From Catalinimonas alkaloidigena (GTDB taxonomy: Bacteria; Bacteroidota; Bacteroidia; Cytophagales; Flexibacteraceae): a stretch of 64,000 bases of DNA. Positions 1 through 64,000 of the stretch are shown here, piece after piece. The translations under genes were made by a program, and so were the position numbers. The DNA lies in assembly GCF_900100765.1 (NCBI RefSeq), contig NZ_FNFO01000009.1:248001-312000 (forward strand). The letters run 5' to 3'. The notes below the pieces were generated by a model. That model had not been told where the DNA came from and searched no databases. It saw only the letters and a program-made list of their open reading frames with translations. Each line of letters opens with the position of its first letter. Position 1 is the stretch's first letter.

Positions 1-501
1 GACCATCAGGTCGTTGATGGGGTGAAAGTACAAGGTGTAAAACTGCATTTCAGCGTAATGTTCTTCTAATTTCTCGATGATTTCGAAGTGGAAGTCGTAC
101 AGGGCCACGATCTCCAGGCGCAGGCTATCGTTAGTGATGATGTCCAGCCCCCGGGTTTTAAGCGATTCGTACGCTGCTGAGTTCTGAATGGCAATAAAGT
201 CGCGAGTGAGGTAACTGAAGTAGAACGGCAGGGAGTCGGGCACAGGTTGCGGGCTGCGGAGGTAAGTCCTGAAGACGGCGCAGGCTTTGAGTCCCCGGCG
301 GTGTCCTGACATATTATCCTGAATATCGGTCTGATCGAGCTGCAGACCATCCCGGATTTCCGTAAGGGTTTTGATCTCGATGTTGCGCTTGCGGCGGTTT
401 TCGTTCCATTCGTCCAGGGCAAACGCCAGCGTCACCCCCAGAAAGACTACAAACAACTCGAACAGATATGTACTCCAACGGACGGTTTTGAAAGTGGTCA
501 T
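1..501 (-). CDS. DUF6090-like membrane protein (3' end beyond window)
   Basis: The frame is open from an ATG at 501 down to the first base, giving 167 codons before the window ends, so the C-terminus is missing. The protein starts MTTFKTVRWSTYLFELFVVF, has one membrane segment at about residues 10-29, and then the motif ALDEWNENRRKR. An N-terminal helix followed by a WNE(x)R/K motif and a long helical soluble part is typical of the Bacteroidota DUF6090 family of membrane-anchored proteins of unknown function. The remainder is charged and predicted helical. No function can be assigned. The family call rests on the N-terminal pattern only. Confidence 0.6.
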   Translation of the reverse strand, partial: MTTFKTVRWSTYLFELFVVFLGVTLAFALDEWNENRRKRNIEIKTLTEIRDGLQLDQTDIQDNMSGHRRGLKACAVFRTYLRSPQPVPDSLPFYFSYLTRDFIAIQNSAAYESLKTRGLDIITNDSLRLEIVALYDFHFEIIEKLEEHYAEMQFYTLYFHPINDLMV

Positions 502-602
502 ACCAAATCGCATACGCTTTCGGGAAAACGAATCTGCTGCTGTCGCAACGCATCGTGACGTGTCACCATACTACCTGTCGGCCAAGATAACCCTTTTACC
601 AT

Positions 603-630
603 AAAAAAAGCCCCGGCACAGACCGAGGCT
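603..630 (-). terminator. Rho-independent terminator of the small lipoprotein gene
   Basis: Read on the minus strand, GCCTCGG and CCGGGGC form a 7-bp stem with one G-U pair around a short loop, followed directly by a run of seven T. It lies about 40 bp past the stop codon of the lipoprotein gene at 670-879. Confidence 0.75.
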
Positions 631-669
631 TCGAGCAACAGAGAAGGTCGTACGGACGACGCCCGCAGG

Positions 670-879
670 TTATTGTGCCGAATGCTGACTTTTGAGAAAC
701 GTGTGATGGGCAGCCGGTGGTTGAGCAGCAACCGTATGTTGAGGTTTGATCAGGCGCTGCTGATCCTTGGCAAACGTGTGCAGCGTCGGAGGGGTGTGCG
801 CTGCCTGAGTGCGATGCGACGTGGTACAACTGCCAAGCCCTGTCAGGGCCAGCAGCGCATAAAATGCAAGCTTTTTCAT
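670..879 (-). CDS. Small lipoprotein, unknown function
   Basis: A 69-residue protein with a lipoprotein signal: MKKLAFYALLALTGLGSC, a KK start, a hydrophobic stretch and a lipobox ending in Cys18. The mature part is about 50 residues, rich in His, Gln, Thr and Ala, with no recognisable domain. A terminator hairpin follows on the same strand, which supports a real, single-gene transcript. Lipid anchoring is inferred from the lipobox. The mature sequence is low in complexity, so homology searches may be uninformative. Confidence 0.6.
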   Translation of the reverse strand: MKKLAFYALLALTGLGSCTTSHRTQAAHTPPTLHTFAKDQQRLIKPQHTVAAQPPAAHHTFLKSQHSAQ

Positions 880-990
880 GGCGAGACGGCTATTGTTGGC
901 AAAGGTAACGGACCGTTGGTCGACGCTCTCAACAGAGCCATTAAAAAGCGCTTAAACTTTACCGGAATGAGGGCAGAAGCACGGGTCGGC

Positions 991-1278
991 TCAATACAGA
1001 AAAAGAATACTTTTTTTTTAGTGGATTTCTGGTACGACTCAAACTCACCTTTGTACCTGCCGGCCAGGTAGCGGTCTAGCTGCGGAAGGTTGTAAAACGC
1101 GAAAAAGCAAAACAACAGCGGAATTACGAAGGAGCCGTAGTGGCGGGAAGAGGTAGGCCGTCACCCACAGCAGGTCGCCCTCGTCGGACAAAATCCAGCA
1201 GGCAAGGGCGAGAAGCCCGAGTTCCAGCGCGAGGCTGGTACACTTCTGAGGATGCTGCGGAAATGGTGACCGTAAAGC
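991..1278 (-). pseudogene. Frameshifted remnant of a polytopic membrane protein (isoprenylcysteine methyltransferase/DUF1295-like C-terminus)
   Basis: Three consecutive minus-strand frame segments join into one plausible membrane-protein C-terminus. Segment 1 (about 1278-1145) contains PQHPQK...LALELGLLALACW and ends TAYLFP. One extra C at about 1142 shifts the frame, after which the sequence continues HYGSFVIPLLFCFFAFYNLP and then LDRYLAGRYKGEFESYQKST. A second shift lies in the nine-A tract at 1011-1019; restoring one base gives the ending KKSILFLY-stop at 991. The HPQ motif, two hydrophobic segments and the RYKGEFESYQKSTKK...Y end resemble the ICMT/DUF1295/NnrU class of membrane proteins. 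The 5' part is absent, since an in-frame TAG precedes it. Sequencing error in the homopolymer is possible but would not explain the missing 5' half. Confidence 0.55.
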
Positions 1279-1330
1279 CTATGTATCAAATCATAAAAGA
1301 CGTTGCCCTACGTATACCGCGGCTAGCGCA

Positions 1331-2893
1331 TTACTGTGCGGTCAACATCTGTCCGTAGCCCTGCGGGGCCAGCGTCTCGTCCTGACGGGCCAGTTTCCCA
1401 TTGACGAAAACGTAGCGAAAGCCCTGTGCCAGGTTGTGCGGTGCCGTAAAGGTGGCCGTAGCGCGGATGGTGCGTGGATCGAATACCAGCAAATCCGCTT
1501 TTTTCCCGGCCGCAATTTCGCCCCGGTCGGGGAGGTGAAAGGTCTGGGCGGGGAGCGAGGTCATTTTGCGAACGGCTTCTTCCAGCGAAAAGAGCTTTTT
1601 CCGCTGCACGTACGACTCTATGATTTTGGCAAACGAGCCGTAGCCGCGGGGGTGCCACATGGTCGGACTGCCGTCAGAGCAGACCATGATGTAGGGTGCC
1701 TGAAGAAGCCGCTCCTGTAGGGTGCTGTCCATCACGAAATACGCCCCCGAAGCGCCCGTCGGGCCGATGTCGTCGATCAAAACGTCTTCGAACGGTTTTT
1801 TGTGTTCCCGGGCGACGGTGGCCAGCGTCATACCCGCCCAGGGGGCCGTTCCGAACAATGTCGCCTCCGGGCCGTTGCGCTGGTTGATTTTGTTGCGCAG
1901 GTACTCGGCCAGTTCGCTGCGGCGAGTGCGCACCACCTGTGCGTAGTCGTGCGGGGCTTTGGCCCACTCCGGGAACACAATGCCGATGCCCGTGTAGCTG
2001 GCGGTGTAAGGATAGAGGTCGGCCGTAAGGGCCACGTCGTTGGCACGGGCCTGTTCCAGCTGCGCGAGGATCTCTTCGGCGCGGGCGCTTCCTTTGCCGT
2101 AGACGGCCTTCAGGTGCGAGGCATTCACGGCACAGAACGCTCCCTGGGCGATCAGTTCCTGCAAAGATGCTTCCAGCTGGTCGTTGTCTTCGTTGCGCAT
2201 GTGGCTGGTAATCACCCGATCGTGTCGCCCCACTACTTTCGCCAGCGAGTCCAGTTCGTAAGCGGGGGCGTAGGTGCCGGGCAGGTATTCCAGGCCGGTG
2301 CTCAGGCCGAAAGCGCCTTCTTCTAACTGCGTCTCCAGCAAGGTGCTCATCTGTTGCAGCATGGCCGGGGTCGGTACCGAGTCGTAGTTAACGCCCGTTA
2401 GTTCGCGAAGCGTGCCGTGCCCCACAAACGTGGCGATGTTGACACCGGGCGCTTTGGCGGTGACCTGTTGCATCCAGGGGACGAGGGTGCGCTGGGCGGG
2501 GCTGCTGCCGTCTTGTCCCAGAAAGATGGTGGTTACCCCCATCGCCAGAAAGTTCTCGAATGCCGGGGTTTGCAGCGGATCGCCGTGCGCGTGTGTGTCG
2601 ATAAAACCGGGCGTCACCACGTGTCCTGCCGCGTCGATGGTTTGCGTGACCTGCACCAGCGCCGTGTCCACGTCGCCTACGTACGCAATGGTATCGCCGC
2701 GCAGCAGCACGTCCCAACGTTGCGCAGGGTGGCCCGTACCGTCGATCACCTGCCCGTTTTTGATCAGCACATCGAACGAACCGGGGTGCGATGCCAGAAA
2801 CCGCTCAAACTCCGTGGGCGGTTGGGCACAGCGCAGGATCAACAGAAAAATCGGAAAGAGTAAGGCCTTCTGAAACGACCGCCTCAAAAGCAT
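1331..2893 (-). CDS. N-acyl-D-amino-acid deacylase-like amidohydrolase lipoprotein
   Basis: A 520-residue metal-dependent amidohydrolase of the D-aminoacylase type, which hydrolyses N-acyl-D-amino acids or related N-acyl compounds. Visible features are the N-terminal VLIKNGQVIDGTG strand of the composite domain, the metal motif DTHAHGD at about residue 100, HMRNED, and the C-terminal CSDGSPTMWHPRGYGSF segment with GKKADLLVFD. I start at the ATG at 2893 because MLLRRSFQK plus a hydrophobic stretch ends in a lipobox Cys22, so the enzyme is probably lipid-anchored and periplasmic. An in-frame ATG at 2908 adds five residues and is possible. It is divergent from the RAYT gene. The exact substrate cannot be read from sequence; dipeptidase-like or D-Glu deacylase roles remain open. 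Confidence 0.85.
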   Translation of the reverse strand: MLLRRSFQKALLFPIFLLILRCAQPPTEFERFLASHPGSFDVLIKNGQVIDGTGHPAQRWDVLLRGDTIAYVGDVDTALVQVTQTIDAAGHVVTPGFIDTHAHGDPLQTPAFENFLAMGVTTIFLGQDGSSPAQRTLVPWMQQVTAKAPGVNIATFVGHGTLRELTGVNYDSVPTPAMLQQMSTLLETQLEEGAFGLSTGLEYLPGTYAPAYELDSLAKVVGRHDRVITSHMRNEDNDQLEASLQELIAQGAFCAVNASHLKAVYGKGSARAEEILAQLEQARANDVALTADLYPYTASYTGIGIVFPEWAKAPHDYAQVVRTRRSELAEYLRNKINQRNGPEATLFGTAPWAGMTLATVAREHKKPFEDVLIDDIGPTGASGAYFVMDSTLQERLLQAPYIMVCSDGSPTMWHPRGYGSFAKIIESYVQRKKLFSLEEAVRKMTSLPAQTFHLPDRGEIAAGKKADLLVFDPRTIRATATFTAPHNLAQGFRYVFVNGKLARQDETLAPQGYGQMLTAQ

Positions 2894-3042
2894 AGTGCGT
2901 GGAACCATGGGCCACAAATACGTATCGAAACGGGAAAGAACAAAGGGGAGCGGGCGTTTTTCTGAAAACACGTGTGGGGCCGCGTCAGAAAGGGCAGTGC
3001 TCCGTTTCGCGAAACTCAATCAGATGCCCGAACTTTACGCCG

Positions 3043-3612
3043 ATGAGCACAAAGCATCATTTTTCCAGTCAGGAAGTTCCGCAGGCCGTCACGCTGACTT
3101 CCGTCGAAGGGATTGACCTGTTCAGCCGGGAGGCCTACAAAGAGATCCTCATCAGTCACCTAAAGGACTTTATGATCCACCGGGGCCTGCATCTGTATGC
3201 CTACGTCATCATGAACAACCACCTGCACTTGGTGGCGCAGACGGAACGTGGAGAGCTCCCGGCGCTGATCGAGGCGTTTAAGCAATCGACCTCGCAGGGG
3301 ATTTACAAAAAGTTGCAGCGCGATTTTCCGGAAAGCCGACGCAACTGGCTGCTGTGGATCGTCGAAAATCAGGCGAAGAAGAGTGGCGACGACCGCCGCT
3401 ACAAGGTGTGGCAGGCCGAGCATGAGGCCCTTGACCTGAATACCCATCGGCAGTTGCTGACGCAGATCGACCACATTCACCGCAATCCGGTGCGCGCGGG
3501 CATCTGCTATACCGCCGAAGCCTACAAGTATTCCAGTGCCGGGATTTACGCGGGCGAAGCGGGCGTGCTGGCCATCAGCGAAGTCATCAAACCCGGCGTC
3601 AAACTACCCTGA
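3043..3612 (+). CDS. REP-associated tyrosine transposase (RAYT, Y1_Tnp family)
   Basis: A complete 189-residue single-domain HUH protein. The metal-binding HxH is in YVIMNNHLHLV (His60, His62), and the candidate nucleophile is Tyr88 in FKQSTSQGIYKKL. The late motif IDHIHRNPVRAGI...YKYSSA is the standard RAYT C-terminus. The ATG at 3043 is used because the upstream in-frame extension to 2899 has no family resemblance and overlaps the divergent start of the amidohydrolase. RAYTs nick and rejoin single-stranded palindromic REP elements and normally sit as domesticated single-copy genes. I found no obvious REP palindrome in the roughly 150 bp upstream or directly downstream, so its targets would have to be elsewhere in the genome. 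Confidence 0.88.
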   Translation: MSTKHHFSSQEVPQAVTLTSVEGIDLFSREAYKEILISHLKDFMIHRGLHLYAYVIMNNHLHLVAQTERGELPALIEAFKQSTSQGIYKKLQRDFPESRRNWLLWIVENQAKKSGDDRRYKVWQAEHEALDLNTHRQLLTQIDHIHRNPVRAGICYTAEAYKYSSAGIYAGEAGVLAISEVIKPGVKLP

Positions 3613-3613
3613 T

Positions 3614-4273
3614 TTACTCAAACATGATTTCGCGTTCCCATTGCCCGGCCGGTTGTTGGTACAAGGTCCAGAAGGCCTCTGCAATGTCGGTCGGGTTAAA
3701 ACGCGTGTCGGGCGAGACTGCGCCATCGATGGTGACGGTGCCCACGTGAATGTTTTTGGGCAGCAGTTCGGCATGGAGGCTAAACGCCAGATTCCGCACG
3801 GCGGCTTTGCCGATGCCCAGCGAAGCATGCAGGGGCAGTGGATTGAGGGCAGACCCTCCGCCGGTAATCAGAATCTTCCCCGTCTTCCGGGTACGCATGG
3901 TCGGCAGAACGGCCTGCACACACGAGAGTGCCCCGACGGCGTTGATGCGGAAATCGTGCACCAACACTTCCGGGTCCAGTTGAGAGGGGAGTACTTCGCG
4001 GTAAATGGAGGGATTATAGACCAGCACATCCGGCGCTTCCTGCCGCTCTTCCACCTGAATAAACGCATCGGCCACAGACGCCGGGCTGGCTACGTCGATC
4101 TGGTACGCGTGGGCCTCGGCCCCTTCGTCGCGCAGGAGCTGCGCATATTCCTCAACCCGGTTCAGGGTGCGGGCCATCAGGGCAATGGAAAATCCCTCAC
4201 GGGCAAAGCGACGGGCTACAGCCAGGCTCACGCCCGGCCCTACGCCCACAATCGCACAAAGTGGTGAAGTCAT
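3614..4273 (-). CDS. Atypical short-chain dehydrogenase (SDR) lacking catalytic Tyr
   Basis: A 219-residue Rossmann protein with a glycine-rich NAD(P) motif at residues 7-16 (AIVGVGPGVS), an IDV strand at about 59, and ITGGGSA with Ser141. The usual YxxxK reads LxxxK here: Leu152 takes the place of the catalytic tyrosine while Lys156 is kept, and the NNAG motif is YNPS. The protein is therefore an SDR by fold, but either uses another acid/base or only binds nucleotide. It is convergent with the RAYT gene: the transposase stop (3612) and this stop (3614) nearly touch. Upstream is a separate small acidic gene. The substrate is unknown. Confidence 0.8.
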   Translation of the reverse strand: MTSPLCAIVGVGPGVSLAVARRFAREGFSIALMARTLNRVEEYAQLLRDEGAEAHAYQIDVASPASVADAFIQVEERQEAPDVLVYNPSIYREVLPSQLDPEVLVHDFRINAVGALSCVQAVLPTMRTRKTGKILITGGGSALNPLPLHASLGIGKAAVRNLAFSLHAELLPKNIHVGTVTIDGAVSPDTRFNPTDIAEAFWTLYQQPAGQWEREIMFE

Positions 4274-4331
4274 AGCATCAAAGTCAGAAGCCCAAAAATG
4301 ACAGAATTCCTGAGCTTCCGCAAATCAGTCG

Positions 4332-4604
4332 CTAGAGGGCAATCTCATCGATCGGTTCGTCCCCGTCGATGTAAGCCTCCATGGAGTCGTAGACCGTCAG
4401 GTAATCGGGCTCGCCTTTTTTATCAATTTCGATACGGTACAACTTGCCGTCGACGTCGATGGTTTTGACGCGCGTTTCGGGCTCGTCGCCGGGGCGGTCG
4501 TTGACCACGCTTCCAATTCGGCCGCTCATCATGTCGTTGATGAACTGGGTAAATTCCGCACTGAGCGACTCTTCTGTGGGATCTTGATCTTGCGAAGTAG
4601 CCAT
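4332..4604 (-). CDS. Small acidic protein, unknown function
   Basis: A 90-residue cytosolic-type protein with no signal peptide. The N-terminal 35 residues are acidic and hydrophilic. The C-terminal 45 residues, from VKTIDVDGKLYRIEI to PIDEIAL, look like a compact all-beta fold with alternating hydrophobic positions and Asp/Glu-rich turns. The gene lies 58 bp upstream of the SDR start on the same strand, so co-transcription with the SDR is possible. No domain is recognised. Codon use matches the neighbours, and no competing frame is convincing. Confidence 0.65.
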   Translation of the reverse strand: MATSQDQDPTEESLSAEFTQFINDMMSGRIGSVVNDRPGDEPETRVKTIDVDGKLYRIEIDKKGEPDYLTVYDSMEAYIDGDEPIDEIAL

Positions 4605-4688
4605 AATGGTAATTGCCTTGAAAAAATAAAATAATCAGATTAGCTTTTCTTTACGTGCAATCGTCAAAACGGTTTTCGCCGCGCGTCC

Positions 4689-4696
4689 TACCTTTG
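4689..4696 (+). promoter_or_regulatory. Candidate -7 promoter element for the DUF4340 gene
   Basis: TACCTTTG matches the Bacteroidota -7 consensus TAnnTTTG and lies 77 bp before the ATG at 4774. I see no good TTG at the usual 19-21 bp upstream spacing, so this is a partial match only. Confidence 0.3.
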
Positions 4697-4773
4697 TTAT
4701 TTCTCAGGAAGCGGCGGGAAGACCGGCTGCACAGCACACGCTGCGCACGACGTTACCGTACCTATAATTTCGC

Positions 4774-5739
4774 ATGAAAAAGACCATTTTCCTAATTTTT
4801 CTGCTGGCGGGGCTGGCTGCCGGGGCGTGGTGGGCGTTGCGTAAACACGGCGGACGCACCACGCTCCAACAGGAGGAAACGGCGTTTCAGGTGGAAGATA
4901 CCGCCGCGGTCGACCGCCTGTTTGTGGCCGGAAAAGACAACCAGACGGCGCTGTTGGAGCGCCAGCCCGACGGCCGGTGGCTCCTGAACCAACAATACGC
5001 GGCCGCTCCGGCCAAAGTCGAACTTCTGCTGCGCACCTTACGCGACCTGACCGTAAAACGACCGCTGGGCCAGGCCGAACGCGAGAACATGATTCGGGAA
5101 CTGGCGGTAGAGCACCGCAAGGTGGAAGTGTACCAACACGGGCAACTCACCAAAGTGTTTTTCCTGGGCAATGAAACGAACGACGAGCGGGGCAATTACG
5201 CCCTGATGAAGGGTGCAGAACAGCCGTATGTGGTCTATCTGCCGGGTTTCAACGGGTACCTGACGCCCCGTTTTATGATTGCAGGCGCAGAATGGCGCGA
5301 CAAGGAGGTGTTTCGGGTGCCGCTCGCTTCGCTGCGTCAGATCGCCGTGCAGTACCCTAAAAATCCGGCGGCGGGGTTTACGTTACGGCAGGAGGGGGGG
5401 CGTTTGGCGCTGGACGACCTGCCGCAGGCCGATCCGCAGCGCCTGGAGGCGTACGCCGAGCTGTTTGAAAAAGGACTGTACGTAGAAAACTACCTTTCCG
5501 AACAGGCTACGCTGGCTCCCTACCGCGATTCGTTGCGGGCCGAAGTGCCGGATGTGGTTTTGCAACTGGCCGCCACCCGCAACGAGCCGGTCCAGGTGCA
5601 GGTGTATTATCTGCCGGGCAATCAGGATCGGGTAGCGGGCCTTTTGGGCGAGCAGCAGGAGTTGGTGACGATTCAGTGGCAACTTTTGGAGAAAATGGTG
5701 CAGCCGCGCTCTTTTTTCAACACCTCCCTTTCCGACTGA
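4774..5739 (+). CDS. DUF4340 domain-containing membrane-anchored protein
   Basis: A 321-residue protein. An N-terminal membrane anchor (residues 2-22, KKTIFLIFLLAGLAAGAWWA) is followed by an extracytoplasmic DUF4340 region: an FQVEDTAAVDRLFV strand, then RQPDGRWLLN and the KVELLLRTLRDLTVKRPLG helix, all typical of this family. The C-terminal third (about 175-320) repeats a similar beta-rich pattern. DUF4340 proteins are often found near ABC-type and gliding loci, but here the partners are dnaN downstream and a divergent small gene upstream. The molecular role is unknown. The start codon is clear, since the signal-like helix begins at once. Confidence 0.8.
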   Translation: MKKTIFLIFLLAGLAAGAWWALRKHGGRTTLQQEETAFQVEDTAAVDRLFVAGKDNQTALLERQPDGRWLLNQQYAAAPAKVELLLRTLRDLTVKRPLGQAERENMIRELAVEHRKVEVYQHGQLTKVFFLGNETNDERGNYALMKGAEQPYVVYLPGFNGYLTPRFMIAGAEWRDKEVFRVPLASLRQIAVQYPKNPAAGFTLRQEGGRLALDDLPQADPQRLEAYAELFEKGLYVENYLSEQATLAPYRDSLRAEVPDVVLQLAATRNEPVQVQVYYLPGNQDRVAGLLGEQQELVTIQWQLLEKMVQPRSFFNTSLSD

Positions 5740-5849
5740 CCTGTCATTTGTTTCTTTCCCGAAAAAACCTCTGTCCTGAAGGGGGGCGTGGCGTGTCACA
5801 CTACGGAAATATTGGTACATTTACCGATCTATCATAGCTCTTCCTACTT

Positions 5850-6983
5850 ATGAAGTTCACCGTATCCTCATCGGCGCTTTTAAAGCAGCTCAACAATATC
5901 AATGGTGTGATCGCCAGCAATCCGGTGATCCCCATTCTGGAGAATTTCCTGTTCGACATTCGCGACGGAAAACTGACTGTGACGGCCTCTGATCTGCAGA
6001 CTTCGATGATCATGGAAATGGACATTGAAGCCGATGCTGATACCAGCATTGCCATCCCGGCCAAAATCCTGCTCGATACGTTGAAAAACCTGCCGGAGCA
6101 ACCCGTCACGTTCGTGGTCGATTTTCAGACCTACGGCGTGGAAATTCGTTCCGACAACGGACACTACAAACTGGCCGGCGAAAACGCGGTCGATTTCCCC
6201 CGCGTACCCGAACCGCGTGAAGTGACGACGATGGAAGTCTCTTCGGAAGTGATTCACCGGGCGGTGACCAATACCATCTTCGCGACCAGCACCGACGAGC
6301 TGCGCCCCGCCATGACAGGGGTTCTGGTGCACATGGACGACAGCAATTCTACGTTCGTGGCGACCGACGGCCACCGCCTGATTCGCTACCGCCGCGACGA
6401 TATGGTGGGGACAGGAACGGCTGCGCAAGTGTCGATTATCCTGCCGCGCAAAGCGCTGAACCTCCTGAAGGCCACTCTGCCCTCGGACAGCACAACACTG
6501 ACCATGTCGTTCAACCGCTCGAACGCGTTCTTCAGCTTTAACAACATCCGGATGATTTGCCGGTTGATCGACGAGCGTTTCCCCGATTACGAAAACGCCA
6601 TTCCGCTGAATAACCCGAACGTGTTGACAATCGAGCGCCTGCCGCTGCTCAACTCGCTGAAGCGGATCGCGATTTACGCGAACAAAACCACCCATCAGGT
6701 GCGGCTCAAGATCTCGGCCGACGAACTCAATATCTCTGCCGAGGACCTGGATTTCTCGAACGAAGCCAGCGAAACGCTGCCGTGCGAATACGAAGGCGAA
6801 CCGATGATGATCGGCTTCAATGCCCGTTTCCTGATCGAAATGCTGAGCAACATTCATTCGAACATGATCGCCATCGAGCTGTCGGCTCCGAACCGCGCCG
6901 GGCTGATCTTGCCGAAAGAAAAAGAAGACAACGAAGACGTGCTGATGCTGGTGATGCCGGTGATGCTTAACAATTATGTCTAG
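5850..6983 (+). CDS. dnaN: DNA polymerase III subunit beta (sliding clamp)
   Basis: A 377-residue beta clamp, normal family length. It forms the dimeric ring that tethers replicative polymerase to DNA. The start MKFTVSSSALLKQLNNINGV, the NPVIPILENFLF motif, GHYKLAGENAVDFPRVPE in domain 1, RPAMTGVLVHM and FVATDGHRL opening domain 2, and the C-terminal LVMPVMLNNYV for the hydrophobic cleft are all present. There are three tandem clamp domains of about 125 residues each. It stands alone: no dnaA, recF or gyrB is adjacent, as is usual in Bacteroidota, and a terminator follows 20 bp after the stop. Confidence 0.97.
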   Translation: MKFTVSSSALLKQLNNINGVIASNPVIPILENFLFDIRDGKLTVTASDLQTSMIMEMDIEADADTSIAIPAKILLDTLKNLPEQPVTFVVDFQTYGVEIRSDNGHYKLAGENAVDFPRVPEPREVTTMEVSSEVIHRAVTNTIFATSTDELRPAMTGVLVHMDDSNSTFVATDGHRLIRYRRDDMVGTGTAAQVSIILPRKALNLLKATLPSDSTTLTMSFNRSNAFFSFNNIRMICRLIDERFPDYENAIPLNNPNVLTIERLPLLNSLKRIAIYANKTTHQVRLKISADELNISAEDLDFSNEASETLPCEYEGEPMMIGFNARFLIEMLSNIHSNMIAIELSAPNRAGLILPKEKEDNEDVLMLVMPVMLNNYV

Positions 6984-7003
6984 TTGATTTCTTAACGTAA
7001 TAG

Positions 7004-7038
7004 AAAAGGGTTCTCACCGCAGTGGGAACCCTTTTTTT
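7004..7038 (+). terminator. dnaN: Rho-independent terminator after dnaN
   Basis: AAGGGTTC pairs perfectly with GAACCCTT around an 11-nt loop, followed by a seven-T tract, about 20 bp past the dnaN stop. Confidence 0.85.
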
Positions 7039-7158
7039 ATGATTGTACAGCGTAAGACTTTGCTGTTGCGGTTCTGAAATTACTTAAACGCGAGCTGGTC
7101 GCCTACGCCCTTCCAGGCACGCGGAACGATCGTCACCCGCATCTAAGCTTTATGTGGG

Positions 7159-8001
7159 TTAACGTCCGCCCGAATCGTTTCGGCTCATCAACTCAAACAG
7201 GGGCGCGAGGTCGGGGGAGAGGATGATTTCCGTACGGCGGTTTTTCTGGCGTCCTTCCTTCGATTCGTTTGACGCAACCGGGAAATACTCGCCGCGCCCA
7301 GCGGCGGTGACCTGGGCGGGTTGCACGCCGTTGTCGCTCAAGATCCGCACGATCGACGTGGCCCGCAGCACACTCAGGTCCCAGTTGTCCTTGAAGCGCG
7401 AACTTTGCCCGACCGGGATGCTGTCCGTATGGCCTTCGATCATCACCTTGATGTCGGGGTTTTTGGCCAGGACGCCCGCCAGTTTCTGCAGCGCGTTTTG
7501 GCCCTCTTTGTTGACCTGCGTGCTGCCGGAACTGAACAGAAGATTTTCCGAAAGCGAAACGTACACTTTGCCTTCTTTCATCTGCACGGTCAGTTCGTCG
7601 CTGTCGAACCCGATGAGCGCGTCTTTGACCTTGCCCAGCAGGCTGCTCAGCATTTGATTTTGCTGGTCGATGATGGCCGACATCTCCTGAATACGCCGCT
7701 CGCGTTCCTGGAGGGTCTCGGAGGTAGCCTGCAACATGTTTTCCTTTGCCTGCAGCTCACCGCTCAGGTTCTGAATATCCTGCGAAGCCGAAGCGCGCAG
7801 AAACGCCATCTCTTCGCGCAGGTCGCGCGTCACTTTGCCGTATTTGAGGGTATCGCCCTCCAGCGTGGCGCGTGCCTCGCGACACTCCTCGAAACGAGAC
7901 GTCATTTCCGTATATTTTTTCTTGGAGACGCACGACGGAAAGGCCAGAAGGCACAGGGTGGCGGCAGAAGCGGCCGCACGAAACAGGAAGAAACGATTCA
8001 T
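7159..8001 (-). CDS. OmpA-family peptidoglycan-binding lipoprotein
   Basis: A 280-residue protein. I use the ATG at 8001, because MNRFFLFRAAASAATLCLLA runs straight into a lipobox ending at Cys24 (FPSC); longer in-frame starts up to 8148 would bury the signal peptide. Residues 30-130 are Glu/Arg/Gln-rich and predicted coiled coil. Residues about 160-270 form an OmpA C-terminal domain with LLFSSGSTQVN, IEGHTDSIPVG, LSVLRATSIVRIL and NRRTEIILSP, which binds diaminopimelate in peptidoglycan. The likely place is the inner leaflet of the outer membrane, tethering it to the wall. It is similar in layout to MotB-like and Pal-like proteins but has no transmembrane helix. Confidence 0.88.
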   Translation of the reverse strand: MNRFFLFRAAASAATLCLLAFPSCVSKKKYTEMTSRFEECREARATLEGDTLKYGKVTRDLREEMAFLRASASQDIQNLSGELQAKENMLQATSETLQERERRIQEMSAIIDQQNQMLSSLLGKVKDALIGFDSDELTVQMKEGKVYVSLSENLLFSSGSTQVNKEGQNALQKLAGVLAKNPDIKVMIEGHTDSIPVGQSSRFKDNWDLSVLRATSIVRILSDNGVQPAQVTAAGRGEYFPVASNESKEGRQKNRRTEIILSPDLAPLFELMSRNDSGGR

Positions 8002-8181
8002 AGGTACTTGGCTTGGTTTTCGGTTTTTACGGAGCAAACGGGCGAAAGGATGGGGCGTGAAGCCGACAAGAAATTTGTACATTGGGACAATAGAATGCAG
8101 CTCAGTGCGTAAGGGTATAAAGAAAGTTAAACTTTGACCGGATGGCATCTGAACTTTACCTGCCTCTATTCTATTGTAAAG

Positions 8182-8547
8182 ATGATGAAATATCCCATCC
8201 TACTTCTTCTCCTGGCCTTCTTTTCCATAACAGGACTGAGGGCGCAAGACACCAAGACGCCTAATTCTGCGCGACCCAGCAACGAAAACCGCAACCCCGA
8301 TTTCGACGTCAAAGCCAAAAATTATTCGGACGAATTTGGCAGCGGCAATTACCGCAAAGAGTTGGCGAAGCTGCGCAAAGAAAATGAGAAACGTGTGGCC
8401 AAGGCCATGAAGGAGAAGAAGAAAGACCTGCGGCGCTCGTCGCGCCCCCAGTTTTCCGACGCTTCGTACTTCGGGCACAAACGCCCGCCCAAGAAGCGTA
8501 AGCCCGGTAAGAAAAAATTCTGCAAAGAGTGCGGTATTGTACATTGA
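8182..8547 (+). CDS. Small basic secreted protein with C-terminal CxxC
   Basis: A 121-residue protein starting MMKYPILLLLLAFFSITGLRAQ, a clear Sec signal peptide with a likely cut after Ala22. The mature part is very rich in Lys, Arg and Asn (RKELAKLRKENEKRVAKAM, then PPKKRKPGKKKF) and ends KFCKECGIVH, a lone CxxC that could bind metal or form a disulfide. The ATG at 8185 would serve equally well. An in-frame extension to 8134 is rejected because it puts non-signal residues in front of the leader. No known domain. A perfect 13-bp hairpin follows. Confidence 0.7.
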   Translation: MMKYPILLLLLAFFSITGLRAQDTKTPNSARPSNENRNPDFDVKAKNYSDEFGSGNYRKELAKLRKENEKRVAKAMKEKKKDLRRSSRPQFSDASYFGHKRPPKKRKPGKKKFCKECGIVH

Positions 8548-8570
8548 CCGCATCACGTCATTCTGTATAC

Positions 8571-8600
8571 CCGCCGCAGTAGGAAGACCTACTGCGGCGG
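8571..8600. terminator. Shared hairpin between convergent genes
   Basis: CCGCCGCAGTAGG and CCTACTGCGGCGG form a perfect 13-bp stem around an AAGA loop, between the convergent ends at 8547 and 8607. No long T-tract follows on either side, so it may act as a bidirectional RNA 3'-end stabiliser rather than a classical terminator. Confidence 0.65.
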
Positions 8601-8606
8601 TGGTGT

Positions 8607-9851
8607 TTATGCCCTTACCAGTTCCAGCACCGTGATTTCCGGTGGCATGCCGATCCGCCCGGGGAACCCCAGGTAGCCGTAGCCCCGGTTGACGTACAGC
8701 CGCTGTGCGCCTTCCTGGTACATGCCCGCCCATTCCTTGTACACGTATTTGACAGGGCTCCACTGGATCGATCCGATTTCGACGCCGAACTGCATGCCGT
8801 GCGTGTGGCCGGCCAGCATCAGGTCAATGTCAGAAAACTGCGGAATCACCTGCGCGCGCCAGTGGCTCGGGTCGTGCGACAGGAGAATCTTCACCGGTTG
8901 GTCTTCGGTTCCGTGATGCGCTTTCGGCAGGTTGCCGTATTTCGGGAAGCGGTCGTTGCCGCTGTAGTTCTGGATGCCGATGACGGCAAGCGATTCGCCG
9001 TCGACGCGTAACAGCCGGTGTTCGTCGATCAGTAGGTCCCAGCCCATTTCGCGGTGCACGCGCGCCAGATCTTCCAGATTCTGCCGCTTCGCCGCTTCCG
9101 ACGGCCACCGTACGTAGTCGCCGTAGTCGTGATTGCCGAAGGTAGAGTAGACACCCAGTGGGGCTTTCACCTTCTCAAAAATCGCTTTGTATTCCTTCAT
9201 CTCCCGGGCTTGGTTGTTCACCAGATCGCCCGTAAAAAAGACCACGTCGGGCTTCTCGCGCAGCAGCAGATCGATCCCTCCTCGCACAGCCGTTTTGTTG
9301 AAGAAACTGCCCGAATGGACGTCCGAAATCTGCACGGCCCGCAATCCGTCGAGGGCGCGGGGCAAGTGGGGAAGCACCACGCGCTGGTGGCGAATGCGGT
9401 AGTCGTGCGCGCCCGACAGGATGCCATAGCTCATGGCTACGAACGGGACCGCCCCGGCTGCCAGGGCCACTTGCGACACCAGTTCCGAGCGGGGAATGTC
9501 GTCAGCTGGCGCGGCACCAGAACGAACCTGCTGCACGACCCATTTGCCCAGGCGAGCCAAGTCGCCGATGAATAAAAACAGCAGGACGAACACTTTCGAG
9601 AAGTAATTCACGAACAGCCCGGTCAGCATAAACTGCTGAAACAGCCGCGGGTAGCGGTCGGGCAAGGTCAGGCGATAGAGCCAGAATAGTAGCAGGGTCA
9701 AGGCCGTAAGGCCCCAGAACGACCAGGCCACCCCGTGATAGATCAGCGGTGATGCCGCCTGAAAGGCTACGCGTACCGCCTGAAAAACGTAAAAATCGAT
9801 CAGCAGAAATAATACCGTCGCCAGGGCGGTCCCCACAATCCGGGAAGTCAT
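8607..9851 (-). CDS. Membrane-anchored calcineurin-like metallophosphoesterase
   Basis: A 414-residue protein. About four transmembrane helices fill residues 5-135 (for example VLFLLIDFYVFQAV and VFVLLFLFIGDLA), then a metallophosphoesterase domain from about 165 to the end with QISDVHSG, FFTGDLVNN, TFGNHDYGDY, LLSHDPSHW and LAGHTHGMQFG, which supply the two-metal site. The arrangement matches YaeI/YkuE-type enzymes, which act at the membrane on phosphodiester or lipid pyrophosphate substrates. I use the ATG at 9851, because the longer reading to 9989 lacks membrane character. The product ends ITVLELVRA. Specific substrate not assignable. Confidence 0.85.
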   Translation of the reverse strand: MTSRIVGTALATVLFLLIDFYVFQAVRVAFQAASPLIYHGVAWSFWGLTALTLLLFWLYRLTLPDRYPRLFQQFMLTGLFVNYFSKVFVLLFLFIGDLARLGKWVVQQVRSGAAPADDIPRSELVSQVALAAGAVPFVAMSYGILSGAHDYRIRHQRVVLPHLPRALDGLRAVQISDVHSGSFFNKTAVRGGIDLLLREKPDVVFFTGDLVNNQAREMKEYKAIFEKVKAPLGVYSTFGNHDYGDYVRWPSEAAKRQNLEDLARVHREMGWDLLIDEHRLLRVDGESLAVIGIQNYSGNDRFPKYGNLPKAHHGTEDQPVKILLSHDPSHWRAQVIPQFSDIDLMLAGHTHGMQFGVEIGSIQWSPVKYVYKEWAGMYQEGAQRLYVNRGYGYLGFPGRIGMPPEITVLELVRA

Positions 9852-9951
9852 AAGCGTACAAAGAAAACGACACGGCAGCGGCGCACAGGCGACTGCCCGC
9901 ATCAGAATGAAGTTAATGATACAACAACGCGGGTGGGTAAATAGGTCGGCG

Positions 9952-10509
9952 TCAGGAGTGCGTTTTTTCGTACCACGCCACAATAGCATCGCGGAGGGTG
10001 CGGTCCGGGTGTTTCTCCTGATAAGCGTGAATAAATTTCTGGTACTCTACATCATTTTCGTTTTCTGCCTGTGGGCTCTGACCCTCCTTCGGCTGCGCAT
10101 ACGACTTCCAGGCCTCCACCAGCCGACCGTACGGCTGCCCTTGGTACTGCCGGGCAAACTCGCGGAAAATCCGCGTAAACCGGAACTGCGGGCCGAGTTC
10201 TTTCAGGAAAAATGCCCGACTTCGGTAAGTGTTCTTCATGTTGACCGGCACCAGGTCTTCGGCTTTAGCGGGTTCTTCCTGGTTGCGGTTGCGGCGGCGA
10301 TAGCCCAGCCGGGGCGTGCGGGTCGGTTCTTTTTCCTGCTTGCCGTACTTCAGGTATTCGATGATTTTCGCGCGAATCTCCTCCCGATTCCCGGAGGCAT
10401 CGATGTCGTGATCTTTGCAGTACGCCATCATTACCTTTTTCGACCATTCACGAGCTTCGAACTCGGGGAGCGTAATGTTGTGGGGAAGTGGAGTACGAGG
10501 GTTTGCCAT
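9952..10509 (-). CDS. SAP-domain DNA-binding-like protein (DUF6434-like C-terminus)
   Basis: A 185-residue soluble basic protein. Residues about 15-55 (EAREWSKKVMMAYCKDHDID then GNREEIRAKIIEYLKYG) fit a SAP helix-loop-helix, a DNA or RNA binding motif. A basic linker follows (RTPRLGYRRRNRNQ). Residues 85-185 include YRSRAFFLKELGPQFRFT and end DRTLRDAIVAWYEKTHS, resembling the DUF6434 module that often follows SAP domains in bacteria. Such proteins have been noted as mobile, chromatin-like small proteins, but no function is established. It is a single gene between a hairpin and the metallophosphoesterase, on the minus strand. Confidence 0.7.
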   Translation of the reverse strand: MANPRTPLPHNITLPEFEAREWSKKVMMAYCKDHDIDASGNREEIRAKIIEYLKYGKQEKEPTRTPRLGYRRRNRNQEEPAKAEDLVPVNMKNTYRSRAFFLKELGPQFRFTRIFREFARQYQGQPYGRLVEAWKSYAQPKEGQSPQAENENDVEYQKFIHAYQEKHPDRTLRDAIVAWYEKTHS

Positions 10510-10535
10510 GGCAAAATAAGTTAGATAGAGATAGG

Positions 10536-10571
10536 CTACGGCAGGCTTTCGAGGTAAAAAGCCTGCCGTAG
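10536..10571 (-). terminator. Terminator of the tetR-tolC-MFP-RND operon
   Basis: CTACGGCAGGCTT and AAGCCTGCCGTAG form a perfect 13-bp stem. On the minus strand the loop begins with several T. It lies 31-66 bp past the RND permease stop at 10602 and just upstream of the start of the SAP gene. Confidence 0.7.
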
Positions 10572-10601
10572 TAGTTGCTACACTACTTTGCCCATCGCAG
10601 C

Positions 10602-13600
10602 CTAGCTTACTTGAGCTACCGCACGCCGGGTGCGATGGGCAAGTTTATCAGCAATCAAGTACATCACTGGTACAATCACCAGCGTCAGAAAAGTAGCGAA
10701 AGTTAAGCCGAAGATGACGGTCCAGGCCATTGGGCCCCAGAAAATTGCATTGTCGCCGCCGTAATAAATATCTGGGTTAAAGTTAGACAATAATCCGATA
10801 AAGTCTATATTAAGCCCGATGGCAAGCGGGATCAACCCCAGTACGGTGGTGATGGCCGTCAGCAGTACGGGGCGCAGGCGGGTTTTCCCTGCATCGACGA
10901 TGCTGCTGCGCAGATCTTCGTCCGACAGGCGCTCGTCGTCGGGAATGCCCAATTCGGCCCGTCGTCGTTTTCGGATCAGGTCGGTATAATCCAACAGAAC
11001 GATGGCGTTGTTGACCACCACGCCTGCCAGCGAGATGACCCCAATCCCGGTCATGATGATGATAAAATCCATGTTGAAAATGACCAAGCCGAGGAACACC
11101 CCGATGGTGCTGAACAAGACCGAGCACATGATGATGAACGGCGCGGACAGCGAGTTGAATTGCGTCACGATGATCAGGAAGATGGCAAACACGGCAATGG
11201 CCATCGCCTGGACCAGAAATGCCATGGATTTGGCTTGCTCTTCCTGTTCGCCCGTAAAGCGGTAGCTGAAGCCTTCCGGGAATTTATAATCGGCCAGGAT
11301 GTTCTGCATTTTTTTGATGATCTCGGTGGGGTTGTAGCCCGCCGTCACGTTCGAGTAGATGGAGATCACCCGGTCCAGATCCTTCCGTTTTACTGAACCA
11401 TAGGTCGAGGAAAAGTCCACGTTAGCCACTGAGATGATCGGCACCTGTTTCAGTTTCCCGAATTTGTCACGGAACGTAATGGTTTTGTTGATCAACGCGT
11501 CTACATCGTACCGCTGCTCGTCCTTCAACCGAAGTTGAATCGGGTACTCGTCCTCCCCGTCCTTGAACTGCGACACTTCTTTGCCGAACAGCGCGGTGCG
11601 TAGTTCCATGGCTACCTGACCTGTCGACAGACCGAAGCGCCGGGCTTTTTCGCGGTCGATGTCGACCAGAAGTTCGGGCTTGCCGGTTTCCAGATCGCTG
11701 CGCAGACCTTCTACCCCCGGGATGTTGGCCGCCTCAAGCTGACGTTGAACGTCCTGCGCCAGGGCTACCAGCTTCTCGTAGTCTTCGCCGACAATTTCCA
11801 GGTTGATTGGTTTGCCTACCGGCGGGCCGGATGCGTTCTTGTCGACCGTGACCAGCACGCCGGGGTATTGCCCCACGCGGTCACGGATTTTTTCCATCAA
11901 TTCGATGGTCGACTGACCCCGTCGCTGGTTAAACGCCTCGAACGATACGGTGATGCGCGCCCGGTTGGGGGTAGCGGCAAAACTAGGCCCCTGGGCCGGA
12001 TCGCTCGTGCCTTGCCCCACCTGTGCGATGATCGACTCGATCATGTAATCATAAGGTTGCATCAGGGCGATGATCTCGTTTTCAAGCTTCTTGGTAAACG
12101 CGTTGGTCGTTTCGATGTCAGTGCCGATGGGCTCCTCCACAAACACGTTGATGTATTCCGGCTCGTTGTTGGGGAACAGCAACACTTGCGGTTGCCGGAC
12201 GCCCAGGAGCATCAGGGAGAGGATGAGCAGCAAGAATGTGCCGCCGAAGAACCACAGCGGATTCCGCCCCCGCAAGGCAAAGTCGAGCAGACGTTCGTAG
12301 CGACTTTCCAGCCGTGGCAGGCCTTTTTCCTGGAACCAGTCGGATGCCGGGGTCAGGAAGAAGAAGTTGATCAGCGCAAACAGCGCGAAGATGACCAACA
12401 GGTTGGCAACCGTAAACGCCTGGGCGAAGTAGCAGATGATGCCGATGCCGATCATGGTGCCGGCAACGATAAACAGCCGCCGCTGCCGTTTGGGCGTGCG
12501 CGCCGATTCTTCGGCCTTCATGTACATACGCGTCAGCACCGGGTTGATGACCAGGGCCACGAATAGCGACGAAGACAGCGTGATGATCAGCGTAATGGGC
12601 AGGTACTTCATGAACTCGCCGATAATGCCTGACCAAAAGGCCAGGGGCACAAAGGCCGCCACCGTGGTTGCCGTAGAGGCGATGATGGCCACGGCCACTT
12701 CGCCAGCTCCTTCTTTCGCGGCGCGTATCGGGCTGTAGCCCTGTTGCATGAGGCGATAGGTGTTTTCTACTACCACAATTCCGTTGTCGACCAGCATGCC
12801 GAGCGCCAGAATCAGCGAGAACAGTACCATCAGGTTGATGGTCACACCGAACAGGTTCAGGAGCATAAAGGCCATGAACATGGACATCGGGATGGCCACC
12901 CCGACAAAGAGGGCATTGCGCAGGCCCATGAAGAACAGCAGCACCAGCACCACCAGAATAACGCCGGAGATGATGGAGTTTTCCAGGTTCGAGAGCTGGT
13001 CTTTCGTCCGGCGCGACTGATCGTTCGTGATGGTGATTTCCAGGTCGTTCGGAAAGCGGGTGGCCTGCGCCTCCGCTACAATTTCCTTGATCTGGTCGGC
13101 GGCGGCAATCAGGTTTTCGCCGCTGCGCTTCACCACGTCGAGCGTAACCACAGGGAGTTTGTTCTGCCGCGCGAAGCTTTCCGGCTCCTCAAACCCGTAT
13201 TCCACGTCGGCCACGTCGCGCAGGTACACCACGTTGCCGTTCTCGTTTTTGATCACAATGTCGTTCAATTCGTCCGGGTCGGTAAATTCGCCCGTTACGC
13301 GGATGGAGCGGCGGTAGCCGTTGCTGAGCAGATCACCACCCGAGATGGTCACGTTTTCGTTCGCTACGGCTCCTTCGATATCGGAGAAATTGACCTGTAC
13401 GGCCTCCATTTTGTACAGATCGGCATTGATTTTTACCTCACGCTCGCGCGTTCCGCGGAGGTCGGCATACGAAATCTCCGGGAGCTTTTCGATCTCGTCC
13501 TGCAGGTATTCGGCAAAATCCTTCAACTCTTCGGTGCTGTAGTTGCCCGAAATGTTGACGAACATGATAGGCACATCCGACAGGTTGACCTCCTGCACGG

Positions 13601-14012
13601 TCGGGTCGGAAGGCAAGTCGTCGGGCAGCTCGCTCTTGGCCTGATCTACGGCATCTTTTACATCCTGCAATGCTTTGGCTTTCTCCACATCGGGGTTGAA
13701 TTCAATCAGGATGGTGGAGTAATCCTGCACCGAAGTTGAGGTGATGTCTTTGACGCCCGTAATGCCTTTGAGTTCTTTCTCGATCGGTCGCGTGACGAGG
13801 TTCTCGATGTCGACCGGGGAGTTACCCGGGTAGGGCGTCCCGACGTAGACGTTGGGGAGCACCACCTCCGGAAATTGCTCCTTCGGCATGGTCACGTACG
13901 ACACCATCCCGAAAATCACGATGATGAGCGTCAGCAGAATGACCGACGTCTTGTTGTCGACGGCGAGCGAGGTCAATCCAAACTCCCGTTTAATTTCTTT
14001 GTTTTCTTTCAT
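10602..14012 (-). CDS. RND efflux permease (AcrB/HAE family)
   Basis: A 1136-residue inner-membrane proton-driven efflux pump, slightly longer than E. coli AcrB. An N-terminal helix begins about residue 23, followed by the porter domain (IEKELKGITGVKDITSTS) and helices 2-6 at about 340-480. The relay segment reads LALGMLVDNGIVVVEN: the first Asp of the classical Asp pair is present and the second is Asn, a common variant in environmental RNDs. A helix-plus-loop insertion (about 520-560) precedes the second half. Near the end NPDIYYGGDNAIFWGPMAWT is the insertion typical of Bacteroidota HAE pumps. It is last in the operon, 97 bp after the adaptor, a gap holding a long hairpin. Confidence 0.93.
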   Translation of the reverse strand: MKENKEIKREFGLTSLAVDNKTSVILLTLIIVIFGMVSYVTMPKEQFPEVVLPNVYVGTPYPGNSPVDIENLVTRPIEKELKGITGVKDITSTSVQDYSTILIEFNPDVEKAKALQDVKDAVDQAKSELPDDLPSDPTVQEVNLSDVPIMFVNISGNYSTEELKDFAEYLQDEIEKLPEISYADLRGTREREVKINADLYKMEAVQVNFSDIEGAVANENVTISGGDLLSNGYRRSIRVTGEFTDPDELNDIVIKNENGNVVYLRDVADVEYGFEEPESFARQNKLPVVTLDVVKRSGENLIAAADQIKEIVAEAQATRFPNDLEITITNDQSRRTKDQLSNLENSIISGVILVVLVLLFFMGLRNALFVGVAIPMSMFMAFMLLNLFGVTINLMVLFSLILALGMLVDNGIVVVENTYRLMQQGYSPIRAAKEGAGEVAVAIIASTATTVAAFVPLAFWSGIIGEFMKYLPITLIITLSSSLFVALVINPVLTRMYMKAEESARTPKRQRRLFIVAGTMIGIGIICYFAQAFTVANLLVIFALFALINFFFLTPASDWFQEKGLPRLESRYERLLDFALRGRNPLWFFGGTFLLLILSLMLLGVRQPQVLLFPNNEPEYINVFVEEPIGTDIETTNAFTKKLENEIIALMQPYDYMIESIIAQVGQGTSDPAQGPSFAATPNRARITVSFEAFNQRRGQSTIELMEKIRDRVGQYPGVLVTVDKNASGPPVGKPINLEIVGEDYEKLVALAQDVQRQLEAANIPGVEGLRSDLETGKPELLVDIDREKARRFGLSTGQVAMELRTALFGKEVSQFKDGEDEYPIQLRLKDEQRYDVDALINKTITFRDKFGKLKQVPIISVANVDFSSTYGSVKRKDLDRVISIYSNVTAGYNPTEIIKKMQNILADYKFPEGFSYRFTGEQEEQAKSMAFLVQAMAIAVFAIFLIIVTQFNSLSAPFIIMCSVLFSTIGVFLGLVIFNMDFIIIMTGIGVISLAGVVVNNAIVLLDYTDLIRKRRRAELGIPDDERLSDEDLRSSIVDAGKTRLRPVLLTAITTVLGLIPLAIGLNIDFIGLLSNFNPDIYYGGDNAIFWGPMAWTVIFGLTFATFLTLVIVPVMYLIADKLAHRTRRAVAQVS

Positions 14013-14042
14013 GGGGATATTGAGTCAGGGATCAACAGTCGG

Positions 14043-14099
14043 GGAGGCGGGCGCATTGAGAACAGGGGAAAACCTGTATGCTCAACGACACCTGCCTCC
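14043..14099 (-). repeat. Long imperfect hairpin inside the efflux operon
   Basis: The arms GGAGGCGGG and CCTGCCTCC, then ATTGAG and CTCAA, then ACAGG and CCTGT, nest into one roughly 57-nt interrupted stem-loop between the adaptor stop (14110) and the permease start (14012). In the mRNA it lies 30 nt before the permease ATG. It could set relative expression or RNA stability of the two parts of the operon. No T-tract follows, so it is not a normal terminator. Confidence 0.5.
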
Positions 14100-14109
14100 G
14101 AATGAGATA

Positions 14110-15258
14110 CTAGCGCTGTGCTACGTTTGCTACCACCTGCACCCGCATGCTGTCCACCACGTCGCGGAAGCCGTCGGTGATGAGCTGCTCGTTGCCCTGC
14201 AAGCCACTTTTGACCTGCGTTTCGTTCTGGTAGTTCAGGCCACGTTCGATGGCCACCCGCTTGGCAAACTGCTTTTCTTTAGGGCCGTTCAACACAAACA
14301 CAACGTCCTGTCCGCGTTCCTGACGGATGTATTGCGTCGGAATGACGACGGCATCGGGCGCACTGTAGTCTTTGATTTTAACAACGGCCAGCATGTTGGG
14401 CTGCAACTGCCGGTTTGTGTTCGAAAGTGAAATTTCGACGGGGAACGTCCGGTTATCGGCTTTGATGACCTGGCTCACGGCGCGGATGCGTCCTGTGTAG
14501 GCAGAGTCGCCCAGCGATGGAAACTGGAGCATAACTTCGTCGCCTTGCTTGATCTGGCCCAGATACGCTTCCGGGATGTCGGCCTCGACATAGACCTCGT
14601 CCAGCGCGACGATGCGCATCAGCGGAACACCGGGCATGGCGTTTTCGCCTTCACGCAGCATGATTTCATCGACAACGCCGTTGAACGGAGCGCGCACCTG
14701 CGCCTTGCCCAGTTGCGACTGCAACGACCGCAGCCGACTTTCGAGCGCGTCGCGGTTGGCTTTGGATTCGAGGTACTGCACTTCCGTGCCGATGTTCTGT
14801 TTCCACAGCCGCTCCCGCTTTTCGAATACCGTGCGGGCCAGTTCCAGTTGCGACTTCAGTTCGGCGATGTTCTGGTTCATGACGTCCGCGTCGATCGAGG
14901 CGAGGAGCTGGCCTTTCCGGACGCGTTCGCCTTCCCGCACCGGAATTTGCTGCACCATGCCCGCCGTTTCGGCCCCGATGGTGATGTTCTGGTTGGACAT
15001 CACCGTGCCGCGCACCTCGATGAAATGGGCGAAGTTTTTCCGTTCGACGGGTTGCGTGGCGACCAGCACCGACCGCTCTTCGGCAAAGGTTGGGTCGAGG
15101 GCAGCAATCTCCGTGCGGAGTTCGGTAATTTTTCCTTCCAGTTCCGTGACCTGCGACTCGTATTCGCTGAGCTGGGCTTTCTTTTTCTCCAGTTCGTCGC
15201 CCGACGAGCAGGCCGCCAGGGTGGCTAGGGTCAGTATCGTAAGAAATGTGTTTTTCAT
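14110..15258 (-). CDS. RND efflux periplasmic adaptor (membrane fusion protein)
   Basis: A 382-residue lipoprotein adaptor. Signal and lipobox: MKNTFLTILTLATLAAC, Cys17. Residues 25-55 form a short coiled coil. The lipoyl halves are GAETAGMVQQIPVREGERVRKGQLLA (about 85-110) and VRAPFNGVVDEIMLREGENA (about 190-210), flanking an alpha-hairpin with ELKSQLELARTVFEKRERLW. Beta-barrel and membrane-proximal domains follow (PNMLAVVKIKDY, VVIPTQYIR). It bridges the permease and the TolC-like channel encoded on either side of it. The substrate range is not readable. Confidence 0.92.
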   Translation of the reverse strand: MKNTFLTILTLATLAACSSGDELEKKKAQLSEYESQVTELEGKITELRTEIAALDPTFAEERSVLVATQPVERKNFAHFIEVRGTVMSNQNITIGAETAGMVQQIPVREGERVRKGQLLASIDADVMNQNIAELKSQLELARTVFEKRERLWKQNIGTEVQYLESKANRDALESRLRSLQSQLGKAQVRAPFNGVVDEIMLREGENAMPGVPLMRIVALDEVYVEADIPEAYLGQIKQGDEVMLQFPSLGDSAYTGRIRAVSQVIKADNRTFPVEISLSNTNRQLQPNMLAVVKIKDYSAPDAVVIPTQYIRQERGQDVVFVLNGPKEKQFAKRVAIERGLNYQNETQVKSGLQGNEQLITDGFRDVVDSMRVQVVANVAQR

Positions 15259-15297
15259 GATCGGTAGAAATGCATCAAAGAGTGAAGGATCGTCGGA

Positions 15298-16683
15298 TTA
15301 TTCGGTAGAAAGAGATTCGTTCAGCAAGGTGCCGTTGGCTTTGTCCAGATCGACTTTGGCCACCAGCGCATCGTACAGCGCGTTGTAGTAGTTAGTCTGT
15401 GCCGCTTTCAGGTCGGCTTCGGCGTTCACCACTTCCAGGTTGGAGCCAAAGCCCTCCTCGAATTTGAGTTGCGTAACGCGCGCCACTTCTTCGGCCAGTT
15501 GCAGGTTACGTTGCTCGTTTTCCAGCGTTTCCAGGGCATTGTTCAGTTGCGCGCTCGCCTGCTGACGTTCTAAGTCAATCTGTCTTTTCAACAGGGCAAA
15601 GCCGTTCTGTGTTTTGTCGTACGCCACGCGGTTCTGCTGAATCCGGTACTTCTTCTGCAACCCGTCGAAAATGGGCAGCGTCAGGCGCAGTCCGTAGGCG
15701 CCTTGCGAGTACCACTGCCGGTTGAAGAGCGCCGCCAGGTCGTCGTCGCCCCCCGTAAAGCCGTAGCGGGCAAACAATGATAACTTGGGCAGATAGCCCG
15801 ACTGCGTATTCCGGATGTCGAGAAATGCCAGGTCGCGCTGGGTTTCCAGCACCGAATACTCAATGCGTTGTGAGTAGTCGAACGTCTCTTCCATCGGCAC
15901 CAGCGACACCTTTGCCTCGGCCAGTTGGTCTTTAAGGGTAATTGGCATTTGCAAATCGTATCCCATCTGGAACTTGAGAAGCGCTTCGCTCACTGCCACC
16001 AGCCGCTCGGCGTTGGAGCGCTCCGTCGCCAGGTTGTTGCGCTGCACTTCGAGGCGCATCACGTCGATTTCCTCAGCAAAGCCATTTTCGTAAAGTCCCT
16101 TGGTCTGAAACAAGGTCGAGTCCAGGCGCGAGATGTTCAGGTCGAGCAGCGTCAGGCGTTCCCGGTTCACCAGTGCGCCGTAATACGCCTTCGACACGTT
16201 GACGATGATGTCGCGTCGCGTCTGGCGCAATTGCTTCTGCGACAGTTCCTTATACGTATTGGCGGCCTTTAGCCCAACCAGGTAAGACCCGTCGAACAGC
16301 ATCTGCGAGGCACTGAGCAGCGCACTGCCCTGGTACCTGATGCCGAAGCGAAGCACCACCGGCTGGTCCGGGTCAGTAGGCGTGCCTCCGCCCCCGAACA
16401 TGCCGCCGGCCTCGGCCGGTAGAATTACGACCGGAATCAAGAAATTGTCCGTTAGCTCGGCGGTTCCGCTGATCTGGGGCAGCCCTGCCGCCCTGATTTC
16501 GCCCACCTGCGCGGCGGCATTGTGGGCGTCTAGTTGCGAGTTTTTCACCACCTCGCTATTCGCCATTGCATACGCAACGGCTTCTTCCAGCGTAAACGCC
16601 TGGGGTTCGCTCGGCTGCGCGAAGCCGCTAAAAGAGAGAAGCGAAAGGGCAAGTGCCCAAACGGTAAAGCTATGGTTTCCCAT
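15298..16683 (-). CDS. TolC-family outer membrane efflux channel
   Basis: A 461-residue outer membrane factor with a Sec signal (about residues 1-22, ending SGFAQ), then FTLEEAVAYAMANSEVVKNS, the signature start of the first OEP repeat. Long helical segments follow, such as LVNRERLTLLDLNISRLDS and LKRQIDLERQQASAQLNNAL, and a second-repeat counterpart FGSNLEVVNAEADLKAAQTNYYNAL. Its start codon overlaps the 3' end of the tetR gene by 14 nt, which indicates translational coupling. It is the exit duct of the tripartite pump. Confidence 0.92.
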   Translation of the reverse strand: MGNHSFTVWALALSLLSFSGFAQPSEPQAFTLEEAVAYAMANSEVVKNSQLDAHNAAAQVGEIRAAGLPQISGTAELTDNFLIPVVILPAEAGGMFGGGGTPTDPDQPVVLRFGIRYQGSALLSASQMLFDGSYLVGLKAANTYKELSQKQLRQTRRDIIVNVSKAYYGALVNRERLTLLDLNISRLDSTLFQTKGLYENGFAEEIDVMRLEVQRNNLATERSNAERLVAVSEALLKFQMGYDLQMPITLKDQLAEAKVSLVPMEETFDYSQRIEYSVLETQRDLAFLDIRNTQSGYLPKLSLFARYGFTGGDDDLAALFNRQWYSQGAYGLRLTLPIFDGLQKKYRIQQNRVAYDKTQNGFALLKRQIDLERQQASAQLNNALETLENEQRNLQLAEEVARVTQLKFEEGFGSNLEVVNAEADLKAAQTNYYNALYDALVAKVDLDKANGTLLNESLSTE

Positions 16684-17314
16684 GGGTCCTGATGTTGTAT
16701 TTTGCTTTATAGGTCTGTAACAGCTCGTATCCGCGGGGGGACACCACGCCGTGTATAAAATGCAGCAGAAACTGCGTTTGCACTTCTACCAAACTGTAGG
16801 TGTCGTGGGGGAAGGCCGACGAATCGAACGCCAGCATCGCTTGCTCGATGCGCATGCGCGCCAGAATCGCCGGATGGGCGTCGTCGCGGTACAGGCCGTC
16901 GCGCTGACCCCATTGCAGGTTGTGGAGGATCGTCTTTTCGATGCAGGAATCGCGGTGCTCCAGAAAAACATGCCAGGCATCGGGGTGGTATTTCTGCAAG
17001 TCGTAGAGGACCACGGGGTTCATGTTGGCGAACATTTTCTGCAGCATGATCGAAATCAGGATGAACTCCTCGATGGCGTCGTGAGCTTCCTGACTAATCC
17101 CCTGCAGTACGTCTTCGGTCCGACATTGATGTTCCAGCATGACGCACTGTACCAACTCGTGTTTGTCGCGAAAAAACTGATAAATGGTCTTTTTCGAGAC
17201 CGACAGGTCTTTCGCCACATCGTCCATCGTCACACTTCGTAAACCGTACCGCAAGTAGAGATCCTCGGCCCCTTTGCGGATGCGTTCGCGCATGGTTTCT
17301 GTCTTCTGTTCCAT
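16670..17314 (-). CDS. TetR/AcrR-family repressor of the efflux operon
   Basis: A 214-residue protein from the ATG at 17314. The N-terminal helix-turn-helix spans about residues 8-55 (GAEDLYLRYGLRSVTMDDVA, then LSVSKKTIYQFFRDKHELV), a textbook TetR_N domain. The C-terminal helical ligand-binding part has no conserved signature, as is normal. As first gene of tetR-tolC-MFP-RND it probably represses its own operon. An internal ATG at 17293 (MRERIRKGAED) is an alternative start that still keeps the whole HTH. A -7-like element only about 10 bp before the first ATG suggests a very short leader or use of the internal start. Confidence 0.92.
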   Translation of the reverse strand: MEQKTETMRERIRKGAEDLYLRYGLRSVTMDDVAKDLSVSKKTIYQFFRDKHELVQCVMLEHQCRTEDVLQGISQEAHDAIEEFILISIMLQKMFANMNPVVLYDLQKYHPDAWHVFLEHRDSCIEKTILHNLQWGQRDGLYRDDAHPAILARMRIEQAMLAFDSSAFPHDTYSLVEVQTQFLLHFIHGVVSPRGYELLQTYKAKYNIRTHGKP

Positions 17315-17320
17315 CAACAA

Positions 17321-17359
17321 TGCAAAACTTAGGAAACGAAAAAAAGTTTCAAAGTTTCC
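17321..17359 (-). promoter_or_regulatory. Efflux operon promoter with candidate TetR operator
   Basis: On the minus strand TTTG (17353-17350), an 18-bp spacer and TAAGTTTTG (17331-17323) resemble the Bacteroidota -33/-7 promoter pair. GGAAAC (17332-17337) and GTTTCC (17354-17359) form an inverted repeat covering the spacer, with an additional GTTTC at 17346-17350. A palindrome on top of a promoter next to a TetR gene is the usual operator arrangement. Confidence 0.45.
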
Positions 17360-17559
17360 GATTCGTAAAGCCGATTATTTTCAGGATGAAAGGCAAAAAC
17401 AAAGGGCTGAACCGAAAGCAACCGTTTGGCCGCCGCGCACGTGATAGCCAACACCGGGAAGAACCGCCTCCGCATTAAAAGTTACAATCGTGTGATCTAA
17501 CCTTTTGATTCTCTCGTAGTTAGATTCTCAGCATATTCTTCATACAAACACCTTCATCT

Positions 17560-20500
17560 ATGCACACCTTTTTTACCACCCTTTGTCGCACCTGTTTCCT
17601 GATGGGGATTCTCGTGACGGCTCCCACCCTGGCTCAGACGTACAAAGCGTACCTGGGCGGCGCAAACGAAGTCCTGCCGGTCGCCACCATGGGCCACGGC
17701 GAAATCACCGCCGAATTAACGGGCACGACCGTAACCGTAACCGGCTCGTTTACCGGATTGAGCAGCAAATTCACCGCTTCGCATCTGCACTTGGCTCTGG
17801 CGGGTACGGCCGGCGACGTGGTATTTCCGCTGACGCCCACCATCCCGGTCGACTCGGACTCGCTCAGCGGAACGTTCGAAGCCGCTGACAACACCATTCC
17901 GTTGTCGGAAGAGCAGGTGATGGCGATGATGAATCGTCAGATTTACGTCAATCTCCACTCGGTAATGTATCCTAATGGCGAAATCCGTGGGCAAGTGGTT
18001 CCGGAAGCCGACGCATACTACCGCGCCAACTTGTTCGGCAGCAACGAGGTGCCGGCCGTCGCGACGCAGGCGAGCGGGAGTGTCTTCATGGAGTTGCATG
18101 CGGATACACTGGTGGTGACCGGTTCTTACATGAATCTGTCCAGTCCACGTAATCCGGTCGGTGGCACGGGCGCGCATCTGCATGCCGGTAAAGCGGGCAT
18201 GAACGGGGGCGTGGTCATTCCGCTGAACCCCACACCGGGTCCGGACGGCACTGCAGGAACCTTCGAAGCGGCCAACAATACGGTGAAACTAACGGCCGAC
18301 CAGCTGGTCCAATTGCGTAGCCGGGGCTTGTACGCCAACATCCACTCAGAAATGTACGGCTTTGGCGAGATTCGCGGGCAGGTGGTGAGCGGCATGGCCA
18401 ATGCGGTTTTTGTAGCGCATTTGTCGGGCACTAACGAAAATCCTGCTGTGACGACGACGGCCCACGGCGCGATGGTGCTGGAAGTCATGGACATGATGGT
18501 GATGACTTCGGGGTCGTTCATGGGACTGGAAAGTGATTACGCGGCTTCGCACCTCCATACCGGATTGGCCGGCGCGAACGGGCCGGTGGCTTTTCCATTG
18601 GCACCCGCTCTGGAGGGTGACCAGCGGGGGGGCACGTTCGGGGGTGACAGCAACCAGGTCGAACTGACCCAGGCGCAATACATGGCCATGTTCGAGCGGA
18701 TGATCTATGCCAACGTGCATTCGGCCAACCATTCCGGCGGCGAAATCCGCGGTCAGGTCGTCCCTGAGAGTCAGTATTTTGTGGTAGGCCACCTTTCGGG
18801 TGCACAACAGGTCCATCCCGTGGCGTCGTTGGGTAGTGGGGCTGTGCTCGGTGAGATTCAGGGAAATCAACTGACCGTCACCGGTTCGTTCATGGACCTG
18901 ATGAGTGACTTCAATGCCAATGTTGCGGGCGGTGCTCATTTGCACATGGCCTATGCCGGGCAAAACGGACCGGTGGTGTTCCCGCTGGTCACCGACGTGG
19001 AGGTAGGGAACCGAAGCGGCATGTTCATGGCCGACTCCAATCAGTTTACGCTGGACAGCGCGCAGCGCGTTGGGCTGTTAAAGCGCCACTTTTACGCTAA
19101 CATTCATTCGACCGATCATCCGGACGGTGAGCTTCGGGGGCAAATGCTGCCGCAGGCTACCGCGCTCTTCATCGCTACCCTGTCGGGCGCCAGCCAGACG
19201 CCCCCGGTGAAGTCCATGGGCAGCGGGACGCTGATCGGCGAACTGCACGGCACGACGCTGATGGTGAGCGGTGCGTTTATGGATCTCAGCAGCGGCTACG
19301 TGCCGAACGTAGCGGCGGGGTCGGGTGCCCACCTGCATTTGGGGCTGGACGGCATGGCCGGAGGTGTGGTAGTGCCACTGAATGTGATGGCGGCCGCGGG
19401 CGATACGGCCGGGGTAGTGATGGCCGATTCGAACAGCGTAGCGCTCACGGCGGGGCAACTCGATACGCTGCGGATGCGCATGCATTATGCCAACGTGCAT
19501 ACGGAAGCGTACCCCAGCGGTGAAATTCGGGGGCAGATGCTGCCGCTTGCGACGAGCTATCTGACCGCTACGCTGCAAGGCATGAACGAAAATCCGCCCG
19601 TGATGACCGACGCGATGGGTTCGCTGAAGCTGGAGATAAATGGAGAAATACTTACCGTTACCGGCTCGTTCAAGAACCTGGATAGCACCTATGTAAACTC
19701 GCACCTGCATGTGGGGGCGGCCGGTCGGAACGGAGGCGTAAAAATTCCGCTTGTGGCCACAGTAAATCCCGATTCGTTAGGCGGTATGTACCTGGCTGCT
19801 GACAACCGGTCGGTCATCAGCATGGGCGTCGCCGATTCGCTCGTGCGGGGACTGTTGTACGCGAATGTGCATTCCAAAGCGCATAGCGGTGGCGAAATCA
19901 GAGGGCAGGTCTTGAAAGAAAGTAATTTCTTCCCGATGGCCACTTCGATCACCAGTCCTGCCGACGAAGCCGAGATTACCATCGAAGGGCCAGACAATCA
20001 GGAATTTAGCGCTATGTGGGACGCCGCGGCTGACCCCGACGGAAACCGGGTGGTGTATTACTGGCAGCTAGCCGCCGATTCTGGGTTTGCGCTGATGGTC
20101 GTGAATGCCCTGGTAGATACCAACACGGCTTTTGTCACCGACTACGGCACGGTCGATTCGCTGTTGGCTCTGGCGGGCGTCGGGGTCGATCAGCAGGTGA
20201 CACTCTACCATCGCGTGGTAAGTTCGGACGGAAGTTTAATGAACATGGCCATGGACGTGCCTTCGGTGATGCTAACGCGCGGAGTGGTGGTGACCGATGC
20301 CGACGAGCTGTTAAGTCAGTTCCTGTACGGAGTTTACCCTTCGCCTACGGCCGGTCGCGCGACCCTTCTGGTAGAAGCAGAACGTGCTTCGCAGGGACAG
20401 ATCGTCGTGACGGATCTGATGGGGCGCATGGTCAGCCAGCGCGACATTCGGTTGCGCTCTGGCCGCAATGAGTTCCCGGTTGAGCTGGCTCGCCAATCGC

Positions 20501-20571
20501 CGGGCATCTATTTTGTGACCCTCGCCATCGAAGGGCAACCCCTGCCGGTGCGAAAGGTCGTGAAGCAATAA
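17560..20571 (+). CDS. Secreted six-CHRD-domain protein with T9SS sorting domain
   Basis: A 1003-residue exported protein. Signal peptide about 1-25 (ending TLAQ), then six tandem CHRD domains beginning near residues 27, 153, 282, 405, 535 and 665. Each has the pattern L-x-G-x-N/Q-E-x-x-PVxT...G, then SHLH or GAHLH, and ends YANxHS...GGEIRGQV. A fibronectin-like region (about 794-907, opening ITSPADEAEI) and a type A T9SS C-terminal domain (about 920-1003) follow; the latter includes VYPSPTAGRATLLVE, LMGRMVSQRDIRL and GIYFVTL. CHRD domains were first described in chordin and occur in bacteria on surface proteins of unknown function; the conserved His pairs might bind metal. It is probably exported through the outer membrane and attached to the cell surface. 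Confidence 0.9.
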   Translation: MHTFFTTLCRTCFLMGILVTAPTLAQTYKAYLGGANEVLPVATMGHGEITAELTGTTVTVTGSFTGLSSKFTASHLHLALAGTAGDVVFPLTPTIPVDSDSLSGTFEAADNTIPLSEEQVMAMMNRQIYVNLHSVMYPNGEIRGQVVPEADAYYRANLFGSNEVPAVATQASGSVFMELHADTLVVTGSYMNLSSPRNPVGGTGAHLHAGKAGMNGGVVIPLNPTPGPDGTAGTFEAANNTVKLTADQLVQLRSRGLYANIHSEMYGFGEIRGQVVSGMANAVFVAHLSGTNENPAVTTTAHGAMVLEVMDMMVMTSGSFMGLESDYAASHLHTGLAGANGPVAFPLAPALEGDQRGGTFGGDSNQVELTQAQYMAMFERMIYANVHSANHSGGEIRGQVVPESQYFVVGHLSGAQQVHPVASLGSGAVLGEIQGNQLTVTGSFMDLMSDFNANVAGGAHLHMAYAGQNGPVVFPLVTDVEVGNRSGMFMADSNQFTLDSAQRVGLLKRHFYANIHSTDHPDGELRGQMLPQATALFIATLSGASQTPPVKSMGSGTLIGELHGTTLMVSGAFMDLSSGYVPNVAAGSGAHLHLGLDGMAGGVVVPLNVMAAAGDTAGVVMADSNSVALTAGQLDTLRMRMHYANVHTEAYPSGEIRGQMLPLATSYLTATLQGMNENPPVMTDAMGSLKLEINGEILTVTGSFKNLDSTYVNSHLHVGAAGRNGGVKIPLVATVNPDSLGGMYLAADNRSVISMGVADSLVRGLLYANVHSKAHSGGEIRGQVLKESNFFPMATSITSPADEAEITIEGPDNQEFSAMWDAAADPDGNRVVYYWQLAADSGFALMVVNALVDTNTAFVTDYGTVDSLLALAGVGVDQQVTLYHRVVSSDGSLMNMAMDVPSVMLTRGVVVTDADELLSQFLYGVYPSPTAGRATLLVEAERASQGQIVVTDLMGRMVSQRDIRLRSGRNEFPVELARQSPGIYFVTLAIEGQPLPVRKVVKQ

Positions 20572-20592
20572 AAAATTAACGTTGATGTGTAG

Positions 20593-20622
20593 GGGCGATG
20601 CCGTCAGGCGTCGCCCTTTTTT
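20593..20622 (+). terminator. Terminator of the CHRD gene, overlapping the opposing gene's 3' end
   Basis: GGGCGATGCC pairs with GGCGTCGCCC (one wobble) around a four-base loop and is followed by six T. The 3' arm and T-tract are simultaneously the last codons (KKGDA-stop) of the convergent methyltransferase gene, whose stop codon is at 20604-20606. Confidence 0.8.
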
Positions 20623-21356
20623 ATGGTACTGATCCTTAAAGAGATCGGGAAAATTACCCGTTTTTCTTGCGCCTCTGGCCAGACTGTGCGGATACGCGCC
20701 AGGGCCTTGGGCAAAGGGTCGGTGCCTTCTTGGTTCTGGTAGCGGCGTAAGGCCGACCAACTGGAAAGATAGCCCGCTAAGTGGGCATACGTCCAGGAAA
20801 CTTCCAAGTTGAAGGAGCGCTCTTCCACATCGGCAAAAGGAAACGGCAGGGTCGCGTAGCCGGCCTCTACATGGCGGCGTTCGGGGTCCCAATAGGGTCC
20901 TAACGCTTCGTGGTAGAGATACCGGACGCCCGCATCGATGCCGGGGGCAATGGTCAGCAGACCATACGTCCAGACGGCGAGCTGCGCACCAGGACGTGCG
21001 ACGCGACGTGCCTCTGCATAAAACGGATCGAGCGCAAACCAATGTAAGGCTTGTCCTACCGTAATCAGATCGAAATACTGGTCTGGAAAAGGCGTCTGCT
21101 CCGCCGGACTGACCTGGTAACGCACGTTGGGCAGGGTAGGGGCCTGAGCCAGCTGCTGTGCACTGAGGTCGGTGGCTTCGACCTGGTCGAAAAAGGCAGC
21201 GAGGCGTTGTGCTACCTGACCGCTGCCGGTGGCGCAATCCCAGGCACGTTGCCGTGCCCGAACGCGGCTCATCAAAAACGAGTACAATTCGTCCGGGTAG
21301 GTAGGGCGAAATTGCGCGTAAGCGGCGGCCTGTTGCGAAAAAAGGTCTTTCGACAT
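20604..21356 (-). CDS. Class I SAM-dependent methyltransferase
   Basis: A 250-residue soluble methyltransferase of the UbiE/yeast TMT1-like group. Motif I is WDCATGSGQVAQRL (about 40-52), followed by VEATDLSAQQL, then YQVSPAEQTPFPDQYFDLITVGQALHWF (about 80-106, motif II/III with the characteristic QALHWF). The start MSKDLFSQQAAAYAQFRPTYP is family-typical. The C-terminal half carries the substrate lid and is not diagnostic. It is a single gene, minus strand, convergent with the CHRD gene and sharing its terminator DNA. Substrate unknown. Confidence 0.87.
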   Translation of the reverse strand: MSKDLFSQQAAAYAQFRPTYPDELYSFLMSRVRARQRAWDCATGSGQVAQRLAAFFDQVEATDLSAQQLAQAPTLPNVRYQVSPAEQTPFPDQYFDLITVGQALHWFALDPFYAEARRVARPGAQLAVWTYGLLTIAPGIDAGVRYLYHEALGPYWDPERRHVEAGYATLPFPFADVEERSFNLEVSWTYAHLAGYLSSWSALRRYQNQEGTDPLPKALARIRTVWPEAQEKRVIFPISLRISTIKKGDA

Positions 21357-21425
21357 CCCAAGGGGTTTTCGGTAAGGTAGCCACTTCGCGCTTCATGCGC
21401 CAGCACCCAGCTTTTCGTTGGGCAC

Positions 21426-23102
21426 TTAGGTATAGACTTTCTGTTTGGTGACGACCTTGCGAATCGCTTCGTACAAATGCGTAGGTTGAAAAGGCTTGCC
21501 AATAAAGTCGTTCATGCCTACCTGCCGAATGCTCTCCTCAACTTCCGGCGAAATGGTAGCGGTTAGCGCAATAATGGGCAGCTTTTCTGCAGGAATGCGC
21601 TGGCGGATTTGTCGAGTGGCTTCGTAGCCATCCACTTCCGGCATACTCAGGTCCATCAGAATCACGTCGTATTCGTGTTGCTCCAACATTTCCAGTACCT
21701 GCCGTCCGTCGCAGGCAAAGTCGGCGCGGGCAGCCTGCCACTGTTTCAGAAATCGCTTGACAACAAGCTGGTTGATCACGTTATCTTCCGCTACGAGTAC
21801 TCTGATGTCCTCCAGTGAATGGGACGAGGTCTGTACTGGCGTTGCGGGTTGCACCACTGCCGGATCGGCCTTTTTCAAAGTAAGCAGGCAATGGACAGAG
21901 GTTCCTTGTCCCGGCTGATGTTCCCGATGGAGGGTGCCCTCGTGCAAACGCACCAGCTTTTGGGCGATCGAAAGCTCAAATCCGTTGTTGAAGCTGGCGT
22001 ACGATGCTCCGGTGAGTTCTTGCGTTGAGCCACCCAAAAGGTTGAACTGGCCGCTGGTGTTCCCGATGCTGGTGTCGTGTACCGTCAGTTCCAGCCGAAT
22101 GTTGGTAGCGTGCGCCTGCAGACAGCGTAGCGATACGGTGATTTTGCCGCAGTCGGTGCTGTTGAGGGCGTGCGAAAGCAGGTGGTTCAGCAGTTGGGTC
22201 AGCCGGTTGCGGTCGCCCTTCAGCGGGATGTCCAGCGCTTCGTCAAACTCCAGTTGCAGGGTATTGCCTTTGGCGCGCACCAGCGGTTGAAACGCACTGA
22301 AAACGTGGTTGGTAATTTCTTTCAGAAGCAGCGGTTTTTCTTCCAGCTGAATGGGGTCCGCTTCGATCTGCTGGTAGTCCTGAATGCCGTTGAGGTTATG
22401 CAACAGGGTTTCGGCCGAGAATAAGATCAGGCGAAGCATTTTGGCTTGCTCCGGGCGGGGCAGGTCTTCCAGTAGTAAGTTGGACAGCCCCATAATGCTG
22501 TTAAGCGGCGTACGAATTTCGTGCGAAAGGCTGGAAATGAAGGCTTTCCGCGACAGTTGATGCAACTGCGTCATGATGGGATTTTCCTTCCCTTCCAGCG
22601 ACAAATCCAGGTGCAGGCCCACCACGCGTTGGGGTTTGCCCGCTTCGTCCCACTCCACAATCTGCCCATGGCAGTAGACCCAGTGCATGGTGCCGCTGCG
22701 GTGGAAGCAACGGATCATGGCGCTGAACGGCGCTTGCCCGCCGGACGCGGCGTGGCGCTCGAACGCCTCTTCTACCTTGCGGACGTCGTCAGGGTGAATA
22801 ATTTTCTTCCAGCTCGACGGGTGGTTCGGCATGGTTTGCTCGTCGTAGCCGAACATGGCCTTGAAGCGCGGACTCAGAAACTCATAGTCGCTCCCGATGC
22901 GCCAGTCCCAGTAACCGGCTTTGGCACCGTCGAGCAGTTGGTGGAAGAGCGTTTCTTGTTCGTATAACTTTAGCCGCAGCAACTCAACTTCTTGCTGGGC
23001 GTGGCGTTCTTTTTCGAGAAGGCACTGCTGGTCACGGACCAGTTGTACTAGTTCGTCTCGCGATAAAGTGGAGACGTCTTTTGTAATTTGGGTAGGCTTC
23101 AT
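21426..23102 (-). CDS. Hybrid histidine kinase (PAS-HisKA-HATPase-REC) with degenerate ATPase motifs
   Basis: A 558-residue cytosolic protein with no membrane segment. Coiled coil about 15-50; PAS/PAC about 50-175 (AGYWDWRIGSDYEFLSPRF, WKKIIHPDDV, VVGLHLDLS). HisKA about 185-250 has phospho-acceptor His194 in LSHEIRTPLNSIMG. HATPase about 300-420 has a weakened N-box (NHLLSHALNST, His where the Mg-binding Asn is expected), G1 box DTSIGN instead of DxGxG, and FELSIAQKLV in place of GLGL. The receiver domain about 435-555 is intact with Asp near 482 in VILMDLSMPE and a KPF. ATP binding looks impaired, so it may act as a phosphotransfer or sensory scaffold. No partner regulator is adjacent. Confidence 0.85.
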   Translation of the reverse strand: MKPTQITKDVSTLSRDELVQLVRDQQCLLEKERHAQQEVELLRLKLYEQETLFHQLLDGAKAGYWDWRIGSDYEFLSPRFKAMFGYDEQTMPNHPSSWKKIIHPDDVRKVEEAFERHAASGGQAPFSAMIRCFHRSGTMHWVYCHGQIVEWDEAGKPQRVVGLHLDLSLEGKENPIMTQLHQLSRKAFISSLSHEIRTPLNSIMGLSNLLLEDLPRPEQAKMLRLILFSAETLLHNLNGIQDYQQIEADPIQLEEKPLLLKEITNHVFSAFQPLVRAKGNTLQLEFDEALDIPLKGDRNRLTQLLNHLLSHALNSTDCGKITVSLRCLQAHATNIRLELTVHDTSIGNTSGQFNLLGGSTQELTGASYASFNNGFELSIAQKLVRLHEGTLHREHQPGQGTSVHCLLTLKKADPAVVQPATPVQTSSHSLEDIRVLVAEDNVINQLVVKRFLKQWQAARADFACDGRQVLEMLEQHEYDVILMDLSMPEVDGYEATRQIRQRIPAEKLPIIALTATISPEVEESIRQVGMNDFIGKPFQPTHLYEAIRKVVTKQKVYT

Positions 23103-23436
23103 CCTCTAAGAATCTTTCAGTTTTGTGAAACCCAACCTGTTCATTCCAATAAATTCGATAAAAATAATAGAATGGGCAGGTAAAGAGCGCTAAAGGTAGA
23201 GAGCCCAACTTGCTATTACCGGTTAACTTTGCTGGTTACCTTACTTGAATTCTCTACTTCTGTAATTTAGTGTATTTGAGACGAATAAGCTATATATTAA
23301 GTTATAAGTTGATTTTTTTGGGTTTTGTTTCCAAGCCTTTGCGGAACAATTGGGGAAAGAATCTTCAGAAACTGAGACTTCCCCTGTATCAGCCCGACAC
23401 AGGGCGCGCGGCACAATGCTGAGTTTCCGCTCTATA
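23103..23436. other. AT-rich intergenic region
   Basis: About 330 bp of clearly lower GC than its surroundings, between the divergent hybrid kinase (start 23102) and the first tandem membrane protein. It contains near-repeats GGTTAAC and GGTTACC (about 23221-23241), several T-runs and short TTTG words, so it probably carries promoters for both directions. No credible gene or RNA structure was seen. Confidence 0.5.
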
Positions 23437-24639
23437 ATGCGTTTTCCTTCCGTGAAACGAGCCGATTTGTCTTTATTGTACCTTTATGTCGGGGTTTGTG
23501 TCTCGCTCGGGTTACGTCTCTTCGTAGAATCCAGCCATTTTTTAAGTCCCGACTCAGAATATTACCTGAGTTGCAGTCAGAATGTGCTTGACGGAAAGGG
23601 TTTTGTCTTAGACAATCCGCAAACCGGGCAGCAAATTCCCTTTACCGTATGGCCCGTCGGATACCCGGCCCTCATCGCTTTGGTGGCGTGGCTGACCGGC
23701 CTGCCGGTGCTGTGGAGTTCCAAGCTTATCAATCTGTTGTTACTGGCCGTAGCGTTCGGCTGGCTGCGACAGCTGGCTCCCGCGCGCGCCTGGTGGCTGG
23801 CGCTGGCCTTCACGAGTGCGACGCTGTTGGAAGTATTTTCGTTCACGTGGTCGGAAGCGCCTTTTCTGATCGTTCTGCTGGTGTTTGGTGGCGCGCTGCA
23901 CCGTTACTGTGCCGGGCCAGGCGGATGGCCACGGGCACTAGGACTCTTGGGGTTGGGAAGCGCACTCTTCCTGTTGCGCTACATAGGTGCGTTTGCGTTT
24001 TTGTGTACGGCCGGTGCCGCATTGCTGGTGTGGACACGACCCGCCCAATTCCGCTATCGGGCATTGCCGCTGCTGGTCGTGAGTTTGGTGGGGATGATCG
24101 TGGTAGTGGGCTATCTGAGCATTTTATACATGCAAACGGGCTTTTGGACCGGAGGAGCCCGTTTCGTACCCGCACAGGAAAGCCTGGGAACGTTCGGTAC
24201 GATGTTGTTCAAGGCACTGGTCGGCGAATGGGTCATCCCCTATGCTTATTACCCTGCCATGCTGGCCAAACCGTCTTTTTGGAGGGTGGCGTTTGTTCAG
24301 GTGGGGTTGTTCGGATGGGGCTTTTATCGGGTGCGTCGGCTAGCCTCCAGGACACGCATCACGCTGCCTGCCTTCGCGTGGGTGTTGGTGGGGATCAGCG
24401 TGCTCTACCTCGTCGCACTGGTGGGGTTGCGCTGGCTCTCGCCCTTTGATGCGTTTGGGCCGCGGCTTTTGGCGCCCGCCACGCTTCTGCTGTTGGTCGC
24501 GGGCCTCTACACCATCGCCTGTCACGAGCCGCTTTACCGAAATTTGCGGCTGCCCCTCGTGCTGTTGTTTCTCCTGTCGCTATTCCTGAACACCCCGAAG
24601 AGCTGGGTACTTCAGTGGTGGCAAACTCTGTTGTCCTGA
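23437..24639 (+). CDS. Polytopic membrane protein, glycosyltransferase-39-like (tandem paralog 1)
   Basis: A roughly 400-residue integral membrane protein with about ten hydrophobic segments. Near the N-terminus an acidic loop SPDSEYYLSCSQNVLDGKGF is followed by WPVGYPALIALVAWLTGLP. A first-loop Asp/Glu pair and a WPxGYP motif resemble GT-C fold (PMT/ArnT-like) glycosyltransferases that use lipid-linked sugar donors. The C-terminus LFLNTPKSWVLQWWQ is shared with the next gene. I chose the ATG at 23437; ATG 23416 or GTG 23452 (aligned with the start of the paralog) are alternatives. The next gene starts 32 bp downstream. Enzyme activity is inferred only from the fold pattern. Confidence 0.7.
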   Translation: MRFPSVKRADLSLLYLYVGVCVSLGLRLFVESSHFLSPDSEYYLSCSQNVLDGKGFVLDNPQTGQQIPFTVWPVGYPALIALVAWLTGLPVLWSSKLINLLLLAVAFGWLRQLAPARAWWLALAFTSATLLEVFSFTWSEAPFLIVLLVFGGALHRYCAGPGGWPRALGLLGLGSALFLLRYIGAFAFLCTAGAALLVWTRPAQFRYRALPLLVVSLVGMIVVVGYLSILYMQTGFWTGGARFVPAQESLGTFGTMLFKALVGEWVIPYAYYPAMLAKPSFWRVAFVQVGLFGWGFYRVRRLASRTRITLPAFAWVLVGISVLYLVALVGLRWLSPFDAFGPRLLAPATLLLLVAGLYTIACHEPLYRNLRLPLVLLFLLSLFLNTPKSWVLQWWQTLLS

Positions 24640-24671
24640 TGCTGCCACGGGTTTCTGCGTATTTTCCGTCC

Positions 24672-25883
24672 ATGAAACGAGCCGATGGCTACCTTTTGCT
24701 GGTGTACGTGCTAGTTTGTAGCGCGCTCTACCTGCGCATTCGGGTGGAACCGACCGGCTTCATCAGTCCCGACTCAGAATATTATTTGGAGTGCGCGCAG
24801 AATTTGCTCGACGGCCGGGGCTTTCTGCGCACCGATGCGTACCCAATTCCCACGCCGCGTGACGAAACCCGGCAGGTATTTTTTGCGGCCTGGCCGGTCG
24901 GTTACCCGCTGATGATTGCGGGACTAGGGTGGTTAACAGGGCTTTCTCTATTCTGGGCGTCGAAGCTGCTGAGTGCCGGGTGTATCGGCGGGATGCTGCT
25001 GCTGTTCCGGCACATCGACAGGGAACATGCCTGGGTGCTGGGGCTGGTGTTCGGGACCCATACCTTGCTCGATGTCTATTCGTTTACGTGGTCGGAAGTG
25101 CCGTTCAACTTCGGAATACTGGCGTTTTGCCTGCTGCTTTACCGCTTTGTGTACGGGCCGGGGCGCGCGGCTGATCTTGGTCTGTTGGGCCTGTGCAGCG
25201 TGTTCCTGTTTCTGTGTCGCTACATTGGGGTGGTGGGTGTGCTGGTGATGGGCGCGGTGGGCGTGTATTCTGTCTGGAGTACGCAAAAAGCCAAGGGCCG
25301 ACAGTTACTGATAGTCAGTGTGGCGAGCGGGTTGCTGATTGCGCTCTACTTGTACATGAACTACCGCCTCTCCGGTTACCCGACGGGGATCGCCCGCAAC
25401 CAGTACGGCGTGGAGTCGTGGGGAGCCTACGTGTACATGGTCGGGCGCGGGCTGTTGAGCGAAGCGGTACTCGCCGATGTGGCGCTGAGTTGGCGGCCGT
25501 TGTCCGGAAGGTTTATTGTGCTAGGAATTTTCCAGCTCGTGCTGCTCCTCGTGTTTTACCTGCGCGAAGGACGTCGGGTATACTGGGTAACACACGGAAC
25601 CTACGATGCGCTGGCACGCGTGTGTCTGGGTACAGGCGCGGCGTACCTGGTGCTGTTGCTGGTGTTGCGCCGCATTTCATTGTTCGAAGCGTTGTACGGA
25701 CGTCATTTTTCGCCTTTTCTCCTGCTGTGGCTGGTGGCGGGACTTTTGTACCTGATCGCTCCCGAACGCCGCCTTCTTTACCGGCGCGCCCTTCCGTACG
25801 AGCTGTTGCTGTTCGGACTTTCCTACGTGCTCAACACCCCGAAAACCATCGTGCTCGACTGGATTCGGCACCTGTTTGGTTAA
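24672..25883 (+). CDS. Polytopic membrane protein, glycosyltransferase-39-like (tandem paralog 2)
   Basis: A 403-residue paralog of the preceding gene, starting MKRADGYLLLVYVLVCSALY. It shares the loop SPDSEYYLECAQNLLDGRGF, AAWPVGYPLMIAGLGWLTGL, the FTWSEVPFN motif and the C-terminal LNTPKTIVLDWIRHLFG. Short DNA tracts around the start codon and around the SPDSEYY loop are identical in both genes, indicating a fairly recent tandem duplication. The open frame extends upstream to 24615, overlapping the previous gene, but alignment with the paralog favours 24672. Probably one operon. Likely role: a GT-C type glycosyltransferase or related lipid-linked sugar enzyme, not proven. Confidence 0.7.
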   Translation: MKRADGYLLLVYVLVCSALYLRIRVEPTGFISPDSEYYLECAQNLLDGRGFLRTDAYPIPTPRDETRQVFFAAWPVGYPLMIAGLGWLTGLSLFWASKLLSAGCIGGMLLLFRHIDREHAWVLGLVFGTHTLLDVYSFTWSEVPFNFGILAFCLLLYRFVYGPGRAADLGLLGLCSVFLFLCRYIGVVGVLVMGAVGVYSVWSTQKAKGRQLLIVSVASGLLIALYLYMNYRLSGYPTGIARNQYGVESWGAYVYMVGRGLLSEAVLADVALSWRPLSGRFIVLGIFQLVLLLVFYLREGRRVYWVTHGTYDALARVCLGTGAAYLVLLLVLRRISLFEALYGRHFSPFLLLWLVAGLLYLIAPERRLLYRRALPYELLLFGLSYVLNTPKTIVLDWIRHLFG

Positions 25884-27178
25884 ATGCCGAGCAGTTGCGG
25901 AAACAGCGCCACCAGAAACAGAAAAACCAACTGGATGATGACGAAAGGCACAATACCCCGGTAGAGGTGCCCCGTAGTGACCTCGGGGGGGGCGACGCCT
26001 TTCAGATAAAACAGGGAGAAGCCGAAGGGCGGTGACAGAAACGACGTTTGCAGGTTGAGCGCCAGCAGAATCCCGATCCAGACCAGATCCATTTCCATCC
26101 GTGCGAAAATCGGGGCGACGACCGGCACTACGATGAAAATGATCTCGATGAAATCGATGAAAAAGCCTGCGACGAAGACGGCGATCATCACCAGCAACAA
26201 AAATGCGTAGGGCGATAAATTGGCATTTTCAATAAGTTCGGTCAGGTAACGGTCGCCGCCCAGAAACCGGAACACGAACGTGAACGCCGCCGCCCCGGCC
26301 AGGATGATGAAGACCATGCAAGTCAGGTGCGTGGTTTCGCGTGTTACTTCCTTCAGAATGGACCAGCGGAAGCGCCCCTGGACAAGGGTGAGGAGCGTAG
26401 CGCCCAACGCACCGACGCCGGCCGCTTCGGTCGGAGAAGCCACTCCCGCGAAGATGGACCCCAGCACCGCGGCAATCAGCAGAAACGGCAATAAAAATGC
26501 CTTCACAATTTGTTGGATCATATTTCCCTGACGAAATGCGGCAATATCTTCCGGCGGCATGGGCGGCGCGGCGTGGGGACGCAACTGGGCGACCACGATG
26601 ATGTAGAGCACGTACACGCCCACCAGCAGAAGGCCGGGCAGCAGCGCCGCCGAAAACAGGTCGCCCACCGAAACGCCGAGCACGTCGCCCAGAAGCACCA
26701 GCACCACCGAAGGCGGAATGATCTGTCCCAGGGTGCCTGCCGAGGCAATAGTACCGGTCGCCAGCTCGGGACTGTAGCCGCGTTTCAGCATCACCGGCAG
26801 GGAAATCAGTCCCATCGTAATGACCGTCGCGCCCACAATGCCCGTCGAGGCGGCCAGCATGGCCCCCACCAGCACGACCGAGAGGGCCAGCCCACCCCGA
26901 AAACGGCCGAACAACAGCGCCATTGTTTCCAGCAGGTTTTCGGCCAGCCCCGATTTTTCGAGCATAATGCCCATGTAAATAAAGAGCGGGACGGCCAGCA
27001 GCACGTAGTTGGTCATGGTGCCGTACAGCCGCAACGCCAACAGGTAAAACGCGTCGGGTTCCAGAAAAATCAGTCCGAAGAGGACCGACAGGCCGCCCAG
27101 CGTAAACGCTACCGGAAAGCCCGCCAGAATCAGAATGAAAATGAGCGCAAAGAGAAGGAGGGGCGCCAGTTCGATCAT
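25880..27178 (-). CDS. TRAP transporter large permease (DctM family)
   Basis: A 432-residue 12-13-helix permease subunit. It opens LAPLLLFALIFILILAGFPVAFTLGG, contains the conserved SAAGTLGQIIPPSVVLVLLGD-like segment (about 138-158), ASPTEAAGVGALGA (about 250) and FIDFIEIIFIVVPVVAPI. The product moves its substrate inward with a sodium gradient after delivery by the periplasmic DctP subunit. It overlaps the dctQ stop by 4 bp (ATGA) and ends 4 bp inside the convergent membrane-protein gene end. Family length is normal. Confidence 0.95.
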   Translation of the reverse strand: MIELAPLLLFALIFILILAGFPVAFTLGGLSVLFGLIFLEPDAFYLLALRLYGTMTNYVLLAVPLFIYMGIMLEKSGLAENLLETMALLFGRFRGGLALSVVLVGAMLAASTGIVGATVITMGLISLPVMLKRGYSPELATGTIASAGTLGQIIPPSVVLVLLGDVLGVSVGDLFSAALLPGLLLVGVYVLYIIVVAQLRPHAAPPMPPEDIAAFRQGNMIQQIVKAFLLPFLLIAAVLGSIFAGVASPTEAAGVGALGATLLTLVQGRFRWSILKEVTRETTHLTCMVFIILAGAAAFTFVFRFLGGDRYLTELIENANLSPYAFLLLVMIAVFVAGFFIDFIEIIFIVVPVVAPIFARMEMDLVWIGILLALNLQTSFLSPPFGFSLFYLKGVAPPEVTTGHLYRGIVPFVIIQLVFLFLVALFPQLLGI

Positions 27179-27720
27179 GGCTGCGAAGGAGATTCAGGGT
27201 GGGAACGATCCAGCAGGATCAGGAACGATTTGATGAGTTCGGCGCAGGCTTGTAGCAACAGCAGCAGGAAGCCCAGCGGAATGGCGCTTTTGATCAGATA
27301 CCGGGCAGGTAGCCCTCCGGGGTCGGGCGAACGCTCTCCGATTTTCAGGGAATTGCTGGTGAATTCCCAGCCGGAGCGGATCACGATCCAACAGAAGGGA
27401 ATGAGAAACAGCAGAATGCCCAGCACGTTGATCAGCGCTTTGCGTTTTGCCGAGAAGTTGGCATAAAACACATCGACGCGCACGTGGCGGTCGTGCTTGA
27501 AGGCATAGGCCGCACCCAATAAGAACACTACCGCGAACAGGTGCCACTCGATTTCCATGATGGCGACCTGGCTGCGGTTGAACACGTAACGCATCAACAC
27601 GTCGTAACAAATCACCAGCACCAGCAGCGTGTTGCCCCAGGAGACGGCACGACCCACCCACTCGTTCAGAGCGTCGATGGCGCGGACCAGGCGCAGCCAG
27701 TACGAGGTCGACTGGCTCAT
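27175..27720 (-). CDS. TRAP transporter small permease (DctQ family)
   Basis: A 181-residue four-helix protein: helices at about 25-45 (GNTLLVLVICYDVLMRYVFN), 55-72, 95-115 (LGILLFLIPFCWIVIR) and 145-165 (KSAIPLGFLLLLLQACAEL). MEIEWHLFAVVFLLGAAYAFKHDRHVRVDVF is the family signature stretch (about 55-85). It joins DctM to form the membrane unit. It overlaps both neighbours by 4 bp, so the three genes are translationally coupled. Confidence 0.93.
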   Translation of the reverse strand: MSQSTSYWLRLVRAIDALNEWVGRAVSWGNTLLVLVICYDVLMRYVFNRSQVAIMEIEWHLFAVVFLLGAAYAFKHDRHVRVDVFYANFSAKRKALINVLGILLFLIPFCWIVIRSGWEFTSNSLKIGERSPDPGGLPARYLIKSAIPLGFLLLLLQACAELIKSFLILLDRSHPESPSQP

Positions 27721-28847
27721 CGGGTCTCCAGTTTTTCGTAGTACATCTTCTCGGAAACCCCGGACCAGACGGCCATCTGCCGCTGAAATTTCTGGTATGA
27801 GGCATACACCTCCCGGCTGGTGGGATCGCTCGCGGTAAGTTCGTCGAGCACCTCTTGGGTGTACCGCCGGAAAGCATCGAGCACTTCTTGCGGAAACGCG
27901 CGCAACTGCACGCCCTCTTCTTCAATCATGCGCTGTAGGGTCTCCGCGTTTTTGGCGTCGAACTCGGTCGTGGCCCAGACGTGGAACCAGCGCGTGCCCG
28001 CACGGATGATCTCCTGCAAGTCGTCGGGCAGACTTTCGAATTTCGATTTGTTGGCGAACAGTTCGAAGATGGAACCGGGCTCGTGCCAGCCGGGATAGTA
28101 GTAGTACTTCGCGACTTTCTGGAAGCCCATGCGGTGGTCGTGATACGGCCCGATCCACTCGGAAGCGTCGATCACGCCCCGCTCCAGGTTGGTGAAGATT
28201 TCGCCGGCTGCCGACAGTACTGCCGAGCCTCCGGCTTTGGCCAGCACCTTGGCTCCCAGGCCGGGAATGCGCATTTTGAGGCCCTGCACGTCGGCCAGCG
28301 AGTTGATTTCTTTGTTGAACCAGCCGCCCATCTGCATCCCCGAGTTGCCGCTCATGAACGGAATCAGGTTGAACGGCTCGTACACCTTGCGCCACAGTTC
28401 CAGTCCGCCGCCCCGTTGCAGCCAGGCGGTCATCTGCGACCCGTTCATCCCAAAGGGAACGGTGGTGAAAAACGACGCCGACGGAATTTTTCCGGCCCAG
28501 TAATACGACGCCCCGTGGCCCATTTCTGCCGCCCCGTAGCTCACGGCATCGAAGGCTTCCAGCGCCGGGGCCAGCTCGCCGCCGCCGTACACCTGAATGC
28601 GCATGCGCCCGGCCGACATTTTCTCCACCCAGTCGGCAAACAGTTGGCAACCCTCCCCCAGAATGGGAAAGTTGGGCGGCCAGGTCGTCACCATTTTCCA
28701 GCGGTAGATTGTGTTGTCGGTTCGGCTTTGTTGTGCGGGTGAGGTGGATTCGGAGGAGCAGGCCGTGGCCGCCGTCGCCGCTACGGCCGTTCCCAGGGCA
28801 GCCGCCGTCCCTTTTCGGAGGAAAGTACGGCGTGGCAATAAATTCAT
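27717..28847 (-). CDS. TRAP transporter substrate-binding protein (TakP-like), Tat lipoprotein-type signal
   Basis: A 376-residue periplasmic receptor. The ATG at 28847 gives MNLLPRRTFLRKGTAAALG, a twin-arginine signal (Arg6-Arg7), ending near a lipobox Cys30 (AATAC). The mature protein has MVTTWPPNFPILGEGCQLF, GAAEMGHGASYYW, IPFMSGNSGMQMGGWFN, LKMRIPGLGAKVL (the TRAP Arg signature) and DASEWIGPYHDHRMG. These match the TakP/2-oxo-acid-binding subgroup, so pyruvate or other monocarboxylate 2-oxo acids are the likely ligands; this is inferred from family resemblance. A Tat leader would mean export already folded. Confidence 0.9.
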   Translation of the reverse strand: MNLLPRRTFLRKGTAAALGTAVAATAATACSSESTSPAQQSRTDNTIYRWKMVTTWPPNFPILGEGCQLFADWVEKMSAGRMRIQVYGGGELAPALEAFDAVSYGAAEMGHGASYYWAGKIPSASFFTTVPFGMNGSQMTAWLQRGGGLELWRKVYEPFNLIPFMSGNSGMQMGGWFNKEINSLADVQGLKMRIPGLGAKVLAKAGGSAVLSAAGEIFTNLERGVIDASEWIGPYHDHRMGFQKVAKYYYYPGWHEPGSIFELFANKSKFESLPDDLQEIIRAGTRWFHVWATTEFDAKNAETLQRMIEEEGVQLRAFPQEVLDAFRRYTQEVLDELTASDPTSREVYASYQKFQRQMAVWSGVSEKMYYEKLETR

Positions 28848-29014
28848 AGGCAAAGTAGGTCGCAAAAGGTGCGTTTCAATCAGCAATCCGGCAAAAAAGC
28901 GAAGAATAGTTGGTTCTTCCAACCGCTTTCGCACTATTAAGGCCTGCATTGCCTAGCGCTAAAGACAGTGCTGAGCGGTTTTTTGAAAGATAGACCGACG
29001 TTCCCGAGGTATAC

Positions 29015-30577
29015 TCACTGAGGCCGCGAAAAAGTATTCTCCAACAACAGAAGCGGCGGCCCTTCCAGCCAGCGCTCGCGTAGGCCCAGGGTATCCTGGA
29101 GTTGCATGTAGCCCGCAAAATTACCCAGCACCAGATCGTCGTCGCCGTCGCCGTCCCAATCGCCGGCGTCCAGCGTAATCCAGCGCCCGTCGAGGTGCTC
29201 GGGCATGGTAAAGCCACTAAACGTCAGATCCCCCTGATTTTGCAAATAAACGAATGCCTCTTTGGGGCGGTCGCTGTAATCGGCAAAAAACGACACCGAC
29301 GCAATGTCCAGGTCGCCGTCTTGGTCGAAATCGCGGGCTACAGCGCGGTTGGCCCCGTTCTGTGCGAAAAACCAAGCCTCGTTAAAATGATTCGTACCGT
29401 CGTTCAGGTACAGACGAATGCCGTGGTATGGCTTCAGGATGGGAGAGTAGTCGCCGTTGTCGCCGTTGGTCACCAGCAGATCGTGGTATCCGTCCTGGTC
29501 GAAATCGACCCACTCGAAGCCGGTCGAGCCCCACGAGGGCGGAAACCGCAGCAGACGCTCTTCGCGGAATCGGCCATTGCCTTCGTTGTGGTATAGGTAA
29601 AAACCTTCGTCGCCCTGGGCCATCAGCGCCAGGATGTCGGGACGCTGGTCGCCATCGAGGTCCGTCACCACCGTTTTGATGGCTCCCGGCAGCGGACGCA
29701 GGGTGTGGGCGGTAAACGAACTGTCGGCCTGCTGTTCGTACCAGCTCAGGTGGCCGGTCCGGTACCCGAAGTTGCACACCACCAGGTCGGTCCGCCCGTC
29801 GGCGTTCAGGTCAGCATAAGAGGTGTGTACGGGTCGTTGCAATGAGGGAGCCAGCGGGCGACTGTCCCACCCTTCGGCACCGTCCGGTCGCGGAAACAAC
29901 ATGGCGGCAAAGCCTTTCGGGAGATCGTGCGGGTGGAGGTCGCCCATCAGCGTCAGCAGTAGGGTATCGCCTCGCGTCTGCAAATCCGACAGCGGCGAGG
30001 GCAGCGGCAGCGTCCAGGTTGTGCGGTCGGTTCCGTTCCAGACCGTCGTGAGGCTCCGCTGGCCCTGAATGTCGTTCGCGAAAAGGCGTTGCCGACTGGG
30101 CTCGATGTAGACCAGCGAAGTGGAGGGGCGTGGGGTGCTCCAGGGCGGAACTACCGTCTGGAAGTGCGGAAGTCCCAACTGAATCGGCAGGGTGTCGGGC
30201 GACGGCAGGCGGTCGGGCGCGTTGGTCAGAAAGTAATGCTTAATCTTTTCCCAGCTTTCGGCCGCCAGAAGCGGTTGGGCCGGGAAAATATTCTGCGACG
30301 CCAGCAGTTGCCCCTCTTCGTTAAGGCCGATCAGTTTTCCCCGAACGGTGTCTTCGTAGATGCCGAGTCGGTAGCCCATCTGAGGCAGCACCGACGCGCG
30401 CCACGTCGCTTTGTCGAGTAAATCGGGCGACGGCAGTGGGTGGCATCCCTGGCAGTAGCGTTCGGCGAGTTGTTGGCCGCTGAGCATCACCTCGTCGGTC
30501 GGCTTGCGGCGCGACTGGCAGGTGATCAGAAGAAGGAGGCCGGCCCCCAGGAGCCAGCTCCAGCGAAAGATCCTCAT
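29015..30577 (-). CDS. VCBS/FG-GAP repeat lipoprotein with N-terminal cytochrome c motif
   Basis: A 520-residue lipoprotein from the ATG at 30577 (MRIFRWSWLLGAGLLLLITC, lipobox Cys20). Residues 33-130 contain one haem c motif, CQGCH at 42-46, with a distal Met in PQMGYRLG as possible axial ligand. Residues about 200-500 carry FG-GAP/VCBS repeats: DLNADGRTDLVV, DLDGDQRPDILA, DFDQDGYHDLLV, DFDQDGDLDIAS and DWDGDGDDDLVL, each a calcium-binding DxDxDGxxD loop, forming a propeller. It is probably an outer-membrane or periplasm-facing surface protein. The c-type/propeller combination occurs in Bacteroidota polysaccharide or surface loci. Electron transfer is inferred from the motif only. Confidence 0.82.
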   Translation of the reverse strand: MRIFRWSWLLGAGLLLLITCQSRRKPTDEVMLSGQQLAERYCQGCHPLPSPDLLDKATWRASVLPQMGYRLGIYEDTVRGKLIGLNEEGQLLASQNIFPAQPLLAAESWEKIKHYFLTNAPDRLPSPDTLPIQLGLPHFQTVVPPWSTPRPSTSLVYIEPSRQRLFANDIQGQRSLTTVWNGTDRTTWTLPLPSPLSDLQTRGDTLLLTLMGDLHPHDLPKGFAAMLFPRPDGAEGWDSRPLAPSLQRPVHTSYADLNADGRTDLVVCNFGYRTGHLSWYEQQADSSFTAHTLRPLPGAIKTVVTDLDGDQRPDILALMAQGDEGFYLYHNEGNGRFREERLLRFPPSWGSTGFEWVDFDQDGYHDLLVTNGDNGDYSPILKPYHGIRLYLNDGTNHFNEAWFFAQNGANRAVARDFDQDGDLDIASVSFFADYSDRPKEAFVYLQNQGDLTFSGFTMPEHLDGRWITLDAGDWDGDGDDDLVLGNFAGYMQLQDTLGLRERWLEGPPLLLLENTFSRPQ

Positions 30578-30751
30578 GCAAGTAAGTTCGGTTGCATGCC
30601 GCTTCGTCGGGCGGGCAGCATAGCGAAGCAACGCGCTACTGCCCGGCAAGGCGAAACCGCATGGAGCATAAAAAAGGGAAGTTACAGGCTCGGAAGCTGA
30701 TTTGGAAGCGCGCCGTGCGTTCAGGACCGTTTTTCGGAGGCGTTCTGTGTC

Positions 30752-31390
30752 CTACAACGCCACCAGACCTTGCCGCAGGGCAAACAACGCCAGGCCTACG
30801 CCATTGCGGGCCCCCGTTTTGCGTAGCAGTTGCAGCCGGTGCTTTTCAACCGTACGTACACTTCTCGAAAGTTCCTGCGCAATTTCTTTGTTGCTTTTCT
30901 CCGCACAAATCAGGCGCAACAGTTGCGTTTCTTCCTCGGTAAGTTCTACGCCATCCGTCTGCGAATCGATTGGGTGCAGAAGTTCGTTGCGGAGCGCTCG
31001 GGTCACGTACTCGGTGGCGTAGATTCTGCCGTTCAGCACCGACACCAGCGCCTCTTGCAGTTCGTTGGGTTCGGCATCTTTCAGCAGGTAGCCGTCGGCT
31101 CCCGACCGGATGGCATTGATGATGTATTCGTCCTCGTCGTGCATCGAGATGATGATAATCTTCACCTCCGGGTGCGTCGCTTTGATCTGTTCGGTCAGCG
31201 CCAGGCCGTTGGTGCCCGGCATTTCTACGTCCATCAGAATCAGGTCAGGCGGCTGCGCCATGAGTTTTTGCAGTGCTTCTCCGTTCGATGCTTCCTCTAC
31301 GTGTGCTACGTTCGGGAAATCGCGAATGATAGAAGCTAACCCACGGCGGAACAGGGTGTGATCATCGACCAACACAATAGTTGAGCTCAT
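30752..31390 (-). CDS. NarL/LuxR-family response regulator
   Basis: A 212-residue regulator. The receiver domain spans 1-120 with VDDHTLFRRGL, phospho-acceptor Asp54 in LILMDVEMPGTNG, and LLKDAEP (Lys switch). The LuxR helix-turn-helix is at about 148-205 (LTEEETQLLRLICAEKSNKEIAQ then SVRTVEKHRLQLLRKTGARN). No histidine kinase gene lies next to it, so it is an orphan in this window; HATPase_c-type HisKA_3 kinases for it must be elsewhere. The gene is single on the minus strand, starting at the head of a 300-bp intergenic stretch. Confidence 0.93.
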   Translation of the reverse strand: MSSTIVLVDDHTLFRRGLASIIRDFPNVAHVEEASNGEALQKLMAQPPDLILMDVEMPGTNGLALTEQIKATHPEVKIIIISMHDEDEYIINAIRSGADGYLLKDAEPNELQEALVSVLNGRIYATEYVTRALRNELLHPIDSQTDGVELTEEETQLLRLICAEKSNKEIAQELSRSVRTVEKHRLQLLRKTGARNGVGLALFALRQGLVAL

Positions 31391-31690
31391 ATACTAATAA
31401 ACAAGTTCCATGAGCTTACATCTCCCTCTCTCTTGGTATAGTGGTGTATAGCTCGGAAATCGGATACGTTTTAAGTGACCAATTTCATAATTTTTTTTGA
31501 TTAAGTCGTCATGATCAGGGGCTTTCGGTTCGTTTTTCCGAAAGTTTCTGGGATGGTCCGTTCGGTTTTTACGCCAGGCCTGTCGTAGAATCCCCCTGCC
31601 CGCCATCTATTACTACGCCACAGGCCGCGATGGCTTTCTATTGCCCCGTTTGGTTCCTAACTTTCTTAAAATAAATACCAAACTTTTCGC
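31391..31690. other. Intergenic region between divergent genes
   Basis: About 300 bp separating the response regulator (minus) and the 302-residue unknown (plus). It holds an A/T-rich part at about 31480-31500 and a hairpin CTTTCGG...CCGAAAG at 31522-31544 without a T-tract. It presumably contains promoters for both genes. Small open frames here have no coding character. Confidence 0.45.
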
Positions 31691-32599
31691 ATGGCCATCG
31701 GTTTTCAGCTTCCTTTTTATGCCCAACCGGCCAGCCCACTGTTGCAGTGGACGGTCGCCCGGTTGGGTCATGTTGCGTTGGCCGGCCTTTTGCCCGCGCG
31801 TGCCGGTGCGCCGGGCGCCGGTGCGCCGGGCGAAGACTTTGCGCAGCACTATTACCGGCTGGTCGAGATGATTCCCAACTACGCCCCGATCGATGCGCAA
31901 ACGCTTCTGTATTACGACACCAACCTGCAGCGCCACCGCGCCCAACTGGATTCGCACTGCGCGTGGCATCACACGTACGAAATGTACCTGCTGCTTGTGT
32001 TTACGGAGCTTTACCTGGACGCCTATTTTTCCAACCCCCAGGCGCTCCGCGACGCCCTCAATCGCTACAACTGGTACCGCCACAAAGCGTCGCTGTACCC
32101 GCTCGATGAGTTGCGGTGCTTATCGTTTAGCGGCGTAGACGAAACCAGCCTGTCGTGGCTGATGCACATGAACCTGATGCAGTACCGGCATTACCTGCAC
32201 CGGCACAACCGGGAAGACGAAGTGCAGCGCACCATTCTCCTGGTCAGGGACGAAACCCACCAGCAAATGCACTTGCGGCAGATGCAGGGCCGTCGCATCA
32301 AAGCGAAGCCCTTCGCCGAAACTCAGCCGGATTTTTTCGAGCATCGGACCGTGGAGGTCATGAGGTTCGATCGTCTGAACGAAATCAAATGCCCGAATGC
32401 CTTCCGCAAACTGGCGGCCGAAAGTTTGCTATTGATTGATTCCAAGGGACATACTACCGGAAAAAGTCGTCCGGGACATCGCGGATTCGTCTTCGAATAC
32501 AGTCAGGAGCCGATGCTGGTCGATGCGACACCAGAAGCAGAAGCACTGGCTTGTGCCCGGGGCGAAGGCTTTCGTCTGGCCGACCACGCCCTGCCGTAA
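31691..32599 (+). CDS. Unknown 302-residue protein
   Basis: I do not recognise this protein. It has no signal peptide and no clear membrane helix; the N-terminus is mildly hydrophobic (residues 15-35). Residues 36-46 are a Gly/Ala/Pro spacer, AGAPGAGAPG, encoded by a perfect 15-bp tandem duplication at 31802-31831. Residues 50-190 are rich in Tyr, His, Leu and Asp, mostly helical, with HCAWHHTYEMYLLLVFTELY and WLMHMNLMQYRHYLHRHNRED. Residues 190-300 look mixed alpha/beta. Coding is supported by base composition at the third codon position like the neighbours. The start could be further downstream. Confidence 0.5.
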   Translation: MAIGFQLPFYAQPASPLLQWTVARLGHVALAGLLPARAGAPGAGAPGEDFAQHYYRLVEMIPNYAPIDAQTLLYYDTNLQRHRAQLDSHCAWHHTYEMYLLLVFTELYLDAYFSNPQALRDALNRYNWYRHKASLYPLDELRCLSFSGVDETSLSWLMHMNLMQYRHYLHRHNREDEVQRTILLVRDETHQQMHLRQMQGRRIKAKPFAETQPDFFEHRTVEVMRFDRLNEIKCPNAFRKLAAESLLLIDSKGHTTGKSRPGHRGFVFEYSQEPMLVDATPEAEALACARGEGFRLADHALP

Positions 32600-32688
32600 G
32601 GTTTTCATCCTGCCTACCTCGTACGGTCGGCAGCTCATCCGCTCTGGCATTACTGCGTCACTACCTGCCAGAACTTCGTGTCTCGCCG

Positions 32689-32717
32689 AAGGGCCGTCGT
32701 CCACACCGACGGCCCTT
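32689..32717 (+). terminator. Strong hairpin after the unknown gene
   Basis: AAGGGCCGTCG and CGACGGCCCTT form a perfect 11-bp stem, 90 bp past the stop at 32599 and 93 bp before the ompR-type gene. There is no T-tract, so it may be a 3'-end stabiliser or a weak terminator. Confidence 0.5.
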
Positions 32718-32809
32718 GCGGGGTTAAAGTGGCCTGCTCCAGCGGCATCGGGCGGTGGCATCCGGCCAAAAATCCTAACTTTAGCCCATTCCGAATTCTT
32801 TTTTAAGCT

Positions 32810-33493
32810 ATGAAGATTCTGGTGGTGGAAGATGAACCACGCCTCGCGCAGTTTATCCGGCAAGGACTGGAGGAGTTTAGCTTTAGTGTCGATCTCGCGT
32901 ACGACGGGTTGGAAGGACAAGCGAAAATTGATGCCCAGCCGTACGACGTGCTGGTGCTGGACGTCAACCTGCCCAAACTCACCGGGTTTGAGTTGTGTCG
33001 GCAATTGCGCGTCCGGAACGTAACGACGCCTGTCCTGATGCTGACTGCCCTGGATGCCACGGACGACAAGCTGACGGGCTTCGACGCCGGGGCCGACGAT
33101 TACCTCACCAAGCCCTTCGAGTTACGCGAACTGGCGGCTCGCCTGAAAGCCCTCTACCAGCGCAGTAGTCGGCAGAGCCCCATGCCGTCCAACGTGCTAC
33201 GGGCGGGCGATCTGGAAATGAACCTCGACGAACATACGGTCATGCGGGCGGGCAGGAAGATCGACCTGACGGCCAAAGAGTTTTCGTTGCTGGAGTATTT
33301 TCTCCGGAACCAGAACAAAGTGGTTTCGCGCGCCGACATTGCCGGTAAAGTCTGGGACATCCACTTCGATACGGGGACGAACGTAATCGACGTGTACGTC
33401 AATTTCCTGCGGAAAAAAGTCGACAAAGCGTTTTCGCGCAAGCTGATCCACACGGTCACCGGCGTGGGCTACGTATTGCGCGAAGAAGCCTAG
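32810..33493 (+). CDS. OmpR/PhoB-family response regulator
   Basis: A 227-residue regulator: receiver domain 1-118 with VVEDEPRLAQFI, phospho-acceptor Asp51 in LVLDVNLPKLTG, and KPFELRELAARLKAL; winged-helix domain 130-225 with AGDLEMNLDEHTVMRAGRKI, LTAKEFSLLEYFLRNQNKVV and LIHTVTGVGYVLRE. It pairs with the HAMP kinase whose start lies 11 bp after its stop. Members of this CusR/RprY-like subgroup often govern envelope or metal responses; the stimulus here is not known. Confidence 0.96.
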   Translation: MKILVVEDEPRLAQFIRQGLEEFSFSVDLAYDGLEGQAKIDAQPYDVLVLDVNLPKLTGFELCRQLRVRNVTTPVLMLTALDATDDKLTGFDAGADDYLTKPFELRELAARLKALYQRSSRQSPMPSNVLRAGDLEMNLDEHTVMRAGRKIDLTAKEFSLLEYFLRNQNKVVSRADIAGKVWDIHFDTGTNVIDVYVNFLRKKVDKAFSRKLIHTVTGVGYVLREEA

Positions 33494-33504
33494 ACCGGTA
33501 CGGT

Positions 33505-34902
33505 ATGCAACTGCGGAGTCGCATCATTCTTCTGTTCAGCCTGAGTGTGGCGGCGGTGCTGCTGGTGTTCTCCACCAGCGTGTACGTATCGTTCGCGCTG
33601 TTCCGCAAGCATGAGTTTCGCGATCGGTTGCGTGCGCAGGCCTACGCGGTGGCCGCGCTGTTTTTCGATGCCGACGAAATGGACCTGAACCGGTTTCAGT
33701 ACACGGACAAAAACCGGTTGCCCGACATCCGCGACGAGACCATTCAGGTGTACGATAAGGAGCTGCGGCTGATCTACAGCAACGTCACCCATCCGCCCGA
33801 GCTGTCCGACGTGTTTCTGAACACCATCCGGGCGCGCCACGACGGCTACCTGGTCCGGGCCGACGCCGAGTTTCTGGGCATTTCTTATCCTTACCACGGG
33901 CAAGAGTACCGCGTGGTGCTGTCGGCGTACGACCATTATGGATTTTCGAAGCTGAATTACCTGGCCGAGGCGCTGGGGTTTGCCTGGGTGATTTGCGCCA
34001 GCGCCGCCGCTCTGCTCAGTTGGTATTTTGCCCGAAGCGCCCTGCGACCGTTGCACAAAATGGCCGATCAGGCCGAGCGCATCAGCGGCCGGAACCTGAA
34101 CCTGCGTCTGCCGCCCCGCGAGCGAAGCGATGAGCTGGGACAACTGACCGTGACGTTTAACCACATGCTGGACCGCCTGGAGGAAGCCTTCCGGGCACAG
34201 CGCGACTTTGTCGCCCACGCTTCGCACGAGATTCGCACCCCGCTCAGCCTGCTGAACAGCCAGATCGAGATCGCCCTGTTGAAAGACCGGACTTCCGACG
34301 AATACCGACAGGCGCTGGAGCAGATGCATCAGGACGTGCGTGGACTCACTTCGCTTACGAATAGTCTGCTTACGCTCACCAAAGTGAGTGCGGAAGCCAT
34401 TTCCGTACCTTTTACAATGGTGGAGATCGACGACCTGCTCTGGCAGACACGGCACGAACTGGTCCAGAAACATCCGGAGTATAGCGTCAGCATGACGTTC
34501 GGTGAGATTGCGGAACGCGACGCTCCTTCGACCGTGCAGGGTAACGAAGCTTTACTGCGCAGTGCGTTTCTGAACCTGATGGAAAACGCCTGCAAGTATT
34601 CGGCCGACCACCGGTGCCACCTGTTTCTGCGCGCTGACCGCGTGCTCGAAGTACGGGTGCAGGACCACGGCATCGGGATTCCGACGAACGACCTGGCACA
34701 CTTGTTTAAGCCTTTTTTCCGCGCCTCGAATGCACAACCTGCCGCCCGGGGGCACGGCATTGGGTTGGCGCTCGTGCAAAAAATCATCGACCTGCACGGC
34801 GGGTCCATTGCCGTAAATTCTACGTTGGGGCAGGGGACTACCTTCACGGTGCTGCTGCCTCTGGCCGATGTAGCGGTGGTCATGGCGGAGGGAGAAGAGT
34901 AA
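33505..34902 (+). CDS. Membrane sensor histidine kinase with HAMP domain
   Basis: A 465-residue inner-membrane kinase. Helices at about 6-28 and 155-175 enclose a 125-residue periplasmic sensor; HAMP about 175-228 (ARSALRPLHKMADQAERISG). HisKA about 230-295 has His241 in HASHEIRTPLSLLNSQ. HATPase about 335-455 has an intact N-box FLNLMENACKYS, DHGIGIP, FKPFFRAS and HGIGLALVQKIIDLHGGSI. All catalytic motifs are intact, unlike the hybrid kinase at 21.4 kb. It forms a two-gene system with the preceding OmpR-type regulator. The periplasmic sensor has no recognised domain. Confidence 0.95.
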   Translation: MQLRSRIILLFSLSVAAVLLVFSTSVYVSFALFRKHEFRDRLRAQAYAVAALFFDADEMDLNRFQYTDKNRLPDIRDETIQVYDKELRLIYSNVTHPPELSDVFLNTIRARHDGYLVRADAEFLGISYPYHGQEYRVVLSAYDHYGFSKLNYLAEALGFAWVICASAAALLSWYFARSALRPLHKMADQAERISGRNLNLRLPPRERSDELGQLTVTFNHMLDRLEEAFRAQRDFVAHASHEIRTPLSLLNSQIEIALLKDRTSDEYRQALEQMHQDVRGLTSLTNSLLTLTKVSAEAISVPFTMVEIDDLLWQTRHELVQKHPEYSVSMTFGEIAERDAPSTVQGNEALLRSAFLNLMENACKYSADHRCHLFLRADRVLEVRVQDHGIGIPTNDLAHLFKPFFRASNAQPAARGHGIGLALVQKIIDLHGGSIAVNSTLGQGTTFTVLLPLADVAVVMAEGEE

Positions 34903-34910
34903 CAACCCCC

Positions 34911-35357
34911 TTAGCCTTCAGCACAGCGACGTAGCACGGTTGCGGTCCAATGCGCATCCGTGGCCGCGACGATCACCGTCCGAAATCCGAACCGTTCGCC
35001 TTCCTGCGCTACGCCCCGCGAATCGTCCACGTGCAGGTCGATGCCGAACGCAGGCGGATATTTGGAATACAGCCGCTTGCGGGTGCCCAACTCCCGGTCG
35101 TGCCGCTTTTGGTTGATGATGCGCTCTACGCGGAGGCCATACGTCCAAAACATCCACCGGATGGCCCGTGGCGGCCGAAACGAAGTGGTGTAAATGCAAA
35201 GATGGTGGCCGTCGGCTTGCAGTGTCCGAAAGAGCAACACAGTGCCCTGCCGAAGCTTTTCGATGCCCATCCAGCGTTGCCCAATCGTCTGCGGTTCGGT
35301 AGGAAAGCGCTTGGCGCTGGGGATCAGGGTGTCGTCGAGGTCGAAGGAAATTAGCAT
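34911..35357 (-). CDS. HAD-like phosphatase-family protein
   Basis: A 148-residue protein with motif I FDLDDTLIP (Asp5, Asp7), a core helix EKLRQGTVLLFRTLQADGH, motif II-like IYTTS (about 55-59) and the late acidic motif LHVDDSRG (about 107-114), all in the order expected for a small HAD-superfamily enzyme with no cap domain. Motif III Lys could be in INQKRHDREL. It probably hydrolyses a small phosphate ester; substrate unknown. Minus strand, convergent with the kinase gene (8-bp gap) and co-directional with the MFS gene upstream. Confidence 0.75.
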   Translation of the reverse strand: MLISFDLDDTLIPSAKRFPTEPQTIGQRWMGIEKLRQGTVLLFRTLQADGHHLCIYTTSFRPPRAIRWMFWTYGLRVERIINQKRHDRELGTRKRLYSKYPPAFGIDLHVDDSRGVAQEGERFGFRTVIVAATDAHWTATVLRRCAEG

Positions 35358-35408
35358 GCACCGGCAGCACGCACAACAATCCTGCCACCCACCTGCCCGA
35401 AAAGCGCG

Positions 35409-36563
35409 CTAGGTTTTGACCCGTCCGATCAGAAACGAATTGCAAAGCCCCAGCACCGCGACCAGCGCAAACGACCAGCGCAGGCTGGCGGCTTCGGCAA
35501 TGAAGCCGATCAGCGGCGGACCCAGCAGGAAACCTAAAAAGCCCACCGACGAGACGGCGGCCAGCGCCATACCGGGCGACATGGTTTTGGAGCGGCCCGC
35601 CGCACCATACACCAGCGGTACAATAGTCGACACCCCCATGCCCACCAGCAGGAAGCCGATGGTAGCCGTGACCAGATACGGAAAAAATACCGAGACGAGC
35701 AGCCCCGTCGTGATGAGCAGACCGTTCGTTTGAACGAGGCGTTTCGTGCCGATCCGCGCCGCCAGCCAGTCGCCGACGAAGCGTCCGCCCGCCATGGTGC
35801 TCATAAACGCCACGTAGCCCAGGGTCGTAAGGGACTCAGGTGCGTGCACTTCCTTGTGGAAATAGACACCGCTCCAGTCGAACATGGTGCCTTCGCAGAT
35901 CATGCTGCAAAATGCCACAATGCTCAGTTGCATCAGCGTACGATCAGGCCAGGCGAAGAGCGGCTGATCGGTGCCCTGGTTGATGTCCCGCGCCATGATA
36001 GAATTCTGGGACAACAGCATGAGGATTAGGGCGATGGCTCCGTTGATGCAGAAATGCGTGAAGGTCGAAAGGTCCAGGGAAATGAAGTAGCTCCCCAGCG
36101 CCGCCGCCGTAAACCCGGCCAGACTCCACAGACCATGGAACGACGACATAATCGACCGCTGGTAAAGTTCTTCCACCCCGACGGCCTGCGTGTTGACGGC
36201 AATGTTGTGAATGTTGCCCACCGTTCCGAACAGAAAAAGCGCGCCCACCAGTTGCCACGGATGGTGCACCAGCCCGATCAGCGGCAGCACCAGCGCGTAC
36301 AGGGGCGCAACGATGCGTAAAATGGTCGCACTGCCGAAGCGCCCCACCAGCCAGCCCGACAGCGGAAGGCTGGTCATCAGCCCCATCGGCAGCGCCAGCA
36401 GAATGCTCCCCAGCGCACCGTCGCTCAGGCCGAGTTGTTGCTGGATGATCGGGATGCGGCTGGCCCACGAAGCAAAAAGGAATCCTTGCAGAAAGAAAAA
36501 CGCGCCCACCGCAAACCGGTGTGTTCTGCGGGAAATGGAAACCTGAGCCGTCGTAAAAAACAT
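35409..36563 (-). CDS. MFS transporter (YbjJ-like)
   Basis: A 384-residue 12-helix transporter from the ATG at 36563. The N-terminal half contains FFLQGFLFASWASRIPIIQQQLGLSDGALG, the start motif of YbjJ-like MFS proteins, then LPMGLMTSLPLSGWLVGRFG (motif A region). Mid-protein ICEGTMFDWSGVYFHKE and GYVAFMSTMAGGRFVGDWL are also typical of this subgroup. The C-terminus ends FALVAVLGLCNSFLIGRVKT. Substrate unknown; members are often annotated as fucose permease-like or drug transporters without proof. It is divergent from the cyd locus. Confidence 0.9.
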   Translation of the reverse strand: MFFTTAQVSISRRTHRFAVGAFFFLQGFLFASWASRIPIIQQQLGLSDGALGSILLALPMGLMTSLPLSGWLVGRFGSATILRIVAPLYALVLPLIGLVHHPWQLVGALFLFGTVGNIHNIAVNTQAVGVEELYQRSIMSSFHGLWSLAGFTAAALGSYFISLDLSTFTHFCINGAIALILMLLSQNSIMARDINQGTDQPLFAWPDRTLMQLSIVAFCSMICEGTMFDWSGVYFHKEVHAPESLTTLGYVAFMSTMAGGRFVGDWLAARIGTKRLVQTNGLLITTGLLVSVFFPYLVTATIGFLLVGMGVSTIVPLVYGAAGRSKTMSPGMALAAVSSVGFLGFLLGPPLIGFIAEAASLRWSFALVAVLGLCNSFLIGRVKT

Positions 36564-36778
36564 AGACAAGGTCTTGATAAAAAGTTACTTACAAAGGTGG
36601 GTGAATTGGTGTTGCCTGGATGTAAGATCAAAATTGCAGCTTTGTCGATCAATATTCCTACCCGGATGCGTCTTTTTTACGCAATGGTTCGCGTGGCGTG
36701 TAGCAAACCTGCCGCAGAGGTAGGAGTTCTGGCGATTGGGGGGTACCTTTAGCCACGGATCTCTCTGGCGCTCTGCCT

Positions 36779-36994
36779 ATGCTACCTTCTGGTCCGAAAC
36801 CGCCTTTTTTGCCCATTCAACGTCTGTTTTTGCTGGCGCTCGGCACCGCTTTTCTCTTCGCGCTGCTGTCGCGCCTGTCGCTGGGCGATGCACCTGCCGA
36901 TGCATGGACCTGGAAGAAACTGCTGAAAATCGGGTTGGGGCTTGGGTTTGTGGGGGGCAGCCTTTGGATCTACCTGGCACACCGAAAAACTTGA
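36779..36994 (+). CDS. Small two-helix membrane protein upstream of cydA
   Basis: A 71-residue protein with two hydrophobic segments (about 14-30, LFLLALGTAFLFALLS; and 48-66, KIGLGLGFVGGSLWIYLA) separated by the hydrophilic stretch GDAPADAWTWKKLL, and a basic tail HRKT. Its stop codon lies only 3 bp before the cydA ATG, so the genes are almost certainly cotranscribed and coupled. Known bd oxidases use tiny accessory subunits (CydX, CydS, CydH, each single-helix); this one has two helices and does not resemble them. A role in bd-oxidase assembly or stability is an inference from layout alone. Confidence 0.75.
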   Translation: MLPSGPKPPFLPIQRLFLLALGTAFLFALLSRLSLGDAPADAWTWKKLLKIGLGLGFVGGSLWIYLAHRKT

Positions 36995-36997
36995 GTT

Positions 36998-38419
36998 ATG
37001 GACGTTGAGTTTCTGTCGCGATTGCAGTTCGCGTTTACCATCATGTTCCACTACATCTTCCCCCCGTTTTCGATCGGCATGGGGCTGCTGCTGGTGGTGT
37101 TCGAATCGTTCTACTTCTTCACCCGCCAGAAAGTCTACGAGTCGATCACCCGATTCTGGATCAAGATCTTTGCAGCCAACTTCTCGCTGGGCGTGGCGAC
37201 GGGCATCGTGATGGAATTTGAGTTCGGGACCAACTGGGCGAGCTATTCCCGCTTCGTCGGCGACATTTTTGGTTCGCCCCTGGCCGCCGAAGGCATCTTT
37301 GCCTTTTTCCTGGAATCGGGTTTTCTGGCGATTCTCCTCTTCGGGTGGGATCGTGTGAAGCCCGGCCTGCATCTGTTTGCGACCTGCATGGTCGCGCTGG
37401 GGTCGATGATGTCGGCGTTCTGGATCGTGGTCGCTAACTCCTGGCAGCAGACGCCCGTGGCGTACGAGATTGTGCAGGAAGCGGGGTACGTACGGGCGGT
37501 GATCACCGACTTCTGGGCGGTCGTCTTCAATCCGTCGTCGATGGTGCGGTTTGCGCACGTGCTGGTCGGTGCCTTCATTCAGGGCGCGTTCCTGGTACTG
37601 AGTGTGTCGGCCTTTTACCTGATCAAAAATCGGCACGTCGAAGCGGCGCAGCGGTCGTTCACCTTCGCGCTGATCGTGGCGGCCGTGGCCTCGTTGGTGC
37701 AGCCGCTCATCGGGCACGACCACGCCAAAGTAGTGGCCGAGCACCAACCGGCGAAGCTCGCCGCCTACGAAGGCCTGTACGAGACGGAAAAAAGCGCCCC
37801 TCTCTACCTGCTGGGCTGGACCGACGCAGAAGAACGCAAAACGGTCGGGATCGCCATTCCGGGGATGCTGAGCTTCTTGGTCCACGGCGACTTTACGACC
37901 GAAATCGCCGGGCTCGATCAGGTGCCCCGCGAAGACTGGCCGCCGGTGCAGGCCGTGTTTCAGACCTACCACGCGATGGTGGCACTGGGGATGCTGTTCA
38001 TCGGATTGACGCTGCTGACGCTCTATTTCCGCTGGCGCAGCACCCTGTTCGACAAGCAACGCTGGCTTTTGAGGCTCTACATTCCGGCGGTGGTGTTGCC
38101 AGTGCTGGCCAACGAACTGGGCTGGGTATCGGCCGAACGCGGACGACAGCCGTGGATTGTGCAGGGACTCTTGCGTACGGAAGAAGGCCTTTCCAAGGCG
38201 GTGAGCGCGCCGGAAGTGCTGACCTCCCTGATTCTGTTCGGCATCGTCTACGTGCTGCTGTTCTTTGTGTGGACCTACGTACTGAACCGCGAAATTCAGC
38301 ACGGCCCCGCCGCCCACGACGACCACCTGGAATCGGGCTACACGCAGAAGGGCGAGCGCATCGGTGCGGTGGAGCACTACGTGGGTAAAAAAGGCCGCCA
38401 CTCTCACGACGAAACGTAA
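36998..38419 (+). CDS. cydA: Cytochrome bd oxidase subunit I
   Basis: A 473-residue haem-bearing subunit of the terminal quinol oxidase, which reduces O2 to water with high affinity. Signatures: [20 protein letters not shown] with haem ligand His18, [34 protein letters not shown] with haem ligand His187, and [12 protein letters not shown] (about 370-382) in the Q-loop half. The Q-loop is short (total length 473 versus over 500 in E. coli), placing it in the short-Q-loop class. The C-terminus has a hydrophilic His-rich tail ([15 protein letters not shown]). It is the second gene of the small-protein-cydA-cydB cluster. Confidence 0.96.
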
Positions 38420-38486
38420 TGCTTCTCTCTATGAACTTCTGTGTCCTTCATGTCTCTGTGGTAAACATGTAAAGCAACGCTCAACT

Positions 38487-39563
38487 ATGGATTTCTACGT
38501 CATCTGGTACATCATCATCGGACTTTTGCTGATGGGCTACGCCGTGCTCGACGGCTTTGACCTCGGGGTGGGGGCGTTGCACCTTTTCAGCAAAGGCGAC
38601 CACGACCGCCGCATTCTGCTCAACTCCATCGGGCCGGTGTGGGACGGCAACGAAGTGTGGCTCATCACGGCAGGCGGGGCGCTGTTTGCGGCCTTTCCCA
38701 ACGTGTACGCCACGGCGTTTTCGGGGTTCTATCTACCGTTCATGCTGCTGCTGATCGCCCTGATTTTCCGGGCCGTCTCCATCGAGTTTCGGAGCAAGGA
38801 GAAAAGCACGCGGTGGCGGCAGTTCTGGGACGTCAGCTTTTCGGTGGGGTCCATCGTAGCGGCGCTGCTGTTCGGCATCGCCATCGGCAACATCGTGATC
38901 GGCTTCCGCATCGGCAGCGACATGGAATACCAGGGGACGGTGCTCGATCTGCTGAACCCTTACGCGCTGCTGGCGGGCGTCTTCAACTTGAGCATGTTCG
39001 CCATGCACGGGGCCATCTACCTCAACCTGAAAACCGACGGCGACTTGCAACGGCAGGTGCAGGGGTGGATCCGGCGAACGTACGTGATTTTCATCGTCCT
39101 GTTTGTGCTGCTGACCGCCGCGACGCTCTGGCAAAGTCCCTGGATGATCGCCAACTTCTCGTTCGGGCGGGTGGAACTGCCCGGGCAGCGGCACGAGCTG
39201 GTCGACCGTCATCTGACGCTGCTGTCGGTCGTGGCCTGGACGGTCGTGTTGCTGCTGTTGCTGGCCATCGTCAACATCTCCCGTACCCTGGCGCGGCAGA
39301 AGCGCTACGAAATGTTTATCTCGTCAGGATGCACCATCCTGGCCGTGATTCTGCTCTTTGCGCTGGGCATCTTCCCCAACATGATGCTCTCCAACATCGA
39401 CCCCAATTTCAACCTCGATATCTACAACGGAGCGTCGTCGCACAAAACGCTGCGTACCATGTTTTTTGTGGCGATCTGGGGCCTGCCGTTCGTGCTGGGC
39501 TACACTTCGCTGATCTACTGGACGTACCGGGGCAAGACGCGCCTGACGGAAAGTAGTTACTGA
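38487..39563 (+). CDS. cydB: Cytochrome bd oxidase subunit II
   Basis: A 358-residue polytopic partner subunit. The start at ATG 38487 gives MDFYVIWYIIIGLLLMGYAVLDGFDLGVG, the standard CydB opening with the conserved VLDGFDLG. GPVWDGNEVWLITAGGALFAAFP (about 50-72) and the ending LPFVLGYTSLIYWTYRG are also conserved. It carries no haem but is needed for a stable complex. An in-frame ORF extends upstream into cydA but the added residues are foreign to the family. A 67-bp spacer separates it from cydA. Confidence 0.95.
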   Translation: MDFYVIWYIIIGLLLMGYAVLDGFDLGVGALHLFSKGDHDRRILLNSIGPVWDGNEVWLITAGGALFAAFPNVYATAFSGFYLPFMLLLIALIFRAVSIEFRSKEKSTRWRQFWDVSFSVGSIVAALLFGIAIGNIVIGFRIGSDMEYQGTVLDLLNPYALLAGVFNLSMFAMHGAIYLNLKTDGDLQRQVQGWIRRTYVIFIVLFVLLTAATLWQSPWMIANFSFGRVELPGQRHELVDRHLTLLSVVAWTVVLLLLLAIVNISRTLARQKRYEMFISSGCTILAVILLFALGIFPNMMLSNIDPNFNLDIYNGASSHKTLRTMFFVAIWGLPFVLGYTSLIYWTYRGKTRLTESSY

Positions 39564-39624
39564 GGGGAGTTGCAGGAACCGAAAAACCTCCCTAGGTTAG
39601 GCGGACCAATCTACCTCCCACCAC

Positions 39625-40371
39625 ATGACCCCCTTTCTTGCAGAATTTATCGGCACCGCGCTCCTGCTTCTTCTGGGCAACGGCGTGGTTGCCAACGTGG
39701 TATTGAACCAGACCAAAGGCCACAATTCCGGCTGGATCGTCATCACCGTCGGCTGGGCAATGGCCGTATTTGTGGGGGTGTTTGTGACGAGCGATTTCAG
39801 CGGCGCGCACCTGAACCCGGCGGTCACCATCGGCTTGGCCACAGCGGGCGTGTTTCCGTGGGCGGACGTACCGGCGTATCTGCTGGCGCAGTTTCTGGGG
39901 GGAGCGCTGGGCGCTACGCTGGTGTGGGTCATGCACCGGCCGCACTATGAGGTCACAGAAAATCCGAACGCCAAAATGGCGACGTTCTGTACCGATCCGG
40001 CCATCCGGAACCTGAGCAGTAACCTGTTTTCAGAAATCCTCGGCACGTTTGTGCTGGTGTTTGCGGTGCTGTTTCTGGCCGCACCGACCTTCTCGGTCAC
40101 CTCATTGCCCGACGCAGAGTTTGGCCTGGGGGCGCTGGGCGCGGTTCCGGTGGCCTTCCTGGTGCTGGCCATTGGCCTGAGTCTGGGTGGCACGACGGGC
40201 TACGCCATCAATCCCGCCCGCGATCTTTCGCCGCGGCTGATGCACGCACTCCTGCCCATCGAAGGGAAACGCGACAGCAATTGGTCGTACGCGTGGGTAC
40301 CGGTCGTGGGGCCGGTCGTGGGAAGTGTACTGGCGGGGCTGCTGTACCTGCTGCTGAGCCCGACCCCCTGA
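39625..40371 (+). CDS. glpF: Aquaglyceroporin (MIP family, GlpF-like)
   Basis: A 248-residue six-helix channel. The two half-helix motifs are HLNPAVT (about residue 64) and INPARDLSPRL (about 195); Asp right after the second Arg is the feature that distinguishes glycerol facilitators from water-specific aquaporins. The start MTPFLAEFIGTALLLLLGNGVVANVVLN is typical. It passes glycerol, small polyols and water down gradients across the inner membrane. Same strand as cydB and 61 bp downstream; the next gene is an antiporter, so no glycerol kinase is adjacent. The symbol is a best match from the motif, not a proven orthology. Confidence 0.87.
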   Translation: MTPFLAEFIGTALLLLLGNGVVANVVLNQTKGHNSGWIVITVGWAMAVFVGVFVTSDFSGAHLNPAVTIGLATAGVFPWADVPAYLLAQFLGGALGATLVWVMHRPHYEVTENPNAKMATFCTDPAIRNLSSNLFSEILGTFVLVFAVLFLAAPTFSVTSLPDAEFGLGALGAVPVAFLVLAIGLSLGGTTGYAINPARDLSPRLMHALLPIEGKRDSNWSYAWVPVVGPVVGSVLAGLLYLLLSPTP

Positions 40372-40410
40372 TCCTTTCGGCGAAAAGGGGCTTGTTCGGG
40401 CAGTTGGGCT

Positions 40411-40418
40411 TACCTTTG
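40411..40418 (+). promoter_or_regulatory. Candidate -7 element upstream of the antiporter gene
   Basis: TACCTTTG matches the Bacteroidota TAnnTTTG consensus exactly and lies 27 bp before the ATG at 40445. The closest TTG upstream is only 16 bp away, shorter than the usual 19-21, so only the -7 half is supported. Confidence 0.35.
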
Positions 40419-40444
40419 AACCAAAAGAACCGATTCAGTTCCCT

Positions 40445-42520
40445 ATGCATCGACTTGTACTGCTCGCTTTTCTCTCTTTTTTTTCGCTTCTCTTTTCGGC
40501 ACATGCTCAGCCGTCCGACCCACCGGCGCGGCCGTCGGATGCTTATCGGTTGTCGGAGCGGCCGCTCGGTAATTTCACCGCAACGGGCCCCGACCACCTG
40601 ATCGGAGAAGGGACGGTAGCGATTGCGGTGCAGGCCCTGAACGAAGCCGGCCAACCCGATACGCTGTTTCAGGGAGCTTATCCGCTGACGGTGAACGGGA
40701 CGAAGCAGACCGTCACATTTGTGCAGGGCAACGCAACGCTGGAGGCGGCTCCGCAGGAAGGGGAAATTCGTCTGGAAGCGGGTTCGGGCGAAACCCAGGT
40801 GGTGGTGGTGCGCCAGATTCCGGCGTGGCTCAGCCTGGTGCCGCCCCTCATCGCCATTGTGATGGCGCTCGTGTTCCGCGAGGTGATCATCTCCCTTTTC
40901 GTCGGAATTTTTACGGGTGCGTTGATCTTGGAAGGTTTCGCGCCCAGTCGCTGGATTCCTGCGCTGTTCACGGTGATCGACCGCTACATCATCAATGCCT
41001 TGAACGACACCGGCCACCTGTCGGTCATTGTCTTTTCGCTCTGCATTGGGGGAATGGTGGCGATCATATCGCGCAACGGCGGCATGGCGGGCATCGTGCA
41101 GAAACTGTCGCGTTACGCCCGCTCGGCACGCAGTTCGCAACTGGTGACGTGGTTTCTGGGCATCGCCATTTTCTTCGACGATTACGCCAACACGCTGATT
41201 GTGGGCAACACGATGCGCCCGGTGACGGACCGCTACCGCATCTCCCGCGAAAAACTGGCTTACATTGTCGATAGTACGGCCGCCCCGGTGTCGGCGGTGG
41301 CCTTTGTGACGACCTGGATCGGGGCAGAAATCGGCTATATCAAAGATGCTACGGAAGTGCTGGGCATCGCCGAAGGCGCGTATTCCATGTTTCTCAGTTC
41401 GTTGCGGTTCGCCTTTTACCCCCTTTTCACGCTGGCGTTCATTTTTATGCTGGTCTGGATGCGCCGCGATTTTGGGACGATGCGGAAGGCCGAACAGCGC
41501 GCGCGTCTGACGGGGCGGCTCAACGAAACCGATAGCGTGGAAGAAGGGGAGGAAGAATCGGCCGACAACTCGTTTGTGCCGGTGCCGGGTGTGCCCTTGC
41601 GGTGGTACAATGCCCTGCTTCCGGTAGTGACCGTAGTGGGCGTCACGCTGGCCGGGTTGATCCATACCGGAACGGCGTCGTCGTACGCGCAAATAGTAGA
41701 AGCCGGAGGCAATCCCGCTGCCGAGACGGTGGGGGCGATCTGGCCGGAAATGTACCGCCTGACGGATGCTACGGAGATCAGCACGATGCGCAAGTTCGGC
41801 CTCCTGATCGGCAACGCCGACTCCTACATTGCGCTGCTATGGGCTTCGCTTTCCGGCCTGATTCTGGCACTCGGCCTGAGTTTCGCACAGCGGATCTTTA
41901 AACTGCAATTTGCGATGGAAAGCATGGTCGACGGTTTCAAAGCGATGCTGCCCGCCATGCTGATCCTGACTTTTGCCTGGGCACTGTCGACCGTGACGGA
42001 AGACCTCCACACCGCCGAATACCTCACTTCACTGTTTTCGGGCAACGTATCGCCCGGGATGATGCCCGCCATCACGTTTATTCTGGCCGCGGCCATCGCG
42101 TTTTCGACCGGCTCAAGCTGGGGCACCATGGCGATTCTCTACCCCCTGATTTTACCCGCCACGTGGAGCATTGCCCAGGCGGCGGGACTGCCGCAGGCCG
42201 AAGCCATGGCCGTGATGTACCACGTGATTGCGGTCGTGCTGGGCGGGGCCGTGTTCGGCGATCACTGTTCGCCCATTTCCGATACCACGATTCTGAGTTC
42301 GCTGGCCAGCAGTTGTCACCACATTGCGCACGTGCGGACGCAGTTGCCCTATGCCGCGACCGTTGCAGGCGTTAGTTTGCTCATGTCAATTCTGATGTTC
42401 AACCTGGGGGCACGCTGGTGGCTGAACTATCCCCTGGGGCTCGCGATTCTGTTCCTGATTGTCCGGTTTGTGGGCAAACCGGTCGAAACAGAGGAAGCGC
42501 CCACACGGGCGCATTCCTGA
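40445..42520 (+). CDS. NhaC-family Na+/H+ antiporter with secreted-type N-terminal extension
   Basis: A 691-residue protein. Residues 1-21 form a Sec-type signal (MHRLVLLAFLSFFSLLFSAHAQ), followed by a soluble beta-rich, Ig-like stretch to about 125. The NhaC permease follows: about ten helices, with FREVIISLFVGIFTGALILE, FFDDYANTLIVGNTMRPVTD (about 235-255) and GSSWGTMAILYPLILPATWS (about 555-575), ending VFGDHCSPISDTTILSSLAS. NhaC proteins exchange Na+ for protons (sometimes malate/lactate in the MleN branch). The N-terminal domain is extra to the standard family and faces the periplasm if the leader is cleaved. Confidence 0.88.
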   Translation: MHRLVLLAFLSFFSLLFSAHAQPSDPPARPSDAYRLSERPLGNFTATGPDHLIGEGTVAIAVQALNEAGQPDTLFQGAYPLTVNGTKQTVTFVQGNATLEAAPQEGEIRLEAGSGETQVVVVRQIPAWLSLVPPLIAIVMALVFREVIISLFVGIFTGALILEGFAPSRWIPALFTVIDRYIINALNDTGHLSVIVFSLCIGGMVAIISRNGGMAGIVQKLSRYARSARSSQLVTWFLGIAIFFDDYANTLIVGNTMRPVTDRYRISREKLAYIVDSTAAPVSAVAFVTTWIGAEIGYIKDATEVLGIAEGAYSMFLSSLRFAFYPLFTLAFIFMLVWMRRDFGTMRKAEQRARLTGRLNETDSVEEGEEESADNSFVPVPGVPLRWYNALLPVVTVVGVTLAGLIHTGTASSYAQIVEAGGNPAAETVGAIWPEMYRLTDATEISTMRKFGLLIGNADSYIALLWASLSGLILALGLSFAQRIFKLQFAMESMVDGFKAMLPAMLILTFAWALSTVTEDLHTAEYLTSLFSGNVSPGMMPAITFILAAAIAFSTGSSWGTMAILYPLILPATWSIAQAAGLPQAEAMAVMYHVIAVVLGGAVFGDHCSPISDTTILSSLASSCHHIAHVRTQLPYAATVAGVSLLMSILMFNLGARWWLNYPLGLAILFLIVRFVGKPVETEEAPTRAHS

Positions 42521-42531
42521 GCAAGATTAGG

Positions 42532-44346
42532 TTAATTCTGGTTGGTTCCGCGGTTGACCCACTGTTGCAAGAGCGAGCGCTGCTGTTCAGAGATGTTGTC
42601 GACCGGCTCGAAGGTGTACGAACTCTGCGGATTGGCCACTAACGTTACCGGCAGCTCCACCAGTCGGTTGTGGCGCGAAACCGTCAGCGTCACTTCGTCG
42701 CCCGGCTGGTACAGACCAATCAGGTCGTTGAGGTTGTTATTGGAAACGGTCCATTCGTTTACGGCCAGAATCACGTCCTCGGTATTCAAGCCGCCCTGCC
42801 AGGCGGGGCTGTCACGATACACAAAGCGCACTTTGCCTTCGCTGTTAAGACTGGCGCCCAGCCATGCTTCTTCGTTGCCCTGATTGCGATCTTTCAGTTT
42901 CAGCCCCACGTAGGCAAAATAATCGTCGTACTCAGGCACTTGCGTGCCGAAAACGTACTGCGAAAAGAACGCACTGAGGTCTTTTCCGGCCGTTTCGCTG
43001 ATCGCACGCATAAACTCTTCGTCGGTATAGCCCCGGCCCAGTTGCTTGTAATACCGGTTGTAAAGCGTCTGCATGGCATCGTCGAGCGTCTTCTGGCCAT
43101 TAGTTTCGTGCAGAATGGTCAGGTCCAGAAGCATGGCCATCACGGCCCCTTGTGTGTAGTAAGTAACCTGCGAATTCTGCGAGTTCTCGTCGGGGCGGTA
43201 GGCTTTGATCCAGGCATCGAAACTGGCTTCGGCGAGTGACTGCACGTTCCGGCCCGGCCGGTTCTCTACCGAATTGATGTTGCCGGCGAGGGTGCCCAGC
43301 CATTGGTCGGCCGACGTGAAACCGGCCCGGTGGACCAGGTAGTCGTCATAATAGGCCGTGAACCCTTCTGCTACCCACAGCATGTGCGTATAATTTTCTT
43401 CGTCGTAATTAAAAGGCCCCAGCGCGCGTGGCCGCAGGCGTTTTACGTTCCAGAGATGGAAATATTCGTGTGAAATCAGGCCCAGAAAACCCCGGTAGCG
43501 CCCATCGTCCTGAAACGTCGCCGGTGTGGTCTGGCAGGTTGTGGAATTCAGGTGCTCCAGCCCGCCGCCACCGCCCGGAAACGCATGGATGATGAACGTA
43601 TACCGGTCGCAGGGGTGCTCGCCGAAGACGTCCTTCGCCCGTTCCACGATTTTGGCCATGTCGGTTTTTAGTTGCGTGGAGTCGAATGCTACGCTGCCCT
43701 GACTCCCTACGCCCCAGATCGCCACTTCGTGCGGCACCCCGGCCGCGGTGAAGCGAAAGGTTTCGTGCGTACCGATTTCCAGCGGAGAGTCGACCAGAAT
43801 GTCGTAGTTCGGAACGCGGTACACAAATGGCTCGTTGCCCGTCTGCAACAGGCTGGTCGAGACGCGGTTCCAGCCCTCGTACGGCTCGACCGTCAGCGTA
43901 GAAGCCAGCGCCTGTTGTTCGGCCGGATAGAGGAAGGCCGACGCACCGTTGATGTAGCCGTGCGAAGCATCGACGTGGCTCGTACGCACCGTCAGTTCGT
44001 TGGCGTATACGTCGTACCGCACCCGGATTTGTGCCGCGCGATTGCTGTAAATCCGCCACGTATTTTTGTTGATTTTCTCCCAGCGCAAGTCCTGGTTGTT
44101 CCCATCCTTTGCCGTGAAGCCCTCCACATGGCGGGCATATTCGCGCACCAGGTACGAGCCTGGCGTCCAGACCGGTATTTTCAGGTCCACGAACTTTTGG
44201 CGGAATCCGTCCAGATCCATTTCCACGACGAAGTAGTGAGCCTGCGGCGCTTCAAATTTCAGACGATAGGCCAGGGATGGGGCGGCCTGCGCGGCGCAAA
44301 AACAGAAGAAACAGAAGAAAAAAGTGAGTGTACGGAAGTGATGCAT
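42532..44346 (-). CDS. M61-family metallopeptidase with PDZ domain
   Basis: A 604-residue exported peptidase from the ATG at 44346 (MHHFRTLTFFFCFFCFCAAQA leader). The N-terminal beta domain (about 25-180) precedes the zinc site HEYFHLWNVKRLRP at about residue 292 with a third ligand Glu in WVAEGFTAYYDDYL. The C-terminal PDZ is at about 505-585 (GGLNTEDVILAVNEW). M61 enzymes are glycyl-type aminopeptidases, periplasmic or surface-located in Bacteroidota. It is convergent with the antiporter gene, 11 bp gap. The longer in-frame start at 44361 adds five residues only. Confidence 0.92.
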   Translation of the reverse strand: MHHFRTLTFFFCFFCFCAAQAAPSLAYRLKFEAPQAHYFVVEMDLDGFRQKFVDLKIPVWTPGSYLVREYARHVEGFTAKDGNNQDLRWEKINKNTWRIYSNRAAQIRVRYDVYANELTVRTSHVDASHGYINGASAFLYPAEQQALASTLTVEPYEGWNRVSTSLLQTGNEPFVYRVPNYDILVDSPLEIGTHETFRFTAAGVPHEVAIWGVGSQGSVAFDSTQLKTDMAKIVERAKDVFGEHPCDRYTFIIHAFPGGGGGLEHLNSTTCQTTPATFQDDGRYRGFLGLISHEYFHLWNVKRLRPRALGPFNYDEENYTHMLWVAEGFTAYYDDYLVHRAGFTSADQWLGTLAGNINSVENRPGRNVQSLAEASFDAWIKAYRPDENSQNSQVTYYTQGAVMAMLLDLTILHETNGQKTLDDAMQTLYNRYYKQLGRGYTDEEFMRAISETAGKDLSAFFSQYVFGTQVPEYDDYFAYVGLKLKDRNQGNEEAWLGASLNSEGKVRFVYRDSPAWQGGLNTEDVILAVNEWTVSNNNLNDLIGLYQPGDEVTLTVSRHNRLVELPVTLVANPQSSYTFEPVDNISEQQRSLLQQWVNRGTNQN

Positions 44347-44512
44347 GCAAAAAGGAGACAAATGATAGCAAGTTTAGCCAAAGCGGGCCATTTGCGAATG
44401 ATTTTTGCTTGATTTACGTCTCTATTTCCCGGAGATTATTTTTTGATGAACGGACCTTCGTTTTTTGCGTATTCATCGTCTTAACTACTAACGCGCTCAG
44501 CCCAAGTTTTTT

Positions 44513-46585
44513 ATGAACCGACTTGCCCAGGAAACCAGCCCCTATTTACAGCAACACGCCCACAACCCGGTGGATTGGTATCCGTGGGGCGAAGAAGCCC
44601 TGGAGACCGCCCGGCGTGAAGACAAGCTCATTTTGCTGAGCATCGGCTATTCGGCGTGCCACTGGTGCCACGTGATGGAGCGAGAATCGTTTGAAAACGA
44701 GGCCATTGCGCGCTTGATGAACGAAAAATTTGTGTGCATCAAGGTGGACCGCGAAGAGCGCCCCGACGTAGATCAGGTCTACATGGAAGCGGTACAGACG
44801 ATGGACATCCAGGGCGGCTGGCCGCTGAATGTGTTCCTGTTGCCTGACCAGCGTCCTTTTTACGGCTGTACGTACTACCCACCGGCGCAGTGGGGGCGGT
44901 TGTTACAACAGGTGGCCGGCGCGTTTCAGACGCAACGCACCGAGTTGGAGCGCTCGGCGGCGCAACTCACGGACGTTTTGCAACGCTCCGACCTGGAAAA
45001 GTACGGCGTAACGCCGGCCGAAGAGCGTTTTACGGCCGAGTGGCTGGAGGGCAGTTTCCAGACGCTGGTCCGGCAGTTCGACACGAAGCGGGGCGGTACA
45101 CAGGGCGCGCCCAAATTTCCGATGCCGTCCATCTACCAGTTTCTGTTGCGCTACCACTACCTGACCGGGGCACAGGAAGCGCTCGACCACGTTGTGCTGA
45201 CGCTGCGGGAGATGGCCTACGGCGGCATTTACGATCAGCTGGGCGGCGGCTTTGCGCGCTACTCGGTCGATGCCCGGTGGTTTGCGCCGCACTTCGAAAA
45301 GATGCTCTACGACAATGGACAGCTCGTCAGCCTCTACGCCGACGCGTTTCTGGTGACCGGCGACCCGACTTTCCGCCAGGTGGTAGAAGCGACCATTGCG
45401 TTTGTGCAACGCGAACTGACCAGTCCTGAAGGTGGGTTTTATGCCGCCCTGGACGCTGATAGCGAGGGAGAAGAAGGAAAGTTCTACGTCTGGACCTGGG
45501 AGGAACTGGAGCTGGCGTTGGGCGACGACTTGCCGTTGTTTGCAAACTTTTACCACGCCACGCCGGACGGAAACTGGGAGCACGGCTACAACATTTTGTT
45601 CCGCGATCAGACCGCTGATGCGTTTGCCAGTGCAAACGGACTCGACCCGCACTCCTGGGCTGCGCAACTGGCGCAGCACGAGGAAAAATTACGAACCTTA
45701 CGGGCGAAACGCCCCCGTCCGGGGCTGGATACTAAACTTCTGGCTGGTTGGAACGGCCTGATGCTAAAGGGATTGGTGGATGCGTATCGGGTCTTCAGGA
45801 CGGACGCATTTTTGCAACTCGCGTTACGAAACGCCCGCTTTCTGCAAACTCACCTGACCGAAGGCCCCCGGCTGTACCGAAGTTACCAGCCCGGCCGCGC
45901 CATGCACGAAGGATATCTGGAAGATTATGCCGCTGTTATTCAGGCGTATGTGGCCCTGTATCAGGTCACGTTCGACGATGTGTGGTTACAGGCGGCCCGG
46001 CAACACACACAATATGTAATTGAACATTTTTACGACCCGGACGACGGTTTTTTCTTCTTCTCATCGCGGCAGGCCGAAGCCCTCATTGCCCCCCGGAAAG
46101 AACTGTTCGACAACGTCATTCCGGCCTCGAATTCGCTCATGGCGCGCAATCTGTACGACCTCAGTTTTCTGTTGGACGAACCTGAGTTTCGTACCATCGT
46201 GCGGCGGCAGGTAGCGCACCTAGTGCCACTGTTGGAACGCGACCTGCGGTACCTGTCCAATTGGGCGAGTTTGTACACAAGCCTGGCTTCTCCTACCGCC
46301 GAGGTGGCGGTTGTGGGGCCGGAAGCGTTGCAGAAAAGCGCCGCCCTGGAGCGTCGCTACCATCCCAACAAAGTCGTGGCGGGTCGTGTCTCCGGAAACG
46401 GGTCCGACGTTGAAATGTCGGAAAATTCGTCGGGCTACTCGACCGCAACCTGGCCTTTGTTGCAAAACCGTACGGCCGTCGGGGGCGAGACTACCTTCTA
46501 TGTCTGCTATAACCAGACATGCCAGTTGCCCGTGCAGAACGTAGAAGAGGCTTGGCGACAGATTTATGATTATTCCGGGAAGTAA
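44513..46585 (+). CDS. YyaL-type protein: N-terminal thioredoxin-fold (DUF255) plus glycosidase-like barrel
   Basis: A 690-residue protein. Residues 1-165 form the DUF255 thioredoxin-like domain with the signature [25 protein letters not shown] and a CxxC in [13 protein letters not shown], then [15 protein letters not shown]. Residues 180-690 are helical, an (alpha/alpha)6 barrel similar to N-acylglucosamine 2-epimerase or thio-glycosidase folds: [20 protein letters not shown] and [12 protein letters not shown] are conserved in the family (also found in spermatogenesis-associated protein 20). Substrates are unknown. No signal peptide, so cytosolic. Start codon clear. Confidence 0.92.
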
Positions 46586-46667
46586 GAGTGTGTTCTTAAC
46601 AACTTTCAGAGGATAAGGCACTGTGGCATTGGCAGTACCGTTTGATTGATTATTTTTATATCCTTAT

Positions 46668-49600
46668 ATGGTGTGTCGAGACAACATGCGGGGGAAATTG
46701 AATGTTTGCCTGAAAGCACAGATCGCCTTGGCCGTGCTTTGGTGGGCTGTCACCCTGCAGGGAAACACCGCTTTTGCGCAGTTGCCGGCCGCCGTACAAC
46801 AGCCTCACGTCCGCTTTGAATCCATCTCGATCGAACAGGGCCTTTCGCAAAGCTCCGTGCAGGCCGTGGTGCAGGATCAGCGCGGCTTCTTGTGGATCGG
46901 TACGAAAGATGGGTTGAACCGCTACGACGGCTACGCCTTCGAAGTGTTTCGTTCGGTCCGGGGCGATTCCTTCTCGCTCTCCAGTAGTCGCATTGAAGCG
47001 CTTCTGGTCGATCAGGACGGCGACATTTGGGTGGGTACCAACGATGGCCTGAACGTATTCAGTTACCGGTCGCGGGGATTCAAGCGTTTCTACTACCAGC
47101 CGAACAATTCCAACAGCCTGAGTAATAACTCGATCACTTCCCTGTTTCAGGATAAATCAGGCGTGATCTGGATCGGCACGCAGAAGGGACTCAACAGCTA
47201 CAACAAGAAAACCGGGGCGTTTTCGCGCTACCTGGCCGCCAAGGATAATCCGACCACGATCAGCCACGATTACGTCTACACGATCTACGAAGACAAGCTA
47301 CAGCAACTCTGGGTGGGCACGCGTGGGGGGCTGAACCGGATGAACCGCGATACCAAAACGTTCGTCAATTACGCGCGCGTTTCGGACGCGACGACTTCGC
47401 CGGTACTGACGCTCAGCTTTAACGAAGTCTTCTGCCTTGTGGGCGACGACAACGGGACGCTCTGGGTGGGCACAGGCAGTGGCCTGTACAAATTCGACCG
47501 TGCCACGGAACTGTTCCAGAATGCGGAAAATACGCTGATGGCGACGGGTAACCTGATTCAAAAGCAGGTGAATGCCTTGTGCCGCAGCACCGAAGGCAAC
47601 CTGTGGATCGGTACCGAAAACGAAGGGCTGAAGTATTACAACGTGAAGACCGGAGAGTTTACCATCTACCGGCACGACGTGGGCGATCCCGAAAGCCTGG
47701 GACGTAACCAGGTCAGTTGCCTATTGGTGGCGCGTTCCGGCATTCTGTGGGTGGGGCTGCAGGGCGCCGGCCTGAACAAGTACGATCCTCAGATCCAGCA
47801 GTTTGTCACCATCCGCAGCAGCCCCCGACCCGACGCGCTGAGTAGCAACTACGTTACGGCCATCTACGACGAGGAAAACGGCCCGATGTGGATCGGCACG
47901 AGCGAAGGGCTGAACATGTACGACAAAACCACGGGTAAGTTCAAGCTCTTCCGGCATAATCCGGCCGATCAGCTTACTCTGGGTGACGACAACGTGTATT
48001 GCATCCTGCGGGCCAGCGACAGCACCCTGTGGGTGGGCACCGACCGTGGCGTCAGCCGCCTGAATCCGGACGGTTCGTTTTCCAACCTCAACCTTCCCGC
48101 GCTGGCACCCAACGGCAACCAGGTGCGGACCTTGTGCGAGGGTGAGAAAGGCGTGTTGTGGATCGGGACGTATGCCGGGGGCATGAGCAAGTTCAACATC
48201 GCCGACTTTGCTACGGCGTCGTTCGATACCGTTTACCGCGCTTCGCTGCTGCCCGATGCCAACGCCATTCAGAGCAACCGGATTTATAAAATTCTACTTG
48301 ACCCTGCCGACAGCACCCTCTGGATCGGCACGCAAAGCGGATTGACTCATTTCAACCCCCGCACCAATGTGTTCAAGAATTACGTGCACGATCCGCAAAA
48401 TTCGCTCAGTGGACCCGATGCGGTGTACAGCGTGTGCCGGGATCTGAAGGGCGACATCTGGATGACTTCGTACGGAACGGGCATTTGCCGTTTCGATCGG
48501 AAAGAAGAAAAATTCTACTATTTCACGGCGAAAGAGGGGCTAATCAATCAGGGTACGTACTGCATTCTGGCCGACCGCGACAGTTCCATTTGGGTAAGCC
48601 ACAACCAGGGCCTTTCGCAGTTGAGTTCGAACGGGACCTTCCATAATTACGACGTGGCCGATGGCCTGCAAAGCAACGAATTCAATACCGGTGCCTGCTT
48701 CCAGAATGCCAAGGGCCAGTTGTTTTTTGGCGGCATCAAAGGGTTGAACATCTTCGATCCGTCTAAAATTCAGCGCAATATGTACATCCCGCCGGTGGTG
48801 CTGACGGCCTTCAAAAAATTCGACCGCAAGGTGGAGTTCGATCGGGATATCTCCGAGATGGAGGCGATCGAGCTGAAGCATACCGACAACTACATCGCGT
48901 TCGAGTTTGCGGCGCTCAACTTTACAAGTCCGGAAAAGAACCGTTACGCCTACAAGCTGGAGCCTTTTGACGAAGACTGGATTTACTCGGACGACCGTCG
49001 TTACGCTAGCTACACCAACCTCGACCCAGGCAAATACACGTTTCGGGTAAAAGCCTCGAACAACGATAACTTCTGGAACGAAGTAGGAGCGACCATGCAG
49101 CTTGTCATTCCGCCGCCTTTTTACCGGACAGGTTGGTTCCGGGGCCTCACGCTCTCCGGGCTGGTCGTCATGGTCATTTTGGGCTACGGCGTGCGCATCC
49201 AACGGATTCAGGCCCAGAAGCGCAAACTGGAAGGGCTGGTCGAAGCGCGCACCCGCGAATTGCACCTCAAGAACCAGCAGGTGCTGGAACAGAGTGCGCA
49301 GATCAAACGGGAGAAGCAACGTACCGACCAGATCAACGAAGAACTGGCGATGACGGTCGAAGAGGTGAAGCAGAAAAACCTCGAAATCGAGGACAAAAAC
49401 AATAAGATTCTGGACAGTATCTACTACGCGCAGCGTATCCAGCGGTCCATTCTGCCAGCGCGCCAGCGGTTGTCGTCGCACTTTCCCGAGTCGTTCGTGT
49501 TTTTCAAACCCAAAGACATCGTCAGCGGGGACTTTTACTGGTTTACGGAGAAGAACGATCACCTCTTGGTGGCAGCTATCGACTGTACCGGACACGGCGT

Positions 49601-50240
49601 TCCGGGCGCGTTTATGTCGCTGATCGGCTATTCCCAGCTTAACAAAATCGTTGATGAGATGGGCATCGTGGAGCCCACGGAGATTCTGAAGCGACTCGAC
49701 GAAGCTGTGCTGAACGTCCTGCAACAGAACGGTCGCCAGGCCCGTGACGGGATGGACGTTGCGTTGTGTAGCTTCCATCGGCCTTCGGGCAAGCTGCGTT
49801 TCGCGGGGGCGCATCGCCCGTTGTGGATCGTACGCGACGGCGAGCTGATCGAAATCGCGGCTGATCGCTGCGGCGTCGGCATCGGGCAACTGGCCCTCAA
49901 CTCTCCCAAACAGTTTACGCCCTATGAGATCGATCTCGAAAAAGGGGACATGATCTACCTGTTCTCGGATGGATTTACGGATCAGTTCGGGGGGGGCAGC
50001 GACCGGAAGTACATGGTGAAACGGTTCAAGAAGTTTCTGAGCTCATTGGCACACCTGCCGGCCGATGCGCAGTACCATGCCCTGGGCGAAGAGTTCAGAA
50101 GCTGGATGGGAGGCTCGCCTCAAATCGACGATGTGCTCGTTATCGGCATGCGTATGACCGAGCCGGGCCTTAAGATCACCCCCCTGCAGCATAAAGCGCT
50201 CTCCGGGATGAAACGAGAAGTGCCTTTGCGGCGTCTGTAG
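46668..50240 (+). CDS. Two-component-type propeller sensor with SpoIIE-like phosphatase output
   Basis: A 1190-residue membrane protein. Leader about 1-38; propeller repeats about 60-705 (Reg_prop blades such as GFLWIGTKDGLNRYDGYAF and GDIWVGTNDGLNVF); Y_Y_Y domain about 757-800; one transmembrane helix about 821-842; coiled coil 845-915; SpoIIE/PP2C phosphatase 925-1165 with VSGDFYWF, IDCTGHGVPGAFMSLIGY, LRFAGAHRPLWIV and YLFSDGFTDQFGG. All acidic metal ligands are visible. This couples a periplasmic propeller sensor to a cytosolic serine phosphatase, in place of the usual histidine kinase. No anti-sigma factor, STAS antagonist or switch kinase lies next to it. An internal start at 46686 (MRGKLNVC) is possible. 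Confidence 0.9.
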   Translation: MVCRDNMRGKLNVCLKAQIALAVLWWAVTLQGNTAFAQLPAAVQQPHVRFESISIEQGLSQSSVQAVVQDQRGFLWIGTKDGLNRYDGYAFEVFRSVRGDSFSLSSSRIEALLVDQDGDIWVGTNDGLNVFSYRSRGFKRFYYQPNNSNSLSNNSITSLFQDKSGVIWIGTQKGLNSYNKKTGAFSRYLAAKDNPTTISHDYVYTIYEDKLQQLWVGTRGGLNRMNRDTKTFVNYARVSDATTSPVLTLSFNEVFCLVGDDNGTLWVGTGSGLYKFDRATELFQNAENTLMATGNLIQKQVNALCRSTEGNLWIGTENEGLKYYNVKTGEFTIYRHDVGDPESLGRNQVSCLLVARSGILWVGLQGAGLNKYDPQIQQFVTIRSSPRPDALSSNYVTAIYDEENGPMWIGTSEGLNMYDKTTGKFKLFRHNPADQLTLGDDNVYCILRASDSTLWVGTDRGVSRLNPDGSFSNLNLPALAPNGNQVRTLCEGEKGVLWIGTYAGGMSKFNIADFATASFDTVYRASLLPDANAIQSNRIYKILLDPADSTLWIGTQSGLTHFNPRTNVFKNYVHDPQNSLSGPDAVYSVCRDLKGDIWMTSYGTGICRFDRKEEKFYYFTAKEGLINQGTYCILADRDSSIWVSHNQGLSQLSSNGTFHNYDVADGLQSNEFNTGACFQNAKGQLFFGGIKGLNIFDPSKIQRNMYIPPVVLTAFKKFDRKVEFDRDISEMEAIELKHTDNYIAFEFAALNFTSPEKNRYAYKLEPFDEDWIYSDDRRYASYTNLDPGKYTFRVKASNNDNFWNEVGATMQLVIPPPFYRTGWFRGLTLSGLVVMVILGYGVRIQRIQAQKRKLEGLVEARTRELHLKNQQVLEQSAQIKREKQRTDQINEELAMTVEEVKQKNLEIEDKNNKILDSIYYAQRIQRSILPARQRLSSHFPESFVFFKPKDIVSGDFYWFTEKNDHLLVAAIDCTGHGVPGAFMSLIGYSQLNKIVDEMGIVEPTEILKRLDEAVLNVLQQNGRQARDGMDVALCSFHRPSGKLRFAGAHRPLWIVRDGELIEIAADRCGVGIGQLALNSPKQFTPYEIDLEKGDMIYLFSDGFTDQFGGGSDRKYMVKRFKKFLSSLAHLPADAQYHALGEEFRSWMGGSPQIDDVLVIGMRMTEPGLKITPLQHKALSGMKREVPLRRL

Positions 50241-50280
50241 CGCTACTGGCCGTGCGTGGGCCGCAATCCTAACGTTTGCA

Positions 50281-50311
50281 TTGATAAAGCAAAAAATAAC
50301 TTCTATTTTTG
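50281..50311 (+). promoter_or_regulatory. prs: Bacteroidota-type promoter of prs
   Basis: TTG (50281-50283), a 20-bp spacer and TATTTTTG (50304-50311) match the Bacteroidota consensus TTG-N19-21-TAnnTTTG. It lies 82 bp before the prs ATG and directly after the end of the sensor gene. Confidence 0.6.
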
Positions 50312-50393
50312 CGGCTCCTTTTCTGAACCGACCACTTACTACCCAACTCCGGTGACGTACGTCAAACGCAATCATCTTTCCCAGGATCTTAAC

Positions 50394-51323
50394 ATGACCA
50401 GTCGGGTAAAAATCTTTTCAGGTACCAGCTCGCTGTACTTGGCCGAGAAGATGGCCGCCTGTTACGGTAAGCCCCTGGGTGCTGTAGATGTCCAAAAGTT
50501 TAACGATGGTGAAATGTCTCCTTATTATAAGGAGTCGATCCGAGGCGACGAAGTGTACCTGGTACAATCGACGTTTCCTCCGGCCGACAACCTGATGGAG
50601 CTTTTGCTGCTGATCGACGCGGCCCGGCGTGCGTCGGCGGCGTACGTGACGGTGGTGATGCCTTATTTCGGGTACGCCCGGCAGGACCGAAAAGACAAAC
50701 CCCGGGTGGCCATTGCCGCCAAGCTGGTGGCCAACCTGCTGTCGGCAGCCGGCGCGGACCGTCTTATGACCTGTGACCTGCACGCGGGCCAGATTCAGGG
50801 CTTTTTCGATTTTCCGGTAGATCATCTGGATGGCTCGGCTATTTTCTTCCCATGGCTGGAACAACTGCAACTGAAAGACATGATCTTCGCCGCGCCCGAC
50901 GTGGGGGGGGTAGGGCGTGCGCGCAGCTTCGCGAAACACTTTGCCGTAGACATGGTGGTGTGCGACAAGCAGCGGAAACGCGCTAACGAAGTGGCCGCCA
51001 TGCAGGTCATCGGTGATGTGGAAGGACGCGACGTGGTGTTGGTCGATGACATCGTCGATACGGCGGGGACCATTTGCCGGGCTGCTGCCCTGTTGAAAGA
51101 AAAAGGAGCCCGTTCGGTCCGGGCGGTGTGCACGCATCCGATTCTATCCGGCGATGCCTGCCAGAAAATTGAAGCGTCGGCGCTGGAAGAAATGGTGGTA
51201 ACCGATACCATTCCTCAGCGTAACTCAACGCAAAAAATAAAGGTGTTGACCGTGGCAGATCTGTTCGCAGAGGCCATCAAGCGTGTGCACGGCCACGAGT
51301 CCATCAGTTCTCTGTTTGTGTAA
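50394..51323 (+). CDS. prs: Ribose-phosphate pyrophosphokinase (PRPP synthetase)
   Basis: A 309-residue class I enzyme that makes PRPP from ribose 5-phosphate and ATP for nucleotide, His and Trp synthesis. Motifs: VDVQKFNDGEMSPYY, YFGYARQDRKDKPRVAI (ATP/regulatory flexible loop), LMTCDLHAGQIQGFF with metal His, and the PRPP loop VVLVDDIVDTAGT (about 219-231). I start at ATG 50394 because MTSRVKIFSGTSS matches the family; the open frame upstream to 50256 would run through the promoter. Followed 19 bp later by rplY, the usual Bacteroidota pairing. Confidence 0.97.
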   Translation: MTSRVKIFSGTSSLYLAEKMAACYGKPLGAVDVQKFNDGEMSPYYKESIRGDEVYLVQSTFPPADNLMELLLLIDAARRASAAYVTVVMPYFGYARQDRKDKPRVAIAAKLVANLLSAAGADRLMTCDLHAGQIQGFFDFPVDHLDGSAIFFPWLEQLQLKDMIFAAPDVGGVGRARSFAKHFAVDMVVCDKQRKRANEVAAMQVIGDVEGRDVVLVDDIVDTAGTICRAAALLKEKGARSVRAVCTHPILSGDACQKIEASALEEMVVTDTIPQRNSTQKIKVLTVADLFAEAIKRVHGHESISSLFV

Positions 51324-51342
51324 TTACTAAATTCCAATTCAT

Positions 51343-51915
51343 ATGAAAAGTGTCGAGATTATAGGGTTTAAAAGAGCAAATCTCGGAAAAGCCGAATCCA
51401 AGGCTTTACGTGCGGAAGGCAATGTACCTTGCGTGGTATACGGCGGTAAAGGAGAAGTTCACTTCTACTCGCCGATGATCCTTTTCCGCGATCTGGTGTA
51501 CACACCGAACGCTTACTTTGTAGAGCTGAACATCGAAGGTGACGTGCGTCATTGCGTGTTGCAAGACATCCAGTTCCACCCGGTAAGCGAGATTATCATG
51601 CATGCCGACTTTCTGGAGCTGAACGATAAAAAGCCTCTGAAAATGGACATTCCGGTGCGTGTAGAAGGTACTTCGCCGGGTGTGCAAAAAGGGGGTAAGC
51701 TGATGATGAAGCAGCGGAAACTTACCGTAAAGGCGCTGCCGAAAAACATGCCGGAAGAGATCACCATCGATATTTCGGACCTGGACCTTGGCAAAAGCAT
51801 CAAAGTGAGCCACATCCAAGCCGGAGATTTCGAGTTCCTGGTGTCGCCGAATTTGCCGGTTGCGTCGGTCGTAGTACCGCGTGCCCTGCGTGGCAAACAA
51901 CAGGATCAGGATTAA
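51343..51915 (+). CDS. rplY: 50S ribosomal protein L25 (Ctc form)
   Basis: A 190-residue long-form L25 with two domains. The N-terminal 5S rRNA-binding barrel starts MKSVEIIGFKRANLGKAESKALRAEGNVPCVVYGG, and the C-terminal TL5/Ctc domain includes HADFLELNDKKPLKMDIPVRVEGTSPGV. It is cotranscribed with prs, 19 bp gap. In many Bacteroidota the third gene is pth (peptidyl-tRNA hydrolase); that gene is missing here, and a terminator follows instead. Confidence 0.96.
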   Translation: MKSVEIIGFKRANLGKAESKALRAEGNVPCVVYGGKGEVHFYSPMILFRDLVYTPNAYFVELNIEGDVRHCVLQDIQFHPVSEIIMHADFLELNDKKPLKMDIPVRVEGTSPGVQKGGKLMMKQRKLTVKALPKNMPEEITIDISDLDLGKSIKVSHIQAGDFEFLVSPNLPVASVVVPRALRGKQQDQD

Positions 51916-51934
51916 TTCCAATCTACTCTGTCGC

Positions 51935-51967
51935 AAAAAATCCTGCTTCTCAGAAGCAGGATTTTTT
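51935..51967 (+). terminator. rplY: Rho-independent terminator of prs-rplY
   Basis: AAAAAATCCTGCTTCT and AGAAGCAGGATTTTTT give a near-perfect stem of about 15 bp with a tiny loop and T-tract, 20 bp past the rplY stop. The A/T flanks make it usable in both directions. Confidence 0.9.
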
Positions 51968-51987
51968 GTTTCGCCACCAGGCGTATA

Positions 51988-52131
51988 TCAATCGTATTGA
52001 AGGGAGTTGAAATGTTTGATCTTTCGTTTCCCTTTGCGTGTTTCAAACTGGGACTTGCCGACGCCACACGAGGCCATAATCAGTACAAAAGCCATTACCA
52101 GCGCCAGCAACGAGACAAACCGAATTTTCAT
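51988..52131 (-). CDS. Very small lipoprotein (47 residues)
   Basis: A 47-residue minus-strand frame from the ATG at 52131: MKIRFVSLLALVMAFVLIM, then ASC lipobox with Cys22, and a strongly basic mature tail of about 25 residues (CGVGKSQFETRKGKRKIKHF, ending NSLQYD). The signal sequence with a perfect basic-hydrophobic-Cys pattern is hard to obtain by chance, and the gene ends beside the bidirectional rplY terminator, which would serve it too. It is too short to be caught by common length filters. Function unknown. Confidence 0.6.
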   Translation of the reverse strand: MKIRFVSLLALVMAFVLIMASCGVGKSQFETRKGKRKIKHFNSLQYD

Positions 52132-52219
52132 CAGTACGTTAAGTTAGTATCCAAAGGCCAAGATAACACTAATCAGCCTCGGAGGCTTTGGCCCGTAAGA
52201 AATTGAATTACTTCGTATT

Positions 52220-53260
52220 ATGACAGAAGAAAAACGCACAGAAATAGCCGCTATCGGCGAGTTTGGGTTGATCGACCGGTTGCAACAGCAAATCACCCTC
52301 CAACAAGAAAGCACCGTTTACGGCATTGGCGATGATGCCGCGGTGATCCAAACCGGCGAGCTATGCACCGTGGTTACGACCGATCTGCTGACCGAAGGCG
52401 TCCACTTTGACCTGCGCTACGTTCCCCTGCGGCATTTGGGCTACAAGGCCGTGGCCGTCAATGTGTCCGACGTAGCCGCCATGAACGCCATTCCCCGGCA
52501 AATCACCGTTAGCATGGCGCTGAGCAACCGCTTCTCGGTCGAGGCGGTAGAAGAACTCTACGCCGGCATACGGCTGGCCTGCGAGCAGTACAAGGTCGAC
52601 CTGGTGGGCGGCGACACCACTGCCTCGGGGGCAGGGCTAACGCTGTCGGTGACCGCCCTCGGCACCGCTGCGCCGCACGAGCTGGTTTACCGCAACGGGG
52701 CGCGTGTCGGCGATGTGATTTGCGTCAGCGGCGATTTGGGCGCTGCTTACATGGGACTTCAGGTGTTGGAGCGGGAAAAAGAAGTTTTTATTGCCAACCC
52801 AAACATGCAACCGCAACTGGAGTCGTACGAATACATCGTGGGGCGGCAGCTTAAGCCGGAAGCGCGAATGGACTTGATTCACGAATTGCGCGAGTTGGGC
52901 ATCCGCCCTACGGCCATGATCGACATTTCGGATGGTCTGGCGTCGGAGCTGTTTCACATCAGCCATCGTTCGGGCGTGGGCATTGCCATCAACGAAGATA
53001 AAATTCCGGTGGCCGAAGAAACCGGCCGCGCGGCCGACGAATTTCGCATCGACGCCACCACCTGCGCGCTGAACGGCGGCGAAGATTACGAGCTATTGTT
53101 TACGCTCGATCCGGCTGACTACGAACGGATTAGCAAAGAAACCGACATCACCGCCATCGGGCTGGTCCGGAAGGCAGAGGAAGGGTTGTACCTGATTACG
53201 CGGGGCAGCAACCGCCGCCCACTGCAGGCACAGGGCTGGCAACACTTCAAAAAAAAATAA
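52220..53260 (+). CDS. thiL: Thiamine-monophosphate kinase
   Basis: A 346-residue PurM/ThiL-type kinase converting thiamine monophosphate to the diphosphate. Signatures: ESTVYGIGDDAAVIQ, TDLLTEGVHFDLRYVPLRHLGYKAVAVNVSDVAAMNA, VDLVGGDTTAS, VISVSGDLG-like VICVSGDLGAAYMG, DISDGLASELFHIS and ALNGGEDYELLFT. Family length is normal (about 320-350). Stand-alone on the plus strand with no other thiamine genes visible in the window. Confidence 0.95.
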   Translation: MTEEKRTEIAAIGEFGLIDRLQQQITLQQESTVYGIGDDAAVIQTGELCTVVTTDLLTEGVHFDLRYVPLRHLGYKAVAVNVSDVAAMNAIPRQITVSMALSNRFSVEAVEELYAGIRLACEQYKVDLVGGDTTASGAGLTLSVTALGTAAPHELVYRNGARVGDVICVSGDLGAAYMGLQVLEREKEVFIANPNMQPQLESYEYIVGRQLKPEARMDLIHELRELGIRPTAMIDISDGLASELFHISHRSGVGIAINEDKIPVAEETGRAADEFRIDATTCALNGGEDYELLFTLDPADYERISKETDITAIGLVRKAEEGLYLITRGSNRRPLQAQGWQHFKKK

Positions 53261-53377
53261 TCGCAATCTGTTAACCTCCTGTTATCTTCGCGCGTTATTA
53301 GCCAAGTAATTCAAAAGTTTGTCAGGTTGCTGGGATGGAATAGCCTGATAATGAGTTGATTACGGGGTAAAACGCGG

Positions 53378-53395
53378 GCCACAAAATTTCGTGGC
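53378..53395. promoter_or_regulatory. Short palindrome before the acidic mini-gene
   Basis: GCCAC-AAAATTTC-GTGGC is an 18-bp near-perfect inverted repeat, 66 bp upstream of the ATG at 53461, in an otherwise gene-free 200-bp stretch. It could be a protein-binding site or an RNA hairpin. Confidence 0.3.
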
Positions 53396-53460
53396 ACGAA
53401 TCATTGACGAAGTCTGAATTAATTCTTTTCTTTTGCATTCAAACCTAAACTTCAACGACG

Positions 53461-53658
53461 ATGGAGGAATACGATATGAGCTACGACGATGATATGCAGG
53501 ACGATCTGTATGACGAGGACGACGAGGAGTCGACAGATTCTATTCTTCGTTTCCCGGAAGAAATAGACGATAGTATGTTCGACGAGTCTGACGACGAGGA
53601 GTACGATCCTTGGGCCGAAGACGAAGAGGAAGAAGAAGAGTCGGACGACGATTTTTAA
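53461..53658 (+). CDS. Extremely acidic small protein
   Basis: A 65-residue protein in which 37 residues (57 percent) are Asp or Glu, with a single Arg and no Lys. It begins MEEYDMSYDDDMQDDLYDED, has one less charged patch TDSILRFPEEI, and ends in a Glu-run and SDDDF. No signal peptide. A transcription terminator follows 35 bp after the stop, and a 200-bp leader precedes it, so it is a single-gene unit. Possible roles are nucleic-acid mimic, chaperone tail or metal buffer; none is supported. Composition alone does not exclude a chance frame, but the start and terminator fit a gene. Confidence 0.7.
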   Translation: MEEYDMSYDDDMQDDLYDEDDEESTDSILRFPEEIDDSMFDESDDEEYDPWAEDEEEEEESDDDF

Positions 53659-53693
53659 ACCGCTTTCTGGTTTCTATTCACCAACCTCACTAC

Positions 53694-53716
53694 GGCCCCC
53701 CAGGGGCCTTTTTTGT
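53694..53716 (+). terminator. Rho-independent terminator
   Basis: GGCCCC and GGGGCC form a perfect 6-bp stem around a three-base loop with a six-T tail, between the acidic mini-gene and the convergent SDR gene. Confidence 0.8.
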
Positions 53717-54493
53717 TTACTCTTCGTAAATCATTTTGATGGTCATGCCGCCGTCGACAACCAAATTTTGTCCGGTGACAAACCCGGCCGCTGGCGAACA
53801 CAGGTACAGGGCCGCCGCGGCGATATCTTCCGGCCAACCCACCCGCCCGACGGGATGTTGGGTGTGGTCGATGTCGCGCAACTCCGGTTTTTTGCGTTGA
53901 CTTGCCTTCTGCCACTCGTCCGTGACGATCCAACCCGGTGAAATGGCGTTGACGCGTACATCGGGGCTGAGGCTCATGGCCAGAGCGTGGGTCAGGGCCA
54001 CAATGCCGCCTTTCGAGGCCGCGTAGCCTTCGGAATGGGGTTCCGACATCAACGCCCGGGTCGAGGCGATGTTTAACAGGCAGCCCTTCTGCCGACGCAG
54101 GTGCGGGGCGGCAAATTTGGCCGTCAGGAAAACGCTGCGCAGGTTGACCGCCAGAATGCGGTCGAACTCTTCTACCTCCAAGGTGTCGAGGGGTTTAAAG
54201 CGACTGATGCCCGCGTTGTTGACGACGATATCTACCGTGCCGAACCGTTCGACGGTGCTGGCAATCAGTTGCTTAACATCCTCTGCACTTCCCATGTCGC
54301 AGGCCTTCGTGCCCACGCGAATCTGTTGCGTTGCCAGCCATGCGGCGCATTCTTCCAGCGCTTCTTCGTCCTGGTCGGCCACCATCACCGTTGCGCCGGC
54401 CTGCCCGAACGCCTGGCTCAGAGCCCGTCCGATGCCCTGCGCGCCGCCCGTCACAATCACAACTTTGTCCTGATAATTTTCTGTTTGTTGCAT
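53717..54493 (-). CDS. Classical short-chain dehydrogenase/reductase
   Basis: A 258-residue classical SDR. Motifs: VVIVTGGAQGIGRAL (nucleotide binding, about 11-25), VADQDEEAL, IVVNNAGISR (about 88-97), and catalytic ASTRALMSEPHSEGYAASKGG with Ser, Tyr and Lys in the right spacing; then VNAISPGWIVT and the usual end GFVTGQNLVVDGGM. Asp at the end of beta-strand 2 (VADQD) favours NAD over NADP. Acts probably on an alcohol/ketone of unknown identity; homologs are labelled 3-oxoacyl-ACP reductase or glucose dehydrogenase. The stop codon abuts the mini-gene's terminator. Confidence 0.92.
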   Translation of the reverse strand: MQQTENYQDKVVIVTGGAQGIGRALSQAFGQAGATVMVADQDEEALEECAAWLATQQIRVGTKACDMGSAEDVKQLIASTVERFGTVDIVVNNAGISRFKPLDTLEVEEFDRILAVNLRSVFLTAKFAAPHLRRQKGCLLNIASTRALMSEPHSEGYAASKGGIVALTHALAMSLSPDVRVNAISPGWIVTDEWQKASQRKKPELRDIDHTQHPVGRVGWPEDIAAAALYLCSPAAGFVTGQNLVVDGGMTIKMIYEE

Positions 54494-54574
54494 GGGTTCG
54501 TAAACTTTTTTGGCCGTTGCGGCTTACTGTTACAGTAGTTTACATCACGTAGCAACTCACCGAAAGGATACAGC

Positions 54575-55171
54575 ATGGCGAGCGATCTTCATCACCTGGA
54601 ACAGGACATCTGGCACGATTTGCAAACGGCGCTTCAGGAAGCAGAGCACCCGTTTCGGACGGGCACGCTGGGCACCAGGGGACTAGACGACTTTGTTGCG
54701 TTGCGGACGGTGGTGCTGCGGAAGGTGGATGCCGACGTGCGAGCGCTTTGGTGTCATTCGGACGGGCGGGCTGCCAAAGTGCAGGAACTGAAGCACAACC
54801 CTGTGGTGAGCTGGCTGTTCTGGGATGCCGAACGAAAAATCCAACTTCGTTTGGGCGGTAACGCTACCCTCCATCGGCAGGGAGAGGAAGTGGATCGGCT
54901 GTGGACGGAAACGTCGCGCGCCAGCCGGAAGGATTACCTGTTGCCCCACGCGCCCGCGACGCCCCTCGAACGGCCCGAAGCGGGTACGCCTGCGCACTTG
55001 AGAGGCACGTTGCCTTCAGAAGAAGAAAGTGAAAAAGGGCGCGAGCATTTCGTGGGGATTGAAACCCGGATTCAGTTCATCGATTGGCTGCAACTTTCCC
55101 GCGAAGGACACCGCCGTGCCCAGTTCCGCTACCAAAACGGTGAGCCGCATCGTCAGTGGGTGAGCCCGTAG
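54575..55171 (+). CDS. Pyridoxamine 5'-phosphate oxidase-family flavoprotein
   Basis: A 198-residue split-barrel FMN-binding protein. RTGTLGTRGLDDFVALRTVVLRK (about 30-53) includes the ALRTVVLR strand that corresponds to the FMN-phosphate site; LWCHSDGRAAKVQELKHNPVVSWLFW (about 60-85) is the second signature. The C-terminal third (IDWLQLSREGHRRAQFRYQN) is also family-like. Not necessarily PdxH: the PLP-specific arginine-rich end is not seen, and the family contains many general stress-type FMN proteins. Divergent from the SDR gene (81 bp between starts). Confidence 0.85.
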   Translation: MASDLHHLEQDIWHDLQTALQEAEHPFRTGTLGTRGLDDFVALRTVVLRKVDADVRALWCHSDGRAAKVQELKHNPVVSWLFWDAERKIQLRLGGNATLHRQGEEVDRLWTETSRASRKDYLLPHAPATPLERPEAGTPAHLRGTLPSEEESEKGREHFVGIETRIQFIDWLQLSREGHRRAQFRYQNGEPHRQWVSP

Positions 55172-55183
55172 GCGGCGTCGGGA

Positions 55184-55552
55184 TCAGTCTTCCGGGTAGG
55201 GGAGGAACACAAAATTGGTGAACTCCACATCGACCACGAACAGGCAGCAGAATTCGTCGGCGTCTTTATACACTTCTTTGAAATCCTGCACCTTGTCTTC
55301 TTCTACCAGTTTGCGCTGGACAAACTCTTCGAGAAACGAAAAGTAAAAATTCCACTTCAGTACGAGTTCTTTCCGGTCGACCAACAGGGCTCCGATGGGC
55401 AACTCTTCCTTGCAAATCGGGAAGATGGGGTATTGAGAAATGTTGCGTTTCCGCAGTTGATACGACGCCTCTTTCAGGGTTTCAGCGATAACGGCGAAGT
55501 CAGCCGAAATGGTGCCGAGGTATTTTCCGTCCAGTTCCGGATTGTTTTCCAT
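55184..55552 (-). CDS. Hypothetical conserved-type soluble protein
   Basis: I do not recognise a domain. A 122-residue cytosolic protein, acidic, predicted alpha/beta: GKYLGTISADFAVIAETLKEASYQLRKRN (N-terminal helix-rich), YPIFPICKEELPIGALLVDRKELVLKW (strands), FVQRKLVEEDKVQDFKEVYKD (helix) and CLFVVDVEFTNFVFLPYPED (strand end). Two adjacent Cys (FCCLF). Lies 2 bp downstream of rlmD on the same strand, so the two genes form an operon. Confidence 0.72.
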   Translation of the reverse strand: MENNPELDGKYLGTISADFAVIAETLKEASYQLRKRNISQYPIFPICKEELPIGALLVDRKELVLKWNFYFSFLEEFVQRKLVEEDKVQDFKEVYKDADEFCCLFVVDVEFTNFVFLPYPED

Positions 55553-55554
55553 AC

Positions 55555-56988
55555 TCAGGATCTCTTTTCAAGCAACATGATATTCTCGACATGCCACGTG
55601 TGGGGGAACATGTCGACAGGTTGAACAACCTTGACGGCGTACAGGTCGTCGAGTAACGCTACGTCGCGCGCCTGGGTCGCGGGGTTACAACTAACGTACA
55701 CGATGCGCTGCGGAGCGGCGAGGCGGATGGTTGCCACCACATCGGGGTGCATACCCGCCCGGGGCGGATCGGTGATAATGACGTCGGGTGCGCCGTGCTG
55801 ATGCAGGAACGCTTCCGTAAGTACGTCTTTCATGTCCCCCGCAAAAAAGTGCGCGTGTTCAATGCCGTTCAGCGCCGCGTTGCGCTGTGCGTCCACCACA
55901 GCTCCCTCTACGTATTCCAGCCCGACCACTTTCTGCGCCTGCTTGGCAACGAATAGCGCAATGGTGCCGGTGCCGGTATACAGGTCGTACACCACCTCCG
56001 AACCCGTCAGGCCTGCCAGTTGCCGGGTGAGGCGGTACAGTTCCAGCGCCTGCCGGGCGTTGGTCTGGAAAAACGAGGTCGGCCCGATGCGGAAGCGCAG
56101 GTCTTCCATCTGTTCGATCAGGTGGTCGCGCCCCGCGTAAGTTTTTACCTCCAGATCGTGAAAAGTTTCGTTGCCTTTATTGTTGATCACGTACTGCAAC
56201 GAAGTGATTTCCGGGAAGTTCTGTTGCAGGTGTTGCAAGAGCCCGACCCGGGCCGTTTCGTCTTCGGAGAAGAGCTGAAGGATTACCATCACTTCGCCCG
56301 TGGTCGTGGTGCGAACAATCAGATTCCGCAGCCAGCCTTCCAGCCGACGCTGGTTGAAGAACGGTAGCCCGTGTTGCCGCGCGTAGTGACGTACGGCCAG
56401 CCGGATGGCGTTGGACGGATCGGGTTGCAGGTAACACGTCTCAATGTCGAGAATCCGATCGAACCGCTTCGGTACATGGAAACCCAGCGCCCGCCGGTCG
56501 TCGATCGTATCGCCCGATTGAACCTGTGCGTGCGTCAGCCACTTCTCATCTGAGAACGTAAATTCCAGCTTGTTGCGGTAGAAACGCGTTTCGGCGGAGG
56601 GGAGAATGGGTTGAAGCGGGGGCAGGTCGACTTTGCCCAGCCGCGCCAACTGGTCGGCTACCTGCTGCTGCTTGAACTGCAACTGAGTCTCGTAGGGCAG
56701 GTGTTGCCAGCGGCAGCCGCCGCACGTTCCGAAGTGCTGGCAGAACGGTTCGACCCGCAGGGGCGAAAGCCGGTGGAAGTGCAAGGGAACAGCCTCCGCA
56801 AATTTTTTCCGGTCGCGGGTAATCAGGAGGTCGACTACGTCGCCGGGGGCTACCCCGGGGGCGTTGGTGTCGGTCGTCGAGATGCCGTCCACAAAAATTA
56901 CTTTGTCGTTGATCCGCGTCAGGCACTTCCCTTCGGCGGCAACGTTCTGAATTTCTACGCTTTGCAGCGTCTGTCGTTTTCGAGCCAC
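55555..56988 (-). CDS. rlmD: 23S rRNA (uracil-C5)-methyltransferase, RlmD/RumA type
   Basis: A 477-residue RNA methyltransferase that adds C5 methyl to a uridine of 23S rRNA. TRAM domain about 15-65; iron-sulfur cluster ligands CQHFGTCGGCRW (about 85-97); SAM motif DLYTGTGTIALFVAKQ (about 325-340); TDPPRAGMHPDV and YVSCNPATQARDV with the catalytic Cys (about 430-450). I use the GTG start at 56988 (VARKRQTLQ) because the open frame beyond it to 57201 has no family likeness and overlaps the divergent gene. A TACCTTTG element (57000-56993) sits just upstream, implying an almost leaderless mRNA. Confidence 0.92.
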   Translation of the reverse strand: MARKRQTLQSVEIQNVAAEGKCLTRINDKVIFVDGISTTDTNAPGVAPGDVVDLLITRDRKKFAEAVPLHFHRLSPLRVEPFCQHFGTCGGCRWQHLPYETQLQFKQQQVADQLARLGKVDLPPLQPILPSAETRFYRNKLEFTFSDEKWLTHAQVQSGDTIDDRRALGFHVPKRFDRILDIETCYLQPDPSNAIRLAVRHYARQHGLPFFNQRRLEGWLRNLIVRTTTTGEVMVILQLFSEDETARVGLLQHLQQNFPEITSLQYVINNKGNETFHDLEVKTYAGRDHLIEQMEDLRFRIGPTSFFQTNARQALELYRLTRQLAGLTGSEVVYDLYTGTGTIALFVAKQAQKVVGLEYVEGAVVDAQRNAALNGIEHAHFFAGDMKDVLTEAFLHQHGAPDVIITDPPRAGMHPDVVATIRLAAPQRIVYVSCNPATQARDVALLDDLYAVKVVQPVDMFPHTWHVENIMLLEKRS

Positions 56989-57067
56989 GGCGCAAAGGTA
57001 ACAAAATGCCGACGGGTGTAAGATTTGCAAGTGAATTTGATTAACTTGTACTTCTCTTTTGCGGCGT

Positions 57068-58963
57068 ATGAAGCACCGATACCACCTCCTTTTTCTTTGC
57101 TTACTCTGCCTGACGTTTACGGTACATGTGCAGGCCACGCACATTGTGGGAGGAGAGCTGCGGCTGACCCATCTGGAAGGTGCCAAGTACGAGCTGAGCA
57201 TGTTTCTGTACTTCGACGATTTCTACGGAAACCCGGGCGCGGAAGACGCCGCGGTGGACGTCGGCATCTATTCCAAAGCGACCCACCAACTGGTGGACCG
57301 CGTCACGCTGAAACGTGACGAATCCAAGCAGGTAGTGTACGTCAACCCCGTGTGCGTGCGGAGCGACTTGCGTACGCGGCAGATCCGTTATACCGAACGC
57401 TTGCAGCTTTCGCCGAGCAAGTACAACGACCCGGCAGGTTACTACGTTTCGTGGGAACGGTGCTGCCGCAATACCCACATCGTCAACTTATTTCTGCCGG
57501 GAGGAACGGGCATGACCTTTTACATGGAGTTTCCGGCCGTGTACGACAAACCCCAACACCGCGACGTGGTCAATTCCTCACCGGAGTTTGCGATTCCGTA
57601 CGGAGAATATGCCTGCGTTGGCGAATATTTTTCGTTCGACTTTAGCGCTACCGATCCCGATGGCGACGAGCTGCGGTACCGGATGGCCACGCCCAAATGG
57701 GGCCATACCGACCAGTTTTACCCGTTTTTGAGCGAGCCACAACCTGCGCCCTACCGACCGGTGCAGTGGGAACAAGGCTACGACTCGGCAGCGGCCATTC
57801 TGGGCAGGCCGACGCTGGCCATCGACAGCCTGACCGGCCGTATGCAAGTAAGCCCTTCGCAGCCAGGTCTTTACCTCTATTCTATCATTTGTGAAGAGTA
57901 CCGAGACGGGCAGTTCATCGGGCTGGTGCAGCGCGATTTTCAGCTCCTGGTTCTCGACTGTCCCCGCAACGATGCGCCGCTGATGCAATTGAGTACCGCT
58001 TCGCGCGAGAAGGGGGGCGCGGGGCCGCTCTATCGCCCCGGCGATACGCTGGACATATTTCCCTGGCAGAGCCCTTGTTTCGACGTTTTTTTAACGGATA
58101 ACGACTTTCTGGAGCGCGTGACGGTTACGGCCGAGGCAGTCAATTTCGAGCCCGTGACTTCGCTGACGTCGCAAAGTAGTTTCTTGCTGACCGGTGCCGG
58201 CGACACGGCCACGTTTCAGGTATGCGGTCCTGATTGTAACAATCCGCGGGGCATCTACCAGGTAAATCTGTATGCCGCCGACGACGGTTGCCCTTTGCCC
58301 AAGGTCGATACCCTGACCCTCTATTTTCGGCTGAGTGCGGAAGAAAACCAGGCGCCGGTGCTTGCGGTCGATGCACCCGAATACGGAGAGCGGACGTTGT
58401 TGCGCTACATTGGCGACGAAATCGTGTTCCGGTTGGATGGCACCGATGCCGACCAGAATCGGCTGGTGCTCAGCGGCCGGGGCATCGGATTTTCGTTTGA
58501 AGACTACGGCATGCAATTTACTCCGGTGGAAGGCCAGGGAGCGGTCAGTACCGAATTTCGCTGGCAGCCGGACTGTAGCCTTTTGTTGGGAGAGCGCCGC
58601 GAGTTCGAGATGGTGTTCACCCTGCAGGACGACCCCTGTTTTGTCCGCGCTATCGATACGCTACGGGTGCACCTGATGCTGAGCGACCGAATATCGGAAG
58701 TCGCCAACTTCGAGCCTCCCAACGTGTTCAGCCCCAACGGCGATGGCAGGAACGATGCGTACACCATTCCCACGCTGCCCATCGACAATTGCATCAGTCA
58801 GTTTTCCTTCATGGAAGTCTACAACCGCTGGGGCAAGCTGGTGTACCGCACCGAATCGCGCGACATTCGCTGGGATGGCGCCGAACTCCCGGCCGGGGTG
58901 TATTTCTATTTCATTCGTTTTACCGATCAGGCCTATCGGGGGAGCATCACGCTATTGCGCTGA
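57068..58963 (+). CDS. Secreted protein with gliding-motility (T9SS type B) C-terminal domain
   Basis: A 631-residue surface protein. Leader MKHRYHLLFLCLLCLTFTVHVQA (about 1-23). The body has beta-rich Ig- and cadherin-like segments: THIVGGELRLTHLEGAKYELSM near the N-terminus, and several FSATDPDGDELRYR-like stretches (about 195). The C-terminus NVFSPNGDGRNDAYTIP...YNRWGKLVYRT and GVYFYFIRFT is a gliding motility-associated, type B T9SS sorting domain (CHU_C), about residues 548-631. Export through T9SS and attachment to the cell surface are inferred. Divergent from rlmD by 79 bp. The role is probably adhesion or recognition. Confidence 0.9.
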   Translation: MKHRYHLLFLCLLCLTFTVHVQATHIVGGELRLTHLEGAKYELSMFLYFDDFYGNPGAEDAAVDVGIYSKATHQLVDRVTLKRDESKQVVYVNPVCVRSDLRTRQIRYTERLQLSPSKYNDPAGYYVSWERCCRNTHIVNLFLPGGTGMTFYMEFPAVYDKPQHRDVVNSSPEFAIPYGEYACVGEYFSFDFSATDPDGDELRYRMATPKWGHTDQFYPFLSEPQPAPYRPVQWEQGYDSAAAILGRPTLAIDSLTGRMQVSPSQPGLYLYSIICEEYRDGQFIGLVQRDFQLLVLDCPRNDAPLMQLSTASREKGGAGPLYRPGDTLDIFPWQSPCFDVFLTDNDFLERVTVTAEAVNFEPVTSLTSQSSFLLTGAGDTATFQVCGPDCNNPRGIYQVNLYAADDGCPLPKVDTLTLYFRLSAEENQAPVLAVDAPEYGERTLLRYIGDEIVFRLDGTDADQNRLVLSGRGIGFSFEDYGMQFTPVEGQGAVSTEFRWQPDCSLLLGERREFEMVFTLQDDPCFVRAIDTLRVHLMLSDRISEVANFEPPNVFSPNGDGRNDAYTIPTLPIDNCISQFSFMEVYNRWGKLVYRTESRDIRWDGAELPAGVYFYFIRFTDQAYRGSITLLR

Positions 58964-59057
58964 TCGTCAGGAGCCAACAAAGTAGCATAGCGTTTGCGCC
59001 GCTGTGCGCCGTGACTTTTCGCGAAGGCGAGGATTAGAAGAGAAAAACACCTCGCTT

Positions 59058-59735
59058 ATGAAACCGCAACCTTTTCCCTGGTATCGTCAACGCTCCCTGT
59101 TTTTCAGCATAGGGCTGGTCACCAGCCTGGGCCTGGTCATCTGTGCTTTCGAAATGCGTACGGCCGTCACCGAACCGTTGGTAATGGTGCTACCGCCCCT
59201 CGAAGAGCCGATTTTTACCGCCCCGGTGACGCAACTGGAACCGCCCAAGCCCAAGCTGCCCGAACAACCTCGGCAAGAAACCAAAAAGCCTGCGGCCGAA
59301 GTGGTTGAGGTGGATGATTGGTTCCCGTTGGATTCTACCTTGCTGGTGGAGCCACCGATTGTTGACGATCCTGCCGTAGCGATCGCCCTGACGGCCGCAG
59401 TCCCCGACGAAACGTTGGGGCAGGAGGAACCCATTATCGATTTTGCAGATGAGCAACCCCAATCCGACCGCTTTTACCCCTGGTTGCAAAAGAAGTTGCG
59501 CTATCCGGACCGGGCGCAGCGCGAACAGATCAGTGGCACGGTTTACGTCCAGTTTGTCGTAGAAAAAGATGGGGCCCTGACCGACGTACAAGTGGCCAAA
59601 GGCATCGGGTACGGCTGCGACGAAGAAGCCCTGCGGGTGGTCAGGAGCGCGCCGGCGTGGCAACCCGGCCGGCAGCGTGGGCGACCGGTACGTGTGCGGA
59701 TGGTGGTGCCGATTCGATTTACCTTGCGCCGATAG
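59058..59735 (+). CDS. TonB-like energy transducer protein
   Basis: A 225-residue protein from the ATG at 59058. One N-terminal helix (about 11-32, SLFFSIGLVTSLGLVICAF), then a Pro-rich periplasmic spacer (LEPPKPKLPEQPRQETKKP), and a TonB C-terminal domain at about 140-225 with RYPDRAQREQISGTVYVQFVVEKDG, VAKGIGYGCDEEALRVV and RMVVPIRFTL. Such proteins transmit inner-membrane proton motive force to TonB-dependent transporters. No exbB or exbD is nearby. A longer in-frame reading to 59004 lacks membrane character and is rejected. Confidence 0.9.
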   Translation: MKPQPFPWYRQRSLFFSIGLVTSLGLVICAFEMRTAVTEPLVMVLPPLEEPIFTAPVTQLEPPKPKLPEQPRQETKKPAAEVVEVDDWFPLDSTLLVEPPIVDDPAVAIALTAAVPDETLGQEEPIIDFADEQPQSDRFYPWLQKKLRYPDRAQREQISGTVYVQFVVEKDGALTDVQVAKGIGYGCDEEALRVVRSAPAWQPGRQRGRPVRVRMVVPIRFTLRR

Positions 59736-59736
59736 A

Positions 59737-59767
59737 TTGCCTGACTGCGCATGATGCCGTTACTTTG
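59737..59767 (+). promoter_or_regulatory. purD: Candidate promoter of purD
   Basis: TTG (59737-59739), a 21-bp spacer and TACTTTG (59761-59767) approximate the Bacteroidota consensus; the ATG of purD follows 7 bp later, so transcription would start at or just before the ATG. Confidence 0.4.
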
Positions 59768-59773
59768 CGGCCT

Positions 59774-61060
59774 ATGCAGCACAACATTCTGGTAGTAGGC
59801 AGCGGCGGTCGCGAACATACGCTGGCCTGGAAACTCGCTCAAAGCTCGCAATGCGAAAACCTGTACGTTGCCCCTGGTAACGCCGGTACGTCGCAGATCG
59901 CTAAAAACGTCAGCATAGCCGCCACTGATTTTGAAAAGCTCGGCCAATTTTGCTTCGAGCGCGAAATTACGCTCCTGATCGTGGGGCCGGAGCAACCGCT
60001 CGTCGAAGGCATCCGCGACTACTTTCAGCAGCACAAAAACCTGAGTGGGGTGGGCATCATCGGGCCCGATGCCGCCGGTGCTCAACTGGAAGGCAGCAAG
60101 GATTTCTCGAAACAGTTCATGCAACGCTACCAGATTCCGACGGCTGCCTCGCAAACGTTCACGGCCGAGCAACTCGACGAAGCGCTGGCGTACGTAGCGC
60201 AGCAAACGCCGCCCATCGTGCTGAAGGCCGACGGACTGGCCGCCGGGAAAGGCGTCATCATCACGGACGAGGTTGCCGTTGCACAGGACACGCTGCGGGA
60301 AATGCTGGTAGACCGCAAATTCGGCGATGCCAGCAGCAAAGTGGTGATCGAACAGTTTCTGAGGGGGATTGAACTCTCGGTTTTCGTCCTGACCGACGGA
60401 AAAAGCTACCGGATTCTGCCCGAAGCCAAGGATTACAAGCGCATCGGCGAAAAAGACACCGGCCCTAATACCGGTGGAATGGGAGCCGTTTCGCCCGTTC
60501 CGTTTGCCGATAACGGCTTTCTGGGTAAGGTAGAAACGCGCGTCATTCAACCGACGCTGGCCGGACTGAAAAAGGAGGGTATCGACTACCGCGGCTTTAT
60601 TTTCATCGGTCTGATGAACGTAAACGGTGATCCGTACGTGATCGAATACAACGTACGCATGGGCGATCCGGAAACGGAAGTGGTGATCCCACGCTTGAAA
60701 AACGATCTGGTTGAGGTAATGGAAGCCGTTGCCGAACAACGTCTCGATGAAATTACGTTGGAGGTCGATCCGCGCACGGCCACTACCGTGATGTTGGTGG
60801 CGGGAGGCTATCCCGAGAAGTACGAAAAAGGGGATGTGATTTCGGGCCTGGAAGGGCTGAAGCAAACACTGGTGTTCCATGCCGGCACCCGCCAGAACGA
60901 AAACGAAGAGGTGGTGACCAACGGCGGACGGGTGCTGAGCATAACGGCCCTGGGCGACAGCATTCCCGAAGCGCTGGAAAAATCGAATGCCGCGGCCGAA
61001 GCCATTACCTGGAAAGGCAAGTACTACCGCAAAGACATCGGACTGGATTTGCTGGCGTAA
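59774..61060 (+). CDS. purD: Phosphoribosylamine-glycine ligase (GAR synthetase)
   Basis: A 428-residue ATP-grasp enzyme of de novo purine synthesis (PRA + glycine to GAR). N-terminal HNILVVGSGGREHTLAWKL, central LIVGPEQPLVEGIRDYF, ATP-grasp IVLKADGLAAGKGVIIT, DTGPNTGGMGAVSPVPF and GDPETEVVIPRLKNDLVEVM, and C-terminal DSIPEALEKSNAAAEAITWKGKYYRKDIG are all family signatures. Start at ATG 59774; the extra upstream frame to 59657 runs inside the TonB gene and is rejected. Single-gene unit with its own promoter-like element. Confidence 0.97.
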   Translation: MQHNILVVGSGGREHTLAWKLAQSSQCENLYVAPGNAGTSQIAKNVSIAATDFEKLGQFCFEREITLLIVGPEQPLVEGIRDYFQQHKNLSGVGIIGPDAAGAQLEGSKDFSKQFMQRYQIPTAASQTFTAEQLDEALAYVAQQTPPIVLKADGLAAGKGVIITDEVAVAQDTLREMLVDRKFGDASSKVVIEQFLRGIELSVFVLTDGKSYRILPEAKDYKRIGEKDTGPNTGGMGAVSPVPFADNGFLGKVETRVIQPTLAGLKKEGIDYRGFIFIGLMNVNGDPYVIEYNVRMGDPETEVVIPRLKNDLVEVMEAVAEQRLDEITLEVDPRTATTVMLVAGGYPEKYEKGDVISGLEGLKQTLVFHAGTRQNENEEVVTNGGRVLSITALGDSIPEALEKSNAAAEAITWKGKYYRKDIGLDLLA

Positions 61061-61133
61061 CGTCAGCGCAACGAGAGCCAGCGCATCCGAAGCAATTTGC
61101 GTAACTTCAGGAACAATCTTTCGTTTCCTTCCG

Positions 61134-61697
61134 ATGCGTGCGCTTTTCCTTTCCGTCCTGTTGCTCCTGTGGGTGATCCCCGCAGCATGGGCACAACCTG
61201 CTGACTACCGTCACCAGCGTCCTTACGTAGCCCTCGTGAAGCTGACCAACCGCCAAAAGGTGGACGGCCTGTTGCTCAGTGCCGATCGGGGTGGGCTTCT
61301 GCTGATTCCGACCCAGAGCCGCCGCATCCATTTTTCCGCGACGCATCCGCAGCGTTTCAAAATTGACGTCGACGATATTCAGAAACTGCGTGTACAACGG
61401 CGTGGTTACGGACGACTGACAGTTCTGCTCACGAGTCTGGTGGGAATGGGCGTAGGCGGGTACCTGGCCTATCAGCAACAGGGTCTCACCTGGCCCGGCG
61501 ACAACGAAGCCATTTCGGCCAATGACCGCCTGGTGTACGGCGGCATGGCAGGCGCATTGGTCGGCGGCATGACGGGCTCGCTTTTGATCACCATCGGGCG
61601 GAAGCCCGCTTTTCGCATCAACGGTGACCGGCGGTTCTATCGTCAGGAGGTGCGTCCTCAGCTAATTCCGTATTCGTTTCGGGAAGGTCTGCATTAA
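61134..61697 (+). CDS. Exported membrane protein of unknown function
   Basis: A 187-residue protein from the ATG at 61134. A Sec leader (MRALFLSVLLLLWVIPAAWAQ, cut near 21) is followed by a beta-rich soluble part (VALVKLTNRQKVDGLLLSADRGGLLLI, FKIDVDDIQKLRVQRRGYG) that looks like a small barrel, then two hydrophobic, glycine-rich segments (LTVLLTSLVGMGVGGYLAY at about 92-111, and LVYGGMAGALVGGMTGSLLITI at about 133-154). The C-terminus is basic. No named domain recognised. Probably periplasmic face of a membrane. Followed by a bidirectional terminator. Confidence 0.75.
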   Translation: MRALFLSVLLLLWVIPAAWAQPADYRHQRPYVALVKLTNRQKVDGLLLSADRGGLLLIPTQSRRIHFSATHPQRFKIDVDDIQKLRVQRRGYGRLTVLLTSLVGMGVGGYLAYQQQGLTWPGDNEAISANDRLVYGGMAGALVGGMTGSLLITIGRKPAFRINGDRRFYRQEVRPQLIPYSFREGLH

Positions 61698-61732
61698 AAA
61701 AGGGTAGACCCCGTTGTCGGATCTACCCTTTT
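61696..61732. terminator. Bidirectional terminator between convergent genes
   Basis: AAAGGGTAGA and TCTACCCTTT form a 10-bp stem (with extra partial pairs inside) around a 13-nt loop region, flanked by A-rich and T-rich tails, so it can end transcripts from the plus (unknown gene) and minus (sdhAB) directions. Confidence 0.8.
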
Positions 61733-61760
61733 ATGTGGTGCAGCTTGTAAGAAGCTGAGC

Positions 61761-62513
61761 TTACTGCATATTTTCTGAGGTCAGCGTTGCAGCGAAAAAT
61801 TCGCGGTTCATGCGCGCGATGTTGGCCATCGTGATGCCTTTCGGACACTCTGCCGAGCACGCGCCGGTGTTGGTACACGCCCCAAATCCTTCGGCATCCA
61901 TCTGAGCAATCATGGCTTCTGCACGCGCTTTTTTCTCGGGTTTGCCCTGCGGGAGCATCGCCAGTTGCGAAATCTTAGCCCCTGTAAACAGCATCGCCGA
62001 AGCGTTTTTGCAAGCGGCTACGCACGCACCGCACCCGATGCACGTCGCTGCGTTGAACGCTTCATCGGCAATAACTTTAGAAATTGGAATTTCGTTGGCG
62101 TCGGGTGCGCTGCCCGTATTGACGGAAATGTAACCACCCGCCTGCATGATGCGGTCGAAGGCAGAACGATCGACCATCAGATCCTTCACGACGGGGAACG
62201 GCTTGGCGCGCCAGGGTTCGATCCAGATGGTATCGCCATCTTTGAAGCTCCGCATGTGCAACTGACACGTTGTGGTTTGCTGCGGTCCGTGGGGGCGTCC
62301 GTTGATGAAAAGCGAGCAAGCACCGCAAATTCCTTCGCGACAGTCGTGGTCGAACGTCACCGGATCTTCCCCCTTCTTCACTAACGCTTCGTTCAAAACG
62401 TCCAGCATCTCCAAAAACGACATTTCGTCGTTGATATCGGTTACCTGGTACGTCACGATTTTTCCTTCAGACTGGGCGTTTGGCTGACGCCATATTTTGA
62501 GCGTGAGGTTCAT
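61761..62513 (-). CDS. sdhB: Succinate dehydrogenase/fumarate reductase iron-sulfur subunit
   Basis: A 250-residue subunit with three cluster sites: the [2Fe-2S] ligands in [12 protein letters not shown]...CQLH (about 59-85), and [14 protein letters not shown] (about 155-168) plus [16 protein letters not shown] (about 212-227) for the [4Fe-4S] and [3Fe-4S] clusters. It carries electrons between the flavoprotein and the membrane anchor. Together with the adjacent large subunit it is the Bacteroidota type B enzyme, usually encoded as sdhC-sdhA-sdhB. Direction succinate oxidation or fumarate reduction is not decidable from sequence; the symbol is a best choice. End of operon at a terminator. Confidence 0.95.
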
Positions 62514-62575
62514 AGTCGATTATCAATTAGAAAGCACCATTGCCCACTTCACGTGTGGAATCTGCAATGTTCAAT

Positions 62576-64000
<1,425 letters not shown>

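Follow-up and report, generated by a model that had tools for sequence, protein, structure and literature searches.

The 71-codon open reading frame that directly precedes cydA in Catalinimonas alkaloidigena, here named S, is a real coding gene under purifying selection and a sharp marker of one clade, mostly from Bacteroidota, of the cytochrome bd subunit CydA. The sequence evidence makes it probable that S serves cytochrome bd specifically, either as a helper or as an additional subunit. We lean, with slightly better than even confidence, toward a dedicated accessory subunit of this one cytochrome bd clade, a two-helix hairpin that would stabilize CydA.

Gene S and Its Locus

In the window, by which we mean the whole 64,000-nucleotide stretch of DNA that was analyzed, the ORF of S runs from an ATG start through 71 codons to a TGA stop at 36992-36994; the triplet GTT follows and then the ATG of cydA at 36998, in the same reading frame as S. 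These coordinates bear out the original prediction of a 71-residue protein ending 3 bp before cydA. The features of the locus are as follows.

35409-36569, minus strand: MFS transporter gene, divergent from S (Pfam)
36570..36778, no strand: 209-bp gap separating S from the MFS transporter gene; the operon promoter is presumed to lie here
36779..36994, plus strand: S, gene of a small membrane protein with two predicted helices, 71 aa (ORF, family alignment and leave-one-out search)
36812..36874, plus strand: predicted helix 1 of S, residues 12-32 (AlphaFold2)
36902..36988, plus strand: predicted helix 2 of S, residues 42-70, which holds K47, K50, G54, F57 and Y65 (AlphaFold2)
36917-36919, plus strand: codon of the invariant K47 of S (20-row alignment)
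36998..38419, plus strand: cydA, cytochrome bd subunit I, 473 aa (Pfam PF01654, E 3e-168)
38487..39563, plus strand: cydB, cytochrome bd subunit II, 358 aa (Pfam PF02322, E 2.8e-103; NCBIfam TIGR00203)

Both CydA and CydB of the window are clear members of the cytochrome bd oxidase families (Pfam, NCBIfam), and S is apparently the first gene of an S-cydA-cydB unit, which we infer to be an operon with its promoter in the 209-bp gap. Rfam gave no match within 36400-37100. The GC content at third codon positions is 0.62 in S vs. 0.81 in cydA, so composition by itself could not have decided whether S is a gene. Its exact start codon is uncertain; most relatives start 6-9 residues later than the window S, with starts as chosen in the alignment, and residue 11 of the ORF is encoded by a TTG (36809) that could serve as an alternative start. 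Directly after cydB lies a gene of the MIP family (aquaporin/glycerol channel type; 39625-40371), followed by a Na+/H+ antiporter-family gene (40445-42520; both by Pfam). The 67-bp gap between cydA and cydB (38420-38486) contains an odd TTCTGTGTCCTTCATGTCTCTGTGG stretch that looks repeat-like; it occurs once in the genome, with up to 3 mismatches allowed.

S Is a Conserved Coding Gene

A single-sequence search with S in 98 genomes returned its best non-self match in genome G095 (E 2e-4), 17 bp before the matched cydA start, and a weak match in G057 (E 0.12), immediately upstream of cydA. The remaining matches (E 0.005 or worse) were not linked to cydA. Both genomes belong to the same order as the window genome, a 7.1-Mb assembly that shares its order with Algoriphagus, and their CydA sequences are identical to those of Algoriphagus loci in the CydA tree. 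We also inspected the region before each cydA in a set of CydA loci (the best 80 of 279 from named genomes); 19 loci, with CydA 65-76% identical, have a relative of S at the same position. The resulting family alignment has 20 rows, with 21-35% identity to the window S. Residue K47 is invariant in this alignment and F17, L18, K50, G54, F57 and Y65 are near-invariant.

Leave-one-out profiles, run against the upstream regions of 112 loci, recovered 20 of 20 members (E 1.8e-28 to 1.6e-4), some of which are mutually close and hence easy to recover; the window S was recovered at E 4e-15. Of 20 pairs with at least 55% identity, 11 had a finite dS and a dN/dS ratio of 0.03-0.33, the other 9 being saturated. 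Because of the leave-one-out recovery and these low ratios, we regard S as coding and under purifying selection; together with the family alignment, they rule out a chance ORF.

S Is Tied to One CydA Clade

The 21 S-bearing rows group as one clade in a maximum-likelihood CydA tree of 97 rows (SH-aLRT 100; a quick method without bootstrap), and none of 500 label shuffles matched this clustering, the S labels having been assigned by hand from reading the upstream regions. The tree leaves out 15 of the 112 loci: the repeats L002 and L003, 12 misoriented loci, and L096, which has S and whose CydA frame failed the length filter. A profile scan upstream of cydA identified S in 24 of 24 clade loci (E 9.6e-20 or better), a count that includes repeats of the same locus and loci from which the profile was built, and which therefore match by construction. 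Outside the clade, S was found upstream of cydA in none of 84 judgeable loci; the best value among all 88 was E 0.79, four of them being unjudgeable with 92 bp (L084) or 207 bp (L129) before cydA or as pieces of one CydA (L059 and L060). Orienting the loci by motif or by tblastn gave the same outcome.

The two genes overlap by 4 nt in 9 of the 19 relatives and by 11 nt in 4, if the upstream cydA start is used in the latter; 3-15 nt separate them in another 4, and the script did not resolve the spacing in 2. The close coupling to cydA that had been proposed from the window sequence is thus supported by the relatives.

The same tie was apparent at the level of the phylum. CydA (E 1e-20 or better) was present in 160 of 395 phylum genomes, and in 3 of these it is 73-100% identical to the window CydA, the next best being 62%. 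Strong S matches (E 1.2e-20 or better) came from only those 3 of the 395 genomes, each directly before cydA; the S and CydA searches apparently covered the same set, judging by its equal size and shared genome labels. The profile search gave no strong S match in the other 157 of the 160 genomes with CydA, and S is therefore dispensable for bd chemistry in general. Another 16 phylum genomes gave weak S matches (E 4e-4 to 0.01), which we discounted as chance: they lie in long frames (153-771 aa) or stop-containing frames or, in G368, in a 106-aa frame on a contig other than that of its cydA. Whole-genome searches of 13 clade genomes, chosen for having S, returned 14 strong matches, one per cydA and one extra, and neither these nor the 395 phylum genomes have a strong S copy away from a cydA. 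The original prediction is, overall, partly supported by these scans. As a general feature of Bacteroidota, S does not hold up and is confined to one CydA clade. Genomes with cydAB and without S, which had been named as evidence against the prediction, are literally the rule (157 of 160), but they carry other CydA lineages, and all 21 clade rows in the tree have S.

The extra copy is in L068, where S-cydA pairs lie at 665-1753 and 3781-5380, the degraded pair upstream of the intact one. It precedes a second, broken cydA (a 292-aa frame) and is itself shortened; the duplicate appears to be decaying, S along with cydA. Clade members come from Algoriphagus, Nitritalea, Mangrovivirga, Marinigracilibium, Persicobacter, Flexithrix and metagenome genomes. 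One of the latter, labeled Bdellovibrio (L078, 1968-3564), places S and CydA within an otherwise bacteroidotan clade, and may reflect horizontal transfer or a mis-binned contig. The pairwise distances of S and CydA are correlated (r 0.88 over 18 rows, reached by 0 of 2000 permutations), as shared descent alone would also produce. S evolves much faster, with a mean pairwise identity of 34% vs. 75% for CydA.

Predicted Structure of S

AlphaFold2, run on the 20-row family alignment, predicts one helix at residues 12-32 and a second at 42-70 (mean pLDDT 79.5, pTM 0.52), in agreement with the two helices read from the window sequence at the outset. The mean charge (K+R minus D+E) is +1.8 in the N-terminal tail, +1.2 in the loop and +2.05 in the C-terminal tail, and such counts weakly favor a topology with both ends inside. 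Because S and cydA share a reading frame, the two proteins could also be folded as a single read-through chain, a model whose overall confidence is good (mean pLDDT 80.2, pTM 0.75) and in which the forced two-residue link would bias any contact between S and CydA. In a fold comparison, the model matched 10 solved bd oxidase entries (Z 36.5-42.8), matches that span the CydA part only and say nothing on S.

S Differs From the Known Small Proteins of Cytochrome bd

The window S has no Pfam family at E<=1 and no match in NCBIfam or PHROGs. Single members of the family gave weak matches to Pfam models (among the 25 of 31 families listed, FixQ with 3 of the 20 members at E 0.0038 or worse) and to 13 NCBIfam families (1-7 members each); we attribute these matches to chance resemblance between hydrophobic helices. 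The S family profile found nothing convincing in the PDB, where a transhydrogenase helix and others matched at E 0.089 or worse and were judged chance. The collection includes 6rko, 5doq and other bd oxidase entries, and their small subunits, as well as the chain of CydH/CydY (YnhF), were presumably among the chains searched; CydH/CydY was absent from the matches to the profile. S is thus distinct from the established small bd subunits, as anticipated, in that it has no detectable sequence relation to them in the libraries searched. We found no published work on S in the open-access papers searched.

Several small proteins of cytochrome bd nonetheless offer points of comparison. Like S, CydX/AppX (YbgT_YccB, PF08173) and CydS are small hydrophobic proteins linked to cydAB. 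CydX and CydS are described as single-helix proteins positioned along CydA and crucial for assembly and stability (PMC8951039), and the survey of Allen et al. (2014; PMC4325964) links CydX, CydY and CydZ each to a CydA lineage. The likeness of S to CydX therefore includes the bond to a particular CydA lineage and the stabilizing role proposed for CydX (PMC8951039, PMC4325964). The layouts differ: S has two predicted helices and lies before cydA, unlike the one helix of CydX and CydS and the position of the CydX gene after cydB, where that survey sought and located it downstream of cydAB (PMC4325964). S also lacks the CydX motif YxxWxxGx15E/D (Allen et al., 2014; PMC4325964), the sole Tyr of the window S being Y65, which is followed by LAHRKT. 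The absence of a PF08173 match to S in Pfam rules out its identification as CydX. None of the 13 clade genomes had a PF08173 match over the cut-off, and two sub-threshold matches sit inside 451-aa frames. Nor did we find a small hydrophobic ORF within 400 bp after cydB in 18 of 19 clade loci, a span that is shorter where the locus ends (e.g., L062 and L068); L074 has one that is unconvincing.

CydH/CydY (YnhF) of Escherichia coli bd-I is a small extra bd subunit, the class proposed for S, yet it has a single helix, and its gene is an orphan outside the operon (PMC8951039). CydZ (DUF2474) and the CioY/CydY proteins of Campylobacterota resemble S as small proteins paired with bd-type oxidase lineages, and CioY is reported to bind CioA by co-immunoprecipitation (PMC11955535). 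Unlike S, with its upstream gene and two predicted helices, they are described as encoded downstream of cydB and as having one helix (PMC4325964, PMC11955535). The statement in the original prediction that small bd subunits are placed elsewhere overlooks DUF4492 (PF14899), whose gene lies before cydA, and a previously unreported hydrophobic small protein that Allen et al. (2014; PMC4325964) mention for long-Q-loop operons lacking CydX, where it precedes cydAB. That protein may be DUF4492.

DUF4492 is, like S, a hydrophobic protein of about 70 aa with a gene directly before cydA, a position that by itself confers no membership. It has the motif FYY.GF..M..G..LW....IKLF and, by eye, one main hydrophobic stretch, unlike S. 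We detected it in 33 of 60 genomes in a sample centered on a Bacteroidales genome, and a CydA frame directly follows its gene in 25 of 25 Bacteroidales loci fetched (L175-L199). It had no matches in 198 phylum genomes or in G000, and one sub-threshold match in six named relatives. The lack of a Pfam match and an hhalign probability of 0.2% between S and 8 DUF4492 members exclude S from this family. No paper mentioning DUF4492 by name was found among the open-access papers searched; it may be another unrecognized bd partner.

Possible Roles of S

The genetic tie expected of a bd accessory subunit was found for S in the clade, upstream and phylum scans. As such a subunit, S would be made just ahead of CydA, and hence be at hand for it, and would pack against CydA in the membrane as CydX and CydS do, stabilizing the assembly of CydA and its haem/quinol region. 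Translation of the two is probably coupled, given that the S stop codon lies on or very close to the start of cydA. A shared operon and joint vertical inheritance do not prove complex formation, and the fast evolution of S would also fit an assembly or regulatory protein under loose constraint. The main rival draws on this last point: S could be a transient assembly or haem-insertion factor for the CydAB of the clade that is absent from the mature enzyme, which we consider possible but on balance unlikely. Its place at the head of the unit, translated just before CydA, suits such a factor, as does the lack of a recognizable CydDC, the usual help: CydD exceeded the curated cut-off in 0 of 16 genomes, in a search that gave matches in each of the 14 control genomes and carries no information below that cut-off. 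But the CydD call is equally missing in G019, G037 and G121, which have CydA without S, so S is no specific stand-in, and its alignment has no invariant His, Cys or Met able to hold haem.

The overlaps of 4 nt (ATGA) or 11 nt seen in 13 of 19 relatives could also mean that S is mainly a translational leader that brings ribosomes to cydA, its peptide being of little importance. We give this reading very little weight, given that residues of S are conserved under purifying selection, that K47 is retained in rows with as little as 21% identity to the window S, and that 4 of 19 relatives have no overlap. Equally improbable, in our estimate, is a membrane protein of separate function (e.g., a small transporter or stress protein) that has only the promoter in common with cydAB. 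The partnership with CydA is deduced from sequence comparisons, and S members do match several membrane families weakly, at chance level; yet neither the 395 phylum genomes nor the 13 clade genomes had a strong S match away from cydA, the sole further strong copy precedes the broken cydA of L068, and the cydA genes of other clades are not preceded by S.

If S is an accessory subunit, small bd subunits would have evolved repeatedly from unrelated proteins, each paired with its CydA lineage, and S would add to them a two-helix hairpin made before CydA. One could then ask which surfaces of CydA depend on a helper and whether a hairpin is able to do the work of a single helix. S would also serve as a marker gene for the bd branch of Algoriphagus and relatives and give a name to a small gene family for which the searched libraries contain no model. 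A bolder proposal, which we hold to be doubtful, is that S founds a class of two-helix hairpin bd subunits that arose once with its CydA clade, docks on a CydA face that differs from the single-helix sites or extends beyond them, and alters oxygen or quinol access. The 22 clade-specific positions of CydA are distributed over all nine helices, with the most (4) in TM2, and do not pick out a single face for S binding; the count comes from one clade run with helix limits from the model, with 3 clade rows omitted as near-identical and 7 other rows as distant. At position 432, where TM9 ends, 17 of 18 clade rows have Glu and 68 of 69 other rows have Lys, and we speculate that this Glu may be a partner of the invariant K47 of S.
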